In this document: positions 1-64,000 of the stretch, one piece after another
Position numbering within the stretch: position 1 is the stretch's first letter
How the letters are laid out: every line of letters begins with the position of its first letter
Source of the DNA: Heliophilum fasciatum
GTDB lineage: Bacteria > Bacillota > Desulfitobacteriia > Heliobacteriales > Heliobacteriaceae
Direction: 5' to 3'
NCBI RefSeq assembly: GCF_004341395.1
Contig: NZ_SLXT01000016.1
Location: 1-64,000, forward strand
DNA: 64,000 nucleotides
Notes under the pieces: generated by a model
Databases searched by the model: none
Told to the model about the DNA's origin: nothing
What the model saw: the letters and a program-made list of their open reading frames with translations, nothing else
Program-made: the position numbers and the translations under genes

Positions 1-8
1 AGCGAAGC

Positions 9-37
9 CAAAATACCTTTAAATGGCACAAAATACC
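9..37. repeat. 9-bp direct repeat near left edge
   Basis: CAAAATACC occurs at 9-17 and again at 29-37, a period of 20 bp (about two helical turns). It lies in the 113 bases beyond the last minus-strand gene, which hold no gene. The same stretch contains TTTTTAGACAGACTC near 80-95, which resembles insertion-sequence ends known from Firmicutes, so this may be the margin of a mobile element lying outside the window. That reading is inference. Confidence 0.3.
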
Positions 38-113
38 ATTGAATACTGAGTTTTATGAATCGACCCTTGGGATGCGGGGGTTTTTAGACAGACTCTAAAT
101 GATTTTAGCTTGC

Positions 114-473
114 TTATGCTTTGCGATTTTTTTCTTCGCTTTGTTTTAGTATTTCCCGATTTTTTTCCATGGCATGTCGGTCAAGTTGATAGACAAAAGC
201 CAGCACTTCAGCAACTACCGGATAAAATTCCTCAGGAATCTCCATGCCGATCTCCAAGGCACTGAGCATCTTCGTCAACGCCGGATCACTGACAACGGGA
301 ACCTCTTCCCTTTCAGCGACCTCTAATATACGACGCGCCACATATCCCTGACCCTTAGCGACAACTTTCGGCGCCCCTTCTTCCTTTTGATCATAACGGA
401 GTGCCACTGCTTCTGTTTTAGCCAGATCTTGACGCAACTTATCATGAACATCCACTTTCGAACGCTGTTGCAT
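114..473 (-). CDS. ylqH: FlhB C-terminal-domain-like protein (YlqH family)
   Basis: A 119-residue soluble protein equivalent to the cytoplasmic tail of the flagellar export switch FlhB, without its membrane part. Residues 22-95 carry the family signature (AVALRYD, GAPKVVAKGQGYVA, EIPEEFYPVVAEVLAFVY). The self-cleaving NPTH motif that precedes AVAL in FlhB reads AKTE here, so autocleavage is not expected. The tail is rich in Lys and Glu. An SD (GGGAGG) precedes the ATG, and the gene starts 12 bases after the FliK-like gene, the same pairing as B. subtilis ylqG-ylqH. A link to flagellar or other type III export is inferred; the true role is unknown. Confidence 0.85.
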   Translation of the reverse strand: MQQRSKVDVHDKLRQDLAKTEAVALRYDQKEEGAPKVVAKGQGYVARRILEVAEREEVPVVSDPALTKMLSALEIGMEIPEEFYPVVAEVLAFVYQLDRHAMEKNREILKQSEEKNRKA

Positions 474-485
474 GGCACTCCCTCC

Positions 486-1763
486 CTAGGCCCGAATATC
501 AATTCCCCTGGCACAAGGCTGGGCGACCGTCTCGGTCAAGCGCGCTTCCACTTCCGGTGCCCGACCAACACGCCAATCGCCTTTTAGGCGAAAACCCAAT
601 TTGTCCAGCTTTTCCTGCAAATCAGACCATGCTGCCCGCCCTGCTCGCGCCGTCACTTCATCATTGACAGTGACCCGAGCCCACACTTCTTGCCGCTGCA
701 AAGTCAATTCAACAGTGACCACGCCAAGAGAAGCTGTATCTAAAATCAAGGCTACTCGCAACGGTCCCTCTTCCCGTTGATCCCGAGGCCGACGATATAC
801 GCGCAGTTGACCTTGACCATTCTCACCATCGGGCCGTTGATAAAGCAACGGAACATAAAGATAATCTTCCATTCTGACGCCCTGCTTATCAAGGGCATTC
901 CAGAGATGACGTCCCGCCAAGCCATCTAAAAGAGTTTGGCCCCGTTCCCATAATTCACCTCCTTTTTGACCGATCTGCCCAAGTTCATCAAGCACCTGTC
1001 CAATCGGTGCACCCAAACGGTCGGCAGCCTTGCCTTCCGCCATATTTTGAATCAGCTTGCTTAAGTCTCCTTCTTGGGGATGGAGCGTTAAGGCCTTAAG
1101 CCCTGCCTTAAGCTCATTGATGGCAGCAGTCAACTCAGGTGATGGTGATTTCACAGTCAGATCGGTTGTCCATCGATCCAATCCGTTCAGTACATTATCA
1201 CCACTTTGCACAAAAGTTTGCAGTAACCGCAACCATTCCGCTTCAACAGGTAGGTCTGATTTGAGCGCTACGGCTGCCAAGAAAGCGGCAGGCAAGTCAC
1301 GTCGGCCCGTACCCTCCAGTCCGGCAGCAATCTGTTCCAGTCGTTCCGGCGTCGGCATCATTCCCACCAGATCAAGGGCACGTAAGGCCATACGATGGCG
1401 TGGGGAATCAGGTACTTGCAACGCTTGCAATCGCGCAGCTTCGCTGGGCGTTGCTTTGGTTTCCAGTAATTCCGGCGCCAACAACCGCGCAGCCACCTGA
1501 CCTTGCCGCTCTCCCTCTACGAGCAAAGCGATCGACTGCCCCGGTACCAGACCATAAGGTGATTGAATCGTAACGGATTTACCGTCTACGTTGACTACAA
1601 AAAGATCGCTGGTCAGCGAACTAAGCACAATGCCCGTAAGCACATTGCCTTGCTCCCAACCCAAGGTCGCACCTTTGCTACCGCCTGGTTGCTGACCCAA
1701 TAGCGGTAGTTGCCCTTGATCAACCCGCACCAGCGGCAGCATACCTGTTTGATTCACTGCCAT
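486..1763 (-). CDS. FliK-like C-terminal domain protein (YlqG position)
   Basis: A 425-residue protein with a variable first three quarters and a C-terminal segment (about 325-400) resembling the flagellar hook-length control domain: LRVALILDTASLGVVTVELTLQ followed by a LGFRLKGDWRVGR-like end. It has no signal peptide or membrane helix. The N-terminal part is rich in Leu, Glu and Gln. It sits between rnhB and the FlhB-like gene with gaps of 15 and 12 bases, so the three are probably co-transcribed. By analogy with FliK and FlhB it may form a substrate-switch pair with the neighbour; this is inference. The ATG has SD GGGAGGG. Confidence 0.7.
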   Translation of the reverse strand: MAVNQTGMLPLVRVDQGQLPLLGQQPGGSKGATLGWEQGNVLTGIVLSSLTSDLFVVNVDGKSVTIQSPYGLVPGQSIALLVEGERQGQVAARLLAPELLETKATPSEAARLQALQVPDSPRHRMALRALDLVGMMPTPERLEQIAAGLEGTGRRDLPAAFLAAVALKSDLPVEAEWLRLLQTFVQSGDNVLNGLDRWTTDLTVKSPSPELTAAINELKAGLKALTLHPQEGDLSKLIQNMAEGKAADRLGAPIGQVLDELGQIGQKGGELWERGQTLLDGLAGRHLWNALDKQGVRMEDYLYVPLLYQRPDGENGQGQLRVYRRPRDQREEGPLRVALILDTASLGVVTVELTLQRQEVWARVTVNDEVTARAGRAAWSDLQEKLDKLGFRLKGDWRVGRAPEVEARLTETVAQPCARGIDIRA

Positions 1764-1778
1764 CGGCGACCCTCCCGT

Positions 1779-2420
1779 CTATCTGTTCACGTGATCGATC
1801 CAGCGGTGGCAAAAACTGCGCCGGTGGATCAACGACAATCCCTGTTTCTCCATGGCTTGAACATGGGCTGCCGTACCATAGCCTTTATGTCGACCTAATT
1901 CGTATCCTGGAAAAAACCGATCATAGGCAGTCATCAATTGATCGCGATAGACCTTGGCCAGAATCGCTGCAGCCGCGACCGGAGCCGCTAATCCATCACC
2001 ACCGATCAGCGTCATTTGGCGTCCATGATACGCCGGCAATTTGGCTCGGCCATCGATAATCACCATCGACGGAGTAATGGACAACCGCGCTAAGGCTCGT
2101 TCCATCGCCAGAAAAGTGGCCGGCACAATACCGATCGCATCGACAACACGGGCCGATACGATGCCAATCCCCCAAGTTAAGGCCTCACTCCGTATCACCT
2201 GGGCTAACGCTTCCCGGCGAGGGGCCGAAAGCTTCTTCGAGTCATCTAAGCCCGCAAGTTGCCACTGCGGTGGCCCAATTACGGCACCGGCTACAACCGG
2301 CCCGGCTAAGGGACCGTGACCTACTTCATCAACACCGGCAATCATCGTCATTCCTTCGGTATGCAAGGAGGATTCTAACTCCGCCCAGTAAGCCTGTAAT
2401 CGCTTTTCGCCTTTACTCAT
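1779..2420 (-). CDS. rnhB: ribonuclease HII
   Basis: Cuts RNA of RNA-DNA hybrids and single ribonucleotides embedded in DNA. The family core is clear: GVDEVGHGPLAGPVV near the N-terminus supplies the first two catalytic acids, VIIDGRAKLP the third, and AKVYRDQLM the fourth. The usual GRG loop after the DE pair reads GHG, an uncommon change in a loop that contacts the ribonucleotide. ATG at 2420 is chosen because GGGAG lies 5 bases upstream; an in-frame TTG at 2447 has no SD. Length is 213 residues, normal for the family. It follows rbgA in the conserved order with pdaA inserted between them. Confidence 0.95.
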   Translation of the reverse strand: MSKGEKRLQAYWAELESSLHTEGMTMIAGVDEVGHGPLAGPVVAGAVIGPPQWQLAGLDDSKKLSAPRREALAQVIRSEALTWGIGIVSARVVDAIGIVPATFLAMERALARLSITPSMVIIDGRAKLPAYHGRQMTLIGGDGLAAPVAAAAILAKVYRDQLMTAYDRFFPGYELGRHKGYGTAAHVQAMEKQGLSLIHRRSFCHRWIDHVNR

Positions 2421-2534
2421 CCTACTCCCGTCCCCTTCTGTCGTCAATCACCATAATCACCGCACAATACCAGCTATAAGGCCATCCCTGCTGCGACAAA
2501 CTAAATCAAACGTTTCAGCAAGGAGGTGCTCTCA

Positions 2535-3413
2535 CTGCGACAAATCATAACATTGCTCATCCTCTTTATCACGACCGTATTTATCGGTGCCAAAGGACTG
2601 GCCCTGTGGCATCCCCCGCAACCGGAAGAAATGTATCCGTTTAATTTCGCTGCCGCTCCGGGACAAGACTCCAAACTGGGTTGGGGTTTTGTTCGCAGCA
2701 AAAACGAAGTCCCTCCCTATGTACCGGAATGGGAAAAAGAATTGCTTCAAGCCTATGATGCGGTCTACATGCTACCCGGCGATGAACGGCGCATCAGTCT
2801 GACCTTTGACATGGGCTATGAAAGAGCCGGAGCAACACCACGTATCCTCGATATTCTCGATCGCCATCAAGTAAAAGCCACTTTTTTTCTCACGGGCCAT
2901 TGGGTCGACACACAGCCTGAATTACTCAATCAAATAGCCCAAAAAGGACACATTATCGGCAATCACACGCGCAACCATCCCGACTTAACCAATATTACAC
3001 CGGATCAACGGGCCGAAGAAATTCTTTCCCTCCATCGTAAAATTGAACAAACAGCCAATTACAGTCCTCGCTACCTCCGTCCGCCCGAGGGCAGATTCAG
3101 CCGCGAAAGCTTAAACGCTTGTCGCAACCTAGGTTATCAAACTGTTTTTTGGAGCATTTCTGCCGTCGACTGGTTGCCAACGGCCAATGCTCAAGAGATT
3201 CACGATACCGTTCTGGGACAACTTCATCCCGGTGCAATCATTCTCTTGCATGGTAACGCGCAAGCCGTCGTCGATCAACTTGAAAGTTTGATCGTCGACA
3301 TTAAAGCACGTAACTATCAATTTGTGCCCCTCAGTGTCATCTCCACACCGGCAGGCCCACCGGCCCCTACTGATACACCGGCCCCTCCGGAATCGCCAGC
3401 AAATCCCCAATAA
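2535..3413 (+). CDS. pdaA: polysaccharide deacetylase, PdaA-type (spore cortex muramic delta-lactam)
   Basis: In the PdaA family this enzyme removes acetyl from N-acetylmuramic acid so that muramic-delta-lactam forms in spore cortex. An N-terminal hydrophobic anchor (IITLLILFITTVFIG) is followed by the deacetylase domain from about residue 75: LTFDMGYE with the catalytic and metal Asp, NHTRNHPDL with the metal His pair, RPPEGRF, and AIILLHG near the end. The region before the domain (WGFVRSKNEVPP) is PdaA-like. The tail is Pro/Ala-rich. SD AGGAGG at 2521-2526 places the start at a CTG at 2535; the in-frame GTG at 2526 overlaps the SD and the next TTG is too far away. It is opposite in strand to its neighbours. 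Confidence 0.85.
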   Translation: MRQIITLLILFITTVFIGAKGLALWHPPQPEEMYPFNFAAAPGQDSKLGWGFVRSKNEVPPYVPEWEKELLQAYDAVYMLPGDERRISLTFDMGYERAGATPRILDILDRHQVKATFFLTGHWVDTQPELLNQIAQKGHIIGNHTRNHPDLTNITPDQRAEEILSLHRKIEQTANYSPRYLRPPEGRFSRESLNACRNLGYQTVFWSISAVDWLPTANAQEIHDTVLGQLHPGAIILLHGNAQAVVDQLESLIVDIKARNYQFVPLSVISTPAGPPAPTDTPAPPESPANPQ

Positions 3414-3417
3414 AAGG

Positions 3418-3446
3418 AAAAGCACCCCTGCCGGGGTGCTTTTTAT
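3418..3446. terminator. bidirectional terminator between pdaA and rbgA
   Basis: The perfect stem AGCACCCC/GGGGTGCT (3421-3428 with 3433-3440) has A-runs on the left and T-runs on the right, so it can end both convergent transcripts. The T-run overlaps the rbgA stop codon. Confidence 0.85.
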
Positions 3447-4339
3447 TCATGATCATCATCCAACGTATGGTGTCCAAGTTTACCGGCACGAAAATCAACG
3501 AGCACTTGCACGGCTGCCTTGTGTTGATCGACCAGATTACCAGGGAGCAAAAAACCGTAGCGTCGCCCTACAATATCAAGCAACTCTGCTTCTTCAACAC
3601 CGCTCATATCGGCACGGTACCGCTCTTGCAGAAGGGCCGGCTTGCGCACCCGCAAGTGAAGTAAAATAAAGCGTGCTACCGCTTGCACATCCACAACGAG
3701 ATCACTGACAGCACCGGTGGCTGCTAATTTTAAAGCCACCAGTGGATCGGTAAACTTGGGCCATAAGATACCAGGCGTATCGAGCAGTTCGAGCTTTTCA
3801 CCAAAACGTACCCATTGCTGCCCACGAGTTACACCGGGGCGATTCGCCGTCACCGTACGTTTGGACCCGGCCAGGCGATTGATCAACGAGGACTTACCAA
3901 CGTTGGGAATCCCCAAAATCATCACCCGCAACGGCCTCGGGCGCATGCCTCGTTGTTGCCAACGCTGCAAAAGCGGCCCCAATGCTTGCTCGACCATGGG
4001 ACCGATCTGCTTCGTCCCTTTACCGGTTGACGCTTCTACAACGAGCGAGCGAAGTCCCGCCTGGCGAAAACGCTCAACAAAACGCCTCGTCGCATCGGGA
4101 TCAGCCAGATCGGCCTTATTCAACAAGATCAGACGGGGTTTCTCACCGATAATCGTATCAATATCAGGATTACGACTGCTGAGCGGAATTCGGGCATCGA
4201 CTAGTTCAATCGCCAGATCCACTTTCGCCAGATCGGCCGTAACTTGACGGCGAGCCCGGGTCATATGCCCTGGATACCATTGAATCGATGTATCGACTGT
4301 TATACCCCTTTGACCACCTGAATCCGATCGATCGGCCAA
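3443..4339 (-). CDS. rbgA: ribosome biogenesis GTPase RbgA (YlqF)
   Basis: A circularly permuted GTPase required for late assembly of the 50S subunit. The motifs appear in permuted order: LLNKADL (G4), then GIPNVGKSSLINRL (G1), GVTRGQQW (G2 region) and LLDTPGILWP (G3), followed by the C-terminal RNA-binding region. WYPGHMTRARR near the N-terminus is the family hallmark. The annotated TTG start at 4339 overlaps lepB by 40 bases and has only a weak SD; homologues start close to the IQWYPGHM segment, where no standard codon is present, so the first 15 or so residues are uncertain. Position between lepB and rnhB matches other Firmicutes. Confidence 0.93.
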   Translation of the reverse strand: MADRSDSGGQRGITVDTSIQWYPGHMTRARRQVTADLAKVDLAIELVDARIPLSSRNPDIDTIIGEKPRLILLNKADLADPDATRRFVERFRQAGLRSLVVEASTGKGTKQIGPMVEQALGPLLQRWQQRGMRPRPLRVMILGIPNVGKSSLINRLAGSKRTVTANRPGVTRGQQWVRFGEKLELLDTPGILWPKFTDPLVALKLAATGAVSDLVVDVQAVARFILLHLRVRKPALLQERYRADMSGVEEAELLDIVGRRYGFLLPGNLVDQHKAAVQVLVDFRAGKLGHHTLDDDHE

Positions 4340-4869
4340 TAGAGAAGCACCGCCTTACCAATTACGTTTTCATCAGGGACAAATCCCCAATAGCGACTGT
4401 CATCAGAAAAATTACGATTGTCGCCCATCACAAAATATTGACCTTCAGGCACCTTAACGGGCCCAAAGTTCTTCATCTGTAATGGTGCCAGGTATGGTTC
4501 CGCCACAACTTCGCCATTACGGATCAATTGATTGTTACGCACTTCCACGGTGTCACCACCGACGCCAATGACCCGTTTGACAAAATCCCGGCTCGGATCG
4601 ACGGGAAATTTAAACACAATAATGTCACTATGGGCAGGAGGATGAAACCAATAATTGATCTTGCTGACGATAATGCGATCCAAGGGACGCAACGTCGGTT
4701 CCATCGAAGCCGATGGAATATAAAACGGTTGAAACAAGAAAAATCGAATGACAAAGGCCAGCACCAGTGCGATCAGGATCGACTCAGCTAACTCACGCCA
4801 TGTAGATTTCGCTGCAGTCTTTTTGGCTGCACCTCTGATTTCTTCCTTTTGACTTTCAAGCGACTCCAC
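4300..4869 (-). CDS. lepB: signal peptidase I
   Basis: Membrane protease that removes Sec and Tat signal peptides. It has one N-terminal membrane helix (ESILIALVLAFVIRFFLF), then PSASMEPTL with the catalytic Ser, DFVKRVIGVGGDTVEV with the general-base Lys, and GDNRNFSDDSRYWGFVP. GTG at 4869 is preferred over the in-frame ATG at 4887 because the SD GGAGGT lies inside the first codons of the longer frame, 6 bases before the GTG. That gives 189 residues, usual for Firmicute SPase I. A terminator separates it from rplS and an extended -10 (TGGTATTAT) lies just upstream, so it probably has its own promoter. Confidence 0.95.
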   Translation of the reverse strand: MESLESQKEEIRGAAKKTAAKSTWRELAESILIALVLAFVIRFFLFQPFYIPSASMEPTLRPLDRIIVSKINYWFHPPAHSDIIVFKFPVDPSRDFVKRVIGVGGDTVEVRNNQLIRNGEVVAEPYLAPLQMKNFGPVKVPEGQYFVMGDNRNFSDDSRYWGFVPDENVIGKAVLLYWPIDRIQVVKGV

Positions 4870-4910
4870 CTGGACACCTCCACGCATCCATATAATACCA
4901 CTCGAAGAAT

Positions 4911-4939
4911 AGACAAAAGGGACTGGCTACCCAGTCCCT
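4911..4939 (-). terminator. terminator downstream of rplS
   Basis: The 9-bp perfect stem AGGGACTGG/CCAGTCCCT (4918-4926 with 4931-4939) is followed on the minus strand by TTTTGTCT. It ends the rplS transcript before lepB. Confidence 0.8.
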
Positions 4940-4947
4940 GCAATTGA

Positions 4948-5292
4948 CTAGCGGCGGTCCTTAATACGAGCAGCTTTGCCCACCAGGTTACGCAGATAGT
5001 ACAATTTTGCGCGACGTACACGACCGCGACGTACAACTTCAATCCGATCAACCCGCGGTGAGTAGAGCGGGAAAATCCGTTCTACGGCTACGCCATAAGA
5101 TACACGGCGCACCATGAATGTTTCGGTCAGTCCACCGCCTTTACGGGCGATAACGACACCTTCAAAGACCTGAATCCGCTCACGCGTACCTTCAACGACT
5201 TTGACGTGAACCTTAACGGTATCACCAGGAGCAAATTTAGGGATTTCTTTACCCATTTGTTCCGCTTCAATTTGACGAATCAAATTATTCAT
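4948..5292 (-). CDS. rplS: 50S ribosomal protein L19
   Basis: Structural protein at the 30S-50S interface. The family features are plain: [55 protein letters not shown] and the basic end [27 protein letters not shown]. Length 114 is standard. SD GGAGGG precedes the ATG by 7 bases. Unlike many species, where it ends the trmD operon, here it has a consensus-like promoter, a leader of about 85 bases and its own terminator, so it can be expressed as a single gene and probably autoregulated. Confidence 0.98.
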
Positions 5293-5378
5293 TTCTTGTC
5301 CCTCCTTCCAGCCTAGGTGTTCATATCACCCCTTGGTGTAGCGGACCACCCTTGCTCATGGAAGCCATGCTCCCAAAC
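5293..5378 (-). ncRNA. probable L19 (rplS) leader
   Basis: The 5' UTR between the inferred start of transcription and the rplS SD folds into three successive hairpins: GCATGG/CCATG, GGTG/CACC around GTCCGCTA, and GGTG/CACC around ATATGAA. Firmicute rplS genes are known to carry an autoregulatory L19 leader, and position and size fit. Assignment rests on location and fold only. Confidence 0.5.
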
Positions 5379-5384
5379 AAAGGC

Positions 5385-5413
5385 ATTATATCATACGCCA
5401 CAGGATATCGCAA
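5385..5413 (-). promoter_or_regulatory. sigma-A promoter of rplS
   Basis: On the minus strand TTGCGA (5408-5413), a 17-base spacer and TATAAT (5385-5390). Position just after the upstream methyltransferase gene shows rplS can be transcribed independently. Confidence 0.75.
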
Positions 5414-5428
5414 CGATTTTTGGAAATT

Positions 5429-6007
5429 TTATCGTTCAAACCACGCTTCACCGAGCAGACGGTCGAGAATAATCGCAGCTGCACTGCGCACAGAAAGATG
5501 ATTATAATCGCCCCGTCCCCAGATGGGATGCAAGATATGATCAGCCGCCTCCATTAAGGACTTTTCCATCCCGTAACCGGTGCCAAAGAGCAATAGCCAC
5601 GGTTGTTCCCCCGTCGCCAATCGTTGTCGCATCGCATGATAACTGATCGAATTCGGATAAATCCGCGCATCCGTGGTGATCACAGCGGGGGCTTGTCCTT
5701 CAAGGGATTGGATCATCGTCTTCGCTTCTTCTAATGTACTGACCACATGCAACCGTTCCAGCGCCGTTTTACGGTCAGGATTATATTCTGCGCCATAGCC
5801 ATCGGTCCAATACCGTAGAATTTCATGAACTAAGCGTTGCTGCGCTTGATGCGGATGAATCACAAAGTAGCCGGCCAGATCATAGGTCGTAGCCGATCGC
5901 GAGATATCATGAAGATCAAGATTGGTCACCGATGTGGCGATCACTTCCATGTGCTTGTTGTATACGGGATGATGTACCAGCCCGATATACAAACGCGCCT
6001 TATTCAT
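5429..6007 (-). CDS. SPOUT-type RNA methyltransferase (Methyltrn_RNA_4 family)
   Basis: A 192-residue predicted SAM-dependent RNA methyltransferase of the knotted SPOUT fold, a family that sits beside trmD in many Clostridia. Visible family features are the N-terminal [36 protein letters not shown], and the C-terminal knot region [12 protein letters not shown] with [19 protein letters not shown]. It overlaps the 3' end of trmD by 8 bases, so it is translationally coupled to it. The modified RNA and position are not known. Confidence 0.85.
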
Positions 6008-6851
6008 TGGTTCCTTTTCCCTCCTTTCGCCTTTTGCGCGTACGCGGCGCCGGTGCTGCCGTCAACGCCAGGGCCTGCCATTCACGCTCCAGTTGCTCGG
6101 CATCCATGCCCCCTGCTTGCAGACCCGCACGCAGCAATTCGCCATCTTGGAAGCTCAAGCAGCGGCCCTGGAGCAAATCCGGTCGGTTCTTATAGGTACG
6201 CACCAGCGATTGCTGCCGCCGCCAGTTGTTGATCCGCCCATGATGACCGCTGAGTAAGACATCGGGGACAGTCATTCCTTCAAATTCAGCGGGACGTGTA
6301 TACTGAGGGTATTCCAGCAGTTGATCACTAAAGGATTCTTCTACTGATGAAGCTTCGTGACCTAATACGCCCGGTAACAGACGGGCTACCGCATCGATAA
6401 CTACCAGCGCCGCTAACTCACCACCGGTAAGCACATAATCACCAATCGACAATTCCTCATCGACCCAAGTTTGCCGCACACGGTCATCGATACCTTCATA
6501 ATGACCACAAAGCAAAACAAGCCGTTTCTTACCGGCCAGTTCAGCCGCTTTGGCCTGTGAAAAAACTTGTCCTTGCGGCGTCAACAGCACAATATGAGCA
6601 TCGTCATGGTCCTTTTCGTTTAGGCCAAGTCCCTCACGTAAAGTTGCAAAAAAAGGCTGCGCATTCATCACCATACCGGCACCACCGCCAAAAGGCGTAT
6701 CGTCAACACGCCTGTGCTTATCATCAGTATAGTCACGCACATCATGAGTAGCGATCGTTACCAGTCCTGCAGTTCGGGCGCGGCCGATAATGCTCGTCGA
6801 TAACGGTCCTTCGATCATTGCCGGAAAAATCGTCAACACATCAAAGCGCAT
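6000..6851 (-). CDS. trmD: tRNA (guanine37-N1)-methyltransferase
   Basis: Methylates G37 next to the anticodon and so prevents +1 frameshifting. It begins [10 protein letters not shown], and contains [13 protein letters not shown], the knot sequence [31 protein letters not shown] and [15 protein letters not shown]. At 283 residues it is slightly long because of a basic C-terminal extension ending in KRRKEGKG. It lies 3 bases after rimM, the usual rimM-trmD pair, and overlaps the SPOUT gene. Confidence 0.97.
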
Positions 6852-6854
6852 AGA

Positions 6855-7367
6855 CTACTCTAATCCTTCCGGCAAACGCACCGTCATCTGCCCCTGGTTC
6901 AGATCGACCTTGAGCACAACCGACTTAAGGGCGGGAATCAGTCGCTCTCCCCCGGCATGGCGGATCACATAGACATCATTCGCCCCTGTTGCCAAGACTT
7001 GCGTCAGCGTACCCAACAGTTGTCCTTCCTCGGTGACAACCTGCAATCCCTCAAGCTGAAAGTGGTAGTAACAATCATCGGCCAGCGGCGGAACTTCTGA
7101 CACCGGAATCGTTAGATAGATATCTTTCAACTTCTCCGCCAAGGCAATCGCCCGCACTTCCGCAAAAGTAACGATTACCGTTCGCTTATGCGCAAAAGCC
7201 GAAGTGATGGTCAGTTCCGTTGGTAACCCCGGCACTGGCGGTTCTAAAAACACCCGCCCGATCTGCGCCAAGCGCAAAGGATCATCGGTCAACGGCCAAA
7301 CGCGCACTTGACCTTGAAGCCCATGGGTGTTGATAATCTGCCCTACACGAACCTGCCTCTGTTCCAC
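6855..7367 (-). CDS. rimM: 16S rRNA processing protein RimM
   Basis: Binds S19 and assists maturation of the 30S head. The N-terminal RimM domain shows VGQIINTHGLQGQVRVWPLTDDP, and the C-terminal PRC-barrel shows YYHFQLEGLQVVTEEGQLLGTL and NDVYVIRHAGGERLIPAL. Length 170 is typical. It is separated from khpA by a terminator-like hairpin, so its level may be reduced relative to S16. Confidence 0.96.
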   Translation of the reverse strand: MEQRQVRVGQIINTHGLQGQVRVWPLTDDPLRLAQIGRVFLEPPVPGLPTELTITSAFAHKRTVIVTFAEVRAIALAEKLKDIYLTIPVSEVPPLADDCYYHFQLEGLQVVTEEGQLLGTLTQVLATGANDVYVIRHAGGERLIPALKSVVLKVDLNQGQMTVRLPEGLE

Positions 7368-7383
7368 CGCATATCCTCCTCAT

Positions 7384-7409
7384 AAAAAAAAGAGGGCGAT
7401 TGCCCTCTT
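7384..7409 (-). terminator. intra-operon terminator between khpA and rimM
   Basis: The stem AAGAGGGC/GCCCTCTT (7390-7397 with 7402-7409), loop of four, is followed on the minus strand by eight T. It stands within an otherwise continuous operon and may lower read-through into rimM-trmD. Confidence 0.75.
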
Positions 7410-7437
7410 ATCGATGCTGCTCTTGTCGCAACGCAAC

Positions 7438-7665
7438 TTACACAATCTCTACTGTCACTCGTCGTCCGTCTTTTGTGCTTGCTGCTTTGACCATTGTGCG
7501 AATCGCTTTGGCAATTTTGCCTTGCTTACCGATCACCTTGCCCATATCTTCCGGCGCGACTTTCAGTTCTAACACAACGTCTTTTTCTGTTTCCTTCTGT
7601 GAAACCTGCACGGCTTCTGGCCGGTCCACAAGAGCCTTGGCCAGAAACTCCACCAATTCTTTCAT
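7438..7665 (-). CDS. khpA: KH-domain RNA-binding protein KhpA (YlqC)
   Basis: A 75-residue single-KH protein. The domain shows VAPEDMGKVIGKQGKIAKAIRTMVKAA with the GxxG loop (GKQG) that grips RNA. KhpA pairs with KhpB in other Firmicutes to affect cell division and sRNA function. It lies directly after rpsP, the conserved rpsP-khpA order. The SD precedes an ATG at 7665. Confidence 0.95.
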   Translation of the reverse strand: MKELVEFLAKALVDRPEAVQVSQKETEKDVVLELKVAPEDMGKVIGKQGKIAKAIRTMVKAASTKDGRRVTVEIV

Positions 7666-7679
7666 GTGGACACCCCCGA

Positions 7680-7967
7680 TCAGGCTTCAGCGGACTTTTG
7701 TCCTGCTTTTTGGTCCGCCCATTTTTGCAGGATACCCGCTTTGTTTAACAATGCTTTCACCGTGTCTGAAGGAGTTGCACCGTTGGAAAGCCAACGGAGT
7801 GCTTTTTCTTCGTTGATTTCGATGATCGCCGGGTCTTTGACAGGATTGTAAGTACCAATCTCTTCAATAAAGCGACCGTCACGAGGTGCGCGGGCATCCG
7901 CAACAACAACGCGGTAGAAGGGCGCTTTTTTCATACCCATACGTTTAAGACGAATACGTGTAGCCAA
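7680..7967 (-). CDS. rpsP: 30S ribosomal protein S16
   Basis: A small primary-assembly protein of the 30S body. It reads [41 protein letters not shown] in pieces typical of S16. TTG at 7967 is the start, because AAGGAGGTG lies 6 bases upstream; the ATG at 7985 would place the SD inside the coding region, and S16 proteins begin (M)ATRIRL or similar. Length 95 is normal. Confidence 0.97.
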
Positions 7968-8006
7968 GAATATCACCTCCTTCAAAGAATCATCAGTAGT
8001 TATCGA

Positions 8007-9371
8007 TTAGCGCATAAAAGGTAAGCGAAACATCCCTTTGCCTTTTTTGGCTTTACCCATCATGGCACCACGCATTTCCGTGAATTGCTTCATCATTTTG
8101 CGTGTTTGTTCGAACGTTTTGATCAGGTTGTTCACTTGCTGCACCGACGTTCCGGAACCGCGGGCAATCCGTTTTTTGCGGCTGTCTTTCAGCAGTTGGG
8201 GATTACGACGTTCTTCGACTGTCATGGAGAGGATGATCGCTTCGACGTGCTTCATCTCTTTTTCATCGACTTGCACATCTTTCAGCGCTTTCATATTGCC
8301 CATTCCCGGCAACATCCCCAAAAGCTGATCCATCGGACCAAGCTTACGCATTTGCTGCATCTGCATAAGGAAGTCTTCAAAGTTAAAGTCGGCTTTGCGC
8401 AGCTTTTGCTCCATCTCACGGGCCATGTTGGCGTCAATCGTCGCTTGGGCCTTTTCGATCAGGGTCAGCACGTCACCCATGCCGAGAATCCGCGAAGCCA
8501 TCCGTTCCGGATGGAACGGCTCCAGCGCATCGGTTTTTTCACCCATACCGACAAACTTAATGGGACAACCGGTAACAGCCTTGACGGACAGAGCCGCACC
8601 GCCTCGAGCATCGCCGTCCAGTTTCGTCAGCACAACACCGTCCAAGCCCAACTGAGCATGAAAAGCTTCAGCCACATTGACAGCGTCTTGACCGGTCATG
8701 GCATCAACGACCAGCAAGATTTCATGAGGTTGTACGGTTTTCTTGATATCTTCAAGCTCGGTCATCAATTCTTCATTGATGTGCAAACGCCCGGCTGTAT
8801 CGAGAAGCACCATGTCATTACCATGACGGTTCGCATGCTCGACAGCTGCCCGAGCAATATCCACCGGAGAAATGTCTGTACCCATGGAAAAGACCGGTAG
8901 ATCCAGTTGCGTACCCAGTACTTGCAACTGCTTCACTGCGGCCGGACGGTAAACGTCACAAGCCGTTAAGAGCGGCCGTCGCCCTTGCTTGTGCAAAAAA
9001 GCGGCCAGCTTGGCAACGGTCGTTGTTTTCCCGGCACCTTGCAAACCTACAAGCATGATCACTGTTGGTGGTTTGGAAGCTACGGTCAATTTGGCGTTGC
9101 TCCCGCCCATTAACTGCACCAGTTCATCATAAACCACCTTGACCACTTGTTGGCCCGGTGTCAAACTCTCCAAGACATCTTGCCCAATTGCTCGTTCTTT
9201 GACACTGGAGACAAATTGTTTGACCACTTTTAAACTGACGTCGGCACCAAGCAAAGCCATGCGTACTTCCCGCAGCGCTTCCGTTACGTCGGCTTCGGTC
9301 ACTTTACCTTTGCCCCGCAGCTTGCGCAATGCACCTTGCAGCTTCTCCGCCAGTCCTTCAAACATCGCCAT
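8007..9371 (-). CDS. ffh: signal recognition particle GTPase Ffh
   Basis: The protein part of SRP, which targets nascent membrane proteins. N domain (1-85), then G domain with GLQGAGKTTTVAKLA (P-loop), DTAGR, TKLDGDARGG, and a Met-rich M domain (about 300-440, MQQMRKLGPMDQLLGMLPGM) that binds the RNA and signal peptide. The length of 454 is typical. It overlaps ylxM by 14 bases, as in most Firmicutes, which implies coupled expression. The SRP RNA gene is not in the window. Confidence 0.98.
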   Translation of the reverse strand: MAMFEGLAEKLQGALRKLRGKGKVTEADVTEALREVRMALLGADVSLKVVKQFVSSVKERAIGQDVLESLTPGQQVVKVVYDELVQLMGGSNAKLTVASKPPTVIMLVGLQGAGKTTTVAKLAAFLHKQGRRPLLTACDVYRPAAVKQLQVLGTQLDLPVFSMGTDISPVDIARAAVEHANRHGNDMVLLDTAGRLHINEELMTELEDIKKTVQPHEILLVVDAMTGQDAVNVAEAFHAQLGLDGVVLTKLDGDARGGAALSVKAVTGCPIKFVGMGEKTDALEPFHPERMASRILGMGDVLTLIEKAQATIDANMAREMEQKLRKADFNFEDFLMQMQQMRKLGPMDQLLGMLPGMGNMKALKDVQVDEKEMKHVEAIILSMTVEERRNPQLLKDSRKKRIARGSGTSVQQVNNLIKTFEQTRKMMKQFTEMRGAMMGKAKKGKGMFRLPFMR

Positions 9372-9732
9372 GAAGGGTTCCTCCTTCCCGCATCAGTTCT
9401 TCCAGCAACCGTCCTGCTTCCATTACATCGGTATCATGCTGCCATGCCGCCGAACCGCGCAGCAACTTCTCAACTTGTAATAAGACGTTACGCTCTGTTT
9501 GCCAGCGTTCAATCAACGCTAACCGTTCCTCATAACTCAGCAGGATCTTTTCGGCGCGCCGAATCACATCAAACACGGCCTGCCGGGAAACATTCAGTTC
9601 TTCGGCAATTTCCGCCAGTGAAAGATTATCTTCATAATAATAAGCTAAGGCCATCCGTTGACGCTCCGTCAACAACTGCCCGTAAAAATCAAGCAGTAAG
9701 GCCATCTGCTGTAGTTTCTCAAGTGAATGCAT
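9358..9732 (-). CDS. ylxM: YlxM, UPF0122 helix-turn-helix protein
   Basis: A 124-residue sigma-70-region-4-like protein: LTERQRMALAYYYEDNLSLAEIAEELNVSRQAVFDVIRRAEKIL forms a helix-turn-helix. YlxM homologues bind SRP components and tune SRP function. It is the first gene of the SRP-S16 operon and has the -35/-10 pair immediately upstream. Confidence 0.95.
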   Translation of the reverse strand: MHSLEKLQQMALLLDFYGQLLTERQRMALAYYYEDNLSLAEIAEELNVSRQAVFDVIRRAEKILLSYEERLALIERWQTERNVLLQVEKLLRGSAAWQHDTDVMEAGRLLEELMREGGTLHGDV

Positions 9733-9781
9733 GTTATCCTCACGTCAAGCAAAAATCCTTGACACCAGTCACAACTTCTTT

Positions 9782-9810
9782 ATCCTACAAGATAACCTCC
9801 TTACTGTCAA
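9782..9810 (-). promoter_or_regulatory. sigma-A promoter of ylxM-ffh operon
   Basis: On the minus strand TTGACA (9805-9810), a 17-base spacer and TAGGAT (9782-9787), about 50 bases before the ylxM ATG. Confidence 0.7.
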
Positions 9811-9830
9811 GTAATATTCCTTCACAGTTA

Positions 9831-9863
9831 AAAAAAATCCCATCAAGCAAGCAACTTGATGGG
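9831..9863 (-). terminator. terminator downstream of mtaD
   Basis: The 9-bp stem CCCATCAAG/CTTGATGGG (9839-9847 with 9855-9863) is followed on the minus strand by ATTTTTTT. It closes the smc-ftsY-mtn transcript before the SRP operon. Confidence 0.85.
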
Positions 9864-9892
9864 ACCGCAACCGCTTCAAGCGATTCCGGCGA

Positions 9893-11194
9893 TCATTGAC
9901 GGGTAAGACGATAGGCAGCCGCCGTTGCTTTCGCCATCACTTCTTCTTCATCCATACAAGTGAGGCGTCCTTGATCGACCAAGATACGTCCATTTACCAG
10001 AACCGTTGCAACATCAGCACCCTTAGCGGCGTAGACCAAGCGTGACACCGGATCATGGTCCGGGCAGAGGTGCGGTTGCTGCAAGTTAATCGTGATCAGA
10101 TCAGCCCGTTTGCCGACTTCTAACGTACCGATCTCGTCATCCCAGCGCAGCGCCCGGGCGCCGCCAATCGTAGCCATTTCCAGCGCCTCATAAGCCGGCA
10201 ACGCCAGAGGATCGAGCAGATGCACTTTTTGCAACAACGCCGCTTGGCGCATTTCTTCGATCAAATCTAAGTTATTGTTGCTCGCTGCACCGTCCGTACC
10301 CAGCGCCAGGATCGCTTGGGCCTGACGCAACGCTTCTACCGGCGCGACACCGGAAGCCAGCTTCATGTTGCTGACCGGATTGTGGGCAATGCCTACACCT
10401 TTTTCGACCAAGATAGCCCGTTCTTTTTCATTGAGGTGCACACAGTGGGCAGCCAGGACCGGGCGTTCAAAGAGGCCGATGCTGTCCATCAATTCCACCG
10501 GTGGCAATCCATACTGCTTGGTCATGTCGTCGACTTCCGTTGCCGTTTCACTGAGGTGAATATGCAAGCCTGTACCCAGTTCATCAGCCAGGGCCATGAC
10601 GCGCTTGAGATAATCAGGCGAACAAGTATAGGGCGCGTGAGGTCCTAACCAAACACGGGTCAGACCATCACCGGCACCATTATACTGCCGGAAAAAAGCT
10701 GCCGACTCCGTCAACGCTTTTTCCGCACTGGGTCCAAAGCCGACCATTCCACGGCTCAAGTGCGCACGTATACCCGTATCCAGGGAGGCTTGGGCCACTT
10801 GATCCATAAAAAAGTACATGTCGGCAAAGGTCGTAATACCCGATTTCAACATCTCAGCAATGGCCAGCTTCGTTCCCCAGTAGACATCGTCACCGGTCAG
10901 TTTTTCTTCGGCCGGCCAGATCGCTTCTTTGAGCCAGCGCATCAACGGCAAATCATCAGCAAAACTGCGAAACAGGGTCATCGCTGCATGGGTATGGGCA
11001 TTGACCAGGCCCGGTAGCACCAGTTGTCCGGCCACATTGCGAATTTCGCTAACGGAAGAACGTACTTCTTCCGGCGCGCCACCAGGATAGATCGCCGCGA
11101 TCCGGCCATCTTGAATCAAAATATCGCCCAACCCGATCGCTTCGCGCGATGTCATGGGAATCAACATCCCGCCTCGGAGCAACAATCCACTCAT
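9893..11194 (-). CDS. mtaD: 5'-methylthioadenosine/S-adenosylhomocysteine deaminase
   Basis: Metal-dependent amidohydrolase that deaminates MTA or SAH to the inosine form. LPGLVNAHTHAAMTLFRSFADDLPLMRWL carries the first metal His pair; LGPHAPYTCSPDYL, LHIHLSETATEVDDM, AAHCVHLNEKE and GTDGAASNNNLDL carry the remaining metal and catalytic positions. ATG at 11194 has GAGG 7 bases upstream. Its place after mtnA and mtnP supports a role in MTA recycling. Other amidohydrolases of the TrzA/AtzA family look alike, so the substrate is family-level inference. Confidence 0.88.
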   Translation of the reverse strand: MSGLLLRGGMLIPMTSREAIGLGDILIQDGRIAAIYPGGAPEEVRSSVSEIRNVAGQLVLPGLVNAHTHAAMTLFRSFADDLPLMRWLKEAIWPAEEKLTGDDVYWGTKLAIAEMLKSGITTFADMYFFMDQVAQASLDTGIRAHLSRGMVGFGPSAEKALTESAAFFRQYNGAGDGLTRVWLGPHAPYTCSPDYLKRVMALADELGTGLHIHLSETATEVDDMTKQYGLPPVELMDSIGLFERPVLAAHCVHLNEKERAILVEKGVGIAHNPVSNMKLASGVAPVEALRQAQAILALGTDGAASNNNLDLIEEMRQAALLQKVHLLDPLALPAYEALEMATIGGARALRWDDEIGTLEVGKRADLITINLQQPHLCPDHDPVSRLVYAAKGADVATVLVNGRILVDQGRLTCMDEEEVMAKATAAAYRLTRQ

Positions 11195-11233
11195 CGACAA
11201 ACCTCACTTCTTCTGCATCAATCAGGCCAAGAC

Positions 11234-12268
11234 TTACCGTTCGAAACAAGCACGAATCGACTCACCAAAAGGCGGGCGAATCACGCCACGATCGGTAATC
11301 AATGCCGTAATCAGTTCGGCCGGCGTCACATCAAAAGCCGGGTTAAAAACTTGAACTTCCTTCGGCGCCGTCCAGACACCGCCAAGCGAACGAACCTCTT
11401 CAGCATCCCGTTCTTCAATGGGAATCTGTTCTCCGCTTGTTAAAGAAAGGTCAAAAGTGGATACCGGCGCTGCTACATAAAAAGGAATACCGTGAGCTTT
11501 CGCTGCCAAAGCCACACCGTATGTACCGATTTTGTTCGCTACATCACCATTGGCCGTAATGCGATCAGCACCGACAATCACCAGATCAACCAGGCCCCGC
11601 TTCATCACATAAGCGGCCATCGAGTCCGTAATCAAAGTGACCGGGATATTGTCTTGCATCAATTCCCAAGCAGTCAAACGAGCGCCTTGCAACAGCGGAC
11701 GCGTCTCATCCGCAAAAACACTGATCGACTTGCCGGCTTCATGGGCCGCCCGAATGACGCCCAGCGCCGTTCCATAACCAGTTGTCGCCAGCGCACCGGC
11801 ATTGCAGTGCGTCAAAATCCCTGCACCATCGGGAATCAATTCCAAACCGTATTCGCCCATGCGGCGATTCATCGCTTGATCTTCTTCGAAAATCGCCTGT
11901 GCCTCATTGAGCAAAGCTTGTTGACGACGTTGGACGCCTTGCCCAGCCGTAGCCGCAAAAGAATCGCCCATGCGCTTGAGCGCCCAGAAAAGATTCACCG
12001 CCGTCGGACGCGTCTTACCAAGCAATTCAATGGCGTTACGCACATGTTCATTCAGTTCCGCTTCATCTTCGGAATGCACGTTCAAGCCGGCCAGCACGAC
12101 ACCAAAAGCAGCAGCCGCACCGATGGCCGGCGCCCCACGAACTTGTAATTTTTTAATCGCATCGGCCACAATGAACGGATCCCAGCAATCAATGTATTCC
12201 TCGACGAGCGGTAATTTGGTCTGATCCAGAAGCTGTAAAAATTCTCCTTGCCAACGAATCGCTTCCAC
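11234..12268 (-). CDS. mtnA: S-methyl-5-thioribose-1-phosphate isomerase
   Basis: Converts methylthioribose-1-phosphate to methylthioribulose-1-phosphate in methionine salvage. It has the aIF2B-like fold with VRGAPAIGAAAAFGV, TRPTAVNLFWALKRM, LTHCNAGALATTGYGTALGVIRAA containing the catalytic Cys, and VIVGADRITANGDVANKIGTY containing the catalytic Asp. GTG start with an upstream AAAGGG. It lies 18 bases after mtnP. No later salvage enzyme (mtnB, mtnK, mtnW) is in the window. Confidence 0.96.
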   Translation of the reverse strand: MEAIRWQGEFLQLLDQTKLPLVEEYIDCWDPFIVADAIKKLQVRGAPAIGAAAAFGVVLAGLNVHSEDEAELNEHVRNAIELLGKTRPTAVNLFWALKRMGDSFAATAGQGVQRRQQALLNEAQAIFEEDQAMNRRMGEYGLELIPDGAGILTHCNAGALATTGYGTALGVIRAAHEAGKSISVFADETRPLLQGARLTAWELMQDNIPVTLITDSMAAYVMKRGLVDLVIVGADRITANGDVANKIGTYGVALAAKAHGIPFYVAAPVSTFDLSLTSGEQIPIEERDAEEVRSLGGVWTAPKEVQVFNPAFDVTPAELITALITDRGVIRPPFGESIRACFER

Positions 12269-12286
12269 CCGGTTGCACCCTTTCCC

Positions 12287-13084
12287 TTATAGTTTAAATC
12301 CACCGAATTCGGCCAGCGCATGCTGACACTCACAATCGACTTGCGCTTCAATCAGTTCAATCGCCCGGAAAAGAACTCGCCGTAACTTTTCAATGTTATC
12401 GGCCATGGCATCGACAACTTCCATGTGGGTCAAGTTATTCGGCGATATTCCTGCAGCGTAGTTCGTAACAATCGAGAGCGTCGCGTAACACATCTCCGCT
12501 TCCCGCGCCAAGACAGCTTCCGGAATACTGGTCATCCCCACCAGATCGCCGCCAAGCTGGCGGAACATCCGGATTTCTGCCGGTGTTTCAAAGCGGGGTC
12601 CTTCCGTACAAACATAAACGCCGCCTTCGTGGGTCGGTACATTTAATCCATAAGCGGCCGTCATTAACAGCTTACACAGGCGATGACAATAGGGGTTGGT
12701 AAAGTCCGTATGAATCACACCAGAATCGCCGCCTTCAAAAAAGGTCGACGGCCGGCCTTTGGTAAAGTCAAGAAACTGATCCGGCACGACCAGTTCATTG
12801 GGCCGCATCTTTTCATTAAGCGAACCAACAGCCGTCGTGGCAATGATCTGCGAGACACCGAGCTTCTTTAACGCCCAGATGTTGCCCCGATAGTTAACCA
12901 GATGCGGCGGCACCGAATGGCCTGCCCCATGGCGCGCCAAAAAAGCGATTTCTTGCCCACGGTAACGGCCAACTTGCAACGATACAACACCGTATGGCGT
13001 CTTGATCTCCCGTACCTGTACATCATCTAACATGGCCGGATCATATACACCGGTCCCGCCAATGATCGCGATATCCACAGCCAA
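12287..13084 (-). CDS. mtnP: S-methyl-5'-thioadenosine phosphorylase (or methylthioinosine phosphorylase)
   Basis: PNP/MTAP-family phosphorylase producing a purine base and methylthioribose-1-phosphate. IAIIGGTGVYDP, LARHGAGHSVPPHLVNYRGNIWALKKLGV, ATTAVGSLNEKMRPNELVVPDQFLDFT, and VYVCTEGPRFETPAEI with GMTSIPEAVLAREAEMCYA are family landmarks. TTG at 13084 has GGGAGG 8 bases upstream. Because an MTA deaminase lies in the same operon, the enzyme may act on methylthioinosine instead of MTA; sequence alone does not settle this. Confidence 0.9.
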   Translation of the reverse strand: MAVDIAIIGGTGVYDPAMLDDVQVREIKTPYGVVSLQVGRYRGQEIAFLARHGAGHSVPPHLVNYRGNIWALKKLGVSQIIATTAVGSLNEKMRPNELVVPDQFLDFTKGRPSTFFEGGDSGVIHTDFTNPYCHRLCKLLMTAAYGLNVPTHEGGVYVCTEGPRFETPAEIRMFRQLGGDLVGMTSIPEAVLAREAEMCYATLSIVTNYAAGISPNNLTHMEVVDAMADNIEKLRRVLFRAIELIEAQVDCECQHALAEFGGFKL

Positions 13085-13086
13085 CC

Positions 13087-13281
13087 TTATTTCCTCCCTG
13101 CGTCACTTCGTAAAATCCCGGCATTGGCTACATTTGTCTTGGGTATATCCAAGATAGTGATCGTTACAGCTTCCGGCGGCGCTTCACAAGTTTCCACGAT
13201 CGCATCGGTCACTTTTTTGACCAGTTGGCGCTTTTGTTCTTCCGTACGGCCTTCAATCATCGTAATATTGACAATCGGCAT
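13087..13281 (-). CDS. 4-oxalocrotonate tautomerase family protein
   Basis: A 64-residue tautomerase with the catalytic Pro directly after the initiator Met (MPIVNITMIEGRTEEQKRQLV). The family uses Pro-1 as a general base in keto-enol isomerisation. It sits 2 bases before the mtnP start and 17 bases after ftsY, so it is transcribed with the salvage genes. The substrate is unknown; a keto-enol step on a methylthio-sugar intermediate would be an attractive but unproved idea. ATG preceded by GAGGAGG. Confidence 0.88.
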   Translation of the reverse strand: MPIVNITMIEGRTEEQKRQLVKKVTDAIVETCEAPPEAVTITILDIPKTNVANAGILRSDAGRK

Positions 13282-13298
13282 CTTGGTTTTCCTCCTCG

Positions 13299-14219
13299 TT
13301 ATTCTTCCCGGCCAAACAAAGCCCGGGCAAATTCTTGCGGATCGAAGTCACGCAGATCTTCCACCCGCTCGCCTACACCAATAAATTTTACCGGTACATT
13401 GAGTTCTCCATGAATGGAAAGTACGACGCCACCTTTGGCTGTACCATCGAGCTTCGTCAAAGCAATACCTGTCACACCAACAACTTCACCAAAGATCCGG
13501 GCTTGGTTAATCGCATTTTGACCGGTTGTCGCATCTAAAACCAGCAACACTTCATGGGGTGCACCGGGGAGCGCCCGATCTAGAACACGAGTGACTTTTT
13601 TCAATTCATTCATCAAGTGACCTTTGTTATGCAAGCGCCCGGCCGTATCCATGATCAGCACATCAACACCGCGGCTGATGGCAGCCTGCACCGCATCAAA
13701 GGCAACGGCACTGGGATCAGAGCCCTCTTGATGGCGAATCACATCGACGCCAACCCGTTGTCCCCAGATTTCCAATTGATCGATCGCTGCGGCGCGGAAA
13801 GTATCCCCGGCGGCCAGCAATACTTTCTTGCCTTCATCTTTCCAACGCTGTGCCAATTTGCCAATCGTCGTCGTTTTACCGACACCGTTGACACCGACGA
13901 CCAGCAAAACCGTCGGACCCTTCGTTAAATCCACACCAACAGCTTCCGTACCCAGCATACGGGCAATTTCTGCTTCCAGAAGCCCCTTTACCAGTGCAGG
14001 ATCAGCAATTTTTTGGGTTTTCACTTGCTGGCGCAACCGCTCTACCAGTTCCAACGCCGTCTCAGCACCGACATCAGCGCTGATTAAAATTTCCTCAAGT
14101 TCTTCAAAAAGCTCTTCGTCAATGCGTGTTCGTCCTGTAATCAGTTCTTCTACTTTTTGCACCAAGTTCTGGCGCGTCCGGGTTAAGCCTTCTTTTAAAC
14201 GACTAAAAAAGCCAGCCAA
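13299..14219 (-). CDS. ftsY: signal recognition particle receptor FtsY
   Basis: Membrane-associated SRP receptor GTPase. The short N-terminal region ([16 protein letters not shown]) and N domain precede the G domain: [54 protein letters not shown]. Two starts are possible: TTG at 14219 with AGGGGG 7 bases upstream, overlapping the smc stop, or ATG at 14243 inside the smc end. The TTG gives [11 protein letters not shown], closer to family N-termini. It lacks the long acidic N-terminal region of enterobacterial FtsY, as usual in Firmicutes. Confidence 0.96.
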
Positions 14220-14223
14220 AAAA

Positions 14224-17200
14224 CTACCCCCTGTCTCCTTCATTCTTCCCCGATTCCGATAATTTCACCGATATCAACCGGGAAATCCCCGCTTCCTCCT
14301 GGGTTACCCCATAGAGATAATCAGCGGCTTCCATAGTCCCCTTACGGTGGGAGATGACGATGAATTGACTTTGTGTCGCCAACGTCTTTAGATAGCGGCC
14401 AAAACGGTGAACATTGACTTCATCCAATGCCGCTTCAATCTCATCAAGCACACAAAAAGGACTGGGCCGCACAATCAACAGCGAAAACAACAACGCAATG
14501 GCCGTCATGGCCCGCTCACCACCGGAAAGCAACGAAAGAAATACTCGTTTTTTGCCTGGTGGCTGAGCAATGATATCGACACCGGTTTCCAGCAGATCGT
14601 CGGGATTGGTCAAGACCAATTCTGCTTGACCACCATGAAACAAATCGGTAAATACAGACCCAAACTGCCGGTTGATCTGCGCAAAAGCTTCGCGAAACCG
14701 CTTGATCATAATGGCTTCCATTTCGCGAATCACTTGTTCCAGCGTATCTTTCGCCGCCAGTAAATCTGCTTGTTGCTGCACCAAGAAGGAATAGCGCCCT
14801 TGCAGGCGTTCTTCTTCTTCGATCGCCAATAGATTAACCGGCCCCAACTGCTGGATCGCATCCCGGGCCAGCGCCAGCGATTTTTGCATTGTCCGGCGAT
14901 CAACCGTTCGCTCGGCTTGCCCCCGTGCTTCTTCCAGGCTTACGCCGAGAGAATCTTGGAGCTTGCCACGAATCGCCGTAACTTCCGCCTCTTGCCGCGC
15001 CGCTTTTACTTCGGCTTGATGCAATGCATCACGTAACGTGGCCACCTCCGCCGCTAGGGGCCTGCGCTGCTGGGCTACGCCATTGAGCAATTCTTGCAAG
15101 TGATGCTGCTTTTCCCTCGCTTGCCCAGCCACCGCTTCACGCTCACGTTCCACAAGCATTGCAGAGGCATGTTTCGCTTCCAACTGAGCAATCTCCTGCC
15201 TACACTTTTCGATCGCTTCAGTCAATTGTCTACAAGATGTAGCTTTTTCATCTTTTTGAGCCCGCAGGCGTTCCCATTCACCTTGCAGAGTTGCTCGGGC
15301 AGCTTCGATCCCTTTGATTTCCGCCTGCACACGAGCCAAAGTCATTTGCCATTCTGCTAAGCGCTCCCGATCGCGATCACCGCTGGCCCGCAATTGCTCC
15401 AAGCGCTGACGCTCCGTCTCACGGCGCAGTTCGACAGCTTCATTTTCCGCTTGCTTGGCCGCTAACGCTGCTGTTGCTTCTTGCCGGGCTTGCGCAAGCT
15501 GTTCACGCTCGGCTTGCAACATCGCTGCTTCGCCGCGGCGCGCCTCTTCCTGCCATAGCGCTTGCTGATATTGTTGCTGCAATTGCGCTTTTTCGGCTTC
15601 CTGCTGCCGGTACGTCAACAACAGTTCCTGCATCGTCTTTTCTCGTTCTTGGAGTTGTTGTTGCAAAGACTGTTGTTCCGCTTCGATCGCTTGGCGCTCC
15701 TGGGAAAGCGCTTTGACGGTAGCCGCCAAATCTTTTTCGCGCTCAGCCAATTCCTGCAGTTCCCGGCGGCGCAAAAAAGTCTGTCCACCGCGCTGGCCCA
15801 GACTTCCGCCAGTTACTGAACCGCCTGGTTGCAGCAACTCGCCTTCCACGGTGACAATCCGCCATTGATGGCCGGTTTGACGAGCCAAAGCTAAGGCCGA
15901 CGGCAAGTCTTGCATGACAATCGTGCGGCCCAGCAAAAAACGTAGAGCCGGTAAAAAACGTTCTTCCGACGACACCAAATCAGCAGCGCAACCAAGCACA
16001 CCGGGCGACTGCAAAATCGCCCCATTGGGACCGGATGACGGGCGTAAACTCGTTAACGGTAAAAAGGTAGCCCGCCCCTTACGCACTTGTTTCAAATGGG
16101 CAATCCCGCGCTGCGCCGCATCGTCATCAGCAACAACTAAGTTCTGCATACCTCCGCCCAGAGCAACTTCGATCGCCACTTCCAACCCAACCGGTACAGT
16201 AATCAGATCGGCCACGACGCCATGGATGCCGCGCAGGGCCCGATGGTTTTCTCGCAAACGATCGAGAATCTCCCGGACCCCCAAAGCAAACCCTTCATGT
16301 GCCTTGTCCATCGCATCAAGCGCTTTCTGGCGGGCCGTTGTCTCTTGCCAGCGCCGGAGCGTCTGGGTATGCTCTTGCTCACCGTCACGGAGCCGCCGGG
16401 CGTTCACCTCCAGGTGCTGGCGAAGGGCCGCCCGTGCCTCTTCCCCTTCCCTTTGCTGCTGCCCCAAGGTAGCCAGGCAAGCATCGGCCGTTTCCAGCGC
16501 TGCCGACAAACGGCTTCGCTGTTCGACCGCTTCGGTAAGGGCCGCCTCCACACGCTGGCTACCAGCCTCACAGCGCGTCCAAGCCAATTCCACATCATGG
16601 ACAGCATTGCGCAGTTGGGCCAGTTGCTGTGCCAAGGAAAAAAGCAACTGCCGATCCGTTTCGACCGTTTGCTCTGCCGACGTTAAGGCGGCTCGCTGCG
16701 CTGATGTGGCTGCCAAGCCCGCCTTAACTTCCCGTTCGGCAATCAGCAAATTTTCCGTCGTCCCTTGTTCCTGCTCTTCCAGCGATGCTTGGCGCTCCAG
16801 TAACTCAGCCTCAGCGATGTTGGCCTTGGCCAGTTCCCGCTCTTGCAGTTCTTGGTTAGCCACCAGTCCATGCTGCCGCTCCCGGACCACATCCAAAGAC
16901 CGCTGCAATTCCAGCACAATTTCCGTCTGCTCATGAACAGCCTGCCGCGCTGCCGTGGCCACTTCTTCCGCTTGCTTCAATGCTGCAGCCAGTTCTTCTT
17001 CCTGAGCATCCAACCCGGACAGTGACGCTTGTTTTGCCCAAAGCGCCGCCGTCATTTTTTCCACTTCCGCCAGTTGCGCTTGCAAGCGGCCGGTAATCTC
17101 TTCTTCATCAGCAATACACAGCGAAAGTTCCCACTTCGCCCGCCGCTGATCAAGCTCTAAAAAACGACGGGCTCGCCCGGCCTGCTCCGTAACCGCTTCC

Positions 17201-17805
17201 GTCTGCCCGGCCAGTTCGGTCAAGATATCATTCAAACGCATAAGATGGCCTTTCGTTTCCTCCATCTTTTTGACGGCTTCCCGCTTCCGATTGCGATAAC
17301 GAACGATACCGGCCGCTTCTTCGATCAGTGCCCGCCGCTCTTCCGGTCGTGAGGAAAGCACTTCATCGACACGACCTTGGCCGATGATCGACAAGCCCTC
17401 TTTACCTAAACCAGTATCGGCAAAGAGATCGTGCAGATCTTTCAAGCGGCAGGCACGGCGGTTCAGCAAATATTCACTTTCACCGGACCGGTAGACACGG
17501 CGCGTCACCGTAACCTCACGAAAATCAACCGGCAAGAGGCCGGCCTCATTATCGAGCGTGATGGAAACCTCGGCCATACCTACCGGTCGTCGCCGATCAG
17601 TTCCGGCAAAGATGACGTCTTCCATCTTGGCCCCACGGAGCGAACGGGGACTTTGCTCACCGAGAACCCAGCGAACTGCATCGGAAATATTCGATTTTCC
17701 CGAACCGTTCGGTCCTACAACAACGGTCACACCGGGCGCAAGCACGATCTCCGTTTTATCAGCAAAGGACTTGAATCCATTAATTTCAATACGCTTTAAG
17801 GCCAA
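14224..17805 (-). CDS. smc: chromosome segregation ATPase SMC
   Basis: Condensin core subunit. The N-terminal head has GPNGSGKSNISDAVRWVLGEQSPR-type Walker A; two long coiled coils (about 170-500 and 660-990) flank a hinge (about 510-640, HGVVADLITVPVGLE); the C-terminal head has the signature LSGGERAMTAIALLFSLL and Walker B FCVLDEIEAALDEVN. 1,193 residues is standard. TTG start with AAGGAGG 7 bases upstream. It is followed at once by ftsY. The scpA and scpB partners are not in the window. Confidence 0.98.
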   Translation of the reverse strand: MALKRIEINGFKSFADKTEIVLAPGVTVVVGPNGSGKSNISDAVRWVLGEQSPRSLRGAKMEDVIFAGTDRRRPVGMAEVSITLDNEAGLLPVDFREVTVTRRVYRSGESEYLLNRRACRLKDLHDLFADTGLGKEGLSIIGQGRVDEVLSSRPEERRALIEEAAGIVRYRNRKREAVKKMEETKGHLMRLNDILTELAGQTEAVTEQAGRARRFLELDQRRAKWELSLCIADEEEITGRLQAQLAEVEKMTAALWAKQASLSGLDAQEEELAAALKQAEEVATAARQAVHEQTEIVLELQRSLDVVRERQHGLVANQELQERELAKANIAEAELLERQASLEEQEQGTTENLLIAEREVKAGLAATSAQRAALTSAEQTVETDRQLLFSLAQQLAQLRNAVHDVELAWTRCEAGSQRVEAALTEAVEQRSRLSAALETADACLATLGQQQREGEEARAALRQHLEVNARRLRDGEQEHTQTLRRWQETTARQKALDAMDKAHEGFALGVREILDRLRENHRALRGIHGVVADLITVPVGLEVAIEVALGGGMQNLVVADDDAAQRGIAHLKQVRKGRATFLPLTSLRPSSGPNGAILQSPGVLGCAADLVSSEERFLPALRFLLGRTIVMQDLPSALALARQTGHQWRIVTVEGELLQPGGSVTGGSLGQRGGQTFLRRRELQELAEREKDLAATVKALSQERQAIEAEQQSLQQQLQEREKTMQELLLTYRQQEAEKAQLQQQYQQALWQEEARRGEAAMLQAEREQLAQARQEATAALAAKQAENEAVELRRETERQRLEQLRASGDRDRERLAEWQMTLARVQAEIKGIEAARATLQGEWERLRAQKDEKATSCRQLTEAIEKCRQEIAQLEAKHASAMLVEREREAVAGQAREKQHHLQELLNGVAQQRRPLAAEVATLRDALHQAEVKAARQEAEVTAIRGKLQDSLGVSLEEARGQAERTVDRRTMQKSLALARDAIQQLGPVNLLAIEEEERLQGRYSFLVQQQADLLAAKDTLEQVIREMEAIMIKRFREAFAQINRQFGSVFTDLFHGGQAELVLTNPDDLLETGVDIIAQPPGKKRVFLSLLSGGERAMTAIALLFSLLIVRPSPFCVLDEIEAALDEVNVHRFGRYLKTLATQSQFIVISHRKGTMEAADYLYGVTQEEAGISRLISVKLSESGKNEGDRG

Positions 17806-17834
17806 TGGGCTGCCTCCTTGCCAAAATCCTCTTT

Positions 17835-17864
17835 ATTCTAGCATAATCGCCAAGAATGCAACAA
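17835..17864 (-). promoter_or_regulatory. probable promoter of smc-ftsY
   Basis: On the minus strand TTGTTG (17859-17864), an 18-base spacer and TAGAAT (17835-17840), about 30 bases before the smc start and downstream of the spoVS terminator. Confidence 0.55.
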
Positions 17865-17886
17865 GTAACAGTCCATGCCGGGCGCA

Positions 17887-17915
17887 CAAAGAAAAGACCG
17901 CTGCAAGCAGCGGTC
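17887..17915 (-). terminator. terminator downstream of spoVS
   Basis: The perfect stem GACCGCTG/CAGCGGTC (17896-17903 with 17908-17915), loop of four, is followed on the minus strand by TTTTCTTT. Confidence 0.85.
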
Positions 17916-17954
17916 ATCGGAGGCATTTACATATGAAGTTTCTCTGTCCCGGTC

Positions 17955-18215
17955 TTAACGGGGCTCGACGATAAATTTGATCGCCGTTCGTTCTTCGCCT
18001 TCAATGGCGATCTCGACAAAAGCAGGAATCGCGATCAAGTTAATTCCATTGGGTGCAACAAATCCCCGCGCAATCGCAATCGCTTTTACGGCTTGGTTCA
18101 CTGCGCCTGCACCAACGGCTTGGATCTCTGCTTTGCCTTTTTCCCGGAGGATTGCTGCTAATGCTCCCGCTACAGATTTGGGATTAGATTGTGCACTTAC
18201 TTTGAGACCTTCCAT
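17955..18215 (-). CDS. spoVS: stage V sporulation protein S
   Basis: An 86-residue Alba-like protein that affects sporulation and septation in B. subtilis. LKVSAQSNPKSVAGALAA, VGAGAVNQAVKAIAIARGFVAPNGINL and the end IAIEGEERTAIKFIVEPR are nearly invariant in the family. It is placed between the radical SAM gene and smc, and ends in a strong terminator. Its presence supports an endospore former, though SpoVS homologues also occur in non-spore-forming Deinococcus-Thermus. Confidence 0.97.
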   Translation of the reverse strand: MEGLKVSAQSNPKSVAGALAAILREKGKAEIQAVGAGAVNQAVKAIAIARGFVAPNGINLIAIPAFVEIAIEGEERTAIKFIVEPR

Positions 18216-18275
18216 CTATGCCCCTCCTAATTGCTCGCCCCACCTGGGACAACCTTGCAGAATTTTTATACTATT

Positions 18276-19391
18276 CTATATTCGCTCATTACCTATTAAT
18301 TCCTCTTTATCAAAGGATAATATCTTTTTTTCATCGATAAAAAATTTCCACGGTCCGACCAACGGCTGCCATAGCGGCCGTTCCGTTGATATGGACGATT
18401 TCAAGCGACGACCCTCAGCCTGCACTTCCAAGGATAGTCCAGTCGCAGCTTGCCAATGACGCAATAACCACCGGCCATGTCCGGTCACCAAAGACAAATC
18501 CTCTTCCGGAACCAGCAGAACAGGGCCATCCGCACCGGCCAATTCCTTGGCCCATCGGCTTGCCCCGGTTAAGGCATAGTTAAGCCCCACCATTCGCCGC
18601 ACCCACTCACCAAGATCAGGCCGGACCGGGCCGGCTAACGTCGCTCCCTGACAGCGCTCACCGGGCATCAAGCCCCAACGAATTACCGGCACCTTCGCCG
18701 CAGCACAGCGTTCGGCCATAACCGCTAGAAGGCGCAATGTCCGCCCCCACGTCCAGGGCTGGTAGCTACCTTGCCGCCATTGCTCAGCCAGCGGTGCTCC
18801 CGCCAAGACCAGCGTCGGATGAATCCGCAGAAAATCAGGCCGCAGTTCCAGGATTCGTTGCAAAGAAAAAAGACATCCTTCTTCATCATCACCGGGCAAA
18901 CCCGTCATCAGATGAATACCCACCGCGAACCCTGCTTGCTGCAACAAGGTAGCAGCACGCTCTGTATCCTTGGCGCTGTGACAGCGGCCAGAGGCCTGTA
19001 GGACATCATCGCGCATGCTCTGGGTGCCAATCTCCACTGTTGACACACCGGCCGTAACAAGCCGCTCCACCGTGCTCTGATCAATCCCATCGGGCCTCGT
19101 GGAAAGGCGAAGAGCGCCTACGCTCCCTTGGCGAACCCACCGACCAGCAGCCGCCAGCAGCCGATCTTGCGTCGCCGCCGGCAACAAGGTAAAGCTCCCA
19201 CCGTAGAAAGCGATCGCTTCTGCCCAAGGTCGCTCGTTATGACGAGTTTTGGCTGTGGACAGGTACGCTTGCACCGTTGTCTCCACAAGCATTTCATCAA
19301 CACAACCGGCTTGGCCGGTTAATTCCACTTGATTACAAAAAACACAATGGCCGGGACAGCCTTGCTGAGGTAAAAAAATAGGGATGATCAT
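18276..19391 (-). CDS. radical SAM protein, Elp3-like
   Basis: A 371-residue radical SAM protein. The cluster motif CPGHCVFCNQ (CxxxCxxC) lies near residue 12, followed by FYGGSFT and RLSTRPDGI, an order resembling the radical SAM half of Elp3 and YhcC-like proteins. No acetyltransferase domain follows, so it is not a full Elp3. It overlaps nothing but lies 3 bases downstream of rnc, an arrangement recurring in Clostridia. Substrate unknown; RNA modification is a guess from context. Confidence 0.85.
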   Translation of the reverse strand: MIIPIFLPQQGCPGHCVFCNQVELTGQAGCVDEMLVETTVQAYLSTAKTRHNERPWAEAIAFYGGSFTLLPAATQDRLLAAAGRWVRQGSVGALRLSTRPDGIDQSTVERLVTAGVSTVEIGTQSMRDDVLQASGRCHSAKDTERAATLLQQAGFAVGIHLMTGLPGDDEEGCLFSLQRILELRPDFLRIHPTLVLAGAPLAEQWRQGSYQPWTWGRTLRLLAVMAERCAAAKVPVIRWGLMPGERCQGATLAGPVRPDLGEWVRRMVGLNYALTGASRWAKELAGADGPVLLVPEEDLSLVTGHGRWLLRHWQAATGLSLEVQAEGRRLKSSISTERPLWQPLVGPWKFFIDEKKILSFDKEELIGNERI

Positions 19392-19394
19392 TCG

Positions 19395-20114
19395 TCATCC
19401 CCCTCCTTGCTGAACTTGGCGCCGCGCTTTTCCCGCAGCCGCTTGTTCTGCTTCTTTTTTAGTTCGACCTTCACCGGAAGCAAGCAGTTTACCGTCTAAA
19501 TAAACACCGGCGACAAAAAGCCGGTTATGAGGCGGACCTGACTCTTCCAGGATGCGGTATCCAATATCAATACGTCCCTTGCGCTGGGCCCACTCTTGAA
19601 AAGCCGTCTTATGATCACCATTATCTAACTGCCGGAGCAAAAAGACATCATTAGGAATGATCGACAAGACAAAAGGCTGCGCTAAGGTCAAGCCACCGGC
19701 CAAGAACAACGCGCCAATCACAGCTTCCAGGGCATCGGCCAAAACAGACGGTTTATCGCGGCCGCCACTGTTTTCTTCCCCACGGCCCAAGCGCAATAGC
19801 GGTCCCAGTCCCAGTTCCCTCGCCAGCGGTGCCAAGCTTGCTTCACAAACAATCGCTGCACGGCGCCGCGAAAGCTCCCCTTCTGACCAGTCCGGTTGAC
19901 GTTGATAAAGAGCCTCACCGACGATTAAGCCCAGTACAGCGTCACCGAGAAATTCTAACCGTTGATTGTGCTCCCACTGTTCCCGGGGATTTTCAGCCGC
20001 GAAAGACGGGTGGGTCAGCGCTGTTTGTAACAGCGCTAACTGCTCCGTCGGCATGCCCGTTTGTTTGGCCAAGCCAAGCAATGATGTTTTATAACTGCTC
20101 GACGGACGTTCCAT
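19395..20114 (-). CDS. rnc: ribonuclease III
   Basis: Double-strand-specific endoribonuclease of rRNA maturation. The catalytic signature NQRLEFLGDAVLGLIVGEALY and the second acidic pair DALEAVIGALFLAGG are present, followed by a C-terminal dsRNA-binding domain (DHKTAFQEWAQRKG to KKEAEQAAAGKARR). 239 residues is typical. Its ATG shares a base with the fabF stop, so the two are coupled. Confidence 0.97.
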   Translation of the reverse strand: MERPSSSYKTSLLGLAKQTGMPTEQLALLQTALTHPSFAAENPREQWEHNQRLEFLGDAVLGLIVGEALYQRQPDWSEGELSRRRAAIVCEASLAPLARELGLGPLLRLGRGEENSGGRDKPSVLADALEAVIGALFLAGGLTLAQPFVLSIIPNDVFLLRQLDNGDHKTAFQEWAQRKGRIDIGYRILEESGPPHNRLFVAGVYLDGKLLASGEGRTKKEAEQAAAGKARRQVQQGGG

Positions 20115-21355
20115 TAGGGCCGGAACTTCCTCAAAGCCATCGTCGCATTATGACCGCCAAAACCAAAGGTATTGGAAATCGCTACTTCCACCGGCATGGT
20201 TCGTGCCACTTTCGGGGTATAGTCGAGATCGCAACCCTCACCAGGATTCTCCAAGTTAATCGTCGGCGGAACAACACCTTCCGTAATCGCCAGAGCCGCC
20301 GCTGCCAACTCAATTCCACCGGCCGCACCGAGCAAGTGCCCCGTCATCGACTTCGTCGAACTGATCACCACATTGGCCGCTGCATCACCGAAAACGGTTT
20401 TGATCGCTTGGGTTTCGAAAAAGTCATTCTTCTCCGTTGCCGTGCCATGAGCATTGATATAAGTTACATCACTTGGCGCCAGCTTGGCATCGTCCAGTGC
20501 AGCTTGCATCGCCCGTGCCGCGCCTTCGCCGCCGGGGGCCGGATCGGTAATATGATAAGCATCGCAAGAGGAACCATAGCCGATCACTTCCGCATAGATA
20601 CGAGCACCGCGAGCCAGTGCATGTTCCAATTCCTCAAAAACGAGGATACCGGCGCCTTCACCCATGACAAAGCCGGCACGCTCACGATCAAAAGGACGGC
20701 TGGCCGTGGCCGGATCATCATTGAGCGTCGACATGGCCTTCATGGCGCAGAAACCGGCAAAGCCGAGATGAGTGATGGCCGCTTCCGTACCACCGGTCAG
20801 TACCACATCGCAGTCACCGTGCTGGATCAAGCGGAAGGCACTACCGCAAGCATTCGTGGCCGAGGAGCAGGCCGTGACGACGGTCTCACTGGGACCTTTC
20901 AGCTTTAATTGCATGGAAATATGGCCGGCGGCCATATTGGAGATCATCATCGGCACAAAAAAGGGCGAAACCCGGCCCGATCCTTTTTCATGCAAGACAC
21001 GAGCTTGGTCTTCCAGCGTTTCCAGACCGCCAATACCACAGCCAAGGATCACACCGGCACGCTCAGACGGTACCGTTTCCGACGTCAGCCCGGCATCTTC
21101 AAAAGCAAGCTTTGCCGCAGCTACACCAAAATGGGCATAGCGATCCATCCGCCGAGCTTCTTTTTTATCTAAAAAGTCGCTTACATTAAAATCTTTAACT
21201 TCAGCAGCCACACGGGTCGGTAACGCACTTGCATCAAAACGGGTTACCGGACCAACACCGGAAACACCTGATTTCAAAGCATCCCAGAATTTCTCTTTTC
21301 CTGTACCTACCGGCGTCACCAAACCAAGGCCCGTGATGACAACGCGTTTACTCAT
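20114..21355 (-). CDS. fabF: beta-ketoacyl-ACP synthase II
   Basis: Elongating condensing enzyme of fatty-acid synthesis. It begins [14 protein letters not shown]; the nucleophile is in [16 protein letters not shown], the two catalytic His in [12 protein letters not shown] and [13 protein letters not shown], and the end is [18 protein letters not shown]. The start is taken at ATG 21355 (MSKRVVITG); the SD AAGGAG is 14 bases away, so the longer GTG form at 21370 cannot be excluded. The gene ends on the rnc start. Confidence 0.96.
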
Positions 21356-21373
21356 GATCGATTTCCACACTCC

Positions 21374-22321
21374 TTAATCGCAAGCTTCTACTTCCTGCAA
21401 AAGACGTTCAAAAATCGTCTTAACCGGCAGGACATCTTTGATCCGTTCTACGTATTCACCAGAAAAAACTAATCCCCGCTCCATATCGCCTTTTTGCGCA
21501 CGATCTAAGGCTTCCACAATGCAAAAACGACGTGTACATTCCTTTAAACAATTGTTACAGGATCTAGGTTTGATATCCTCACCGTTTTCCATCTTGTGCC
21601 AGAAAGGGTTTTTCAACCCTCGACCGGGCAGTCCAACAGGGGAATCAATCAACACCACATCATCATGGGTTGCCTTAAGATAAACTTCTTTAAACTCCGG
21701 GGCTGCTCCAGATTCGTCACTCGCTACAAAGCGCGTAGCCATCTGTACCCCCTGAGCACCAAGTTTAAAGGCGTCCACAATATCCCGTCCGTCGATGATA
21801 CCACCTGCAGCAATCACCGGTAAATCAACGGCCGCTACGACTTCCGGGACGATCTTTTTCATCGACTCATCGGTTCCTAAATGCCCGCCGGCTTCTTTGC
21901 CTTCTACCACGACTGCTGCTGCGCCCATCTTTTTGGCAATCTTGGCTAAGCGTGCCGAAGAAACGATAGGAACGATCGGCGTACCCGATTCTTTGCCCCA
22001 TTGGAACATATCCCTCGAGAAGCCCGCTCCAGAGATGACCAGATCGATACCTTCTTCTATCGCGGTTTTAACCAGCGTTGCAAACTCACGCGCAGCAAAA
22101 AGACAATTGACTCCAATAATGCCGGAGCTTAATTGGCGGGCCAGGCGAATTTCGCGACGTATTTCATCTACCGTCATGCCCGTAATGGCAATCACACCGA
22201 TGCCACCTTGATTAGCTACTGCCGCTGCTAAGGGTGCAGTGGAAACACGAATGGCCATGCCACCTTGGACAATAGGAACCTTGGCCACCAAATGACCGAT
22301 TCTCAACTCAGGTAACTTCAC
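21374..22321 (-). CDS. FabK/nitronate monooxygenase-like flavoprotein with Cys motif
   Basis: A 315-residue FMN TIM-barrel of the 2-nitropropane dioxygenase family: VPIVQGGMAIRVSTAPLAAAVANQGGIGVI, VEGKEAGGHLGTDES, VIAAGGIIDGRDIVDAFKLGAQGVQMATRF. Unlike FabK it has a late cysteine group, CNNCLKECTRRFC (about 265-277), typical of one clostridial branch and possibly binding metal. It lies between acpP and fabF, so an acyl-ACP or related enoyl reduction is plausible, but no activity can be assigned. A second paralogue more like true FabK lies at 24423-25370. Confidence 0.85.
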   Translation of the reverse strand: MKLPELRIGHLVAKVPIVQGGMAIRVSTAPLAAAVANQGGIGVIAITGMTVDEIRREIRLARQLSSGIIGVNCLFAAREFATLVKTAIEEGIDLVISGAGFSRDMFQWGKESGTPIVPIVSSARLAKIAKKMGAAAVVVEGKEAGGHLGTDESMKKIVPEVVAAVDLPVIAAGGIIDGRDIVDAFKLGAQGVQMATRFVASDESGAAPEFKEVYLKATHDDVVLIDSPVGLPGRGLKNPFWHKMENGEDIKPRSCNNCLKECTRRFCIVEALDRAQKGDMERGLVFSGEYVERIKDVLPVKTIFERLLQEVEACD

Positions 22322-22389
22322 GAACTATTCCTCCATCAATGCGTCTAATTGCTGTGTCGTAACTGCTTGCACACTGATCTTATCTCTAT

Positions 22390-22468
22390 CTGCCTAGTAA
22401 CCCCCACTAATAGGCAGGAAGCCCCGTATTGCTACGGGACTTCCGCTAGGTGCTCACGTTATCAGCAC
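22390..22468 (-). other. triple-hairpin element between acpP and the flavoprotein gene
   Basis: Three adjacent stems are visible: CTGCCTA/TAGGCAG (22390-22396 with 22411-22417); GGAAG and CCCGTA paired with TACGGG and CTTCC (22417-22444); and GTGCT/AGCAC (22450-22454 with 22464-22468). No T-run follows any of them, so this is not a simple terminator. It could be an RNA processing or stability element, or a small mobile repeat. Confidence 0.5.
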
Positions 22469-22475
22469 GGAACGG

Positions 22476-22706
22476 TTATTTGTTTTGTTTAATGTAGTCT
22501 ACGGCTTGACCAATGGTTTTGATCTTTTCCGCATCCTCGTCGGGGATTTCGATATCGAATTCTTCTTCCAGCGCCATAACCAATTCAACAATATCCAAAG
22601 AGTCGGCGTTCAAGTCTTCAAAAGAAGCTTCCATACGCACTTCATCAGCTTCGACTCCCAGTTGTTCAATAACAATGGCTTTGACTTTCTCAAAAATATC
22701 TGACAT
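22476..22706 (-). CDS. acpP: acyl carrier protein
   Basis: Carrier of acyl intermediates on a 4'-phosphopantetheine arm. The attachment Ser is in [19 protein letters not shown]. 76 residues and strongly acidic, as usual. ATG at 22706 is chosen because AAGGAGGTG lies 6 bases upstream; a longer frame to 22724 would place the SD inside the gene. It lies after fabG in the fab operon; the hairpin region that follows may shape its high expression. Confidence 0.98.
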
Positions 22707-22730
22707 GTCTTTCACCTCCTTCAAGGATTT

Positions 22731-23477
22731 CTACGCCATGATCATGCCGCCATCGACATTGATCGTTTGACCGGTAATGTAATCGGCGGCAGAGGATGCC
22801 AGGAACAAGACAACTTGCGCTACATCCTCCGGTTGACCCAGTCGATTCAACGGAATGCCCTTGGTTAAAGCAGCAACGGCATCATCACTCAGTTTATCCG
22901 TCATATCGGTCTGAATAAACCCAGGTGCCACAGCGTTAACAGTGATATTGCGCGAAGCCAGTTCACGGGCCAGCGATTTGGTTAAGCCCAGCAGTCCCGC
23001 TTTGGCCGCAGCATAATTGGCTTGCCCCGCATTGCCCATTTGACCGACAACCGAAGAGATGTTGATGATGCGGCCATAACGCTGCTTCATCATCACTTTA
23101 CTTGCCGCTTTACTGCAAAGAAAGGCCCCTTTTAGATTGGTATCTACAACAGTCTGCCAGTCTTCTTCTTTCAAGCGCATTACAAGATTATCCCGGGTAA
23201 CTCCGGCATTATTCACCAGTACATCAATTCGCCCAAAAGCCGTCATAAGTTGCTGCATCAGGCCATCAACTTGTGAAGCTGAAGCGATATCACCTTGCAA
23301 CAACACGGCTTGACCACCCATCGCCCCGATCTCGGCAACGACGGCTTGGGCTTTTTCCGTAGAACCGACATAATTGACACCGACTTTATAACCGGCTTTG
23401 GCAAAAGCCAAAGCAATTGCGCGGCCAATCCCCCGCGATGCCCCGGTAACCAGCACGACCGGCTGATCTACACCCAT
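22731..23477 (-). CDS. fabG: 3-oxoacyl-ACP reductase
   Basis: NADPH-dependent reductase of the second step of elongation. Classical SDR layout: [23 protein letters not shown] (cofactor), [21 protein letters not shown], the active-site group [25 protein letters not shown] (Ser, Tyr, Lys), and [16 protein letters not shown] at 23477 gives [14 protein letters not shown] with AGGGGAG upstream; the longer frame to 23552 overlaps fabD and is not needed. 248 residues is standard. Confidence 0.96.
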
Positions 23478-23493
23478 TGTATCGACTCTCCCC

Positions 23494-24420
23494 TTAATGT
23501 GCAAGAATCTTTTGGATCCCATCAGGTTCACCGATGGACTGTATGTCAGCACCTTTGATGATCTTTTTCACCAATCCTGCCAGCACTTTTCCCGCGCCGA
23601 TTTCCAAATACCGGGTCACCCCGGCTTCGGCCAGATAGCGGACAGATTGCTCCCAGCGCACGGGGTGATCGACTTGCAAGATCAGGTTCTGACGCACGGC
23701 AGCGGCATCGGTGGCCGGCTGCGCCGTCACGTTGGCCACCACCGGCACAGCCGGATTATGGATCAAGGCGTTGTTCAGCACTTCGGCCATCTTTTCCGCT
23801 GCCGGTTTCATCAGTGAACAATGAAAGGGTGCACTGACATTGAGCGGAATCGCCCGCTTGGCACCGGCACCTTTGGCCAGTTCCATCGCCTTTTCCACAG
23901 CCGCCACTTGCCCGGCAATGACCACTTGACCGCCACCATTAAAGTTCGCCGGCTCTACAATGCCGACGGTACTTGCTTCAAGACAAACAGCTTGCACTGC
24001 ATCGGCTTCCAGCCCCAAAATCGCAGCCATCGTACCGGCACCGGGCGGGACAGCGTCTTGCATCAGTTGACCCCGGATGCGAACAAGACGCAAACCTTCG
24101 GCAAAAGTCAGTGCCCCGGCAGCAACCAAAGCCGAATACTCACCCAGGCTGTGTCCGGCCATCATATCGGCTTGGACACCTTGGGCTGCCAAGATGCGGG
24201 CAACGGCCGTCGAGACCGTCAACAAAGCCGGTTGCGTATTGGCAGTTAAACGCAGTTCCTCTTCAGGACCTTCAAAACATAGCCGGCTGAGCGAAAAACC
24301 CAGCACATCATCAGCTTCCTGAAAAACTTCTCGGGCTTCCGTAAAGGCGGCAGCAAGCTCCGCACCCATTCCGACAAATTGTGATCCTTGCCCCGGGAAT
24401 AAGAAGGCTACCTTCGCCAT
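23494..24420 (-). CDS. fabD: malonyl-CoA:ACP transacylase
   Basis: Loads malonyl onto ACP. It begins [20 protein letters not shown]; the nucleophilic Ser is in [17 protein letters not shown]; the His partner is in [17 protein letters not shown]; the C-terminal [17 protein letters not shown] is also typical. 308 residues. Starts 2 bases after the fabK stop. Confidence 0.97.
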
Positions 24421-24422
24421 GA

Positions 24423-25370
24423 TTACTTTACCTCCAAAATACCCTGGATTCGTTCCAGCGTACGTTGCGCCCCGGCCATGATATCTTCAATAATCGCAGC
24501 GGCCGGCATTTCGTTGCAGACCATCGCAGCCACTTGCCCGGCCATCACCGAACCTTGATCAGTATCACCGTTGACCATCGCCATGCGCAATTTGCCGACG
24601 CCGAGCTTTTCAAACTCTTCCGCATCGGCAGCCCGTTTTTCCATCTCTTCAAACTGGCGCGAAAGTTTATTTTTGATCACTCGTACAGGATGGCCGGTCG
24701 GGCGTCCCGTAACTACCGTGTCGCGATCTTTGGCTTTTAAGACAGCTTGCTTCACGTTCGGATGAATGGTGCATTCTTTGGCACACATAAAGCGCGTCCC
24801 CATCTGTACACCGACGGCACCAAGCGCGATAGCAGCGGCGAATTGGCGGCCGTCCGCGATGCCACCGGCGGCAATGACGGGAATCTTGACGGCATCAACC
24901 ACTTGTGGCACCAGCGCCATTGTCGTCAGTTCACCCACATGGCCACCAGATTCCATTCCTTCCGCGATCAACCCGTCCACACCGGATTTCTCTAACCGCT
25001 GCGCTAAAGCAACAGAAGAAACTACCGGAATCACCTTCGTACCGATTTCTTTCAGACGAGCAATGTATTTTCCGGGGTTACCGGCGCCGGTTGTAATCAA
25101 AGGTACGCGATGAGCAATAATCACTTCCATAATCTCATCGACATGGGGCGACATGAGCATTACGTTGACGCCGTAGGGCTTATTCGTCCGTTCTTTGATT
25201 TTACGGATCTCGTTATCAACCCATTCGGCCGGAGCCTGACCGGCACCGACCAGACCAAGTCCACCGGCTTCGGACACGGCAGCCGCTAATTCCGCTGTCG
25301 CCACCCAAGCCATACCACCCTGCAAAATCGGATATTTAATACCCAGCAAATCACATAACGCTGTCTTCAT
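24423..25370 (-). CDS. fabK: enoyl-ACP reductase II (FabK)
   Basis: FMN-dependent enoyl-ACP reductase for the last step of elongation. Family landmarks are LLGIKYPILQGGMAWVATAELAAAVSEAGGLGLVG, VSSVALAQRLEKSGVDGLIAEGMESGGHVGE, VIAAGGIADGRQFAAAIALGAVGVQMGTRF and the late GQVAAMVCNEMPAAAIIEDI. ATG at 25370 with GAGGTG 6 bases upstream. No FabI is in the window, so FabK is the likely main reductase, which would predict low triclosan sensitivity. Confidence 0.92.
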   Translation of the reverse strand: MKTALCDLLGIKYPILQGGMAWVATAELAAAVSEAGGLGLVGAGQAPAEWVDNEIRKIKERTNKPYGVNVMLMSPHVDEIMEVIIAHRVPLITTGAGNPGKYIARLKEIGTKVIPVVSSVALAQRLEKSGVDGLIAEGMESGGHVGELTTMALVPQVVDAVKIPVIAAGGIADGRQFAAAIALGAVGVQMGTRFMCAKECTIHPNVKQAVLKAKDRDTVVTGRPTGHPVRVIKNKLSRQFEEMEKRAADAEEFEKLGVGKLRMAMVNGDTDQGSVMAGQVAAMVCNEMPAAAIIEDIMAGAQRTLERIQGILEVK

Positions 25371-25400
25371 CCAATCCACCTCACACTATCTAACCCACGA

Positions 25401-26402
25401 TCAGGGACGCTGGGCCCACTGAATCGCCATACTCCCCCAGGTAAGTCCGGCACCGAATCCAACAAGGATGATGCGATCACCGGCATTGATCTTGCCTGCA
25501 CGCACCGCTTCGTCCAACGCCACCGGCAAGGAAGCCGCCGACATGTTGCCATAGCGATCCACGTTTACTTCCACTCGGCTCGGATCGATGCCTAACTTTT
25601 TCACAGCCGAATCGATGATGCGCTGGTTCGCCTGGTGAGGAACAAGAAAATCCAAGTCTTCCGGTTGCCACCCCGCTTTTTCTAAAGCGATCGTCGACGC
25701 ATCATCCATGGCTTTGACGGCAAACTTATAAACTTCCTTGCCGTTCATTTTAACATAATGAGAACGATCTTTGAGCGTTTGTTCACTCACGGGCATACGT
25801 GTTCCGCCAGCCGGAATCGAAAGCGCTTTGCCACCCGATCCATCTGCTCCGAGATGAATGGAACGAATCCCTTGACCCGCTGGAACCGGACCCAGCACAG
25901 CAGCACCGGCACCATCGCCAAAAAGCACACAAGTATTACGGTCCGTAAAATCGAGGATTCGCGACATCACTTCCGCACCAATGACCAGCACTTTTTCATA
26001 CATACCGGTCGCGATAAACTGCGAAGCGATAGCCGCGCCGTAAATAAAAGAGGTGCAGGCCGTCTCCAGATCAAAAGCAGCGGCGCGCCGCGCGCCAAGG
26101 CGATCGGCAACCAGGCAAGCCGTAGCCGGCAAAAACATATCAAAAGCACAACTGCCGACAATAACCATATCAATTTCTTCAGGGGCTACGCCGGCATTTT
26201 CCAGCGCTCGACGTCCCGCTTCAACAGCCAAATCAGAAGTGGCCTGCTCCGGTGCGGCGATCCGCCGCTCACGTATCCCTGTCCGGGTTCGGATCCATTC
26301 ATCGGAAGTGGCGACGAGGCTTTCCATATCTTTGTTGGTCATGATTTTTTCCGGTAAATAGGAACCGGTACCCCAGAAACCTACATCGCGCAATCCCGCC
26401 AT
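25401..26402 (-). CDS. fabH: beta-ketoacyl-ACP synthase III
   Basis: Initiates fatty-acid synthesis by condensing acyl-CoA with malonyl-ACP. The active-site Cys is in DLETACTSFIYGAAIASQFI, the His in DFLVPHQANQRIIDSA and the Asn in VDRYGNMSAASLPVAL; the end is GFGAGLTWGSMAIQW. ATG at 26402 follows the plsX stop (TGATATG) with GGAAGG 8 bases upstream. 333 residues. Confidence 0.97.
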   Translation of the reverse strand: MAGLRDVGFWGTGSYLPEKIMTNKDMESLVATSDEWIRTRTGIRERRIAAPEQATSDLAVEAGRRALENAGVAPEEIDMVIVGSCAFDMFLPATACLVADRLGARRAAAFDLETACTSFIYGAAIASQFIATGMYEKVLVIGAEVMSRILDFTDRNTCVLFGDGAGAAVLGPVPAGQGIRSIHLGADGSGGKALSIPAGGTRMPVSEQTLKDRSHYVKMNGKEVYKFAVKAMDDASTIALEKAGWQPEDLDFLVPHQANQRIIDSAVKKLGIDPSRVEVNVDRYGNMSAASLPVALDEAVRAGKINAGDRIILVGFGAGLTWGSMAIQWAQRP

Positions 26403-26403
26403 A

Positions 26404-27405
26404 TCAATTGCCTTCCTTCCCGGGAAAATGTTGTTTGATCGCCGCAATAAACTGCTGTTCTACACCTTGCTGCGCTACGCGCAAAGCATTTTTAATCGCT
26501 TTGGCTTTGGAAGATCCATGACAGATGATCGAAACACCGTTGATCCCCAGCAAAGGTGCGCCACCATGCTCAGCATAATCCAGCTTGCGCATCATGTCTT
26601 TGAGCGCCGGTTTGGCCAGCAATGCGCCTAACGAAGCCAAGGCACTTTGCTTCAACGCATCGCGCATCATCGTTCCCAAAGAACTGACAATCCCTTCGCC
26701 AAACTTTAGCACAATATTGCCCACAAAACCGTCACAAACAATCACATCAACTTGCCCCGCCAGAATATCACGGCCTTCTACGTTACCGATAAAATTAATG
26801 GGGGCACTTTGCAACAGTGGATAGGTGGTTTTTACCAAATCGTTGCCTTTCGATTCTTCCTCTCCAATATTCAACAACGCGACGCGCGGACGAGGAATGC
26901 CTAATACTTTTTCCGCATAAACACTACCCATAAGAGCAAATTCATAAAGATTCTTTGGTTTCGCTTCAGAATTGGCACCGGCATCGAGCAGCAATTTGCC
27001 GCCGTGCAGCGTAGGCAAAATCGTCGCAATTGCCGGTCGATCGATCCCGGCGATGCGCCCTAACCCCAAAAGTGAAGCGGCCATCTGGGCACCGGTCGAT
27101 CCTGCCGAGACCAGGGCTTGCGCCCGTCCTTCTTTGACCAGGCGAGTCGCTACAGCAATAGAAGCGTCTTTTTTCCGGCGTAATGCTGTCATTGGCGCTT
27201 CATCCATACCGATCACTTCCAGGGCCGGAACGATTTCCAGGCGTTTACGCACCGTTGTTGACGCATCGGCCAATAGCGGCTCAATCGCCGAAGGCTGACC
27301 GACGATCAGGATCTTCGTGTCCCGTTCTTCTGCCGCCATCATCGCGCCCCGGACAATTTCCTGGGGAGCGTGATCGCCACCCATCGCATCAAGTGCGATT
27401 TGCAT
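26404..27405 (-). CDS. plsX: phosphate acyltransferase PlsX
   Basis: Makes acyl-phosphate from acyl-ACP for phospholipid synthesis. It begins MQIALDAMGGDHAPQEIVRGA and contains VSAGSTGAQMAASLLGLGRI, LLDAGANSEAKPKNLYEFALMG, LLNIGEEESKGNDLVK and VCDGFVGNIVLKFGEGI. ATG at 27405 has GGAGGT 8 bases upstream; an earlier in-frame start at 27438 overlaps fapR and lacks support. 333 residues. fapR-plsX is the classical Firmicute pair. Confidence 0.97.
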   Translation of the reverse strand: MQIALDAMGGDHAPQEIVRGAMMAAEERDTKILIVGQPSAIEPLLADASTTVRKRLEIVPALEVIGMDEAPMTALRRKKDASIAVATRLVKEGRAQALVSAGSTGAQMAASLLGLGRIAGIDRPAIATILPTLHGGKLLLDAGANSEAKPKNLYEFALMGSVYAEKVLGIPRPRVALLNIGEEESKGNDLVKTTYPLLQSAPINFIGNVEGRDILAGQVDVIVCDGFVGNIVLKFGEGIVSSLGTMMRDALKQSALASLGALLAKPALKDMMRKLDYAEHGGAPLLGINGVSIICHGSSKAKAIKNALRVAQQGVEQQFIAAIKQHFPGKEGN

Positions 27406-27424
27406 TGCCTGTACCTCCCCGTGA

Positions 27425-27988
27425 TCAACCTGCATCATCTTTGGCTACAATATAAAACTTCGCTGAGAAAACAACATCCTCATTGACTTGACTAACCACA
27501 CGAATCAGATGGCGCGAGCCTACCACGCGCAATACTTCAGCTCGCGCGTCCACCTGCTCACCACGAGTTACGGGCCGGCGGTAACGAACTCGTGCTAAAC
27601 CGGTAAGCGCAACCGGTGCATCCACGATGGCGATCGCTAAGGAGTTCGCTTGGGAAAACAAATAATGCCCACGGGCTATGGCACGCTTGGTAAAAAGCAT
27701 ATCATCGGTGATGCGTAAGCTCGAAGAACCTTCTCGCCCTAACACCAGATGGGTCAATTCACCAACAATCTCAGCGCCACTGATTGCCCGCACTTGACGC
27801 AGTCGCTCGGCGGCTACTTGCCGCGTTCGCTCCCGCAATTCCGGAATGCCGATCTCCATGCGATCCAAACGCACTGTTTGTATGCTCACCCCCAGCAGAC
27901 GAGCAAGCTCACTGTCCGTTAAAAACAAGTCTTCGTTCAACGCTTGACGCAAGCGATCATGGCGGCTTTCCTTGCTTTCCCGGGCCAT
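27425..27988 (-). CDS. fapR: fatty-acid biosynthesis transcriptional repressor FapR
   Basis: Malonyl-CoA-responsive repressor of fatty-acid and phospholipid genes. The N-terminal helix-turn-helix (FLTDSELARLLGVSIQTVRLDRMEIGIPELRER) is joined to a hot-dog effector domain (about 75-187) with VTRGEQVDARAEVLRV and VFSAKFYIV. 187 residues matches the family. It heads the fab operon, and a palindrome fitting the family operator overlaps its start of transcription, so autoregulation of the whole cluster is likely. Confidence 0.95.
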   Translation of the reverse strand: MARESKESRHDRLRQALNEDLFLTDSELARLLGVSIQTVRLDRMEIGIPELRERTRQVAAERLRQVRAISGAEIVGELTHLVLGREGSSSLRITDDMLFTKRAIARGHYLFSQANSLAIAIVDAPVALTGLARVRYRRPVTRGEQVDARAEVLRVVGSRHLIRVVSQVNEDVVFSAKFYIVAKDDAG

Positions 27989-28031
27989 CCTATCACCTCA
28001 CCGGACCCCCTACTGAACATCAAAAAGTTAA

Positions 28032-28048
28032 TTAGTACGTGCTACCAA
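28032..28048 (-). promoter_or_regulatory. candidate FapR operator
   Basis: The 17-bp imperfect palindrome TTAGTA-N5-TACCAA (one mismatch to TTAGTA/TACTAA) lies just downstream of the fapR -10, near the start of transcription. The spacing and half-site resemble the FapR box of Bacilli. Confidence 0.7.
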
Positions 28049-28053
28049 TGAGC

Positions 28054-28082
28054 AGTATACAAGGTTCATTTCAACATTGCAA
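28054..28082 (-). promoter_or_regulatory. sigma-A promoter of fapR-fab operon
   Basis: On the minus strand TTGCAA (28077-28082), a 17-base spacer and TATACT (28054-28059). It lies downstream of the rpmF terminator, so the fab genes form a separate transcription unit. Confidence 0.75.
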
Positions 28083-28109
28083 GCGCAGACGAGCCATGTA
28101 TGGGCTTTA

Positions 28110-28142
28110 AAAAACAAAAAAGTGGCCGTAAACAGCCACTTT
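28110..28142 (-). terminator. terminator downstream of rpmF
   Basis: The stem AAAGTGGC/GCCACTTT (28119-28126 with 28135-28142) is followed on the minus strand by TTTTTTGTTTTTT. Confidence 0.85.
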
Positions 28143-28154
28143 TCAGTCATACAA

Positions 28155-28331
28155 CTAGTCTTGCTTAACAACTTCACGGTCACGATAGTAGCCACAGCTC
28201 GAGCAAACGCGATGAGGCATCTTCGGCTCTTGGCACTTGGGACACGAGGCGAAGCTGACCATCTCCAGTTTCTGCTGGGCGCGCCGTTGACGGTTGCGCG
28301 ACTTCGATCTCCGGTGCTGAGGAACACCCAT
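28155..28331 (-). CDS. rpmF: 50S ribosomal protein L32
   Basis: A 58-residue ribosomal protein read directly from the bases. It begins MGVPQHRRSKSRNRQRRAQQ and has a zinc ribbon of four cysteines, CPKC at 30-33 and CSSC at 43-46, then GYYRDREVVKQD at the end. The SD GGAGG precedes the ATG. It follows yceD, as in E. coli and many Firmicutes, and is closed by a strong terminator. Four Cys mark the zinc-bound form of L32. Confidence 0.97.
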   Translation of the reverse strand: MGVPQHRRSKSRNRQRRAQQKLEMVSFASCPKCQEPKMPHRVCSSCGYYRDREVVKQD

Positions 28332-28348
28332 TTTCCTCCACCTCCTTT

Positions 28349-28891
28349 TTATATTGGCGACCGTTCTTTGTCCATCAGTAACGCTCGCAATGGTGCCATA
28401 CGTGGGTCATCGGCATCTTGCGCACAGTCGCAGGAACCATGGGCAAGCGATGTACCGCATCGAGGACAAAGACCGGGGCAGTCATCACGACAAAGCACTT
28501 TCATCGGCAACGCCAACATCAGTGCATCTCGCAAGGCCGGCGTAAGGTCAAGGGTACGTTCCGTTTCCAAGGGATACCAAAGAAAATCTTCATCTTCCTC
28601 GGTCTCCTCATCAGGCGCCTCTGATGACAGCAAAAAAGTGGCATCGACAGGCACAGCCAGAGTCGACTCAACCGGACAAAGACAACGATGGCACGTCGCC
28701 TCAAGTGAAACTGTCATCTCCCCTTGAAAGCGGTATCCTCGTTCCTGACGCAGTACTTGCCCCGTTACAGCTATTGGCTGCCGGTAACGGAAATCCGGCT
28801 CCAGATCCGGCGCTTCCTGCCATTCTCCGGACCAAGGTTGCGGTAGCCACTGTTCACGAACTTTCCGTAATACGCTTTCACAGACATTCAT
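28349..28891 (-). CDS. yceD: YceD family protein (DUF177)
   Basis: Conserved protein encoded before rpmF in most bacteria, with a proposed role in 23S rRNA or 50S accumulation. The core GEMTVSLEATCHRCLCPVESTLAVPV has one CxxC, and the C-terminal CRDDCPGLCPRCGTSLAHGSCDC is the family Cys-rich end, probably zinc-binding. An acidic patch (EETEEDEDF) lies between. ATG at 28891 has AGGTGA about 6 bases upstream. 180 residues. Confidence 0.92.
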   Translation of the reverse strand: MNVCESVLRKVREQWLPQPWSGEWQEAPDLEPDFRYRQPIAVTGQVLRQERGYRFQGEMTVSLEATCHRCLCPVESTLAVPVDATFLLSSEAPDEETEEDEDFLWYPLETERTLDLTPALRDALMLALPMKVLCRDDCPGLCPRCGTSLAHGSCDCAQDADDPRMAPLRALLMDKERSPI

Positions 28892-28924
28892 CGCCAATCA
28901 CCTCACTGGTAGACAACATCCCAT

Positions 28925-28953
28925 ATTATACAAAGTCCGAGTCGCACTGTCAA
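28925..28953 (-). promoter_or_regulatory. perfect consensus sigma-A promoter of yceD-rpmF
   Basis: On the minus strand TTGACA (28948-28953), exactly 17 bases, TATAAT (28925-28930): full consensus, about 35 bases before the yceD ATG. It begins inside the 77-base gap after ackA; no terminator was seen for ackA there. Confidence 0.88.
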
Positions 28954-28974
28954 CGGATCCAATAAAATTGCTTT

Positions 28975-30177
28975 CTACGCATTCTCCCGAGCGATCCGGA
29001 ACGTATCCTGGGCGATCATCAACTCTTCGTTGGTCGGAATCACAAAAACCCGACAACGACTGTCAACGGCAGAAATATCGCCTTCCCCATCGCGAATATT
29101 TTTTTCCTCATCAACAGCAATACCTAAATAGGTAAGATCAGCACAGATTTTGGCACGCATCATCGCTGAATTCTCGCCGATACCGGCCGTAAAGACCAAG
29201 GCATCGAGGCCATTCATCGCCGCGGTGTAAGCACCAATATACTTTTTTACCCGGTAGGCAAACATATCAAGGGCCAACCGACAACGGGCATTCCCTTGTT
29301 GTGCTTCTCGTTCCAGGTCACGAAAATCGCTGGAAAGCCCCGATACACCGAGAACGCCGCAGCGTTTATTGAGAAAATCACGAACTTGTTCCGATGTGTA
29401 ACCCTCATGCTCCATGATGAACAATACAGCCGCCGGATCAATGTCGCCGACCCGCGTGCCCATCATTAACCCTTCCAGCGGCGTAAAACCCATCGTTGTA
29501 TCGATCGATTGACCGCGATCGACGGCGCAAAGAGAAGACCCGTTGCCTAGATGGCACGTGATGATTTTTAACGCTTCCAACGGTTTTTGCATCAATGCCG
29601 CCAGCCGCCGGGCCACAAAGCGGTGGGATGTCCCATGGAACCCATAGCGGCGCAAATTATATTTTTCATGAAGCGCCCAAGGAAGCGCATACATATAAGC
29701 CGCTTCGGGAATGGACTGGTGAAAAGCGGTATCAAAAACAGCAATCTGGGGAACAGCCGGCAACATCTGCTGACAAGCTTCGATCCCCATCACGGCCGGC
29801 GGGTTATGCAACGGCGCAACAGGAAACAGCGACACGATCGCCGCCATCACCTGCTTATCGATCAAAGCAGCGTCGGTAAAGCGGTCACCGCCGTGGGCAA
29901 CTCGATGGCCAATGGCTTCGATAGCTTGCATCGATGCGATGACACCATGGTTGGGCTCGGTCAAGGCTTTTACCGCTAAGGCGATGGCGGCCATGTGATC
30001 GGCGATCGCCTGCCGGATAACCAGGGGTTCCTGGCCGGAAGGGCGATGCGTCAACAAAGAACCGGGCATACCAATCCGCTCAATTAAACCTTTGGCGAGC
30101 ATCGTTTCGTTGCCCATATCAAACAACTGATACTTCAACGACGAACTGCCTGAATTGATTACCAAGACAATCATCAC
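28975..30177 (-). CDS. ackA: acetate kinase
   Basis: Interconverts acetyl phosphate plus ADP with acetate plus ATP. It begins VLVINSGSSSLKYQLFDM; other landmarks are RVAHGGDRFTDAALI, FDTAFHQSIPEAAYMYALP, RRYGFHGTSHRFVARR, ITCHLGNGSSLCAVDRG, DTTMGFTPLEGLMMGTRVGDIDPA and LVFTAGIGENSAMMR. 400 residues. GTG at 30177 or ATG at 30174 are both possible behind GGAGG. No phosphotransacetylase gene adjoins it. It has its own promoter divergent from ylbJ. Confidence 0.98.
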   Translation of the reverse strand: MMIVLVINSGSSSLKYQLFDMGNETMLAKGLIERIGMPGSLLTHRPSGQEPLVIRQAIADHMAAIALAVKALTEPNHGVIASMQAIEAIGHRVAHGGDRFTDAALIDKQVMAAIVSLFPVAPLHNPPAVMGIEACQQMLPAVPQIAVFDTAFHQSIPEAAYMYALPWALHEKYNLRRYGFHGTSHRFVARRLAALMQKPLEALKIITCHLGNGSSLCAVDRGQSIDTTMGFTPLEGLMMGTRVGDIDPAAVLFIMEHEGYTSEQVRDFLNKRCGVLGVSGLSSDFRDLEREAQQGNARCRLALDMFAYRVKKYIGAYTAAMNGLDALVFTAGIGENSAMMRAKICADLTYLGIAVDEEKNIRDGEGDISAVDSRCRVFVIPTNEELMIAQDTFRIARENA

Positions 30178-30219
30178 CGTGCTCCTCCTTGCAAGTTATC
30201 CTGGCTGGTTTCTTGTTCC

Positions 30220-30248
30220 ACTATACCGCACCGCCATTGACCTTACAA
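30220..30248 (-). promoter_or_regulatory. sigma-A promoter of ackA
   Basis: On the minus strand TTGTAA (30243-30248), a 17-base spacer and TATAGT (30220-30225), 43 bases before the ackA start. Confidence 0.7.
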
Positions 30249-30297
30249 GATTGGCACGGTCTGAGTACCGGTATCGACGAAAGGCGGCGAGCATTCA

Positions 30298-31461
30298 TTG
30301 AAGAAAAGCACCTATGGTTTAATCCTGCTTCTTTTGATCTTTACCCCGATCATGATCATCTATCCGCAAGTCAGCGTCAACGCTGCCCGCGAAGGCTTAC
30401 AACTTTGGTTGCAGATTGCCTTACCGGCACTGTTCCCCTTCATGGTAGTCACGGAAATCTTCATTCTCTGCCAGTTACCTCAACTCCTAAGCGTTTTTTT
30501 TGCACCGTTGATGGGTCCTTTGTTTCGGTTGCCCGGCAGTGCCGGCTTGGCCTTGCTCGTCGGCTTTACGACCGGCTTTCCCATCGGCGCCATTCTCACA
30601 GCCCGTCTTGTACAAGAAGGAGCCTTGACAGTTGCCGAAGGTGAGCGACTGGCACTGTTTACGAACAACGCCAGCCCCCTATTTATTCTCGGCGCCGTAG
30701 CCACAGGATTGCTTGGTGATCCGCGGCTTGGCGTCATGCTGGCGATATCCCATTACCTGGCCAATTTGCTCGTCGGTCTTTGGTACTGCCGCCGTTGGCC
30801 CCCCTCGCCATCGCATCCCAGCCCAAAACAAAAAATAGACCAGCGCCTTTTCGCCCACTGGCGCTGGTGGCGCGCCCGGGCAAGCACTGGTCCTATTTTA
30901 GGGCCGGCAATCACCAATGCCATGAACAATATGCTCAAAATTGGCGGTTACCTGATCTTTTTTACGGTCTTTTATCGCTTACTCAACACAAGTTCACTTG
31001 TTGAGCAAGTTACCGTCTGGATTGGCTGGGGCCTGGAAAAAATCTCGCTATCGTCCAACCTTGCGCCAGGCATGATCGCCGGATTTTTGGAAATGACCAT
31101 CGGCTGCCAACTGATCGCGATCAGTGATGCACCATTGGCTGATCGCTTGCTGGTGCTTACGGTGCTGATGGCCTGGGGCGGTTTATCGATTTTCGCCCAA
31201 GTAAGTGCATTTCTTACACCAGTCGGTATTTCTATACGTCGTTACTTGCCTGCGCGCCTGTTGCAAAGCACACTGGCAGTCATCCTGATGCAGTTACAGC
31301 TACCATGGCTTTCCATCAATGTGACCGCTTCCACAGCATCAGCTAGCTATCCTTCGGCCATGACCTATCTTACCAACACGGGATTAGCCTGGATTACCGG
31401 ATGTTACCTGGCTTTAGGTATCATACTGCTGGTTTACCCGTTATTACGTCGACAATACTGA
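30298..31461 (+). CDS. ylbJ: sporulation integral membrane protein YlbJ
   Basis: A 387-residue polytopic membrane protein with nucleoside-recognition (Gate) domains, needed for sporulation in B. subtilis. Visible are about eight hydrophobic helices (such as YGLILLLLIFTPIMIIYP, GLALLVGFTTGFPIGAIL) and the conserved LPALFPFMVVTEIF, TTGFPIGA, FTNNASPLFILGAV, and LGPAITNAMNNMLKIGGYLIFFTVFY pieces. TTG start with a weak SD. It neighbours coaD and rsmD, as in Bacillus. Confidence 0.92.
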   Translation: MKKSTYGLILLLLIFTPIMIIYPQVSVNAAREGLQLWLQIALPALFPFMVVTEIFILCQLPQLLSVFFAPLMGPLFRLPGSAGLALLVGFTTGFPIGAILTARLVQEGALTVAEGERLALFTNNASPLFILGAVATGLLGDPRLGVMLAISHYLANLLVGLWYCRRWPPSPSHPSPKQKIDQRLFAHWRWWRARASTGPILGPAITNAMNNMLKIGGYLIFFTVFYRLLNTSSLVEQVTVWIGWGLEKISLSSNLAPGMIAGFLEMTIGCQLIAISDAPLADRLLVLTVLMAWGGLSIFAQVSAFLTPVGISIRRYLPARLLQSTLAVILMQLQLPWLSINVTASTASASYPSAMTYLTNTGLAWITGCYLALGIILLVYPLLRRQY

Positions 31462-31480
31462 AAACAACAAAAGGGGATGA

Positions 31481-32005
31481 TTACGCTTCGCCTTCTCGTT
31501 CCCGATAGCTTTTCAATTCTTCCCGGCCACGTTGTACCGAGGAAATCGTTTTATCCATGCTTTGACTGAACTGCCGCATGTTCTGCTCCAGTTGCTTCAG
31601 CACATCATCAGCATAAGCCAACGCCTCTTGGCGCAATTCCTGAGCCTTTTGCTGTGCTTCCTTAAGCACTTCATCAGCTTTTTCCTGCGCTAAGCGGTAT
31701 ACTTCTTTTTCTGTCGAAAGATTGGCTACATAGCGCTGGGCATCGTCCATCATCTGGCGACACTGCAATTCTGTATCTTGGAGCATGCGCTGGCGATCAC
31801 CGGTCACTTGCTTGGCCTGGCGCACTTCCAAGGGAATCTCGGTGCGGACACGATCAATGAGCACAAAAAAATCATCGGGATCAATCATTGCTTTATTGGT
31901 CATCGGAATGCGCTTGGCCGTTTCCAGAAGGTTCTCCATCTTATCGAGAATCTTCTCGACCGAACTTTTTCCATCACGGCGCATGCTCAAATCTTCTAAT
32001 GCCAT
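31481..32005 (-). CDS. coiled-coil protein, ATPase-subunit-like, unknown function
   Basis: A 174-residue soluble protein that I cannot name beyond its fold. The N-terminal third is conserved-looking (KMENLLETAKRIPMTNKAMIDPDDFFVLIDRVRTEIP); the rest is a long Ala/Gln/Glu-rich coiled coil (about 60-150) of the type often labelled ATP synthase E/B-like. It has no membrane segment. It follows coaD by 33 bases and is the last gene of the rsmD-coaD unit. ATG at 32005 has GGGGAG 8 bases upstream. A role in division or sporulation is only suggested by its neighbours. Confidence 0.8.
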   Translation of the reverse strand: MALEDLSMRRDGKSSVEKILDKMENLLETAKRIPMTNKAMIDPDDFFVLIDRVRTEIPLEVRQAKQVTGDRQRMLQDTELQCRQMMDDAQRYVANLSTEKEVYRLAQEKADEVLKEAQQKAQELRQEALAYADDVLKQLEQNMRQFSQSMDKTISSVQRGREELKSYREREGEA

Positions 32006-32038
32006 CGCCATTACTCCCCATTTCTCCCCTTTTCCACT

Positions 32039-32533
32039 TCATCGTCCGGTTGATCGCAACATTAGCTTCTTCTGTAAACGCTCGTAAACAACGGGCGGCA
32101 AATAATCCCGAACATCGCCACCGAGGGACGCCACTTCTTTAACCATAGAACTACTTAAAAAAGCGTAATCAGACTGCGCTGCCAAAAAAACGGTATCTGC
32201 CTCGGAATACAACCGTTTGTTCATCATCGACATCTGAAACTCATTTTCAAAATCCGAAACGGCCCGTAAACCACGAATAATCGCCGAAGCCTTCTGGGCA
32301 CGGACAAAATCAACAAGCAAACCGGAAAAACATTGGACTTGTACATTGGGCCAAAGGGCACAAACATCATCAATCATTTCCATGCGCTCATCCATCGAAA
32401 ACAACGGCGTTTTCGATGGATTTTTAACGATCGCCACAATCACCTGCGAAAATATATTCGCTGCCCGTTGAATCACATCGATATGACCATTGGTGATTGG
32501 ATCAAAACTACCCGGATAAATAGCAATTGCCAA
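32039..32533 (-). CDS. coaD: phosphopantetheine adenylyltransferase
   Basis: Penultimate step of coenzyme A synthesis, forming dephospho-CoA. AIAIYPGSFDPITNGHIDVIQRA holds the nucleotidyltransferase (T/H)xGH motif, FVRAQKASAIIRGLRAVSDFENEFQM and the late ISS-like FLSSSMVKEVASLGGDV are also diagnostic. The start is TTG at 32533, 8 bases after GAGGAGG; the frame extends further upstream only into rsmD. 164 residues. Confidence 0.97.
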   Translation of the reverse strand: MAIAIYPGSFDPITNGHIDVIQRAANIFSQVIVAIVKNPSKTPLFSMDERMEMIDDVCALWPNVQVQCFSGLLVDFVRAQKASAIIRGLRAVSDFENEFQMSMMNKRLYSEADTVFLAAQSDYAFLSSSMVKEVASLGGDVRDYLPPVVYERLQKKLMLRSTGR

Positions 32534-32561
32534 CGAACTAGCCTCCTCTGTGCCCGAGCAG

Positions 32562-33128
32562 TTATCCCTGCGGAGCATCAAGGTCATCCCACTGATAATA
32601 ATGAAGCACTGTATCGCCGTAACGATCGGAGCGCCGTTTACGCAGATGATCAACCATTTCCGGCAACTCTTCATCGCTGGCACTTTCCAGCACCAGCGTT
32701 CCCGACGGCGCCAGCAATCCACGAGCCATCAACGGCAATAACGGCAATAACTGGCCCTGGTGATAAGGTGGATCAGCAAAAATCAAATCAAAGGATCGCC
32801 CTTCTGCCAACCACTGCTGGCAGGCTACGTATACATCGCGCTTGACGATTTCCCCTTGAAGCATTTTCGTCGTTTGCCTGTTTTTCTCAATTACTTGCCA
32901 GGCCGCTTTGGCTTTTTCTACCCAATACACATAGGCGGCACCACGGCTCAACGCCTCAATCCCTAATGCCCCGGTACCGGCATACAAATCCAAACAATGG
33001 GCACCAAGCACACGGTGACCTAAGACATTGAACAAAGCTTCTCTGACCCGGTCAGTCGTCGGACGCGTTTGCCATCCTTTGACCGCGACGAGGCGATGGC
33101 CCCGGGCCTGTCCGGCAATAACACGCAC
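32562..33128 (-). CDS. rsmD: 16S rRNA (guanine966-N2)-methyltransferase
   Basis: Class I SAM methyltransferase of the 30S head. RVIAGQARGHRLVAVKGWQTRPTTDRVREALFNVL opens the protein, LDLYAGTGALGIEALSRGA is the SAM motif and IFADPPYHQG the catalytic DPPY motif. GTG at 33128 is preferred because GGGAGG lies 7 bases upstream; the ATG at 33134 is too close to it. 188 residues. Followed by coaD, the common pairing. Confidence 0.95.
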   Translation of the reverse strand: MRVIAGQARGHRLVAVKGWQTRPTTDRVREALFNVLGHRVLGAHCLDLYAGTGALGIEALSRGAAYVYWVEKAKAAWQVIEKNRQTTKMLQGEIVKRDVYVACQQWLAEGRSFDLIFADPPYHQGQLLPLLPLMARGLLAPSGTLVLESASDEELPEMVDHLRKRRSDRYGDTVLHYYQWDDLDAPQG

Positions 33129-33158
33129 ACCCATTCCTCCCAGCTTGGCATTATGAGC

Positions 33159-33188
33159 ATTATAGCACGGACGGACTCTATCCGACAA
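33159..33188 (-). promoter_or_regulatory. promoter of rsmD-coaD
   Basis: On the minus strand TTGTCG (33183-33188), an 18-base spacer and TATAAT (33159-33164). The -35 box is half of a perfect palindrome, CGACAATTGTCG (33183-33194), that could be an operator. Confidence 0.65.
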
Positions 33189-33298
33189 TTGTCGAGCTTT
33201 CCATCACCGATGATTCATGGATATTTTACGTTTTTCAGCGGCAAGCTGAGGAAAGATCCCCTTGCCGTCGCTACAGCGCCAACGAAGGAGGAACAGAA

Positions 33299-34285
33299 AT
33301 GGAGCGCAGCGCTCTGTATGAACAACTGGGCATTCGCTTGGACATGGCCGTCGAAGCCCATGAAATCTTGCGCCAAGAACGCAATGCCGATGTACCCGGT
33401 GTGCGCATTATTGATGGAAAACACGAACACGCTACGGTCACTACGGTGATCGTCGAATCAGCTGAAGGGGAACAAGCCATGGGTAAGCCGCGCGGCACCT
33501 ATATCACCATCGACGCTCCGGAGATTCGCGTCAACAATCGGGAGATACACCAGAAGATCGCCGCTGTCGTTGCCTCAGAACTCTCCCGGTTAGCCCGCCT
33601 TGGCCCCCAAGATAATGTACTCGTCGTCGGATTAGGCAATTGGCATGCCACGCCCGACGCCTTAGGCCCGAAAGTCGTCGACATGACCCTCGTGACCAGG
33701 CACTTGCATAAGTATGCACCGGAAGAACTGCAAGGCGGTTTGCGCTCGGTCAGCGCTTTTGCTCCTGGTGTACTTGGCTTAACCGGTATTGAAACAGCAG
33801 AAATGATCAAAGGCGTTGTCGACCGTACCCAGCCCAGCTTGGTCATCGCCATCGATGCCTTAGCTACACGTTCGGTGGAACGCATCGCGACCAGCATCCA
33901 ATTGGCCGACACCGGCATTCATCCCGGCTCCGGTGTCGGCAACAAGCGATCCGGCATCAACCGTGAAAGCATGGGCGTTCCGGTCATTGCCATGGGCATT
34001 CCCACCGTTGTCCACGCCGGCGTGATCGCCCATGAAGCGATTGCCGCACTGCTTCAAGAATTTCAAACGAGCCCTACCCTTTATAAACTTTATAAAGGCA
34101 TCAACCCGGATGCCTTGCAGTCGATCATTCAAGGTGTCCTTGGCCCCGAAGGCCAGGAGTTAATCATGACTCCCAAAGAGATCGATCAGTTAATTCAAAA
34201 TACATCCCGCATCGTTGCGGCCGGCATCGGCCAAGCACTTCATCCGGGCATCGACACCAGCGGTTGGACCCAATACCTGCAGTAA
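33299..34285 (+). CDS. gpr: GPR endopeptidase (spore protease)
   Basis: Degrades small acid-soluble spore proteins at germination. The protein is made as a zymogen; here LGIRLDMAVEAHE places the self-cleavage site after Asp15, giving a 15-residue propeptide as in B. megaterium. Family landmarks include VLVVGLGNWHATPDALGPKVV, FAPGVLGLTGIETAEMI, VIAIDALATRSVERI and GSGVGNKRSGIN. 328 residues, SD AAGGAGG. No forespore-sigma promoter could be assigned with confidence in the 170 bases upstream. Confidence 0.96.
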   Translation: MERSALYEQLGIRLDMAVEAHEILRQERNADVPGVRIIDGKHEHATVTTVIVESAEGEQAMGKPRGTYITIDAPEIRVNNREIHQKIAAVVASELSRLARLGPQDNVLVVGLGNWHATPDALGPKVVDMTLVTRHLHKYAPEELQGGLRSVSAFAPGVLGLTGIETAEMIKGVVDRTQPSLVIAIDALATRSVERIATSIQLADTGIHPGSGVGNKRSGINRESMGVPVIAMGIPTVVHAGVIAHEAIAALLQEFQTSPTLYKLYKGINPDALQSIIQGVLGPEGQELIMTPKEIDQLIQNTSRIVAAGIGQALHPGIDTSGWTQYLQ

Positions 34286-34300
34286 CTTGACGCAGTCAGG

Positions 34301-36688
34301 TTAAAAAATATCCAAACCGGCAAACATGGTGCGGATCTTATCGGCCAAAACACGGCTATCCGCCGCTTGTAAATGAGGATCGTTCATTAAATAACGAACG
34401 GCCCATTCTCTGGCTTGCGTAATCAAGGAGCTGTCCCGTTCCAGATCGGCCACTTTAAAAGCGGGAATGCCGCTTTGCTTGGTACCGATCATCTCACCAG
34501 GCCCACGCAGCTTTAAATCCTCTTCCGCCAGAACAAAGCCATCATCGGTACGCACCATCGCTTGCATCCGCTGCCGACCTTCATCACCTAATTTATCAGC
34601 CACAAGCACACAATAAGAGGGGGATTGTCCCCGGCCCACACGGCCGCGCAACTGGTGAAGCTGAGCCAGACCAAAGCGCTGGGCATCTTCAATCACCATC
34701 ACCGTCGCTTCCGGTACATCGATACCGACCTCCACAACGGTTGTGGCTACTAAAACCGGCGTTTTCCCTTGGGCAAAAGCTTCCATGGCGGCAGCTTTTG
34801 CTTCTTTTTTCAGCTTGCCATGAAGCATCCCGACAGCAAGATCGGGAAAAACATCTTCCGATAACACCTTGAAGCGCTGCTCCACCGCTGCAATATCGAG
34901 TTCTTCGTTCTCCTCAATCGCCGGACAGACCACGTAGGCTCGGCCCCCTTGCGCGATTTCCCGCCGGATCAACTGCTCGATCCGCGGCCACGCTTTGCTG
35001 CTCACATGGGCTGTTTTGATCGGTTGACGCCCCGGCGGACGCTGATCCAGTACAGAAACGTCCAGATCACCGTAGAGCGTCATGGCCAACGTTCGCGGGA
35101 TCGGTGTGGCCGTCATCACCAGCAGATCAGGCAGTTGGCCCTTGCCCCACAAGGTAGCGCGCTGGCGTACACCAAAACGGTGCTGTTCATCAATGATGAC
35201 TAGGCCCAACCGCCGGAATACCACATGCTGCTGCAAAAGCGCATGGGTGCCGACAACAATCGAAACAGAACCGTCTTGCAACGCTTTTAGCAGTTCTTCT
35301 TTGCGCCGCTTGGTCATTCCCCCCGATAAATGCCCCACCGGAATCCCCATGGGCGCCAGCAACCGCTGCCAATTGATCGCATGTTGTTCCGCTAAGATCT
35401 CCGTCGGGGCCATGAAAGCGGCCTGAAATCCGGAAGCGACGGCTTTCACCGCTACCGATGCAGCAACTACGGTCTTACCGGCGCCCACATCACCTTGCAA
35501 AAGACGATTCATCGGTGTTGCCCGTTCCATGTCTTGGCTAATTTCTCGAATCACCCGTTGCTGTGCTTCCGTCAAGGGATAAGGCAGCAATTGCCATAAC
35601 GCTGCCAGTTCCCTTACGGCGGACTGATGCATGACCCCGGTACCACTGGAACCGCGCCGCCGCCGGACCATTTGCCAGGCCATCTGCAGCAAAAAAACCT
35701 CAGTAAAAGCCAACCGCCGCCGCCCCGCTTCGGCTTCCGCCAGCGATGTCGGAAGATGAACACAACGCATCGCCTCAGCGATAGTCATCAAACCAAGCTG
35801 GGTTTGCACCGAAGCCGGCACTGCATCACGGAGCCGTTCGCCATAATTAGCCAACGCCTGCTGGCAAAGTTGCTGTAATTGCCGCTGGGGCAATCCTTCT
35901 GTTGCCGGATAAACCGGTACGATCCCTTGCCGTGCCTCTCCCTGTAGTTCCATATCTTCCACATGCAGTTCTAAGCTATCGCCACGATATTCAGCTTTGC
36001 CAAACACCACAACGGCTGTCCCTGGTGGAAAAGTCCGATGCAAGTGCGGACGGTTAAACCAGATTAACGGCAAAATCCCCGTCCCATCATCAAGCTGGGC
36101 GCGATAGATAATTAAGCCCGGCCGGGTAGGACGATGTTGTTGGGACCGGATAATCCCGGCCACACCGTAATCACCGGGGCTTTGGACAGAAGCGACAAGC
36201 GAAAGGGAACTGCGATCGACATAGCGCGCCGGCAAGTGCCAGAGCAGATCAGCGACCGTTTCGATACCTAATTTTTTTAACCGTCCTGCCCGCTGCGGCC
36301 CAACGCCACGCATAAACTGAATCGGTACATCGCCATCGTTCACCTTCTTAAGTGGACGCGGTTGTATCGTTGGTTCTGCTTCCTTCACCGGCGGATCATG
36401 GAACAAGCCCGTACGCAGTTCCGCCTCCGTTAATAGCTGATCAAACTGTTCTAACAATGCTTGACGCTCACCGGTAGATAAACGCTGATAATCGGCTAAG
36501 CGACTTTCCCAGATTGCCAGCTTCGCTCCCCAGGCAGCTGCATCAGGATTCAAGCACGCCCGCAGATGCTTCAATAACATCCGTCCATGAGCAGCATAAC
36601 CACCGACAACACTTCCGTCGGTACAACCGAATTGTCGCTCACGGCTGGTTACCTGACGCAAAGCACTCCATAACTCCTGCCAACGCAT
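34301..36688 (-). CDS. recG: ATP-dependent DNA helicase RecG
   Basis: Branch-migration helicase that regresses stalled forks. The N-terminal wedge/OB region (about 130-280, ARYVDRSSLS and VAGIIRSQQH) is followed by helicase domains: LLQGDVGAGKTVVAA (motif I), LVIIDEQHRFGV (DEQH, motif II), TATPIPRTLAM (III), TTVVEVGIDVPEATVMVIEDAQRFGLAQLHQLRGRVGRG (V-VI). About 795 residues, with an N-terminal extension of roughly 120 residues, as in several Firmicutes. ATG at 36688 follows GGGAG. It is convergent with gpr with no visible terminator between. Confidence 0.97.
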   Translation of the reverse strand: MRWQELWSALRQVTSRERQFGCTDGSVVGGYAAHGRMLLKHLRACLNPDAAAWGAKLAIWESRLADYQRLSTGERQALLEQFDQLLTEAELRTGLFHDPPVKEAEPTIQPRPLKKVNDGDVPIQFMRGVGPQRAGRLKKLGIETVADLLWHLPARYVDRSSLSLVASVQSPGDYGVAGIIRSQQHRPTRPGLIIYRAQLDDGTGILPLIWFNRPHLHRTFPPGTAVVVFGKAEYRGDSLELHVEDMELQGEARQGIVPVYPATEGLPQRQLQQLCQQALANYGERLRDAVPASVQTQLGLMTIAEAMRCVHLPTSLAEAEAGRRRLAFTEVFLLQMAWQMVRRRRGSSGTGVMHQSAVRELAALWQLLPYPLTEAQQRVIREISQDMERATPMNRLLQGDVGAGKTVVAASVAVKAVASGFQAAFMAPTEILAEQHAINWQRLLAPMGIPVGHLSGGMTKRRKEELLKALQDGSVSIVVGTHALLQQHVVFRRLGLVIIDEQHRFGVRQRATLWGKGQLPDLLVMTATPIPRTLAMTLYGDLDVSVLDQRPPGRQPIKTAHVSSKAWPRIEQLIRREIAQGGRAYVVCPAIEENEELDIAAVEQRFKVLSEDVFPDLAVGMLHGKLKKEAKAAAMEAFAQGKTPVLVATTVVEVGIDVPEATVMVIEDAQRFGLAQLHQLRGRVGRGQSPSYCVLVADKLGDEGRQRMQAMVRTDDGFVLAEEDLKLRGPGEMIGTKQSGIPAFKVADLERDSSLITQAREWAVRYLMNDPHLQAADSRVLADKIRTMFAGLDIF

Positions 36689-36740
36689 GATCGCTGCTCC
36701 CATCTGCCATTGTTTTTTTCCTCCCGATCATCATCAGGCT

Positions 36741-36764
36741 AAAAAAAAACCCGCCTAAGCGGGT
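36741..36764 (-). terminator. terminator overlapping the DUF1858 stop codon
   Basis: The stem ACCCGC/GCGGGT (36749-36754 with 36759-36764) is followed on the minus strand by nine T. The TAG stop of the upstream gene falls in the loop. Confidence 0.85.
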
Positions 36765-36961
36765 GACCCTTCCTGCAAACGATTTAACTCTGCAAGCAAA
36801 GCCTCCAAGTTGAGAGAATGCATCCGCGCACCTTCTTCAATCGTCTCCATGGACGCTCCCATACAAAAAATACAACTCATGCCATGACGCGCTAAAATCT
36901 CCTCGGCACCAGGATACCGCTGGAGTAAATCCATTAGCTTCATGTCCTTGCTGATCATCAT
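36755..36961 (-). CDS. DUF1858 domain protein
   Basis: A 68-residue protein of the DUF1858 (ScdA/RIC N-terminal-like) type: KDMKLMDLLQRYPGAEEILARHGMSCIFCMGASMETIEEGARMHSLNLEALLAELN in pieces. The CIFC pair is the conserved cysteine motif and may bind metal or act in redox; function is not established. ATG at 36961 has AAGGAGG 8 bases upstream; a longer frame to 37012 is not supported. It is divergent from rpmB. Confidence 0.85.
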   Translation of the reverse strand: MMISKDMKLMDLLQRYPGAEEILARHGMSCIFCMGASMETIEEGARMHSLNLEALLAELNRLQEGSPA

Positions 36962-37056
36962 GGTATTTTCCTCCTTCGCTCTTCGCTTTTCTTCACGTAC
37001 TCGTTTCGCCACAATCCCGGTAAAATCCTTTGTTCAAATTGTTCTAAATCTAGACC

Positions 37057-37085
37057 TTGCCAAAGGCACTCACATTTGCTAAAAT
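37057..37085 (+). promoter_or_regulatory. sigma-A promoter of rpmB
   Basis: TTGCCA (37057-37062), a 17-base spacer and TAAAAT (37080-37085), 38 bases before the rpmB ATG. Confidence 0.75.
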
Positions 37086-37123
37086 ACATGAGTGATCTCG
37101 GTGACCCGTGAGGAGGTGGAATT

Positions 37124-37315
37124 ATGGCACGTAAATGCGCCATTTGCGGTAAAGGGGTACAAGTCGGCATGCAAGTAAGTCACTCGCATATCCGTACAAA
37201 ACGCACTTGGTCCCCGAACTTGCAACGAGTTCGCGCGATCGTGGACGGCACCCCGACTCGCCTGAACGTTTGCACGCGCTGCCTCCGTTCCGGCAAAGTC
37301 CAACGCTCGGTTTAA
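37124..37315 (+). CDS. rpmB: 50S ribosomal protein L28
   Basis: A 63-residue protein: [36 protein letters not shown] and [10 protein letters not shown]. Four cysteines in two CxxC pairs mark the zinc-binding form. SD GAGGAGG 7 bases before ATG. It stands alone between its promoter and a bidirectional terminator, as usual in Firmicutes. Confidence 0.97.
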
Positions 37316-37345
37316 TATGCCCAGCATATGTATCCTTAACGGATG

Positions 37346-37380
37346 AAAAATCCCTTTGACCATGTGTCAAGGGGATTTTT
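37346..37380. terminator. terminator downstream of rpmB
   Basis: AAAAATCCC with TTTGAC pairs with GTCAAG and GGGATTTTT around a CATGT loop; T-rich on both strands, so it probably serves rpmB and the Hpt operon. A second hairpin without a T-run (GGAAAGCGG/CCGCTTTCC, 37421-37456) lies between it and the Hpt stop. Confidence 0.8.
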
Positions 37381-37464
37381 GTTTTCTGCCGACCTTTCCA
37401 CTTTTTCACCTACGATCAGAGGAAAGCGGCCATCAACGCATTGACAACCGCTTTCCTGGCTCAC

Positions 37465-37803
37465 TTACTTTCCATAATAGCATCGAATCTCTTCTTTATA
37501 GTCTTCAATCAATTGTACAACTTGAGGAAATCCGGTTTGAACCGACAGTTCATTTTTTTCACGGGCCGCTGCTTCCAGCACTTTCGCCAAAGCAGTGACA
37601 TCCTTCAGATGCAAATTCGCTGCGGAACCTTTGAGATCATGAAAAAGCTTTTTCAACTCTTCGTAATCCATGGAGGGCATCGCACGCTTACAATCAGCCA
37701 GCGTCTCATCAGCCTCTTCAAAAAAAGCTTCAAAGATGTCTTCCAGTTCTTCCGGTTCCAAAAGAAGCGCCTCCGCCACCTTAACAATGTCGATGGTCAT
37801 CAT
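37465..37803 (-). CDS. Hpt domain phosphotransfer protein
   Basis: A 112-residue free-standing histidine phosphotransfer protein. The phosphorylated His lies in KKLFHDLKGSAANLHLKDV, the canonical HxxKG motif, inside a four-helix bundle. It begins 20 bases after the hybrid kinase stop and is the last gene of the sensory operon. It should relay phosphate from the kinase receiver domain to a response regulator encoded elsewhere; no output regulator is in this part of the window. Confidence 0.92.
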   Translation of the reverse strand: MMTIDIVKVAEALLLEPEELEDIFEAFFEEADETLADCKRAMPSMDYEELKKLFHDLKGSAANLHLKDVTALAKVLEAAAREKNELSVQTGFPQVVQLIEDYKEEIRCYYGK

Positions 37804-37823
37804 TCATCATCTCCTGTTAAATA

Positions 37824-39095
37824 TTATGTTTCATTAGAGATTGATTGTTGATACCAACGGGGAATGACCTCACGCAGTTTTTCCGGATTTACAGGCTTGC
37901 TGATATAGTCATCCATGCCGGATGCTAAGCAACGCTCCTGGTCACCTTGCATCGCATTGGCCGTCATAGCCACAATCGGCAAATGGCGTCCAGTGTTTTG
38001 CTCTGACAGACGAATTTGCCTCGTTGCTTCAAAACCGTCCATCTCCGGCATCTGACAGTCCATCAAAACCAAGGCGTAATCACCATTGGCACAAGCTTCT
38101 ACTGCCTCCAGTCCATTATTTACAGCAACCGTTCGATAGCCAAGTTTTTTGAGTAAAAGCACAGCCAGCTTTTGATTCGCCCGGTTGTCTTCAGCCAAAA
38201 GAATCGGCTTTTCCTTTTGATCAACCAGTTCCTTCGCAGGTTCATTGGCTGGCTCTTTCACCATCGGTGGGGTCGTTTCATGGTGGGCGGCAGAGGCTAA
38301 TTTTGCAATCATCTCGAGAAGCTGCGATTGCTTGATCGGCTTGGGTAAATAGGCGTGAAAACCACGACGCAGTGCGTGCTCACCTTTTGTGCGATCATTA
38401 AAACCAGTGACCAAGATCCATTTGACATCCGACAATCCTGGAACACGTTGCAACTGCTCTACTTGCTCTAATTCTTTTTCGTCCGCTGTTTCTCCTTCAA
38501 CAATCACCAAGTTATAAGCAGCGGAGATCGATGGTTGCGGTTGGATCAATTGCCACGCCTCTTGGGCATCAGCAGCAAAAGCATTGGTGAACTCCCAAGC
38601 ATTTAAATATTGATGAATGACTTCAAGGGCACCTTGATTTTTCCCCATCAATAGAATACGTAAATCGGGAAGCCGTTTTTTCGGCGACGGTGCTTCTGCC
38701 TCCAGATCGCTGCGCTGAAGGGGAATCTCTACCCAGAAGGTCGAACCGTGACCTAATTCACTCTCCACGCCAATGGAACCATGCATCATTTCAACCAAGC
38801 GCTTCGAGATGGAAAGGCCCAATCCCGTTCCGCCATACTTGCGTGTTGTCGAACCGTCCGCTTGTGTAAACGGTTGGAATAAGCGTTGTTTCGCTTCGTC
38901 CGACAATCCAATACCGGTGTCACGTACCTCAAACCGCACAAGCACATGGTGATCGTCACTACCGGCAACCGTGGCGACTAAGGACACTTTGCCTTGATTG
39001 GTAAATTTAACGGCGTTGCCTGCAAGATTGAGTAAAATTTGCCGGATCCGCAAGGGGTCCCCGACGAGAAGCGGAGGAATTTGGGGGGGCAACAA
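37824..39095 (-). pseudogene. hybrid histidine kinase, C-terminal part (frameshifted)
   Basis: Second half of one kinase gene whose frame is broken in the C7 run at 39083-39089. With one C removed, VAPPNSS becomes [20 protein letters not shown] and joins smoothly. It carries the ATPase domain ([39 protein letters not shown]), a degenerate receiver (about 150-270, no phosphoacceptor Asp, but AYLPKPIK kept), and a canonical receiver ([36 protein letters not shown]). The full-length protein would be near 935 residues. Either a sequencing or assembly error or a true mutation explains the shift. Confidence 0.88.
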
Positions 39096-40644
39096 AGGTC
39101 ATAAAACTGATGTTTTTTTCATGTGTTTTGGCCACCAGCATCTCCGTGATGCTCTCAACTACATTGAGCATCGAGAAATCTGTTGATTCCAAATCCATCT
39201 TGTCCGCTTCCATTTTGGAAAAATCCAAAATATCATTGATAATTGTCAATAACGAGTTCGCCGATTCACGGACAATCAAAGCAAACTCTCGCTGCTCGCT
39301 GTTGAGGGGCGTATCAATCAAAAGCCCCGTCATACCGATGATGGCATTCATCGGTGTCCGGATTTCATGGCTCATGTTGGCGACAAATTCTGACTTAAGC
39401 CGATTAGATTTTTCCGCTTCTTCTTTGGCGACGAGTAACTCACTATTCAGCTTTTCCAGGTTCATCGCTAATTGCGTTTGTTTTTCGATAGCCTGCAACA
39501 GTTCTTCATCGGTTTTTTTCTTTTCGGCCAGGCTATCTAAAAAGGTGTTAAACCAACGGATCAATTCACCGATCTCGTCACGGGGTCCTTCTTTCAAGCG
39601 AGTTTCATAATCAATCGTCCCTTTGCCGATTTCTTGAAACAAATGGGTGATGCGCTTGATCGGCATTACGTTTTGCCGGGTAAATCTATAACCAAGGAAA
39701 ACCGCAAAAGCAATCGATAAAAACAGCAACAGCAAGGTGTTATCGCGAATTTCTGTCGTGTTTTCAGTAAGCCTATCGAGCGGCACAAAACAAAGCAAGG
39801 ACCATCCACTGTTGACAGAGTGACTATGGGTGATGAACATGTCTTTCCCATCAATATTGGCATTGACAGCATGTCGATCACCATCAAAACACGCTAATAG
39901 GCTTGCGTTGATCCGGCTGCCGATTTTTTCTTTTTGAGGATGGAAGATGATGCGTCCTTTGCTGTCCACAATGACCATGAAGGCATCGCGGCCAAAATTG
40001 GTTTGGATAAAATGCTCATAAAAAGTGTCTACACTGTAGTTGACGAGCAATAAACCAATCGGCCTTTCACGCATCGTCTCTGAATCAAAGGACTTTAACA
40101 CCTTGGCCGCTGTAATCACTTGCTTATGTGTCGAGTTGGCATTGACATTATCTTCAATGCCTGTCCAAATGACTGACTTATCAGTGGTAAGCGCTTCCTG
40201 ATAAATCTTTTCTTTTAGATCGTTGCGGATTGTCTGAACATTTAAGGTATCACCAACATGATAATGGGCATCATTCAACGTGAAAATATCGATGGACACA
40301 AGACCTTTGAGGTTTGTATAGCCGCTTAAGATATAGCCGATTTTCGCTTGCGTAGCCAGACTGGCATAATCACTGGGTGTTCGCTGCCGATCATCGACGA
40401 CGGCTTTAATATCTTCAATGCTGGAGATATTAGCGATCAAACTCTCGACTTCCTGCATCATCCGTTCCATGTAGTCGCGCTGATTACCTACCAGTTCACT
40501 GGTAAAATTACCGGCTTCCTCTTGAATGATGGTTTTTGAGATGCTGTACGATGTCATACCGACCACCATCAGCGGGATGATGCTTGTCGTTAACAAGTAA
40601 AAAATAAATCTCTGGGTGATATTAAGGCTTGGTAATTTATTCAT
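39007..40644 (-). pseudogene. hybrid histidine kinase, N-terminal part (frameshifted)
   Basis: First half of the same gene. A membrane helix ([18 protein letters not shown]), a large extracytoplasmic dCache-like sensor (about 35-290), a second helix ([19 protein letters not shown]), HAMP linker (about 315-365), coiled coil and the dimerisation domain with the phosphorylated His in [18 protein letters not shown]. The true frame leaves at the C7 run at 39083-39089; the final residues [11 protein letters not shown] are out of frame. It begins 23 bases after the substrate-binding lipoprotein gene with no clear SD, suggesting coupled expression and sensing through that protein. Confidence 0.88.
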
Positions 40645-40667
40645 AAGATATTCATATAATTATGGGC

Positions 40668-41675
40668 TTACGGTAGGTTGTCAGCTTGGAGCAACTTGAC
40701 ATCCACCATCGTCTCGACCGGCACAGCATTACCTTGGATCGCGCTCATAGCATACTTCACCCCAGTATACCCTTGCACATCGGCCTGCTGATCAATCGTT
40801 GCCAATAATTTTCCGGTTTGAATCGCTTTTTTCGCTTCTTCCAGCGCATCATAACCGGCTACCAGAACGTCTTTTTTCCCGGTTTGCTCCAAGTATTGAA
40901 GCGCCCCAAGAGCCATCATATCGTTAGCACAAAAAATTACACCAATATTCGGATAGCGTTGAAAAAACTTACCTGTCAATTCCATCGCCTCATCGATTTT
41001 CCACATGGCAGATTGAGACGCCACCAGTTGGATGTTGGGATTTTCACTGAAGGCCCGCTGGGCACCACGCCTACGCTGTTCCCCGTTATCGGTGCCAGGA
41101 ATTCCTTCAATGATCACCGCTTGGGTCGGCTTTTTGATCTTATCACTGAGTACTTTGGCGGCCAGATAGGCCCCCTGCTCATTATTGACGCTGATAAAAG
41201 GAATTTGCCCAAGTCCCATTTCCTGCGAAAGTTTCGGATCCAGCCGATTATCAATATTGATAATCGGAATATTGGCATCTTTAGCCTTTTTCAGTGCCGG
41301 TATCAATTCGGTTGAACTGCCTGGAGCAATGACGATCGCATCAATTTTATCACGAGTCAACTCTTCGACGATCGCGATCTGTTGTTCAATCGACGTCTCC
41401 TTGGCCCCTACTTTAACAATTAAGTTGATACCGAGTTCACTTTCCGCACGGCGTGCACCTTTTTCCATCTCGATAAAAAAAGGATTAGTCAGTGTTTTCA
41501 TGACTAAGGCAATATTCTTTTTAGGCTTCAAATCTTGATTTTCCGGTTGTTTTTTTGTTCCGCCATCATCGGCAATCAATGGATTCGTCTTTGCTGCCGT
41601 CGAACCTCCACAGGCAGACAACATAACCATCATCAACAACAATAATACTCCGAGCAAACTTTTTTTCATACTCAT
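40668..41675 (-). CDS. periplasmic-binding-type lipoprotein (RbsB-like), sensory context
   Basis: A 335-residue exported lipoprotein: signal peptide with lipobox LSAC, then a type 1 periplasmic-binding fold of the ribose/autoinducer class (NIALVMKTLTNPFFIEMEKGARRAESELGI, DAIVIAPGSSTELIPALKKA, IPIINIDNRLD, GVIFCANDMMALGALQYLEQTG). No ABC permease or ATPase adjoins it; instead a dCache hybrid kinase follows 23 bases downstream, so it most likely presents a ligand, perhaps a sugar, to the kinase sensor. ATG at 41675 has AAAGGAG 7 bases upstream. Confidence 0.9.
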   Translation of the reverse strand: MSMKKSLLGVLLLLMMVMLSACGGSTAAKTNPLIADDGGTKKQPENQDLKPKKNIALVMKTLTNPFFIEMEKGARRAESELGINLIVKVGAKETSIEQQIAIVEELTRDKIDAIVIAPGSSTELIPALKKAKDANIPIINIDNRLDPKLSQEMGLGQIPFISVNNEQGAYLAAKVLSDKIKKPTQAVIIEGIPGTDNGEQRRRGAQRAFSENPNIQLVASQSAMWKIDEAMELTGKFFQRYPNIGVIFCANDMMALGALQYLEQTGKKDVLVAGYDALEEAKKAIQTGKLLATIDQQADVQGYTGVKYAMSAIQGNAVPVETMVDVKLLQADNLP

Positions 41676-41782
41676 TGCCCATCTCCTTTCTTTATCGCCA
41701 GACACCTATGCAGGAATCAAGAACGAGTTCGACAAATTTTTAATATTTCCTTCGTTTTTCCTCTTATATTCTTATTTTCCGC

Positions 41783-41826
41783 CATTGATCTTTTTCTTAA
41801 AAGTCATTGATCTTTTCCTTAAAAAT
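41783..41826. repeat. 22-bp tandem repeat upstream of the sensory operon
   Basis: Two consecutive 22-base units, 41783-41804 and 41805-41826, each starting CATTGATCTTTT, match at 20 of 22 positions. The period is two helical turns, as in many response-regulator boxes. It lies 108-151 bases before the lipoprotein ATG and abuts the FliD-like terminator. Confidence 0.7.
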
Positions 41827-41854
41827 GCCTGATTACATTACATAATCAGGCATT
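41820..41854 (-). terminator. terminator downstream of the FliD-like gene
   Basis: The 12-bp perfect stem AATGCCTGATTA/TAATCAGGCATT (41824-41835 with 41843-41854) is followed on the minus strand by TTTAAGG. The T-run overlaps the tandem repeat. Confidence 0.8.
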
Positions 41855-41874
41855 CACAAGAAAGATCATAAAAC

Positions 41875-43179
41875 TCACAGGAAAAAGTTAAAACTGCCGC
41901 CGGCACTGGCATACTGCGCATAAAAACGATTTGGTTGGCTAAACAACAAGTACTGGTTAAGTTGGGACGCCATCTGTTGCTGCTGCGCTTGCACATCATT
42001 GTTGCCTTGAATCAATGCTGTAACAGGCGAATTCAGTAAGTTGCTTGTTCGCCGTTCCATCGCAGGTGCCAATCCGCCGGCACCACCGATAAGATTTTTG
42101 GTACTTTCATAGTTATTTTGCAACGATCGATCAAGCTTGCTTTGATCCAGGCTAAGTTGATTATCGGCTTGCACTGTAATTCCGATGTCATCCAAAGCCT
42201 CTTCACGATCATTGGCAAACTGAGTAAATCGTTGCATCACTCGATTGCTGATTAAGCCGGATTGATCTTGCATGGTCACAATCGCTTGGTTGTACTCTTC
42301 GATCAAGGCGCTCACTTGCTTGATGATCGCCGAACGATCACGATCTACGGTAACCGTTACTGGGTTATCGTTAGTAGTCACACCTTTTAAAGTGGCCGTT
42401 ACTTTTCCGTTATCCAATTGTACCGTATTGCTGGCTTGTTCATAATCTTTACCATCAACGGAATATTTGGCGTTGCGTGCTTCCGTTGTTTGATGATTCA
42501 TTTGCGTAGCCGTCAACAAATCACCTGAACCGGCAGTGAGCGTAAAGGCATTGGCTGTACCAGTTTTATCGGCTGTGAGGACAAGCTTACTGTAACGCAC
42601 ACCATCGGTCGTCGATTCAACGACCCTGGCCGTTACGCCGGCTTTAGCATCATTGACGGCCCTGGCGACTTTATTAAGTGCACCCAGATTCGTATCGAGA
42701 GAAGAAAAGTTGACGGAAACGTTCTTAGTTACGCCGCCCACTTGAAGGCCAAAGGACTGGGTGCCCGCTTGCATGGTTTGCAGATCATTCGATCGCAAGG
42801 TATTGCTTGTGGTCTGCTTGGCCGTAGCTACCTGCGACACCTCAATTTTATAGGTACCGACAGTCGCACGGTTACTTGCTTGTACGCCCAAAACATTACT
42901 GTTGGAAACATCAGCTTTGCGCACATCAAAGATGTTGTTCTTACTGGTTGTGTTGAGTGTACTGCTCGCTTCTTTCACTTGCGTAAAAGACTGGCGAACG
43001 TCCTGGGCTGCCGTTGCTGTTTTTTCCTTCCATGGATTAAACGAAGCAATCTGCTCAAATAACGGCGGTTGTTGCGGCATAAAATTACGATTCGGCGGCA
43101 TCATCGGCGGGTACTGCACAGCCGGCCGCACATACGACAGCATCGTTTTATAAGCACTGTAACCGAAATTATTGATCAT
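41875..43179 (-). CDS. FliD-like flagellar hook-associated protein, orphan
   Basis: A 434-residue protein with FliD features: VLGVQASNRATVGTYKIEVSQVATAKQTTSN resembles the FliD N-domain, and about 225-430 the FliD C-domain (NPVTVTVDRDRSAIIKQVSALIEEYNQAIVTM, DDIGITVQADNQLSLDQSKLDRSL). The usual N-terminal segment (GLASGMDTD type) is missing; instead residues 1-50 are rich in Pro, Met and Phe. No other flagellar structural gene adjoins it. It might be a second filament cap or an adhesin derived from FliD. ATG follows a GGAGGGG SD. Confidence 0.72.
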   Translation of the reverse strand: MINNFGYSAYKTMLSYVRPAVQYPPMMPPNRNFMPQQPPLFEQIASFNPWKEKTATAAQDVRQSFTQVKEASSTLNTTSKNNIFDVRKADVSNSNVLGVQASNRATVGTYKIEVSQVATAKQTTSNTLRSNDLQTMQAGTQSFGLQVGGVTKNVSVNFSSLDTNLGALNKVARAVNDAKAGVTARVVESTTDGVRYSKLVLTADKTGTANAFTLTAGSGDLLTATQMNHQTTEARNAKYSVDGKDYEQASNTVQLDNGKVTATLKGVTTNDNPVTVTVDRDRSAIIKQVSALIEEYNQAIVTMQDQSGLISNRVMQRFTQFANDREEALDDIGITVQADNQLSLDQSKLDRSLQNNYESTKNLIGGAGGLAPAMERRTSNLLNSPVTALIQGNNDVQAQQQQMASQLNQYLLFSQPNRFYAQYASAGGSFNFFL

Positions 43180-43236
43180 GGTTCTCCCCTCCTAGGCCCC
43201 ATTCACAATCGGTTATGGATTGATCTACTCTTTTTC

Positions 43237-43245
43237 ATTGTACCA
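43237..43245 (-). promoter_or_regulatory. extended -10 element before the FliD-like gene
   Basis: TGGTACAAT on the minus strand, a TGn-extended -10, 58 bases before the start. No good -35 is seen, and no flagellar sigma-D sequence was found. Confidence 0.4.
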
Positions 43246-43313
43246 TATATAACATTTTGATTCCATATTGTTGAATACTTTCATTGAATAAAAGTATCTT
43301 GATGGTGCTTCAT

Positions 43314-44831
43314 TCACACTTTCGCCTGCGCCAGATGTAACCAGGAATGTGCGCGGTCAAGGACTTGAACCGGACGGCTTAACTCGATCAGCCCATCATC
43401 GACATAGGACAGTTGACGCATGCCGAGCAGCACCGTCGTGATCCCCTCGGTTGAACGCAATGCACGCAGTGCTGCTTGGCTTAACGTTGCCGTACCGGTC
43501 CAGTCCGGATCAGCTTGCTCCGTACAAGCTTTGATTCGGATCGCCGCGTCTGCCGCCTTGGCTTGCAGATAAAAACTGACCGCATCCAAAGCGTCATTCA
43601 CAGTCTCGGCATACTGCTTAGCCCATGCCAAAATATCAACCCGTTGGCGGTGCCGCTTATGACCCAGCAAGCCTTCGATGCCCGCTTGGATGGTTGGCCC
43701 AAAATAACGCCCGACCGCTTCATTCCATTCAAGGGGACTGGCAAATTGCGGCAACTGGTATTCAAGGATTTCACTGGCACAAAGCTTCATGGCCATCTCA
43801 TCAGCGTTACTCTTAGCCAAGGGATGAGCAACCAATATCGTTTTCTTCAACTGTTCTTCCATCAGTTTCAAATCTTTTTTGTACTTTTCTACCGCTTCCC
43901 AAGATACCGTTGCTTCTACGGTAACATCGGCAAGACGAATCAAGCGGTTGTTAACAATCGCATTGAGGGGTCGGTTAACCAGGACGGCTACATTTAATTG
44001 GCGGGCCAATTCCACAACAGTGCAACCGCCTGGTTGATTGCTTTCTGTCATTGCACCTGTCTCCAGCAGATTCAGCGGCAGTTCGATCACCTGAAAATGA
44101 TGGTCCTCTTTGATGGCCTTGGCGATCGCCACGATATCAGCGAATGGCATATGATCAAAACGCTCTTTGGCAACAGGGAACGTATTAGAACTGATGCCGT
44201 AAGCACCAATCCGTCCCGCTTCCACTTGCGTTTCCAGATAGCGAAAAGCCGCCTCGATGCGCCGTAAATATTCCTGTCGCGCAGTTGCAAGCGGTACTCC
44301 TTCTTCTTGTGCATGTTTTAAGTAATACTCGGGGTTATGCAGCAAAAAAACATCAACCGTCGCAACTTGTAACCGCTGTAAACTGCGCGTCAACTGATCG
44401 GCAAGAAAGTCCCGATGAATGCAATGTTCAAAACCAGGCTCCATAATCACTCGCTCGGGAAAAGGTTGTCCCCGGCGCCTTCGTTCCTGACTGATGGCAT
44501 AATTGGCACCTTGAATATAGCCGGCCTTCGTCACCAGCACCAATTCGTCGCGGCGGAGTTCTCCCGTTCCGATCAGTTCGGTAAGCACCTCACCGATCAG
44601 CGCTTCCGAGCGACCGTCGGCATAATTGGCACTGGTATCGATCAGATTGATTCCGCTTAAAAGTGCATGCCGCAACGCTTGCCGGTGTTGGATGCTACCG
44701 TTGTGAATCCGGTAAGCACCAAAGCCGGCTTGACTGACCTTCAACCCCGTCTGCCCCAGGGTATTATACATAAGTTTGGGATAGCGTTTAGCGTAGCCGG
44801 TGGTACTGTTGACGGTAGCCCCTTGAAGCAT
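43314..44831 (-). CDS. aldo/keto reductase with large C-terminal insertion
   Basis: NAD(P)H-dependent oxidoreductase of the AKR barrel family. Catalytic positions are visible: INLIDTSANYADGRSE (Asp and Tyr), LVLVTKAGYIQGA (Lys) and DVFLLHNPEYY (His). At 505 residues it is about 170 longer than usual; the extra sequence (about 305-445, beginning WEAVEKYKKDLKLMEEQLKK) is helical and lies before the closing STEGITTVLLGMRQLSYVDD cofactor segment. Substrate unknown. ATG has GAGGGAG 5 bases upstream. It follows the methyltransferase gene by 42 bases. Confidence 0.85.
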   Translation of the reverse strand: MLQGATVNSTTGYAKRYPKLMYNTLGQTGLKVSQAGFGAYRIHNGSIQHRQALRHALLSGINLIDTSANYADGRSEALIGEVLTELIGTGELRRDELVLVTKAGYIQGANYAISQERRRRGQPFPERVIMEPGFEHCIHRDFLADQLTRSLQRLQVATVDVFLLHNPEYYLKHAQEEGVPLATARQEYLRRIEAAFRYLETQVEAGRIGAYGISSNTFPVAKERFDHMPFADIVAIAKAIKEDHHFQVIELPLNLLETGAMTESNQPGGCTVVELARQLNVAVLVNRPLNAIVNNRLIRLADVTVEATVSWEAVEKYKKDLKLMEEQLKKTILVAHPLAKSNADEMAMKLCASEILEYQLPQFASPLEWNEAVGRYFGPTIQAGIEGLLGHKRHRQRVDILAWAKQYAETVNDALDAVSFYLQAKAADAAIRIKACTEQADPDWTGTATLSQAALRALRSTEGITTVLLGMRQLSYVDDGLIELSRPVQVLDRAHSWLHLAQAKV

Positions 44832-44873
44832 CGCGACTCCCTCTTTCTGATCCGGTTACTGTTTTACCACGTT

Positions 44874-45470
44874 TTAAATATCAGAGGGAAACTGCTTAGG
44901 GACAGTCCCGCTGATCGCATAATGTTCAGCAAAATCAGGCATCTCGATGATATACAAAAAACCGGCATTTTCAAGTTGTTTGATCACCGTCGCCGCGGCC
45001 ACACGATGATTTAGCGGTGGACCACTCAGTGTTGCTTCCGCCTTCCAATCGACAATCAATAAGCGGCCACCGGGCGCAAGGATGCGACGCAACTCTTGCA
45101 GCATCGCCGCAGGCTCGTGCAATTCGTGATAGACCGCCACAAGCACCGCTGCCTGACAACAATGATCATCAATGGGCAAGCGGCTCTCTTCGGATAACTT
45201 CCATTCAATCTGTTTCAATTCCGACGGAGTCAACGCTTGCCCCGCTTCCAGCATCGCCGGTGAAGTATCGCAGGCAAAGACTTTCCCATTGGCCCCGACG
45301 GCATGGCCCAAGGGAATAGCCACATAACCGATACCGGCACCGATATCAGCAACTTGATCTCCCGCTTGCACTTGCATCAGTTGAACGATCGCTTCCGGCG
45401 GCAGTTTGCGCCGCCGTTCCGGGTTCTCTAACTTGGCCAGTTGTTCCGGATTAAACTTATGATGAGCCAT
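44874..45470 (-). CDS. class I SAM-dependent methyltransferase
   Basis: A 198-residue small-molecule-type methyltransferase. VQAGDQVADIGAGIGYVAIPLG is motif I, VFACDTSPAMLE motif II, and ILAPGGRLLIVDWKAEATLSGPPLNHRV the post-III region, resembling UbiE/YcgJ-like enzymes. The start MAHHKFNPEQLAKLENPERRRKLPPE is common in this clade. Substrate unknown. It may be co-transcribed with the aldo/keto reductase. Confidence 0.88.
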   Translation of the reverse strand: MAHHKFNPEQLAKLENPERRRKLPPEAIVQLMQVQAGDQVADIGAGIGYVAIPLGHAVGANGKVFACDTSPAMLEAGQALTPSELKQIEWKLSEESRLPIDDHCCQAAVLVAVYHELHEPAAMLQELRRILAPGGRLLIVDWKAEATLSGPPLNHRVAAATVIKQLENAGFLYIIEMPDFAEHYAISGTVPKQFPSDI

Positions 45471-45561
45471 AAAAAGACCACCTTTCGTTATGGAGAGCCA
45501 AGCATGCTATCCGCCTGCTTTCCCTAAGTATCAGCTTACTCGTTTCTTTATCTACAATAAC

Positions 45562-45607
45562 ATAAAAGCCGCTCTTTATGCTCATATTCATAAGCAAAAG
45601 AGCGGCG
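45562..45607 (-). terminator. terminator downstream of ferredoxin gene
   Basis: GCCGCTCTTT pairs with AAAAGAGCGGC, with the stem extended by ATGC/GCTTAT, and TTTTATG follows on the minus strand. Confidence 0.75.
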
Positions 45608-45662
45608 ACGCAACCGAGTCAATCAGGTATGTACCAGTTAACTTGCCGGTACATGGTTAACC

Positions 45663-45839
45663 TTATACCTTGGCAATGCAGTTTGTGGGACAATCGCGTG
45701 CACAACTCCCACAATCGATACAATCAGCTTCCCGGATCTCAAGCATTTCATCTGCTCGCGTGAAGATGCACGATACAGGACAAACATCCTGGCAAACACC
45801 ACAAGCGATACATTCATTTTCGTCAATACGGTAGGCCAT
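45663..45839 (-). CDS. 2[4Fe-4S] ferredoxin
   Basis: A 58-residue low-potential electron carrier of clostridial type. Two cluster motifs, CIACGVCQDVCPVSC and CIDCGSCARDCPTNC, each CxxCxxCxxxC, are separated by 19 residues including an acidic turn. ATG at 45839 is preferred (AAAGGGTGG upstream). It stands alone with its own terminator. Partner enzymes cannot be told from context; a role with hydrogenase or pyruvate:ferredoxin oxidoreductase would be typical. Confidence 0.95.
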   Translation of the reverse strand: MAYRIDENECIACGVCQDVCPVSCIFTRADEMLEIREADCIDCGSCARDCPTNCIAKV

Positions 45840-45953
45840 GGGATCCACCCTTTCCGATGATTATTTCTTTAATAGTAATGAGTATCTTTCGTAAAATATT
45901 CAACATCAGACTTGAGATTCCTTGAAGTGGACCAAGAAAATTTGAAAAAATCT

Positions 45954-47168
45954 TTACTGGGCTGCAGCACGATAGGACGCACCCAGCTGGCCCCGTGTCT
46001 GCGCCAACACCTGTTCCAGCGTGGGCAGATCGTCCCGCGTCAGGTACGGTTCGCGACCGTTCTTGATTTGGGCAATGGCATCTTCGACAGCGACCATCCG
46101 GTACATTAATCGTCCTTTCTCTTGATAGGAGTGAACGTACGTGGGTATATAGGTCACTTCCTGCAACGTGGTCTGCCCGTTCGTACTGTCTTTCTCCAAT
46201 TTTACTTGCACAATGACACCACTGTTGCGCTCCAACCCGCGCTGAGCACCCACAGAATTGCCTAAGCTGTAGATGACATAACGGTCTTTGCCTTGCACCG
46301 CAATGATCTCAGCCGGCTGAATTACATGCGGGTGACTGCCGAAGATGATATCGGCACCGGCCTCAAAAAAGTCGCGGGCCCATTTTTTTTGCTCGGCCGT
46401 AGGCTGCGGTGCATATTCAACGCCCCAGTGCAGCAAGAGTACCACCACGTCCACTTGGGGGCGCAGCGCTTTAATGTCAGCAAGAATGCGCCCATGGTCA
46501 AGAAAGTTATAAAACTCGGGATGGTTTTTGGGCACCGGAATGCCGTTGGTGCTGTAACCATAGGCCAAATAACCTACCTTGACGCCACGAATGTTTTTAA
46601 TCAAAAAGCTGTCCCGTTCTTGCGCGTTACGATTCGTGCCGGCCACATCGAGACCGGCTTTTTGCAATGCGTCCATCGTGCGCAGTGCGCCGGCGTAGCC
46701 GCGATCAAGGATGTGATTATTGGCCGTCGTCACGAGATCAAAGCCACTTTGTTTCATGGCTGTTGCCAGTTCATCAGGACTGTTAAACAAGGGGTAGCCC
46801 GTATAGCCGGTCGCGGGGCCGGCCATGGCTGACTCCAGATCAACAGAAGCGTAGTCACCTTTTTCCAAGTAGGCACGCACAGGGGCAAAAAGGTGGTCGA
46901 AACGATACGTGCCGTCCGGCTGCAAGCCTGAGTCGATCAAGGTGTTATGCATGAGAATATCGCCGGTGGCAACAAGCGTAATCGTTTCTTTTGCCGGTTT
47001 TGCCGGTTGGACAGGTACTGCCGGGGTCGTGGGGGCCGAGGAAGCCGCTGAAGGGGCCGAAGATGCCCTTGATGGAACTGATGTTCCTGTACCTGCTGCT
47101 TGTATACATCCCGTCATTACGAAAATCATCAAACCGAAAAGTACGATGGATGTCCAAAGCCTTGCCAT
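45954..47168 (-). CDS. CapA family lipoprotein
   Basis: A 404-residue exported protein of the PGA_cap/CapA metallophosphoesterase-like family. Signal peptide with lipobox VMTGC, a Ser/Ala/Pro-rich linker (about 25-60), then TLVATGDILMHNTLI, DYASVDLESAMAGP, DLVTTANNHILDRGYAG, LLLHWGVEYAPQPTAEQKKWA and GSHPHVIQPAEI, which are the family metal-site motifs. Homologues act in poly-gamma-glutamate export, but no capB or capC adjoins it, so the role is open. ATG at 47168 has AAGGAG 6 bases upstream. Confidence 0.88.
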   Translation of the reverse strand: MARLWTSIVLFGLMIFVMTGCIQAAGTGTSVPSRASSAPSAASSAPTTPAVPVQPAKPAKETITLVATGDILMHNTLIDSGLQPDGTYRFDHLFAPVRAYLEKGDYASVDLESAMAGPATGYTGYPLFNSPDELATAMKQSGFDLVTTANNHILDRGYAGALRTMDALQKAGLDVAGTNRNAQERDSFLIKNIRGVKVGYLAYGYSTNGIPVPKNHPEFYNFLDHGRILADIKALRPQVDVVVLLLHWGVEYAPQPTAEQKKWARDFFEAGADIIFGSHPHVIQPAEIIAVQGKDRYVIYSLGNSVGAQRGLERNSGVIVQVKLEKDSTNGQTTLQEVTYIPTYVHSYQEKGRLMYRMVAVEDAIAQIKNGREPYLTRDDLPTLEQVLAQTRGQLGASYRAAAQ

Positions 47169-47351
47169 GATCTTCTCCTTCATCAATGTAGAAATTTTTT
47201 GTATTTCAATGATTTTACTATATTTCTACCGTTTTAACGATAGATATCCGGGAGGATTCTCGCCCATTCGAGGCCGATCTTGGTAAGGAATCTTGACATC
47301 CCCGCTTGATTATCCTAAGGTTAAGCCCATCAACGATATGAGAGGTTGTCT

Positions 47352-48278
47352 ATGACTGATATTTGCTTCGGCTATGCCTGCATCAACAATTCCCTGCCCT
47401 CGCGCTTTCGCACCATGCAGCGTAAGCAATACCTTGAGTTAGCCGCCAAGGATGAAACCCTGGCCATGGAAAAAGCCAAAAGCATCACCATTTTCAACCT
47501 AAAAGAAGCGCTGCGCATCTTGCGCTGGAACCGTGAAAACAAGGTGCCTTTTTATCGCTTCAGCAGCGATCTGGTTCCCCTGGCGACCATCGCTGAACTG
47601 CGCCGGTCGCGAACCTGGTATGATGATCCGGAGATTCGCCAAAACTGTGCCGCCATTCACCACCATGTAGAGACCTATGGTCCCCGGACCAGCCTCCATC
47701 CCGGCCAGTATTGCGTCCTCAACACGCCCAATCCGGATGTACTGACAACAAGTCTTTTTGACTTACAGCACCATGTGACGCTGGCCAAAATGCTTGGTGC
47801 AACGGCATTGATTGTGCACATTGGCGGCGGCTACGGTAATAAAACCAAAGCGATGGAACGATTTATCGAAGTGGCTCATGGTTTAGATGAAACAACGCGC
47901 TCCCTGCTGTGCATCGAAAACGATGATCGCACTTACACCTTGGAAGAAACGTGCTTTGTCGGTGAAAAAGCGGGGTTGCCCGTTGTCTTTGATGTGCATC
48001 ATCACCGCTGCAACCCTTGCGACGCACCGGCGAAGCATCTCGCCTGTGCCTTGAACACGTGGGGCGACCGGCGTCCGAAAGTGCACATCAGCACCGGCGT
48101 TACCGGTCCCACCGACCGCCGTCATGCCGATTACATCGCACCGGAGGATTTTGAAGTGCTGGCGCAGATGCTCGCCGACGCCGGCAGTTCCGTCGCCGAT
48201 GTGGACATCATGGTCGAAGCCAAGGAAAAAGACAAAGCGTTATTGCAGTTGCGAGAGCAAATTGCCCAAAGCCTTTAA
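47352..48278 (+). CDS. uvsE: UV DNA damage endonuclease UvsE
   Basis: Nicks DNA 5' to UV photoproducts and starts an alternative excision repair route. The TIM-barrel shows FGYACINNSLPSRFRTMQ, FYRFSSDLVPLAT, TSLHPGQYCVLNTPNPDV, LIVHIGGGYGNKTKA, LLCIENDDRTYTLEE, VVFDVHHHRCNP and VHISTGVTG with the metal His and Glu residues. ATG at 47352 has GAGAGG 6 bases upstream. 308 residues. A possible TTGACA lies at 47293-47298. Convergent with sbcC across a shared terminator. Confidence 0.95.
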   Translation: MTDICFGYACINNSLPSRFRTMQRKQYLELAAKDETLAMEKAKSITIFNLKEALRILRWNRENKVPFYRFSSDLVPLATIAELRRSRTWYDDPEIRQNCAAIHHHVETYGPRTSLHPGQYCVLNTPNPDVLTTSLFDLQHHVTLAKMLGATALIVHIGGGYGNKTKAMERFIEVAHGLDETTRSLLCIENDDRTYTLEETCFVGEKAGLPVVFDVHHHRCNPCDAPAKHLACALNTWGDRRPKVHISTGVTGPTDRRHADYIAPEDFEVLAQMLADAGSSVADVDIMVEAKEKDKALLQLREQIAQSL

Positions 48279-48283
48279 CACCA

Positions 48284-48332
48284 AAAAGCCGGTGCTTGAC
48301 TTCATCTCGTAAGTCAAACACCGGTTTTTTAC
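48284..48332. terminator. bidirectional terminator between uvsE and sbcC
   Basis: AAGCCGGTG and TTGACTT pair with AAGTCAA and CACCGG, one mismatch, flanked by A- and T-runs. Confidence 0.85.
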
Positions 48333-48338
48333 GTTCAT

Positions 48339-51300
48339 TCAACCAATCTCAATCCGCACCTGGCTGCCGCTACCGGCCACTTCGCTGTGGGTGACCATCA
48401 AACGCCGGATCAGTCGCTGCTGCAATTCCTGCACATGGCTGATCACACCGATGGCCCGGCGGCCCGTCTGCAATTGTTCCAGCGTGCCCATGACCACATC
48501 AAGCGTATCGGCATCGAGGGTACCAAATCCTTCATCCAGAAAGAAAAACTCCAGTGGATATTTGCCTTGTAATTGAATCTGCGCCGACAAGGCCAGCGCC
48601 AGCGCCAACGATGCTTGGAAGGTCTCGCCACCGGACAGAGAGGCTACGGGACGTTTGACGCCACCGTTGGCATCGTCGCGGATCACAAAGCCGCCGTCGA
48701 GAATCTCCAGGGCATAACGATTGCGCGTCATCTGTTTAAGCTGCTCCGATGCTTGCTGCGCCACAAATTCCACTTGTTCCTGCGCAAGAAAATCAACCAA
48801 ACAGTCGCCGCGTAAAAGCGCCTTGAGCTGGTTGAGCCGATGGCCCTCCTCAGCCAGCGCTTCTTGCCGTTTTTTCAACTGCTGCCAGCGCTCTTGTTTG
48901 CCGGTGATCACTTGATAAGCTTGCTCACAAGCACCGCGTTGGCTCGTCGCAGTTTCCAATGCTTGCTGCTGTTCCTGCCACAGCGCTTCTTGACGTTCCC
49001 ATGCTTCCGGCGACAACGTACGACCGCCCAGTTGTTCCTGCAACTGGGCCCATTCTGCTTGCAAGCGTTTTCCCTGATCCAGGTATTCCGTCATCCATCC
49101 TTGCAGCTTGGCTTTTTCATCGTTGTCCACCAGCGACGCCCGGACCTCCTGAACAGCAGTAAAACCTGTCTGGCGAAGCGCTGCCGTCAGTTCTTCTTGG
49201 ACTGTGGCCTGTTCCCCTTGGGCAACCTGCCACAACGTCCCTTGGCGCTCGCGCTCTTCGCTGGCTTTTTCCCGTTGCTCGCGAGCCTGTTGTACGTCAA
49301 TGTGGGCATTTTTCTCATCATGTTGGATCTTCGTAAGTTGTTCATTAATCGTTTGCAAAAGAACCGACGCTTTCCTGCCGCCGGTCATCTGGTGGACCTT
49401 GGCTTGCAGCGCTGCCACTTGCAGGGCTTTTCCCTTTTCCAATGATATCCATTGCAGGACTTCCCCCGAAGCCGTTCGCTCCTGCGCTTGCGCTTGGGTT
49501 AACGCTTCTTCACAGGCGGCCAGTTCAGCAACGCGCCCTTGCATCTGCCGGCGCAGGGTTTCGCACCTTTGATCTTGACGGTGAATGGCGGCTGCCCGTT
49601 CCCTCACCTTCTGGATGCCGCCGGTCAACAGATCCTGACCATCTTCCCCCCACAACGCCAATACCTGGCGGAAAGCTTCCTCGGCTGTCGTCAACTCCGC
49701 TCGCGCTTGGGTGTGCACTTCCTGCGACTGCTGCCATTCCCGTTCGGCTGCTTCGACCAGTTGATAACCCGACTGATGCTCCGCTTTGGCCGTGGTCAGC
49801 TTCTCTTGGAGCAAACGCAGTTGCTGCCCTGCTTGTTCCCGCTCCTGTTGCCATTTGGCCAGTTGCTCCCGTTTCTCACCGATTCCCCGGTCACCAAGCG
49901 CAATCTGCTGCTGCAACTGTTCGGCTGTCGGGATAGCCGGATCAAGAGGTAAGCCCAAAGGATGTTTGCCGGGCCAGCGCTCATTGGCCTGCTGGCGCAG
50001 TTCGATGATGGCCGCTACCGTTTCGGCCAAGTCTTTGTCCAGCAGTTCCAGACGGGCTTCATCGGCACGAAACTGCTGTTTCCAGTTTTCTTCGGCTTTT
50101 TGCACTTTCGCCAGTTTTTCTTCGGACAGGGCCAGCGCCTGTTCCCGCTGGGCCTTTTCTTCGCTTTCATCGATATCGATAACTTTAACGTCCGCCAAGG
50201 CCGGGTGCGGATGATCAAGAGAGCCGCAGACCGGGCAAGGTGCGCCGGGATGTAAATCCGCAGCCAGGTGGGCAGCAAGAGCTCGTTTGTTTTGCAGCGC
50301 CAGATCGAGCAGCGCTTCCCGTTGACCTTTAACGGCCCTTTCCAACTCGGCTCGCTCTTTTTCCAATGACGCAATCTGGGCCTGCGCTTGGCTTCTTGCT
50401 TCGCCAAGCTTCTGACGCCAGACCAGCAGATCGCCCCGGCGCGTCTCCCGCTCTTGCAAGGGATTGAGCAAGCCACGCACTTCTTCCAAACGTAACGCCA
50501 ACCGATTTAAAACGTCTTCACTGACTGGCGGTTGGCCGGCAACCTGTTCCTCCAGTGCCATCGCTTGAAGCCATTCGGCTTGCAGCATGGCCGCTTGCTG
50601 CCCCTTAGCTTCCCAGTTACTGCGTGCTTGAGCGACTGCTTGCTGCCGAAGAAGCGCTTCCTTGTTCGCTTGCTCCCACAAACGCGCTTGCCGGCGCAGT
50701 TCTTCGCCTTTTTGTTTGGCGTCATCGACCTGCCGGCGGTAATCGGCGGTGACCTGGTTCGCTTCTACGGCCGCCTCATCGTCCCGGTTTAATTTGTGCA
50801 GGTTTTCTTTTTGGACCAGCCAGCGCTGCCGGTCTTGTTCCGCGGCCTGGGCGGCTGCTTGTTTTTGGGCCAGTTGTGTCTTGGCCTGGGACCAATCGGC
50901 AGATAATCCTTCCAGTTGCTGTTCTACCTCTTGCGCTTCTTGCAACTGCACTTGCTGGGCGATCAACCGCGGTTCCTCGGTCACCCGTAACTGTTGCGCC
51001 GTTTCCCAGCGTGCTTGAACTGCCTTTAATGTAGCCTCGGCGGCTACCGCCTGCTGCTCCGCCTTTTCTTTGGCTACTGCCAGTTGGGCGGCTACTTCCG
51101 TCGTTCTTTCCGCTCTTACGATCAGCGGTAGAACTTTTTCCGCCTCGTCAGCACGTTCAACTTGCGTCTGGACCTGCCGGAAGCGTTCGGCCTGGCTTTG
51201 ATGCGCTTCTACCTGTTCGGTCTTGACGGCCAATTGATTTTGCAATTTGCAGACTTCCCGGGCTTCTTCCACCGCTTTTTGCAACTTGTCCAGCTTCTTT

Positions 51301-52007
51301 TTACTTCGCTGCTCCTCTGCTTGCGCCGCTTCCAGTGCCGCCTGCGCACGGTTGATCGCTTCCGGTGATGCATCGCCAAGACCAGCCAACTCGCCCTCCA
51401 CATTGAGCCGCTCTTCCGTGACCAGGCTGCTGCGCCGACTGAGCCGCTCCGATAAGTGTCGACCGTACTGCTCCAAGTTAAAGAGGCGCTGCAGCATGGC
51501 CCGGCGATCTTTGCCGCTTAAACTCAAAAATTCAGCGAATTTTCCTTGTGGGAGTACAACGGCCCGCGTAAAATCATCACAGTGGATCCCTAAGAGATTC
51601 TCAATGGCACGGGTGACGGCATTGGCACCTTCCTCCAAGATCCGTTCCTGCCCGGTCCTGTCAATAGCGACCAAACGGCTGACTGTGTTTTTGACGGCAT
51701 CTTTATCGCCGCGACTGTAGCGCCGGTCGACGCGGTAGGTAGACCGATCATTGCCGAGGCCCAAGGTAAACTGCAAAGTCACTTCCAGGCTGTTTTCACC
51801 GTGATTGAGGATTCCGCGGGTACCGTTGCTGGCCCGGATCACTTTGCCGTAGAGTGCCAGCGTAATCGCATCCAAAATCGTCGATTTGCCGCTGCCGGTG
51901 TGACCGAAGATGCCGAATACACCGGCGTCGGTCAAGCGATCAAAATCAATTTCTTGGCGCTTGCGAAAACTATTCAGCCCGGCGATGGTCAGCTTGATCG
52001 GCTTCAT
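48339..52007 (-). CDS. sbcC: nuclease SbcCD subunit C
   Basis: The Rad50-like ATPase of the SbcCD nuclease, which opens hairpins and blocked DNA ends. N-terminal FGIFGHTGSGKSTILDAITLALYG (Walker A), two long coiled coils, a zinc hook CPVC near residue 591 (HPGAPCPVCGSLDHPHPA), and the C-terminal LSGGETFQASLALALALSAQ signature with FFLDEGFGTLD (Walker B). 1,222 residues. Its start overlaps sbcD by 38 bases with SD AGGAGG inside sbcD. Confidence 0.96.
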   Translation of the reverse strand: MKPIKLTIAGLNSFRKRQEIDFDRLTDAGVFGIFGHTGSGKSTILDAITLALYGKVIRASNGTRGILNHGENSLEVTLQFTLGLGNDRSTYRVDRRYSRGDKDAVKNTVSRLVAIDRTGQERILEEGANAVTRAIENLLGIHCDDFTRAVVLPQGKFAEFLSLSGKDRRAMLQRLFNLEQYGRHLSERLSRRSSLVTEERLNVEGELAGLGDASPEAINRAQAALEAAQAEEQRSKKKLDKLQKAVEEAREVCKLQNQLAVKTEQVEAHQSQAERFRQVQTQVERADEAEKVLPLIVRAERTTEVAAQLAVAKEKAEQQAVAAEATLKAVQARWETAQQLRVTEEPRLIAQQVQLQEAQEVEQQLEGLSADWSQAKTQLAQKQAAAQAAEQDRQRWLVQKENLHKLNRDDEAAVEANQVTADYRRQVDDAKQKGEELRRQARLWEQANKEALLRQQAVAQARSNWEAKGQQAAMLQAEWLQAMALEEQVAGQPPVSEDVLNRLALRLEEVRGLLNPLQERETRRGDLLVWRQKLGEARSQAQAQIASLEKERAELERAVKGQREALLDLALQNKRALAAHLAADLHPGAPCPVCGSLDHPHPALADVKVIDIDESEEKAQREQALALSEEKLAKVQKAEENWKQQFRADEARLELLDKDLAETVAAIIELRQQANERWPGKHPLGLPLDPAIPTAEQLQQQIALGDRGIGEKREQLAKWQQEREQAGQQLRLLQEKLTTAKAEHQSGYQLVEAAEREWQQSQEVHTQARAELTTAEEAFRQVLALWGEDGQDLLTGGIQKVRERAAAIHRQDQRCETLRRQMQGRVAELAACEEALTQAQAQERTASGEVLQWISLEKGKALQVAALQAKVHQMTGGRKASVLLQTINEQLTKIQHDEKNAHIDVQQAREQREKASEERERQGTLWQVAQGEQATVQEELTAALRQTGFTAVQEVRASLVDNDEKAKLQGWMTEYLDQGKRLQAEWAQLQEQLGGRTLSPEAWERQEALWQEQQQALETATSQRGACEQAYQVITGKQERWQQLKKRQEALAEEGHRLNQLKALLRGDCLVDFLAQEQVEFVAQQASEQLKQMTRNRYALEILDGGFVIRDDANGGVKRPVASLSGGETFQASLALALALSAQIQLQGKYPLEFFFLDEGFGTLDADTLDVVMGTLEQLQTGRRAIGVISHVQELQQRLIRRLMVTHSEVAGSGSQVRIEIG

Positions 52008-53244
52008 CGGCTACCTCCTGCTCCAGCCCCTCCTGGGCCAATTCCAAAAACAACTGCACCAGTGCCGGTTCCGGTGCCCCACCGCCGGTCTGTTGCTGAT
52101 AAAAACGAATAAAGCGCTGCTCCAGGGAAAGATTTTTCAATGCTTCTTTGGCGAGGCGGTCCTCTTCACTTTGGTTGATCGTCACGCGAATATTGACGAA
52201 CCCGGGATGGAGGTTTTTGATCTGCCCGATCTCATCAAGCGTCAGCGGGCGTTCTAAGCAGATCTCCAAGTCAATCCAGGCGTTAGCGTCTTTGCCCGAC
52301 TCGGTATGTACTTTCAGTTCTTCCAGGCCGCCCCGGATGACCCACTTGGTCAGCGGCTTGCCCGACATCAGGGGAATTTCCGTCACCACCGCCGGCTGCC
52401 CCGGCAGGAGATCGACGAGCGTCACCGATTTGGCTTGTCCCGCTTCGGAAAAACTGTAGGCTAAGGGTGAGCCGGAATAGCGGATCGGCATGGTCGCACC
52501 CCGGATATTTTGCGGCCGGTGGAGGTGCCCCAGCGCCACATACTGCGCCGATGGCGGAAAAACACCGGGCTGAACAGCATAAGCGCCACCCATCTGAATG
52601 GCGTTTTCCGAATCAGAAACAGCGCCGCCACAGACATAAAGATGGCTCACAACCAGGTTAACTGTATCATCACGAAAATGGCCGGCCAACTCGGCAAAAA
52701 TCTGCTGCAGCCGCTCGTTGTAGCCCTTTTGAATCGCCCCTTCTTCCGTGCTGCTTGCCAGCAATTCTTTGAGCCGTCCTTCCGACGGATAGGGCAGGGC
52801 AGCGATCACGGCGTGATGGTCACAACGGGGTACTTTGATTTCCACCCAAGAAGCTCCGGCAGCGACGCGACTGACACGCTCCGGTGACGCCAAAAGGTCA
52901 GGCATCATGATATGCTTGGGATGACCGAGCAAGCTGATGCCCAAGCGATCGGCGAGGGGTGACGGCGCACAAAGACGCTCGGGGTTATCATGGTTGCCGG
53001 CAATCAGCAGCAAGCCCCGCGTACCGTTACAAGCCAGGCGGCTCAGCGCATCGTAAAACAGCTCTTCCGCCGCGGCGCTGGGGTTGGCATGTTGAAAAAC
53101 ATCACCGGCCAAGACGATCAAATCGACTTGCTCCCGGTCACAGATGATGCAAAGCTCATCGACGAAGGCTTTTTGTTCGGCAAGCCGCTCGCGTCCTTCA
53201 AGGGTTTTGCCGAAATGCCAGTCGGAAGTGTGTAAAATTCGCAA
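51970..53244 (-). CDS. sbcD: nuclease SbcCD subunit D
   Basis: The Mre11-like Mn-dependent nuclease. MRILHTSDWHFGKTLEG, LIVLAGDVFQHANPSAAA, LLIAGNHDNPERL and YVALGHLHRPQ are the phosphoesterase motifs. 424 residues. TTG start 8 bases after AGGAGG. It leads the sbcDC pair. Confidence 0.96.
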   Translation of the reverse strand: MRILHTSDWHFGKTLEGRERLAEQKAFVDELCIICDREQVDLIVLAGDVFQHANPSAAAEELFYDALSRLACNGTRGLLLIAGNHDNPERLCAPSPLADRLGISLLGHPKHIMMPDLLASPERVSRVAAGASWVEIKVPRCDHHAVIAALPYPSEGRLKELLASSTEEGAIQKGYNERLQQIFAELAGHFRDDTVNLVVSHLYVCGGAVSDSENAIQMGGAYAVQPGVFPPSAQYVALGHLHRPQNIRGATMPIRYSGSPLAYSFSEAGQAKSVTLVDLLPGQPAVVTEIPLMSGKPLTKWVIRGGLEELKVHTESGKDANAWIDLEICLERPLTLDEIGQIKNLHPGFVNIRVTINQSEEDRLAKEALKNLSLEQRFIRFYQQQTGGGAPEPALVQLFLELAQEGLEQEVADEADQADHRRAE

Positions 53245-53332
53245 AAGTTCGGCCTCCTGATCAAAAATTGCCCATACTGCAAAAAAATCGGCAGATTTTA
53301 CGCGGATGCCAAGAGCATTGCTCGCATGTCAG

Positions 53333-54079
53333 CTATTCTTCATAGATCATCTTCCGCGTCATGCCCCCGTCGATGACCAAATTTGCCCCCGTAATAAAAT
53401 CATTGGATGGGTCGGTGAGATACAAGCAAGCGCGGGCAATGTCATCAGGTCTACCGACTCGTCCTGCCGGATGCTGCCGGTGATCGTCATCGCGCAGCTT
53501 GGCATAGTCCCCCGTTTCGATCCAGCCCGGACTGATGGCGTTAACCCGGATATGATCAGGCCCCAGCGACAAGGCCAACGCATGGGTCAAGCCAAGAATA
53601 CCGCCTTTCGACGCAGCATAAGCTTCCCAATGCGGTTCCGACATGGTCGCCCGTGTGGAAGCCAGATTGACGATCGACCCGCCACCGTGGGTGCGCATGA
53701 TCTTCGCCGCTTCTCGCGCGCAAAGAAAAGTCCCCCGCAAATTGCCCGCCAGCACATCATCCCATTCTTCTACCGTAATATCATAAGGTGACTTCATAAA
53801 ACCTACGCCGGCGTTATTGATCAAAATATCGAGGCGGCCTAACTCTTTGCTTATCTGGACAAACAGATCTTCGATCTCCCGCGGTCGCCGTACATCGATC
53901 ACGGCAGAAATAACCTGCTGCTCTCTTGATGCAATCAAGCCTACCGTTTCTGCGAGCATTGCTGCTTCTTTATCAATGATGACGACACTTGCCCCCGCTT
54001 CAGTATAGGCAAGCGCAACGGCACGGCCAATGCCACGTCCTGCACCGGTGACCAAGGCAACTTTACCGGTAAACATCAC
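53333..54079 (-). CDS. short-chain dehydrogenase/reductase
   Basis: A 248-residue classical SDR. VALVTGAGRGIGRAVALAYTEAG binds the cofactor, INNAGVGFMKSP follows, and the active site is IVNLASTRATMSEPHWEAYAASKGGI (Ser, Tyr, Lys), then NAISPGWIETGDY. It resembles glucose dehydrogenase and 3-oxoacyl reductase lines and cannot be assigned a substrate; it is well away from the fab cluster. GTG start 8 bases after AAGGAG. A perfect palindrome GCTGATCAGC (54117-54126) lies 38 bases upstream. Confidence 0.88.
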   Translation of the reverse strand: MMFTGKVALVTGAGRGIGRAVALAYTEAGASVVIIDKEAAMLAETVGLIASREQQVISAVIDVRRPREIEDLFVQISKELGRLDILINNAGVGFMKSPYDITVEEWDDVLAGNLRGTFLCAREAAKIMRTHGGGSIVNLASTRATMSEPHWEAYAASKGGILGLTHALALSLGPDHIRVNAISPGWIETGDYAKLRDDDHRQHPAGRVGRPDDIARACLYLTDPSNDFITGANLVIDGGMTRKMIYEE

Positions 54080-54261
54080 TGCTTCAACTCCTTATACTGA
54101 TCACGCATCTTGGATTGCTGATCAGCGATATACAAATAAATTCTCAATTTGTTGGTAAATCCTATTTTCATCACTTATGAAGCGAACTCCTTCCCCGACG
54201 TGAAAAAAACGGCGATGCCTGTTGAGCAAAGATATTTCCATAGAAAAAAGATGCAGGATTT

Positions 54262-54293
54262 TATTTTGTTTTTGTTGAAACAAGAACAAAATA
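54262..54293. repeat. 32-bp inverted repeat over the ygbA promoter
   Basis: TATTTTGTTTTTGTT (54262-54276), GA, AACAAGAACAAAATA (54279-54293): arms match at 14 of 15 positions. It is AT-rich, has no T-run and sits over the inferred -35 of ygbA, which fits a repressor or sensor-regulator site rather than a terminator. Confidence 0.8.
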
Positions 54294-54303
54294 CCCTTAA
54301 ATA
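54275..54303 (+). promoter_or_regulatory. candidate promoter of ygbA
   Basis: TTGAAA (54275-54280), a 17-base spacer and TAAATA (54298-54303). The -35 is in the centre of the inverted repeat. Confidence 0.5.
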
Positions 54304-54327
54304 CGGCAAAGGAGCTACCAACGAATT

Positions 54328-54762
54328 ATGCCTGATAACCAGAATTACTTTGGCCAGGACACTCCATCGTCTCCGCTGTTCCGCTCCCCTTCTACGCAAA
54401 CAACCAAACCAATGGGATCAGCAGAGCAACAAAAGCACCGGCGCATTCAACGAGAGTGTGCAACGGTAGCTGCCATGATCGCTCTCTACTGCCGCCATCA
54501 TCATCAATCCCCAGACGTTACAGACGGACTTTGTTCTGAGTGTCAACAGTTGCACGAATATGCGATGGCCCGGGTAGCACGGTGCAAGTTTGGGGCAACC
54601 AAACCAACCTGCGGCCAATGCACGATTCACTGCTATCGCCCGGCCATGCGCCAGCGCATTATCGAGGTCATGCGTTTTGCCGGGCCGCAAATGCTCTTTC
54701 GCCATCCGCGCTTGGCCCTCTGGCATATGATCGACAGTTGGCTAAGACCCCCACAGCAATAA
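54328..54762 (+). CDS. ygbA: nitrous-oxide-stimulated-promoter family protein (YgbA-like)
   Basis: A 144-residue protein of the YgbA_NO family, which in enterobacteria is controlled by the NO sensor NsrR and responds to nitrosative stress. The conserved core has CRHHH, LCSECQQLHEYAMARVARCKFGATKPTCGQCTIHCY and VMRFAGPQMLFRHPRLALWH; seven cysteines in this stretch suggest metal binding. The first 35 residues are not conserved-looking. AAAGGAG lies 13 bases before the ATG, a long spacing. Biochemical role unknown. Confidence 0.88.
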   Translation: MPDNQNYFGQDTPSSPLFRSPSTQTTKPMGSAEQQKHRRIQRECATVAAMIALYCRHHHQSPDVTDGLCSECQQLHEYAMARVARCKFGATKPTCGQCTIHCYRPAMRQRIIEVMRFAGPQMLFRHPRLALWHMIDSWLRPPQQ

Positions 54763-54772
54763 CCATGCCATG

Positions 54773-54815
54773 AAAAAGCCGTTGTGATGCGGACAACCAT
54801 CACAACGGCTTTTTT
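54773..54815. terminator. strong bidirectional terminator after ygbA
   Basis: AAAAAGCCGTTGTGATG pairs perfectly with CATCACAACGGCTTTTT around an 8-base loop; serves both ygbA and the convergent DUF4230 gene. Confidence 0.9.
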
Positions 54816-54819
54816 ATCG

Positions 54820-55389
54820 TTAGATAAATTTTACTTCCCGCATCCCGGCACTGCGTAACAACTTTTCTATCGTTTTCTTCGCGTTGTCGTTGGCCCTTTC
54901 CAACAAACCTACTTTTTTCGCTCGCTCCACCATTTGCTGCTCTGCCATCAACTCCGCTTTGTGGATATCATGAATCGAGAATTGCAGCAGATTGCCCGAC
55001 CCATCATCCCAATAGCGCCAGGAATTGGATTCGATTTTCCATTCTAAGATCTCCGGCTCCGGCAATTTTATCGTGGCCACACCATCGGCTACCGTAAACT
55101 CAGTGATCTTCTCGGTGTTGATCCCGGCGATCACTTTGCCCTGACCGATGGCCAGATAGCTTTTCTTGGTAAAAGGGACGGGAATCCCCCATAGTTGCAC
55201 ACTTTCCGGTGGCAGCATGACCGGCACATCAAAATACGCTTCCGCGGTAGCCAGTTTGGCGATCTCTTGGATACTGAGCAGTGACGGTGGCTCAACAGAT
55301 TGCCGCTGACCATGGGTGGTGAGTAAAACGGCGAGACTAAGGACAATCAGTACAAGAAACCCTACTTTTTTGTAGTTCATCTGGCTCAT
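54820..55389 (-). CDS. DUF4230 membrane-anchored protein
   Basis: A 189-residue protein with an N-terminal membrane anchor (VGFLVLIVLSLAVLLTT) and an extracytoplasmic DUF4230 domain: LSIQEIAKLATAEAYFDVPVML, KSYLAIGQGKVIAGINTEKI, TIKLPEPEILEWKIESNSWRYWDDG. The C-terminal third is a charged helix. Function unknown for the family. Transcription reads away from the kinase genes' terminator side with no obvious partner. Confidence 0.85.
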   Translation of the reverse strand: MSQMNYKKVGFLVLIVLSLAVLLTTHGQRQSVEPPSLLSIQEIAKLATAEAYFDVPVMLPPESVQLWGIPVPFTKKSYLAIGQGKVIAGINTEKITEFTVADGVATIKLPEPEILEWKIESNSWRYWDDGSGNLLQFSIHDIHKAELMAEQQMVERAKKVGLLERANDNAKKTIEKLLRSAGMREVKFI

Positions 55390-55489
55390 CTCCTAATGGT
55401 ACTTTTTCGTAAGGCCTGCGATAAAGTCCTGTCCGCGTTACCTAAACCATCACTATGCTACAGAACGGTCAAATATCTCCCCTGTAGGC

Positions 55490-57358
55490 TCACGTACCCA
55501 AATGGCTGTGGAGCATCGTTTTTAACCCTTCGAATTTTATCGGCTTACTCATGTAATCATCCATACCGGCTTGCAAGCAACGCTGGCGATCCTCTTCCAT
55601 CGCATGGGCTGTCATCGCGATGATCGGCACGTGGGTGTTTTTCTCTCTTTCTTTTTGCCGGATGAGTTGCGTTGCCGTAAGCCCGTCCATGTTCGGCATT
55701 TGACAATCCATAAGGACAAGAACGAACGACTGCTGCTCCAGTGCCTGGAGCGCTTCCTGGCCATCTTTGACACAATGAACCGTATAGCCAAGTTTACGCA
55801 ACTGCACTTTGATTAATAATTGATCAATCGAGTTGTCTTCCACGACCAGAATCGTTGGTTTCTGGCGCTGCTCTTCCATCAGATTCGCACCGGCTGTAAC
55901 ACTTTGAGAAAGAACATCCTGGTTGGGAGAAAGCGTCGTTTCCGCAAAATCCTGCGAAGCGCCGTTGACAAGGGGCAGCGTAAACCAAAAGGTGGAGCCT
56001 TTTCCCCATTCACTTTGAACGCCAATTCTTCCACCCATCAGTTCAACTAACCGCTTGGAGATCGAAAGGCCCAGCCCCGTACCACCGTAGGTTTGCGTGC
56101 GCAAATCATGAACTTGAGAAAAGGGTTGAAACAACTGAGAGAGCGCTTCGGAATCCATGCCCACACCGGTATCGCTGATTTCAAATCGAAGCACCGAGTT
56201 GCCTTTTTCCTCTTGTTCAGGAAAAACAGACAACGAAACTTTGCCTTCGTGCGTAAATTTAATGGCATTACCCATCAGATTCAGCAGAACCTGGCGAAGA
56301 CGTACGGGATCAGTAATGATCACTTGCTCCGCGTCCAATTCAACAGTGGCCTCCAGGGCAATCCCCTTAGCTTTTGCCGTTTGGTCAAGCAGATCAATGA
56401 CACCGGAGATCAGCCCTTGGGGAATGATTTCAATCTTGTTGATCACCAGATTGCCCGATTCAATTTTCGATAGATCCAAAATATCATTGATGATGGTCAA
56501 TAAGGCATTGGACGACTCATAGATCGTCTTGGCATAATACTGTTGCTCCCGCGAAAGCGCTGTATCCATCATTAATTCCGTCATCCCGAGAATCCCATTC
56601 ATGGGAGTGCGGATCTCATGGCTCATATTGGCAAGGAAAATACTTTTGGCCCGGTTTGCAGCTTCTGCAGCTGCTTCTTCCATTTTAGCAATTTTAAGCT
56701 TTTCCAGCGTTGAAGCGAGCTCGATGTTGGCATTGGTTAGTTTCTCAATTTTTTCTTCAATTTTGTCGATGGTTCGATTGATGAAAAAACTAAGCCGTTT
56801 ATCGAATCCAGCTTCACCGGCGTCCATTGCTCTTTTTTCGGAGTATGCCGGGGTGTAACTGACGCCATACTTTTGCAATTCATTGACAAGCAATTCAACG
56901 GCTTGATGAACTACAAAAGGTGAGAAGCTTAAGAAGCCCTCAAATTTACGCATACCGTCCTCGCAAGATTGATTCAACTCGTACAATTCTCTTGCGGTGA
57001 AAATAGCATATTGCTCAGGATGACACAAAATGACATTCCATTCATGACAAAGCACCGAATCAGGATCAAGCTCAATAAAGATCGTATTTTGAAAATCAGA
57101 AACATCATCAAGATTTATGTTTCTGGCAAATGCAAAAACTCTCTTGCAAATTTTATCTATCTTTTTATAGCGTTCTTTTTCGTGTAAAAAGAACTTCCAT
57201 TCTTGAAAAAAGACATACATTTCAGCTTGAAGGCCAAAATCAGAAACAAAATCTTCAATCGCATAACTTATCGCGAGCATCGTCGATTTGTTGTATATTT
57301 TATTATTTAAACTTGACACATTTTCAGATATTTTCTTATACAAACTTTTTGATTCCAT
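55490..57358 (-). CDS. hybrid histidine kinase with uncharacterised N-terminal sensor
   Basis: A 622-residue cytoplasmic hybrid kinase. Residues 1-200 hold a sensor without membrane helices ([40 protein letters not shown]) that loosely recalls DICT domains; then a coiled coil, the dimerisation domain with His in [19 protein letters not shown], the ATPase domain ([43 protein letters not shown]) and one receiver ([35 protein letters not shown]). ATG at 57358 has GGAG 5 bases upstream. It follows the PAS kinase by 54 bases. No output regulator adjoins it. Confidence 0.9.
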
Positions 57359-57412
57359 TATATCTCCATTCAATTCGTAATCCTCTTACAGATTAGAGGA
57401 AAACCTTTATTG

Positions 57413-59062
57413 TTAGTTGTTTACCGGTACGATCGATTTTTTATGCCATGGTTGGATCTTTTCAAGCGCAACGAAATGGGGCGACTCGATCATGGGGATG
57501 GAAAACCAAAAAGTCGAGCCAACACCGGCCTTACTTTGAGCGCCATATTGACCGCCCATCATTTCGACTAATCGCTTCGCCAGGGATAACCCCAAGCCAA
57601 TGCCACCAAATTTTCGGGTTAACGAACCATCGATCTGCGTAAAGGGTTCCGCTAATCGCTGCAAATCTTCTTCATCAATACCGATTCCCGTGTCGGTCAC
57701 TTCAAAATAAAGCTCTTTTTGTTCCTCTTTGGTCTTTAGAGCAAAAACCCGCAGCGCTATATAACCTTCGGCGGTAAACTTAACGGCATTGTCCAAAATA
57801 TTCATCAGGATTTGGCGAAGTCGAAGCGGATCACCCAGGATCACCGTGTGCGGTTCTAATTCGATCGAAGTTTTGACAGCAATACCCTTCGCATCGGCAA
57901 AACCTTGGATGTTCAAAATTACATCGTTGATTAATTCATCAAGAATGAGTTCCACTTTCTCGATAGTCACACAAGAATCAAGCTTGGAATAATCAAGAAC
58001 GCTGTTAATGATCCGCAATAGTTCATTCGTGGAATTCTTAATTACTTGAGCATATTCTTTAACTTCTTCCGGCAACGGCGTATCCAAAATCAAATCGGCC
58101 ATTCCCATAATTCCATTCATGGGTGTTCGAATCTCATGACTCATGTTTGCCATAAATTGGTTTTTAGTGTTATTGGCTGCTTCCGCACGTTCTTTGGCAC
58201 GTCGTAATTCTTTCAATACAGCTTTTTGGTCAGTAATATCTTCAGCCGTACAAACAACATATTCGACGTTTTGCGCTGCGTCCAGCTTTGGTGTACGGGT
58301 AACCAGCAAAATCCGTTCCAGGCCTTGCCGATCTATCATCCGTTCTTCCACAACAGTTTTCTTTTTTTCGATATATACCCGGCGATTTTCCGCAATGCAG
58401 ACTTGGGCATTATCGGGACCAATCAGTTCAAAAAGACTTTTTCCTTTGCATTCTTCGATCGTTCGGCCCATAAAGTTGGCATGGGACTGGTTAAGTGCCC
58501 CATACTTATCTTCTTCGATGAGATACCATATTTGCAAATCCGTATTATCTAATAATAATTGCTGTTGTGCTAACGTTTCCTGGATCGCTCGCTGATAACG
58601 TGTAATATCCCGGCAAAGACCGATCACACCTTGGAGCGTGCCGTCAGTTCCCATCAGTGGGGCGCGAATCGTCTCCAACAGCACTTTACGCCCATCGGCA
58701 TAAGTGATCCATTCTTCTGTTTTGAAAGGTTTTCTCTCGTTCATGACTTGGATATCGGATCGGCGATAACGCTCGGCAATCTCGGCAGGAAAGAAGTCAT
58801 AATCGGTTTTACCGATCATGGTACTGGCATCAATCTGAACATAATCAGACAATGCTTGATTACCGCCCAAATAAATACCATCACGATCTTTGATATAAAA
58901 AATATCTGGTAACGCATCAAGAAATCGTTCTGGGATGACCTCTTTCATTGTAATGATTTTTTTATAAATTGATTGGTATTCTACTTGGAGATCGGTATAT
59001 TTTTTTTGTAAGAGTGCAAGTTCTTCCATTAGTTGATCTTTACTTTTATCTTTCGCTTCCAT
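57413..59062 (-). CDS. PAS-PAS sensor histidine kinase
   Basis: A 549-residue soluble kinase. A short coiled coil, two PAS domains (about 45-160, [25 protein letters not shown] to [10 protein letters not shown]; and about 165-280, [24 protein letters not shown] to [10 protein letters not shown]), then the His in [19 protein letters not shown] and an ATPase domain ([44 protein letters not shown]). No receiver and no membrane helix, so it senses a cytoplasmic cue such as redox state. ATG at 59062 follows AGGTGG. It is divergent from the hydrogenase genes and leads the second kinase. Confidence 0.93.
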
Positions 59063-59167
59063 AACAATTCCACCTACTTTCATTTGTTTTGAGGAATGTA
59101 TATTTTCAGCATTTTTTTCATATATGGCAGGATCAATCTTTGAGCGAGTAATTAGAGGTATTATTAA

Positions 59168-59176
59168 AATTATACC
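59168..59176 (-). promoter_or_regulatory. extended -10 promoter of the kinase pair
   Basis: TGGTATAAT on the minus strand, an extended -10 with a perfect TATAAT, about 105 bases before the kinase start. It lies in the 323-base gap between the kinase and hydrogenase genes. Confidence 0.55.
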
Positions 59177-59186
59177 AAAAAAATGA

Positions 59187-59226
59187 CCCCGCTGTTACAA
59201 AATATTTTACAAGTGACTCCCAGCGG
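59187..59226. promoter_or_regulatory. dyad between kinase and hydrogenase genes
   Basis: CCCGCTG (59187-59193) pairs with CAGCGGG (59220-59226) around a 26-base AT-rich centre containing AAAATATTTT. It covers the -35 region of the kinase promoter. The rest of the 323-base gap holds repeated ATTTTTTCAT tracts (59247-59268) and no gene. No sigma-54 or FNR box could be defended. Confidence 0.45.
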
Positions 59227-59385
59227 GTAGCTTGCAAAGCACCTTTAATTTTTTCATATTTTTTTCATGCAACCTGCTCGAATATCCGTTATGATGAATA
59301 TGTATATCCCTGCCAAAATTGCTTCCAAGACTGGCGTTGCCGGCAAAAGGGAGCAATGGTTGAGAGAATAGGAGGTCCGTTTCTT

Positions 59386-60522
59386 ATGCCGGAAAACCAT
59401 CGTAATCATCCCATTACTACCAGCCCTGCCGACCAACAGATCCATCATCAAGATCAGGCGACCGAACCTGCAACAGACGATCGGGGAATGCACCCCGAAA
59501 GCGCCTGGGCGCACCTGCAAAAACGCGGGATCAGCCGTCGCCGTTTTCTTGAATTTTGCACAGCCATGACGGTTATGATCGGACTCGAAACCAGCAGCAC
59601 CCTTTCCATCGCTGAAGCGCTGACCACGCAACCGCGCCCTGTTGTGATCTGGCGCAATTTTCAAGAATGCACTTGCTGCTCAGAATCATTATTGCGTTCG
59701 GAAAAAACACCCTTCAGCGATATCATCCTCAATCTCATCTCGCTGGATTTTCATGAAGTACTGCAAGCAGCGGCCGGTATTGACGCCGAGAGGGCAGCGC
59801 ACCAAGCTATGGCCGCCAACGCCGGTCGTTACATCCTAGCGATCGAAGGCTCCATCCCCACCGGGGCCAACGGCACCTACTGCTGTGTCGGTGGACGAAC
59901 AGCGCTGGATATCTTGCAAGAAGACGTCCGGGGCGCCAAAGCGGTCATTGCTTGGGGTAACTGCGCCGCTTATGGCTGTGTGCAAAGCGCCAAGCCCAAT
60001 CCTACCGGCGCAAAGGGCGTTGGTGAACTCGTCAAGGACAAGCCGGTGATCAACGTACCCGGTTGCCCGCCGATTGCTGAAGTCATGGCCGCTGTTGTCA
60101 TTCAAATTGCCACGGGCACGTTCCCCAAGCTCGATCAGCAAGGCCGGCCCGTTGAATTTTATGGAAAAACAGTGCACGCCACCTGCCCGCGGCATGACCA
60201 TTACGAAGAAGGCCGCTTTGTGGAATCTTTTGATGACGACGGTGCACGTCAAGGGTATTGCCTCTATAAGCTCGGATGCAAAGGCCCGGTTACGTATAAC
60301 GCCTGTTCTCGGTTGCGCTGGAACGGCGGTACATCCTTCCCCATCCAGTCAGGTCATCCCTGCCTCGGTTGCGCCGAGAAAAACTGCTGGGATCCTGCCG
60401 ATGGCCAATCGCTTTATGCTCCCGTGGCGATGACTTCCCGTTCGCCCAAAGGGGGCTCTTCATCCGGTTCCAAGGCATCATCAAGAAAAAATTGGTCACC
60501 CATCCGTTCACACTCGTCGTAA
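59386..60522 (+). CDS. hupS: uptake [NiFe] hydrogenase small subunit, six-Cys proximal cluster
   Basis: FeS subunit of a group 1 hydrogenase. A long Tat signal has SRRRFLEF at 50-57. Cys95, 97, 98, 193, 198 and 227 (ECTCCSES, WGNCAAYGC, VPGCPPI) correspond, at a constant offset of 78, to Cys17, 19, 20, 115, 120 and 149 of E. coli HyaA, the ligands of the oxygen-tolerant [4Fe-3S] cluster. Distal (VHATC, GYCLYKLGC) and medial (NAC, CLGC) ligands follow. Phe of the usual FWD is Cys334. The Ser/Lys-rich tail has no membrane helix. ATG at 59386 has AGGAGG 10 bases upstream. 378 residues. Confidence 0.93.
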   Translation: MPENHRNHPITTSPADQQIHHQDQATEPATDDRGMHPESAWAHLQKRGISRRRFLEFCTAMTVMIGLETSSTLSIAEALTTQPRPVVIWRNFQECTCCSESLLRSEKTPFSDIILNLISLDFHEVLQAAAGIDAERAAHQAMAANAGRYILAIEGSIPTGANGTYCCVGGRTALDILQEDVRGAKAVIAWGNCAAYGCVQSAKPNPTGAKGVGELVKDKPVINVPGCPPIAEVMAAVVIQIATGTFPKLDQQGRPVEFYGKTVHATCPRHDHYEEGRFVESFDDDGARQGYCLYKLGCKGPVTYNACSRLRWNGGTSFPIQSGHPCLGCAEKNCWDPADGQSLYAPVAMTSRSPKGGSSSGSKASSRKNWSPIRSHSS

Positions 60523-60561
60523 CAAGTAGCAAATTGATTAAAAATACAAGGAGGCGCCTTC

Positions 60562-62340
60562 ATGGCCAATCGAATTGTTATTGACCCTGTAACGCGGATT
60601 GAAGGCCACTTACGGGTAGAAGCCAAAATCGATCAAGGACGTATCGTCGACGCGGTTTCGGCCGGTACGATGATCCGCGGTATCGAATTGATCCTGCAAG
60701 ATCGCGACCCACGGGACGCTTGGGCACTTGTCCAGCGCATCTGCGGCGTCTGCACCACCGTTCATGCACTCACGTCCCTGCGGGCCGTAGAAAATGCGCT
60801 GCAAGTGACGGTCCCGCGCAACGCCGAGATCATCCGCAACATCCTGCACAGTTCGTTGCTGGTTCATGATCATGTAGTTCACTTTTATCATTTACATGCA
60901 CCCGATTGGGTCGACATTCCCCGTGCTCTCCAAGCCGACCCCAACGCTACGGCCGCACTGGCGCAACGGATTTCTCGTTGGCCCAAATCAAGTGCCGGCT
61001 ATTTCCGTGATGTCCAAGCCAAGCTGAAAACTTTTATCGACAGCGGTCAACTGGGCATTTTCAGCAACGGTTACTGGGGGCACAGCGCTTACCGACTGCC
61101 GGCGGAAGTAAATTTGCTCGCTGTGGCTCATTATCTGGAAGCCCTGGACTGGCAGCGTTCGATCGTCAAGATCCACGCCATCTTTGGCGGCAAAAACCCC
61201 CATCCCAACTATGTGGTTGGCGGCATGGCTTGTTCTTTTGCCGCTCCCGCCGGTACCGACAACGAAATCGAAGAAAATGAAGAAAACGAAGCCAGCCAAA
61301 CGATTACACAGGAGCAGTTAGCCTACGTCGGCACGATCATCAACGAAGCGATTGAATTTGTCGAACAAGTATATAAGCCCGATCTTCTGCTCATCGGTTC
61401 TTATTACAAGGAAGCAGCCACTTATGGCGCCGGACCAGGCCACTACTTAGCTTATGGCGACTTACCTACCGGCAGTATCAATGACATCAACTCCTACTTG
61501 CTGCCGCGCGGCATCATCACTCATGGCAACTTAAACGCCGTGTTAGACGTGAACCTCAACGACACTTCGCAGATCCGTGAATATACGGAACACTCCTGGT
61601 ATGCCAACTCCCGCAGCGGCCTGCATCCTTCGAGCGGTGAAACACGCCTGGCCTACGGTGGTCCGACACCACCTTATGAAACGTTAGACCCAAGCGGAGA
61701 ATTCAACGGCAAATATTCCTGGCTCAAATCGCCACGCTGGCGCGACCTGCCTATGGAAGTCGGTCCGCTGGCCCGCATGCTCGTCGCCTACGCCAAAAAA
61801 TCAGCTCCCAGCCATGCTGCGGTGCGCGACAGCGTCGACAGCGTGCTCCGCAAGCTGAACCTCGCGCCCAAAGATTTGGCCTCGACACTGGGACGGATGG
61901 CCGCTCGCGGCATTGAAACGGGTCTCGCTGTTCACTGGCTCAAAGACTATTACGATCAATTGCTCCGCAACATCAAAGGCGGCGACATCACTACCTTCGA
62001 CCCGACCATCTGGGAAAAGCTCAAGACCGCTAAAAGCAACAGCGGCGTCGGTTGGTGCGAAGCGCCGCGGGGCGCACTCGGCCATTGGGTGCAGATCAAG
62101 AACAGCAAAATCAGCAACTACCAGTGCGTTGTGCCGACGACCTGGAACGGCTCACCACGGGATCACAAAAACCAAAAAGGTGCACTGGAAACGGCGTTGA
62201 TCGGCACACCGATCGCCAACGAAAAGAAGCCGTTGGAACTGTTGCGCACGATTCACTCCTTTGATCCCTGCCTCGCTTGCGCCGCCCATTTGACCGACAC
62301 AACCGGGCAGACGGTGACAGCGATTACGGTGACACCGTAA
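60562..62340 (+). CDS. hupL: uptake [NiFe] hydrogenase large subunit
   Basis: Catalytic subunit holding the NiFe site. RICGVCTTVH (Cys61, Cys64) is the L1 motif and DPCLACAAH (Cys570, Cys573, His576) the L2 motif, so all four metal cysteines are present. A 16-residue tail after His576 is the peptide that a maturation endopeptidase removes. 592 residues, ATG 7 bases after AAGGAGG, 39 bases after hupS. With Tat transport through the small subunit, the enzyme should oxidise H2 outside the membrane. No hupC, hupD or hyp genes follow in the window. Confidence 0.95.
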   Translation: MANRIVIDPVTRIEGHLRVEAKIDQGRIVDAVSAGTMIRGIELILQDRDPRDAWALVQRICGVCTTVHALTSLRAVENALQVTVPRNAEIIRNILHSSLLVHDHVVHFYHLHAPDWVDIPRALQADPNATAALAQRISRWPKSSAGYFRDVQAKLKTFIDSGQLGIFSNGYWGHSAYRLPAEVNLLAVAHYLEALDWQRSIVKIHAIFGGKNPHPNYVVGGMACSFAAPAGTDNEIEENEENEASQTITQEQLAYVGTIINEAIEFVEQVYKPDLLLIGSYYKEAATYGAGPGHYLAYGDLPTGSINDINSYLLPRGIITHGNLNAVLDVNLNDTSQIREYTEHSWYANSRSGLHPSSGETRLAYGGPTPPYETLDPSGEFNGKYSWLKSPRWRDLPMEVGPLARMLVAYAKKSAPSHAAVRDSVDSVLRKLNLAPKDLASTLGRMAARGIETGLAVHWLKDYYDQLLRNIKGGDITTFDPTIWEKLKTAKSNSGVGWCEAPRGALGHWVQIKNSKISNYQCVVPTTWNGSPRDHKNQKGALETALIGTPIANEKKPLELLRTIHSFDPCLACAAHLTDTTGQTVTAITVTP

Positions 62341-62395
62341 TCCAAAAACAATTCTTTCATATATCGAAAGAACTGACCAAAAGAAGTGAGCAAAT

Positions 62396-62445
62396 AAAGA
62401 ACCGGAGAAAGTGCCCACAGGCGGCCAATCTCCGGTTCTTTTTGT
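62396..62445. terminator. bidirectional terminator after hupL
   Basis: AAAGAACCGGAGA (62396-62408) pairs perfectly with TCTCCGGTTCTTT (62429-62441), with T-runs on either strand. It ends the hydrogenase transcript directly after hupL. A smaller hairpin TTCTTTC/GAAAGAA lies at 62353-62372. Confidence 0.88.
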
Positions 62446-63036
62446 TTAAGATCCCGCTACCCAAGCACCTTGGCAAGCATCAATGCCCAGACAACGGTAG
62501 TCACTGTTGATGCTTTCATGTAAAGCGATAAATTCATACTCCACACTGAGAAAATCTTTTTGGGTAAAATCATGCTCCATCGATTTCACAGGAGCCTGAT
62601 CAAAGATTGCCGTTCCCATCAGTTCATAGAACTCATAGTAAAGCAACGTATCATCAACATGGCGGACCTGCGCTTGTTCTTCTTCCGTAAGATCACCAAG
62701 ACCGAAGCGTTGATAGATGAGCTTTTGGAGTTTTTCTTCAATCGGAAAGTAAGCAGGCAAGTTTTTCTTTACCGGCCGGGTAATATCGGAAAGATAGCTT
62801 TCGCTGGCATCATGAAGTAAACAGGCCAATTGAACCCGCTTGGAATAGCCGCGACTCTTTGCTTCTTTGCAGCAGTTGATGGCATGCTGGGCAACAGAAT
62901 AAAAATGTGGAAAATGTCCGTTGGCTCGGGTCATTAAAGACAAGGCATGGGCGATATCAATAAGATGAATTTCCTCTTCGGCCGGTTCCAACGGACGCAT
63001 TCTCTGTTTCGAGTACGTAAGTATATAATCAGACAT
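62446..63036 (-). CDS. HD-domain hydrolase, YfbR-like
   Basis: A 196-residue HD-superfamily phosphohydrolase. HFPHFYSVAQHAINCC, LLHDASESYLSDITRPVKKNLP and VRHVDDTLLYYEF supply the metal His and Asp ligands. YfbR-type enzymes are 5'-deoxynucleotidases, but phage and bacterial relatives vary in substrate. It is convergent with hupL and shares its terminator, and is divergent from the site-2 protease gene. Confidence 0.88.
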   Translation of the reverse strand: MSDYILTYSKQRMRPLEPAEEEIHLIDIAHALSLMTRANGHFPHFYSVAQHAINCCKEAKSRGYSKRVQLACLLHDASESYLSDITRPVKKNLPAYFPIEEKLQKLIYQRFGLGDLTEEEQAQVRHVDDTLLYYEFYELMGTAIFDQAPVKSMEHDFTQKDFLSVEYEFIALHESINSDYRCLGIDACQGAWVAGS

Positions 63037-63132
63037 AAACCTTTCCTTTCGATAAACAAAGTATGAATGAAGAAAAAGGGTTTCCAGCGAAATCTGTAGA
63101 AAATTGAATGAAAAAAAGCAAGGAGATCGCCC

Positions 63133-63885
63133 ATGACCAAATTGTTCGCGTTGTTCTTTATGTTATTCTCTAAACTAGGTATCTTTTTGAAGTTTGCCAA
63201 ATTCGGCAAAACCTTCATATCGATGTTCTTCATGATCGTGACCTATGCGCTGTTCTACGGATGGAAGTTTGCTGTTGGCTTTGTATTGTTGATCTTTCTG
63301 CATGAAATGGGTCACGTGATCGCCGCCCGGCAAGTGGGCATCCCTACATCGGCGCCCATGTTTATTCCTTTTGTCGGTGCTTTTATCACACCGGGACGGG
63401 CCAGCATGTCGGCCCGGGAAGAGTTCGTCATGGCCGCCGGCGGTCCGGCCCTGGGGATCGCTGCATCGTACGGGTGTTACCTGATCGGCACAACTTTTGA
63501 TCTGGAACTGATGATTGCCCTGGCCTATACGGGCCTGGTCATGAATCTCTTTAACTTGATACCTTTTGGCTTCATGGATGGCGGCCGTATGGCTTCCACG
63601 CTGAGTGTTTGGATGTGGGGATTCGGTCTGGTCGCTTTCCTCGGACTGGTCATTGTCTCCGGGAACCCGTTGCTGTTCTTGTTTTTCCTCATGGGTGCTT
63701 ATCAAATGTATTCCGTCTATCGCTCTCCCTATCAGTTCGAGCAAATCCGCGCTTATGGCAGCGAGCGAACCTTGTTCGCTTCCGTCTATATCGGGATGAT
63801 TTTGGTCGCCGGCTGGGGCGCCTACGAGTCATTTCAAGCATTGCAGTTGCTGAAGGGCGGACTGCTGGGTAACAACTCGATTTAA
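63133..63885 (+). CDS. site-2 protease family membrane protein
   Basis: A 250-residue polytopic membrane metalloprotease of the S2P/M50 class. The zinc motif HEMGH lies in VLLIFLHEMGHVIAARQVG and the third ligand in NLIPFGFMDGGRM. About six hydrophobic helices are seen. It lacks a PDZ domain, so it is not RseP; homologues of this short kind have no agreed substrate. ATG has AAGGAG 7 bases upstream. A strong terminator follows. Confidence 0.9.
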   Translation: MTKLFALFFMLFSKLGIFLKFAKFGKTFISMFFMIVTYALFYGWKFAVGFVLLIFLHEMGHVIAARQVGIPTSAPMFIPFVGAFITPGRASMSAREEFVMAAGGPALGIAASYGCYLIGTTFDLELMIALAYTGLVMNLFNLIPFGFMDGGRMASTLSVWMWGFGLVAFLGLVIVSGNPLLFLFFLMGAYQMYSVYRSPYQFEQIRAYGSERTLFASVYIGMILVAGWGAYESFQALQLLKGGLLGNNSI

Positions 63886-63908
63886 TTGTATCTTTCTATA
63901 ACAATTAG

Positions 63909-63945
63909 AAAAGCGTTTGCCCGTCCAGGGCAGACGCTTTTTTTA
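63909..63945 (+). terminator. terminator after the site-2 protease gene
   Basis: AAAAGCGTTTGCCC pairs with GGGCAGACGCTTTT (one G-T pair) around a 5-base loop and is followed by TTTT. Confidence 0.85.
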
Positions 63946-64000
63946 GTGACTTGTACAAAATGCTTGTTGCTTCCGGTTGGAGTTGATCAGCTAACTCTTG

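Follow-up and report, generated by a model that had tools for sequence, protein, structure and literature searches.

What does the long inverted repeat in front of ygbA in Heliophilum fasciatum do, and if a protein binds to it, does this protein respond to nitric oxide (NO) or to redox state? YgbA is a small cysteine-containing protein. An earlier note on this DNA had stated that its gene is controlled by NsrR in enterobacteria, and for E. coli this is indeed said in the accessible part of a published study (PMC5320621). Protein binding to the repeat would give a handle on the control of YgbA in a phototrophic anaerobe, outside the enterobacterial NsrR setting; at present the repeat stands as a single operator candidate in one genome. 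The stretch of DNA analysed (the window) comprises 64 kb with a G+C content of 51.4% and lies on contig 16 of a genome assembly of 3,142,229 bases in 73 contigs.

The inverted repeat and its neighbours

The locus contains the following features, in window coordinates:

53333 to 54079, minus strand: SDR-family oxidoreductase gene, divergent from ygbA, with a common intergenic region of 248 bp (open reading frame list and domain search)
54262 to 54293, no strand: near-perfect inverted repeat with 15-bp arms, candidate operator (sequence and chance controls)
54266 to 54289, no strand: two overlapping TTGTT-N8-AACAA elements with Rex-like spacing, at 54266-54283 and 54272-54289, agreeing with TTGTTAANNNNTTAACAA in 10 and 11 of 14 positions (sequence scoring)
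54275 to 54302, plus strand: TTGAAA-16-TTAAAT, highest-scoring sigma-70 hexamer pair in front of ygbA, 9 of 12 positions, doubtful (relaxed hexamer scoring)
54308 to 54314, plus strand: Shine-Dalgarno sequence of ygbA, AAAGGAG (sequence)
54328 to 54762, plus strand: ygbA-family gene for 144 amino acids, PF11756 YgbA_NO (open reading frame list and profile matches)

The gene had been labelled ygbA before, and its membership in the family is upheld by profile matches of its product to PF11756 (138.5 bits, cut-off 25) and to NCBIfam NF007714 (125.1, cut-off 88). The dyad in front of it reads TATTTTGTTTTTGTT-GA-AACAAGAACAAAATA and is made up of a left arm at 54262-54276, a GA centre at 54277-54278, and a right arm at 54279-54293. 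It is thus present as the earlier note had described it, with 32 bp, 14 matches in arms of 15 and a centre of two bases; the interval 54262-54303 given there also includes the -10 hexamer proposed in it. The only arm mismatch, T54271 against G54284, would become a G-U pair in sense RNA. Counted from the start codon, the dyad spans positions -66 to -35, which leaves a gap of 34 bases to the ATG at 54328. As the SDR gene is divergent and starts at 54079, the dyad sits in a divergent intergenic region, on its ygbA side, at a distance of 182 bases from the SDR gene. The divergent genes on both sides rule out a terminator. TTTGTTG, a part of the dyad core, occurs a second time at 54148-54154, closer to the start of the SDR gene.

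Farther away in the window, a perfect 15-bp hairpin flanked by A and T runs occurs at 54773-54814 between ygbA and a convergent DUF4230 gene and is likely a two-way terminator. Another hairpin at 37346-37380, with 14 of 15 pairs and an A-run and a T-run at its ends, is terminator-like as well.

A symmetry of this kind might also be functionless and have arisen by chance where a T-rich run is followed by an A-rich run. The arms are 83% A+T and contain a TTTTGT tandem, the dyad was not found conserved in the relatives searched, and with many AT-rich intergenic regions per genome one lucky case somewhere is not impossible. Against this explanation, which we regard as improbable, stand shuffles which kept the composition by treating the T-rich left and the A-rich right block separately: an equal dyad, with its centre near the middle and a loop of up to 4 bases, appeared in just 60 of 200,000 of them. 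First-order Markov resampling of the 248-bp intergenic region did not yield an equal dyad in 1500 trials. When the 64 kb were scanned for 15-base arms mismatched at no more than one position, with a loop of up to 12 bases, three places were obtained, the ygbA dyad and two others which are GC-richer and by eye look like terminator hairpins. In 197.5 kb of the own genome, a non-random and partly overlapping sample consisting of the window and the loci fetched for other searches, the ygbA dyad is the only one of such quality with an arm G+C below 0.25 (0.17, the next one having 0.27). The symmetry of the dyad in its intergenic region is beyond local chance and non-random.

With a probability of roughly 0.6 we take the dyad to be an orphan, lineage-specific operator of some dimeric regulator, which probably represses ygbA. 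Two of the arguments for this reading are the symmetry, well above local chance, and the location between divergent genes, where operators are common and a terminator would be out of place. A regulator gene was not found among the three nearest genes by domain search, which counts against an operator.

Promoter region and leader RNA

In the proposed mechanism a regulator recognising the sequence of the dyad would bind there, in the core promoter region of ygbA, as a single dimer or as two. A protein covering positions -66 to -35 would most simply block RNA polymerase, which makes repression the likeliest mode. We infer protein binding, repression, and ygbA at 34 bases rather than the SDR gene at 182 bases as the target. 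Some TetR-family repressors have long operators which are bound by two dimers. The dyad has in common with these a length near 30 bp and the overlap with a promoter; it differs in that no such regulator gene was identified adjoining it.

An operator is further suggested by the overlap of the dyad with the best hexamer pair (9 of 12) and with three of the four pairs matching at 8 of 12 positions, which have their -10 at or in the left arm; the fourth (54152, -10 at 54176-54181) is located wholly upstream of the dyad. The promoter is weakly defined, which counts against the operator. Promoter prediction on the plus strand gave no pair passing the rule of the tool at the dyad or between the dyad and ygbA, and the TTGAAA (54275-54280) and TAAATA (54298-54303) hexamers proposed in the earlier note are absent from the predicted matches. 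With either TTAAAT or TAAATA as -10, transcription would start at about 54309-54311, that is within the Shine-Dalgarno sequence, so the position of the ygbA promoter is uncertain. From the former claim that the arms overlap the -35 of ygbA there remains a fair TTGAAA hexamer within the dyad, while the promoter to which it was assigned is not established.

The main rival to an operator is a hairpin in the leader RNA. With a promoter farther upstream, the dyad would be transcribed into an AU-rich hairpin of 14 pairs, which ends 14 nt before the Shine-Dalgarno sequence and would stabilise the mRNA or tune translation. A start farther upstream is argued for by the best hexamer pair itself, as its predicted start falls inside the Shine-Dalgarno sequence. 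The sense 32-mer folds to a stem of 14 pairs with a loop of 4 bases (-11.5 kcal/mol, z -4.66), which is uninterrupted because the lone DNA mismatch becomes a G-U pair; the antisense stem is interrupted (-7.7, z -4.20). In the context of a 73-nt leader the fold has -14.4 (z -2.56), equalled by 3 of 200 shuffles, and the DNA strand 54240-54315 folds at -12.2. The wobble on the sense strand slightly favours a role of the RNA, and a hairpin of this length fitting a function at the transcript level counts against the operator. Any DNA palindrome folds in this way, however, and one wobble is weak evidence; in addition a comparable hairpin is missing before the 44 orthologous genes, and only the 8 of 12 pair at 54152 is situated entirely 5' of the dyad, the other three having their -10 at or in the left arm. 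Altogether a leader hairpin is an unlikely explanation of the dyad.

Comparison with sites of NO and redox regulators

The dyad has no good match to the boxes of NsrR, HcpR2 or CRP. For NsrR a consensus of the form 11-1-11 was scored; its best match in the ygbA region is 12 of 22, within the range of 10-16 obtained for 44 other upstream regions, and ATGCAT does not occur in the 248-bp intergenic region. The repeat does therefore differ from the NsrR box, as had been noted before. What it shares with the NsrR operator of E. coli ygbA, so far as the accessible part of PMC5320621 describes it, is an inverted repeat before ygbA; the NsrR operator has an 11-1-11 arrangement with ATGCAT-type half-sites, whereas the dyad here is of 15-2-15 form without such halves. 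HcpR2 sites (GTAACnnnnGTTAC; PMC1274295, accessible part) have in common with it the inverted repeat and the NO-stress setting of anaerobes, but the best match in the ygbA region is 6 of 10. The CRP-type box TGTGAnnnnnnTCACA likewise reaches 6 of 10 at best.

Among the boxes tried, Rex is the only one with a score standing out among 45 ygbA upstream regions. The consensus TTGTTAANNNNTTAACAA gives 11 of 14 for the ygbA region, the highest of all (the other 44 have 8-10), and this score is made of the dyad's own TTGTT and AACAA; with the variant TTGTGAANNNNTTCACAA the two elements score 8 and 9 of 14. At least 11 of 14 was reached in 103 of 2000 local resamplings. According to the accessible part of PMC5886521, Rex site prediction uses TTGTT and AACAA halves 8 bases apart with at most one G/C in the span of 8 bp between them, and the accessible part of PMC2883068 gives a Rex motif TTGTGAAW4TTCACAA. 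The halves and their spacing are found in the ygbA dyad, even twice in overlapping fashion, as in Firmicutes Rex operators such as ATTGTTANNNNNNTAACAAT and the like (PMC5886521, accessible part). The full consensus and the AT-rich span are absent: the dyad deviates from the Rex operators described there in the inner positions, in spans with too many G/C (TTTGTTGA and GAAACAAG, with 2 and 3 G/C), and in its long outer arms.

Across the own genome TTGTT-N8-AACAA occurs 9 times compared to 7 in the control and is thus not clearly enriched. From the seven places outside the dyad, six are within an open reading frame and one (locus L051) is between open reading frames, flanked by genes which by eye are sensor-like and threonine-synthase-like; an evident link to Rex or NO was not seen by eye at any of the seven. 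With no clear enrichment, no evident Rex target at the other places, scores of 10 and 11 of 14, too many G/C in the spans, and 11 or more reached in 103 of 2000 resamplings, Rex was set aside as the default reading. Literature searches on Rex with hcp and on heliobacterial operators yielded nothing on the ygbA dyad.

The genome encodes the usual redox-sensing families, which is in favour of an operator: domain searches revealed three Rrf2 proteins, two proteins with the Rex-type domain PF06971 over cut-off, and one strong and three weak matches to the CRP/FNR helix-turn-helix. One Rrf2 gene (L096 2080-2529) is followed by a ferredoxin-like gene, recognised by eye from its cysteine motif, and by a Prismane/Hcp gene. 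Its product is over the cut-off of the Rrf2 superfamily and below every equivalog cut-off (NsrR 40.7 vs 182). In the promoter region of these three genes, TTAGGTGCTAGAATACCTAA at L096 2040-2059 (G000:C7:15539-15558) was read by eye as TTAGGT-N8-ACCTAA; it covers the -10 of a promoter judged good by eye, TTGACA-17-TAGAAT, and from its position is a candidate autoregulatory box. As a dyad it is no better than chance and remains under the score cut of our dyad listing. Of 2000 resamplings of the 152-bp region, 656 contained a 6-bp dyad of some kind when loops of 0-12 were allowed, and 68 when the loop had to be 8. The best match of this chance-level element, read by eye, is 8 of 12 in the ygbA region and 6-9 in the other regions. 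Owing to its chance level it was dropped as a yardstick for an NO box and was not used to exclude control of ygbA by Rrf2. The Rrf2 protein gave no tblastn match in the 2.8 kb around the Hcp gene starts, mostly upstream, of two genomes of the same family (G001, G005). On the same contig as the hcp locus, at L097 753-3114 (G000:C7), another Rrf2-family gene lies directly 5' of a Prismane-family gene, by eye CODH-like, in the same direction.

As a special case of the operator, its regulator may respond to NO or redox state, for instance a Rex-type protein or an Rrf2 protein with a diverged box. This narrower proposal is possible but doubtful. It is favoured by the control of E. coli ygbA by NsrR, by the twofold Rex-like arrangement with the top score of 45 regions, and by the presence of two PF06971 proteins and of an Rrf2 gene in the hcp locus. 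It is weakened by the modest Rex scores and their frequency in resampled sequence, by spans exceeding the rule of at most one G/C, and by the lack of evident Rex targets, as judged by eye, at the seven other TTGTT-N8-AACAA places of the genome; the element of the hcp-linked Rrf2 gene, being at chance level, neither shows nor excludes a shared regulator.

Further copies and relatives

In the own genome the 28-bp core of the dyad has no second copy at up to 3 mismatches, and 81 further genomes of the class gave no match either. The single copy means that it is not a dispersed repeat, which is in favour of an operator, and a mobile repeat is ruled out. The outer pattern TATTTTGTT-N14-AACAAAATA matched at up to 3 mismatches in 9 places of the own genome, with 6 for the reversed control pattern, and the inner pattern at up to 2 mismatches gave 28 matches, with 35 in the reversed control. 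At five of the eight other places of the outer pattern no NO gene was seen nearby by eye. No regulon emerges from these pattern searches, which counts against the operator. One place with 2 mismatches to the outer arms, L068 1501-1532 (G000:C6:37057-37088), is situated between open reading frames and has perfect 10-bp arms, ATTTTGTTAT and ATAACAAAAT, around a 10-base centre. This place may be related to the dyad before ygbA, and at about 460 bases from the place lies a gene which by eye is XRE-type-like (L068 1994-2749).

The search for YgbA covered 61 genomes and gave matches in 44, among them the own genome. The orthologue set of 44 upstream regions consists of 43 from relatives plus that of a distant relative (L033), found by scanning genome contigs with the YgbA protein; none of them is of the same genus. 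A second match in G024 was too weak to pass the cut-off and was excluded. Up to 260 bases before the start of the tblastn match were used, with start codons unrefined and 161 and 80 bases only for L024 and L030. Some dyad scoring at least 8 is present in 15 of the 44 regions, and a dyad comparable to the one before ygbA is by eye present in none, which also counts against the operator. Seven of the regions are from other heliobacteria, and of these L030 alone holds any dyad, a GC-rich one. The intergenic DNA matched in none of 60 relatives, the own genome being the sole one of 61 with a match, an exact search of viral contigs with 20 positions of the core gave no match, and the 19 plasmid records with YgbA all have below 60% identity and are of no use for the operator.

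The earlier note had suggested the possible involvement of another NO or redox regulator and had proposed to look for the repeat in the genome, near hcp, and before ygbA orthologues. Each of these searches turned out negative, with the core single at up to 3 mismatches, no comparable dyad upstream in the hcp locus read in the own genome, and 0 of 44 orthologue regions, none of the same genus, so that the suggestion is not supported.

A possible trace of NsrR control was encountered in relatives. The word ATGCAT occurs in 11 of the 44 orthologue upstream regions, with 2.6 expected, and in one genus of the class (g6) 10 of 14 genomes (L004, L006, L009, L013, L014, L017, L023, L025, L027, L036) have it 37-60 bases ahead of where the YgbA match begins; these are close relatives, and thus the ten cases are not independent events. 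Its letters are like the core of the NsrR half-site published as gATGyAT-N5-ATrCATc (PMC1274295, accessible part), and this likeness, seen at the level of a half-site, suggests that ygbA may be under a control similar to that by NsrR in those relatives. With ATGCAT there and none in the ygbA region here, which is suggestive only, Heliophilum might have rewired ygbA from NsrR-type control to a regulator acting on ygbA alone through a 15-2-15 operator of a kind not described before, a scenario to which we give little credence. In four other heliobacteria (L118, L120, L121, L122) ygbA adjoins a divergent gene which by eye is iron-type alcohol dehydrogenase-like instead of the SDR gene found here, so the neighbourhood of ygbA is not kept in the family.

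Follow-up and report, generated by a model that had tools for sequence, protein, structure and literature searches.

A hydrogenase gene pair with a six-cysteine proximal cluster

The window analyzed here, a 64-kb stretch of contig 16 (71 kb) of the Heliophilum fasciatum genome assembly (3,142,229 bases, 73 contigs), carries a [NiFe] hydrogenase gene pair. The first gene (59386..60522, + strand) encodes a HupS-like small subunit of 378 aa, of the six-Cys type and without a C-terminal anchor, identified by matches to TIGR00391 (402 bits versus a cut-off of 179.5), PF14720 and PF01058 and by PDB matches to HoxK and Hyd-1. Direct reading of the sequence places a ribosome-binding site, AGGAGGT (59370..59376, +), 9 bases upstream of the ATG start at 59386. 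The small subunit presents a Tat signal with the twin-arginine motif S-R-R-R-F-L-E (59533..59553, +), whose two aligned Arg residues and Phe are invariant in the alignment, and TatC is encoded in the genome. A scan for promoters and terminators returned matches at chance level only.

Alignment with E. coli (K-12) HyaA and C. necator HoxK defines the ligands of the proximal cluster. The CTCC motif (59668..59679, +) contributes Cys95, Cys97 and Cys98, a second segment (59962..59979, +) contributes Cys193 and Cys198, and the set is completed by Cys227 (60064..60066, +). As claimed in the preliminary description, these residues correspond column by column to Cys17/19/20/115/120/149 of HyaA at an offset of 78 throughout, with Cys97 (Cys19) and Cys198 (Cys120) as the supernumerary pair; the same six also align with Cys17/19/20/115/120/149 of HoxK. 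All 13 Fe-S ligands are present in the alignment, including the seven of the medial and distal clusters. A comparison with the PDB ranks O2-tolerant enzymes at the top, namely HoxK, Hyd-1 and H. marinus MBH (E about 1e-96 to 1e-95); matches to standard periplasmic or Hyd-2 enzymes are weaker (E about 1e-75). Judged by these alignments, the resemblance to the O2-tolerant hydrogenases is one of homology, not of chance. An AlphaFold2 model calculated on 26 sequences reached a mean pLDDT of 56, with values below 50 in the C-terminal third, and was left unused.

The second gene (60562..62340, +) follows with its own ribosome-binding site, AAGGAGG (60548..60554, +, direct sequence reading), and encodes a HupL-like large subunit of 592 aa, recognized by PF00374 (712.6 bits) and by its active-site columns. 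The [NiFe] ligands are intact, all sampled [NiFe] active-site residues are kept, His229 is present, and a cleavable C-terminal extension begins after DPCLACAAH. The position of Glu73 in E. coli HyaB (for its role see PMC3940037) is occupied in the alignment by Gln58 (60733..60735, +). Near residue 235 the large subunit (60562-62340) also has an insert, acidic and about a dozen residues long (DNEIEENEENEASQ), that is absent from the second copy of the pair in the genome, on contig C25. The cysteine alignment, together with the placement of the large subunit among six-Cys enzymes in the tree, upholds the earlier reading that this spore-forming Firmicute encodes a six-Cys, 1d-like hydrogenase of group 1.

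Neighboring histidine kinase genes

Two histidine kinase genes adjoin the pair on the opposite strand; we regard them as context and do not claim them as part of the system. A soluble PAS-PAS histidine kinase (57413..59083, - strand; PF08448 twice, PF00512, PF02518) is transcribed divergently, and a DICT-domain hybrid histidine kinase with a receiver domain (55490..57373, -; PF10069, PF00512, PF02518, PF00072) lies beyond it. This arrangement, with the absence of an anchor, would be compatible with an H2 sensor that works with the divergent PAS kinase as HoxBC/HupUV do with HoxJ. Regulatory hydrogenases are not known to have a Tat signal or a cleavable large-subunit extension. Both are kept here, and related histidine kinases occur elsewhere in the window as well, so a sensor role is highly improbable. 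Elsewhere in the window (37824-40644, -), a histidine kinase gene is divided between two ORFs (545 and 423 aa) that overlap in different frames, resembling one frameshifted hybrid kinase.

The six-cysteine signature is the rule in this lineage

The preliminary description took the six cysteines as unusual for the lineage, which is not borne out: almost all of the best homologues from its class carry all six. They are present in all phototrophic heliobacteria of the class homologue set and in homologues from other Bacillota, Bacteroidota, Verrucomicrobiota and Acidobacteriota; one Bacillota family among the close homologues (f32) has four cysteines instead. In a further set from named genomes, found with alignment-derived patterns, 80 of 80 loci have six; this set counts as selected because one search pattern included CTCC. 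On these comparisons the signature is the rule and ordinary for this lineage. Group 1d hydrogenases have already been called common in Firmicutes (PMC11456536), HydDB gives the role of the group as aerobic respiration and oxygen-tolerant anaerobic respiration (PMC5037454), and in a 2015 survey anaerobes fell within the six-Cys group, where four-Cys Firmicute enzymes clustered as well (PMC4486115).

Two side observations concern this distribution. Two HupSL pairs occur in a member of the family without a convincing bchX (G003:C17; L045, L012). Their small subunits have Gly/Gly and Ala/Gly instead of the two supernumerary cysteines, and Glu73 is present in one of the large subunits, a pattern that is the reverse of that in the phototrophs. 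These four-Cys pairs may represent natural loss or an older state, and the trees favor neither. A complete operon for a six-Cys hydrogenase, hyp genes included, is found on a Parabacteroides distasonis record assigned to a plasmid (NZ_OY725764.1; L062); position 73 of its large subunit is Gly.

Loss of the membrane anchor and of the partner genes

At the position where homologues have a transmembrane helix, hydropathy and a reading-frame check reveal a replaced C-terminal tail rich in Ser, Lys and Arg (60418..60519, +). Its maximum 19-residue hydropathy is -0.23, compared with 1.2-2.1 in complete six-Cys homologues. The helix is found in all six-Cys small subunits of the class set except one cut by a contig end, in 77 of the 77 complete small subunits of the 80-locus set and in every phylum-wide six-Cys small subunit read; among about 120 compared, no complete six-Cys small subunit other than the window copy is without it. 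The partner genes are missing too: no hupC, hupD or hyp sequence or leftover (cytochrome b, maturation protease and hyp genes) occurs anywhere within the 64-kb window, and in every other heliobacterial HupSL pair hupC is adjacent. Of the features of a Hyd-1/MBH-type membrane complex, the Tat signal is present, and the C-terminal helix and a linked hyaC/hupC are absent.

An assembly or sequencing artefact could in principle mimic this loss, as the genome is a draft in many contigs and the tail looks non-native. The junction lies inside a 71-kb contig, the genome paper gives a coverage of 477x (PMC9147875), and hupC is absent as well. No reading frame near the junction encodes a helix, and therefore a simple frameshift is insufficient as an explanation; we reject it as the cause of the loss. 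Taken with these observations, an artefact has very little probability.

The preliminary description overlooked the lost anchor, the missing cytochrome b and the existence of a canonical second copy in the same genome.

A canonical second copy and the origin of the pair

Contig C25 of the same genome carries a complete hupS-hupL-hupC-hupD-hypA-hypB-hypF-hypD-hypE operon, with which the window pair shares 59% identity in the small subunit and 66% in the large. The H. fasciatum genome paper, in its available text, mentions a [Ni-Fe] uptake-type hydrogenase and does not describe this pair (PMC9147875). In H. modesticaldum, hupSL transcripts are 34- to 49-fold down in dark growth (PMC2887804); these genes do not represent the window copy.

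Two observations on other hydrogenase genes are recorded here. The canonical hup operon is immediately preceded by a MerR-type regulator with a B12-binding domain (L039, 4166-5080), as in the Heliobacterium and Heliomicrobium genomes; light- or B12-dependent control of hup through this regulator is conceivable. A third [NiFe] hydrogenase pair of the genome (L041, 7923-10225, G000:C2) is closest to NiFeSe types, with the four-Cys position pattern C-G-N-C; it has neither a Tat motif nor an anchor and is preceded by a cytochrome b5-like ORF.

The presence of HupC on C25 raises the alternative that the window enzyme, whose catalytic part is HupS-like, is an ordinary membrane-bound uptake hydrogenase that borrows this HupC in trans and docks without a helix of its own. 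Known complexes rely mainly on the small-subunit helix to connect the enzyme with cytochrome b. The window copy has diverged strongly from HupS, and no other hydrogenase-linked cytochrome b was found in the genome: the second cytochrome b561 (PF01292) match, on C32, adjoins a 4Fe-4S dicluster protein and was rejected as a partner. Borrowing of HupC thus appears improbable.

The large-subunit tree nests the window copy within the phototrophic heliobacteria (support 100/99), and a topology that unites it with the next Bacillota relatives is rejected (p-AU 0.005). Since the large subunit is nested in this way, the window pair is best read as a diverged heliobacterial duplicate. The position of the window copy in the small-subunit tree is unstable; a transfer from the next Bacillota relatives (G266, G381), weakly suggested there (88/86), is rejected by the large-subunit tree. 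The branches of the window copy are long, at 1.7-1.8 changes per site for the small subunit and 0.56-0.58 for the large, and the small subunit evolves much faster than its partner. It breaks six invariant columns, the most of any row among 49 sequences, which suggests relaxed or changed constraint.

These properties bear on the main rival reading, that of a decaying duplicate whose anchor was lost by deletion or frameshift and which is becoming a pseudogene with no present function. The very long small-subunit branch, the broken columns, the atypical codon-position GC of the tail (0.37/0.74/0.51) and a canonical C25 operon that makes the pair dispensable all speak for decay. Against it, both ORFs are intact and have good ribosome-binding sites, and the large subunit breaks only three otherwise invariant columns. 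Compared with C25, differences at the three codon positions amount to 0.29/0.22/0.63 in the small-subunit core and 0.27/0.20/0.58 in the large subunit, so that third positions dominate. This excess and the retention of every metal ligand argue that selection has acted on the protein through most of its history. On balance we judge decay rather unlikely.

Oxygen tolerance

The O2 tolerance of C. necator MBH depends on the two extra cysteines (PMC10583674), and in Salmonella Hyd-5 the large-subunit residues His229 and Glu73 are required as well (PMC3940037). His229 occurs universally. Glu73 characterizes O2-tolerant enzymes, and sensitive ones usually have Gln in its place; the glutamate is a correlate of tolerance that is not strictly defining (PMC3940037). 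The window large subunit has Gln at this position, as does every six-Cys enzyme examined from Bacillota. In Bacteroidota, the residue in six-Cys enzymes is Gly, Gln or Glu, and because aerobic Flavobacterium is among the bearers of Gln, residue 73 does not decide O2 tolerance.

Heliophilum fasciatum is a phototrophic, spore-forming heliobacterium known as a strict anaerobe, and bchX is present in its genome. Genes for cytochrome bd (E = 3.5e-166) and for a cbb3-like oxidase are present as well; the ccoN-like (319 bits) and ccoO-like (111 bits) matches of the latter both fall under the NCBIfam equivalog cut-offs. An electron sink for O2 therefore exists. From the sequence features, some O2 tolerance of the window enzyme is plausible. 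It may oxidize H2 under O2: the oxidase genes count for this activity, and Gln at the Glu73 position counts against it.

The cbb3-like cluster (L186/L188, G000:C24, about 16.9-19.6 kb) contains the ccoN- and ccoO-like genes, a monohaem cytochrome and a CcoG-like ferredoxin. Among nine genomes of the family, only Heliophilum fasciatum and Heliorestis acidaminivorans (G005) have a COX1-family gene. Cytochrome bd oxidase (L185, G000:C1:11333-12613; L191-L197) occurs in seven of nine Heliobacteriaceae genomes and is absent from both Heliorestis genomes.

A candidate soluble, exported six-cysteine hydrogenase

The six-Cys feature itself is real and typical of the lineage; what seems new is an anchorless second copy without an electron-accepting partner gene. 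We propose, with modest confidence, that the window pair is a six-Cys, group 1d-like heliobacterial HupSL duplicate that has turned into an anchorless exported enzyme, matured in trans and acting without HupC. Its large subunit would be processed in trans by HupD and the Hyp proteins of the C25 operon, and the dimer would be exported through Tat. H2 would then be oxidized outside the membrane via the [4Fe-3S] proximal cluster. Without HupC, the electrons would pass to a soluble or lipid-anchored acceptor and not directly to menaquinone; on the outer face the simplest such acceptor may be a c-type cytochrome. A precedent for the anchorless state exists in Salmonella Hyd-5, which remains active and becomes water-soluble when its helix is deliberately removed (PMC3940037). 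Three points weigh against the anchorless reading: the six broken columns and fast evolution of the small subunit also fit relaxed constraint, the small-subunit tree gives the copy no stable place, and a monoderm could lose an exported enzyme to the medium if nothing anchors it.

A more far-reaching version, which we consider doubtful, holds that evolution in a strictly anaerobic phototroph produced an exported, soluble six-Cys hydrogenase. This enzyme would bypass the quinone and deliver electrons from H2 through c-type cytochromes to the type I reaction center or, in O2, to the cbb3-like oxidase.

Discussion of the six-Cys cluster is usually confined to enzymes that have a membrane anchor and are coupled to cytochrome b. 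An anchorless version from nature would reveal whether the cluster functions in the absence of cytochrome b, and its purification would be easier. Bacillota enzymes that combine six cysteines with Gln73 would, moreover, split the contribution of the cluster to O2 tolerance from that of Glu73; an E73Q-like test of this residue was asked for by the authors of the Hyd-5 study (PMC3940037).

Comparison with known systems

The closest known system is the canonical heliobacterial HupSLC (C25; H. modesticaldum hupSL), which belongs to the same family as the window pair and has the same six cysteines, Tat signal, [NiFe] ligands and Gln at position 73. The helix, hupC, hupD and the hyp genes all go with the C25 copy; the window copy is without any of them and sits on a long branch. 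E. coli Hyd-1 and C. necator MBH, the O2-tolerant enzymes of HydDB group 1d, have in common with the window pair the six proximal ligands, the remaining Fe-S relay and the large-subunit His229. Compared with them, the window pair, at about 45-50% identity, has neither membrane helix nor cytochrome b and has Gln instead of Glu73. Regulatory hydrogenases (group 2b, HoxBC/HupUV) resemble the pair in the absence of a C-terminal helix and in nearby histidine kinase genes; its Tat signal and cleavable large-subunit extension set it apart from that group. The soluble periplasmic [NiFe] hydrogenases of Desulfovibrio are Tat-exported dimers without a membrane anchor, whose acceptor is a c-type cytochrome. 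These enzymes differ from the window pair by a four-Cys proximal cluster and by their place on another branch of group 1, and the likeness lies in the architecture predicted here, a Tat-exported, anchorless dimer.
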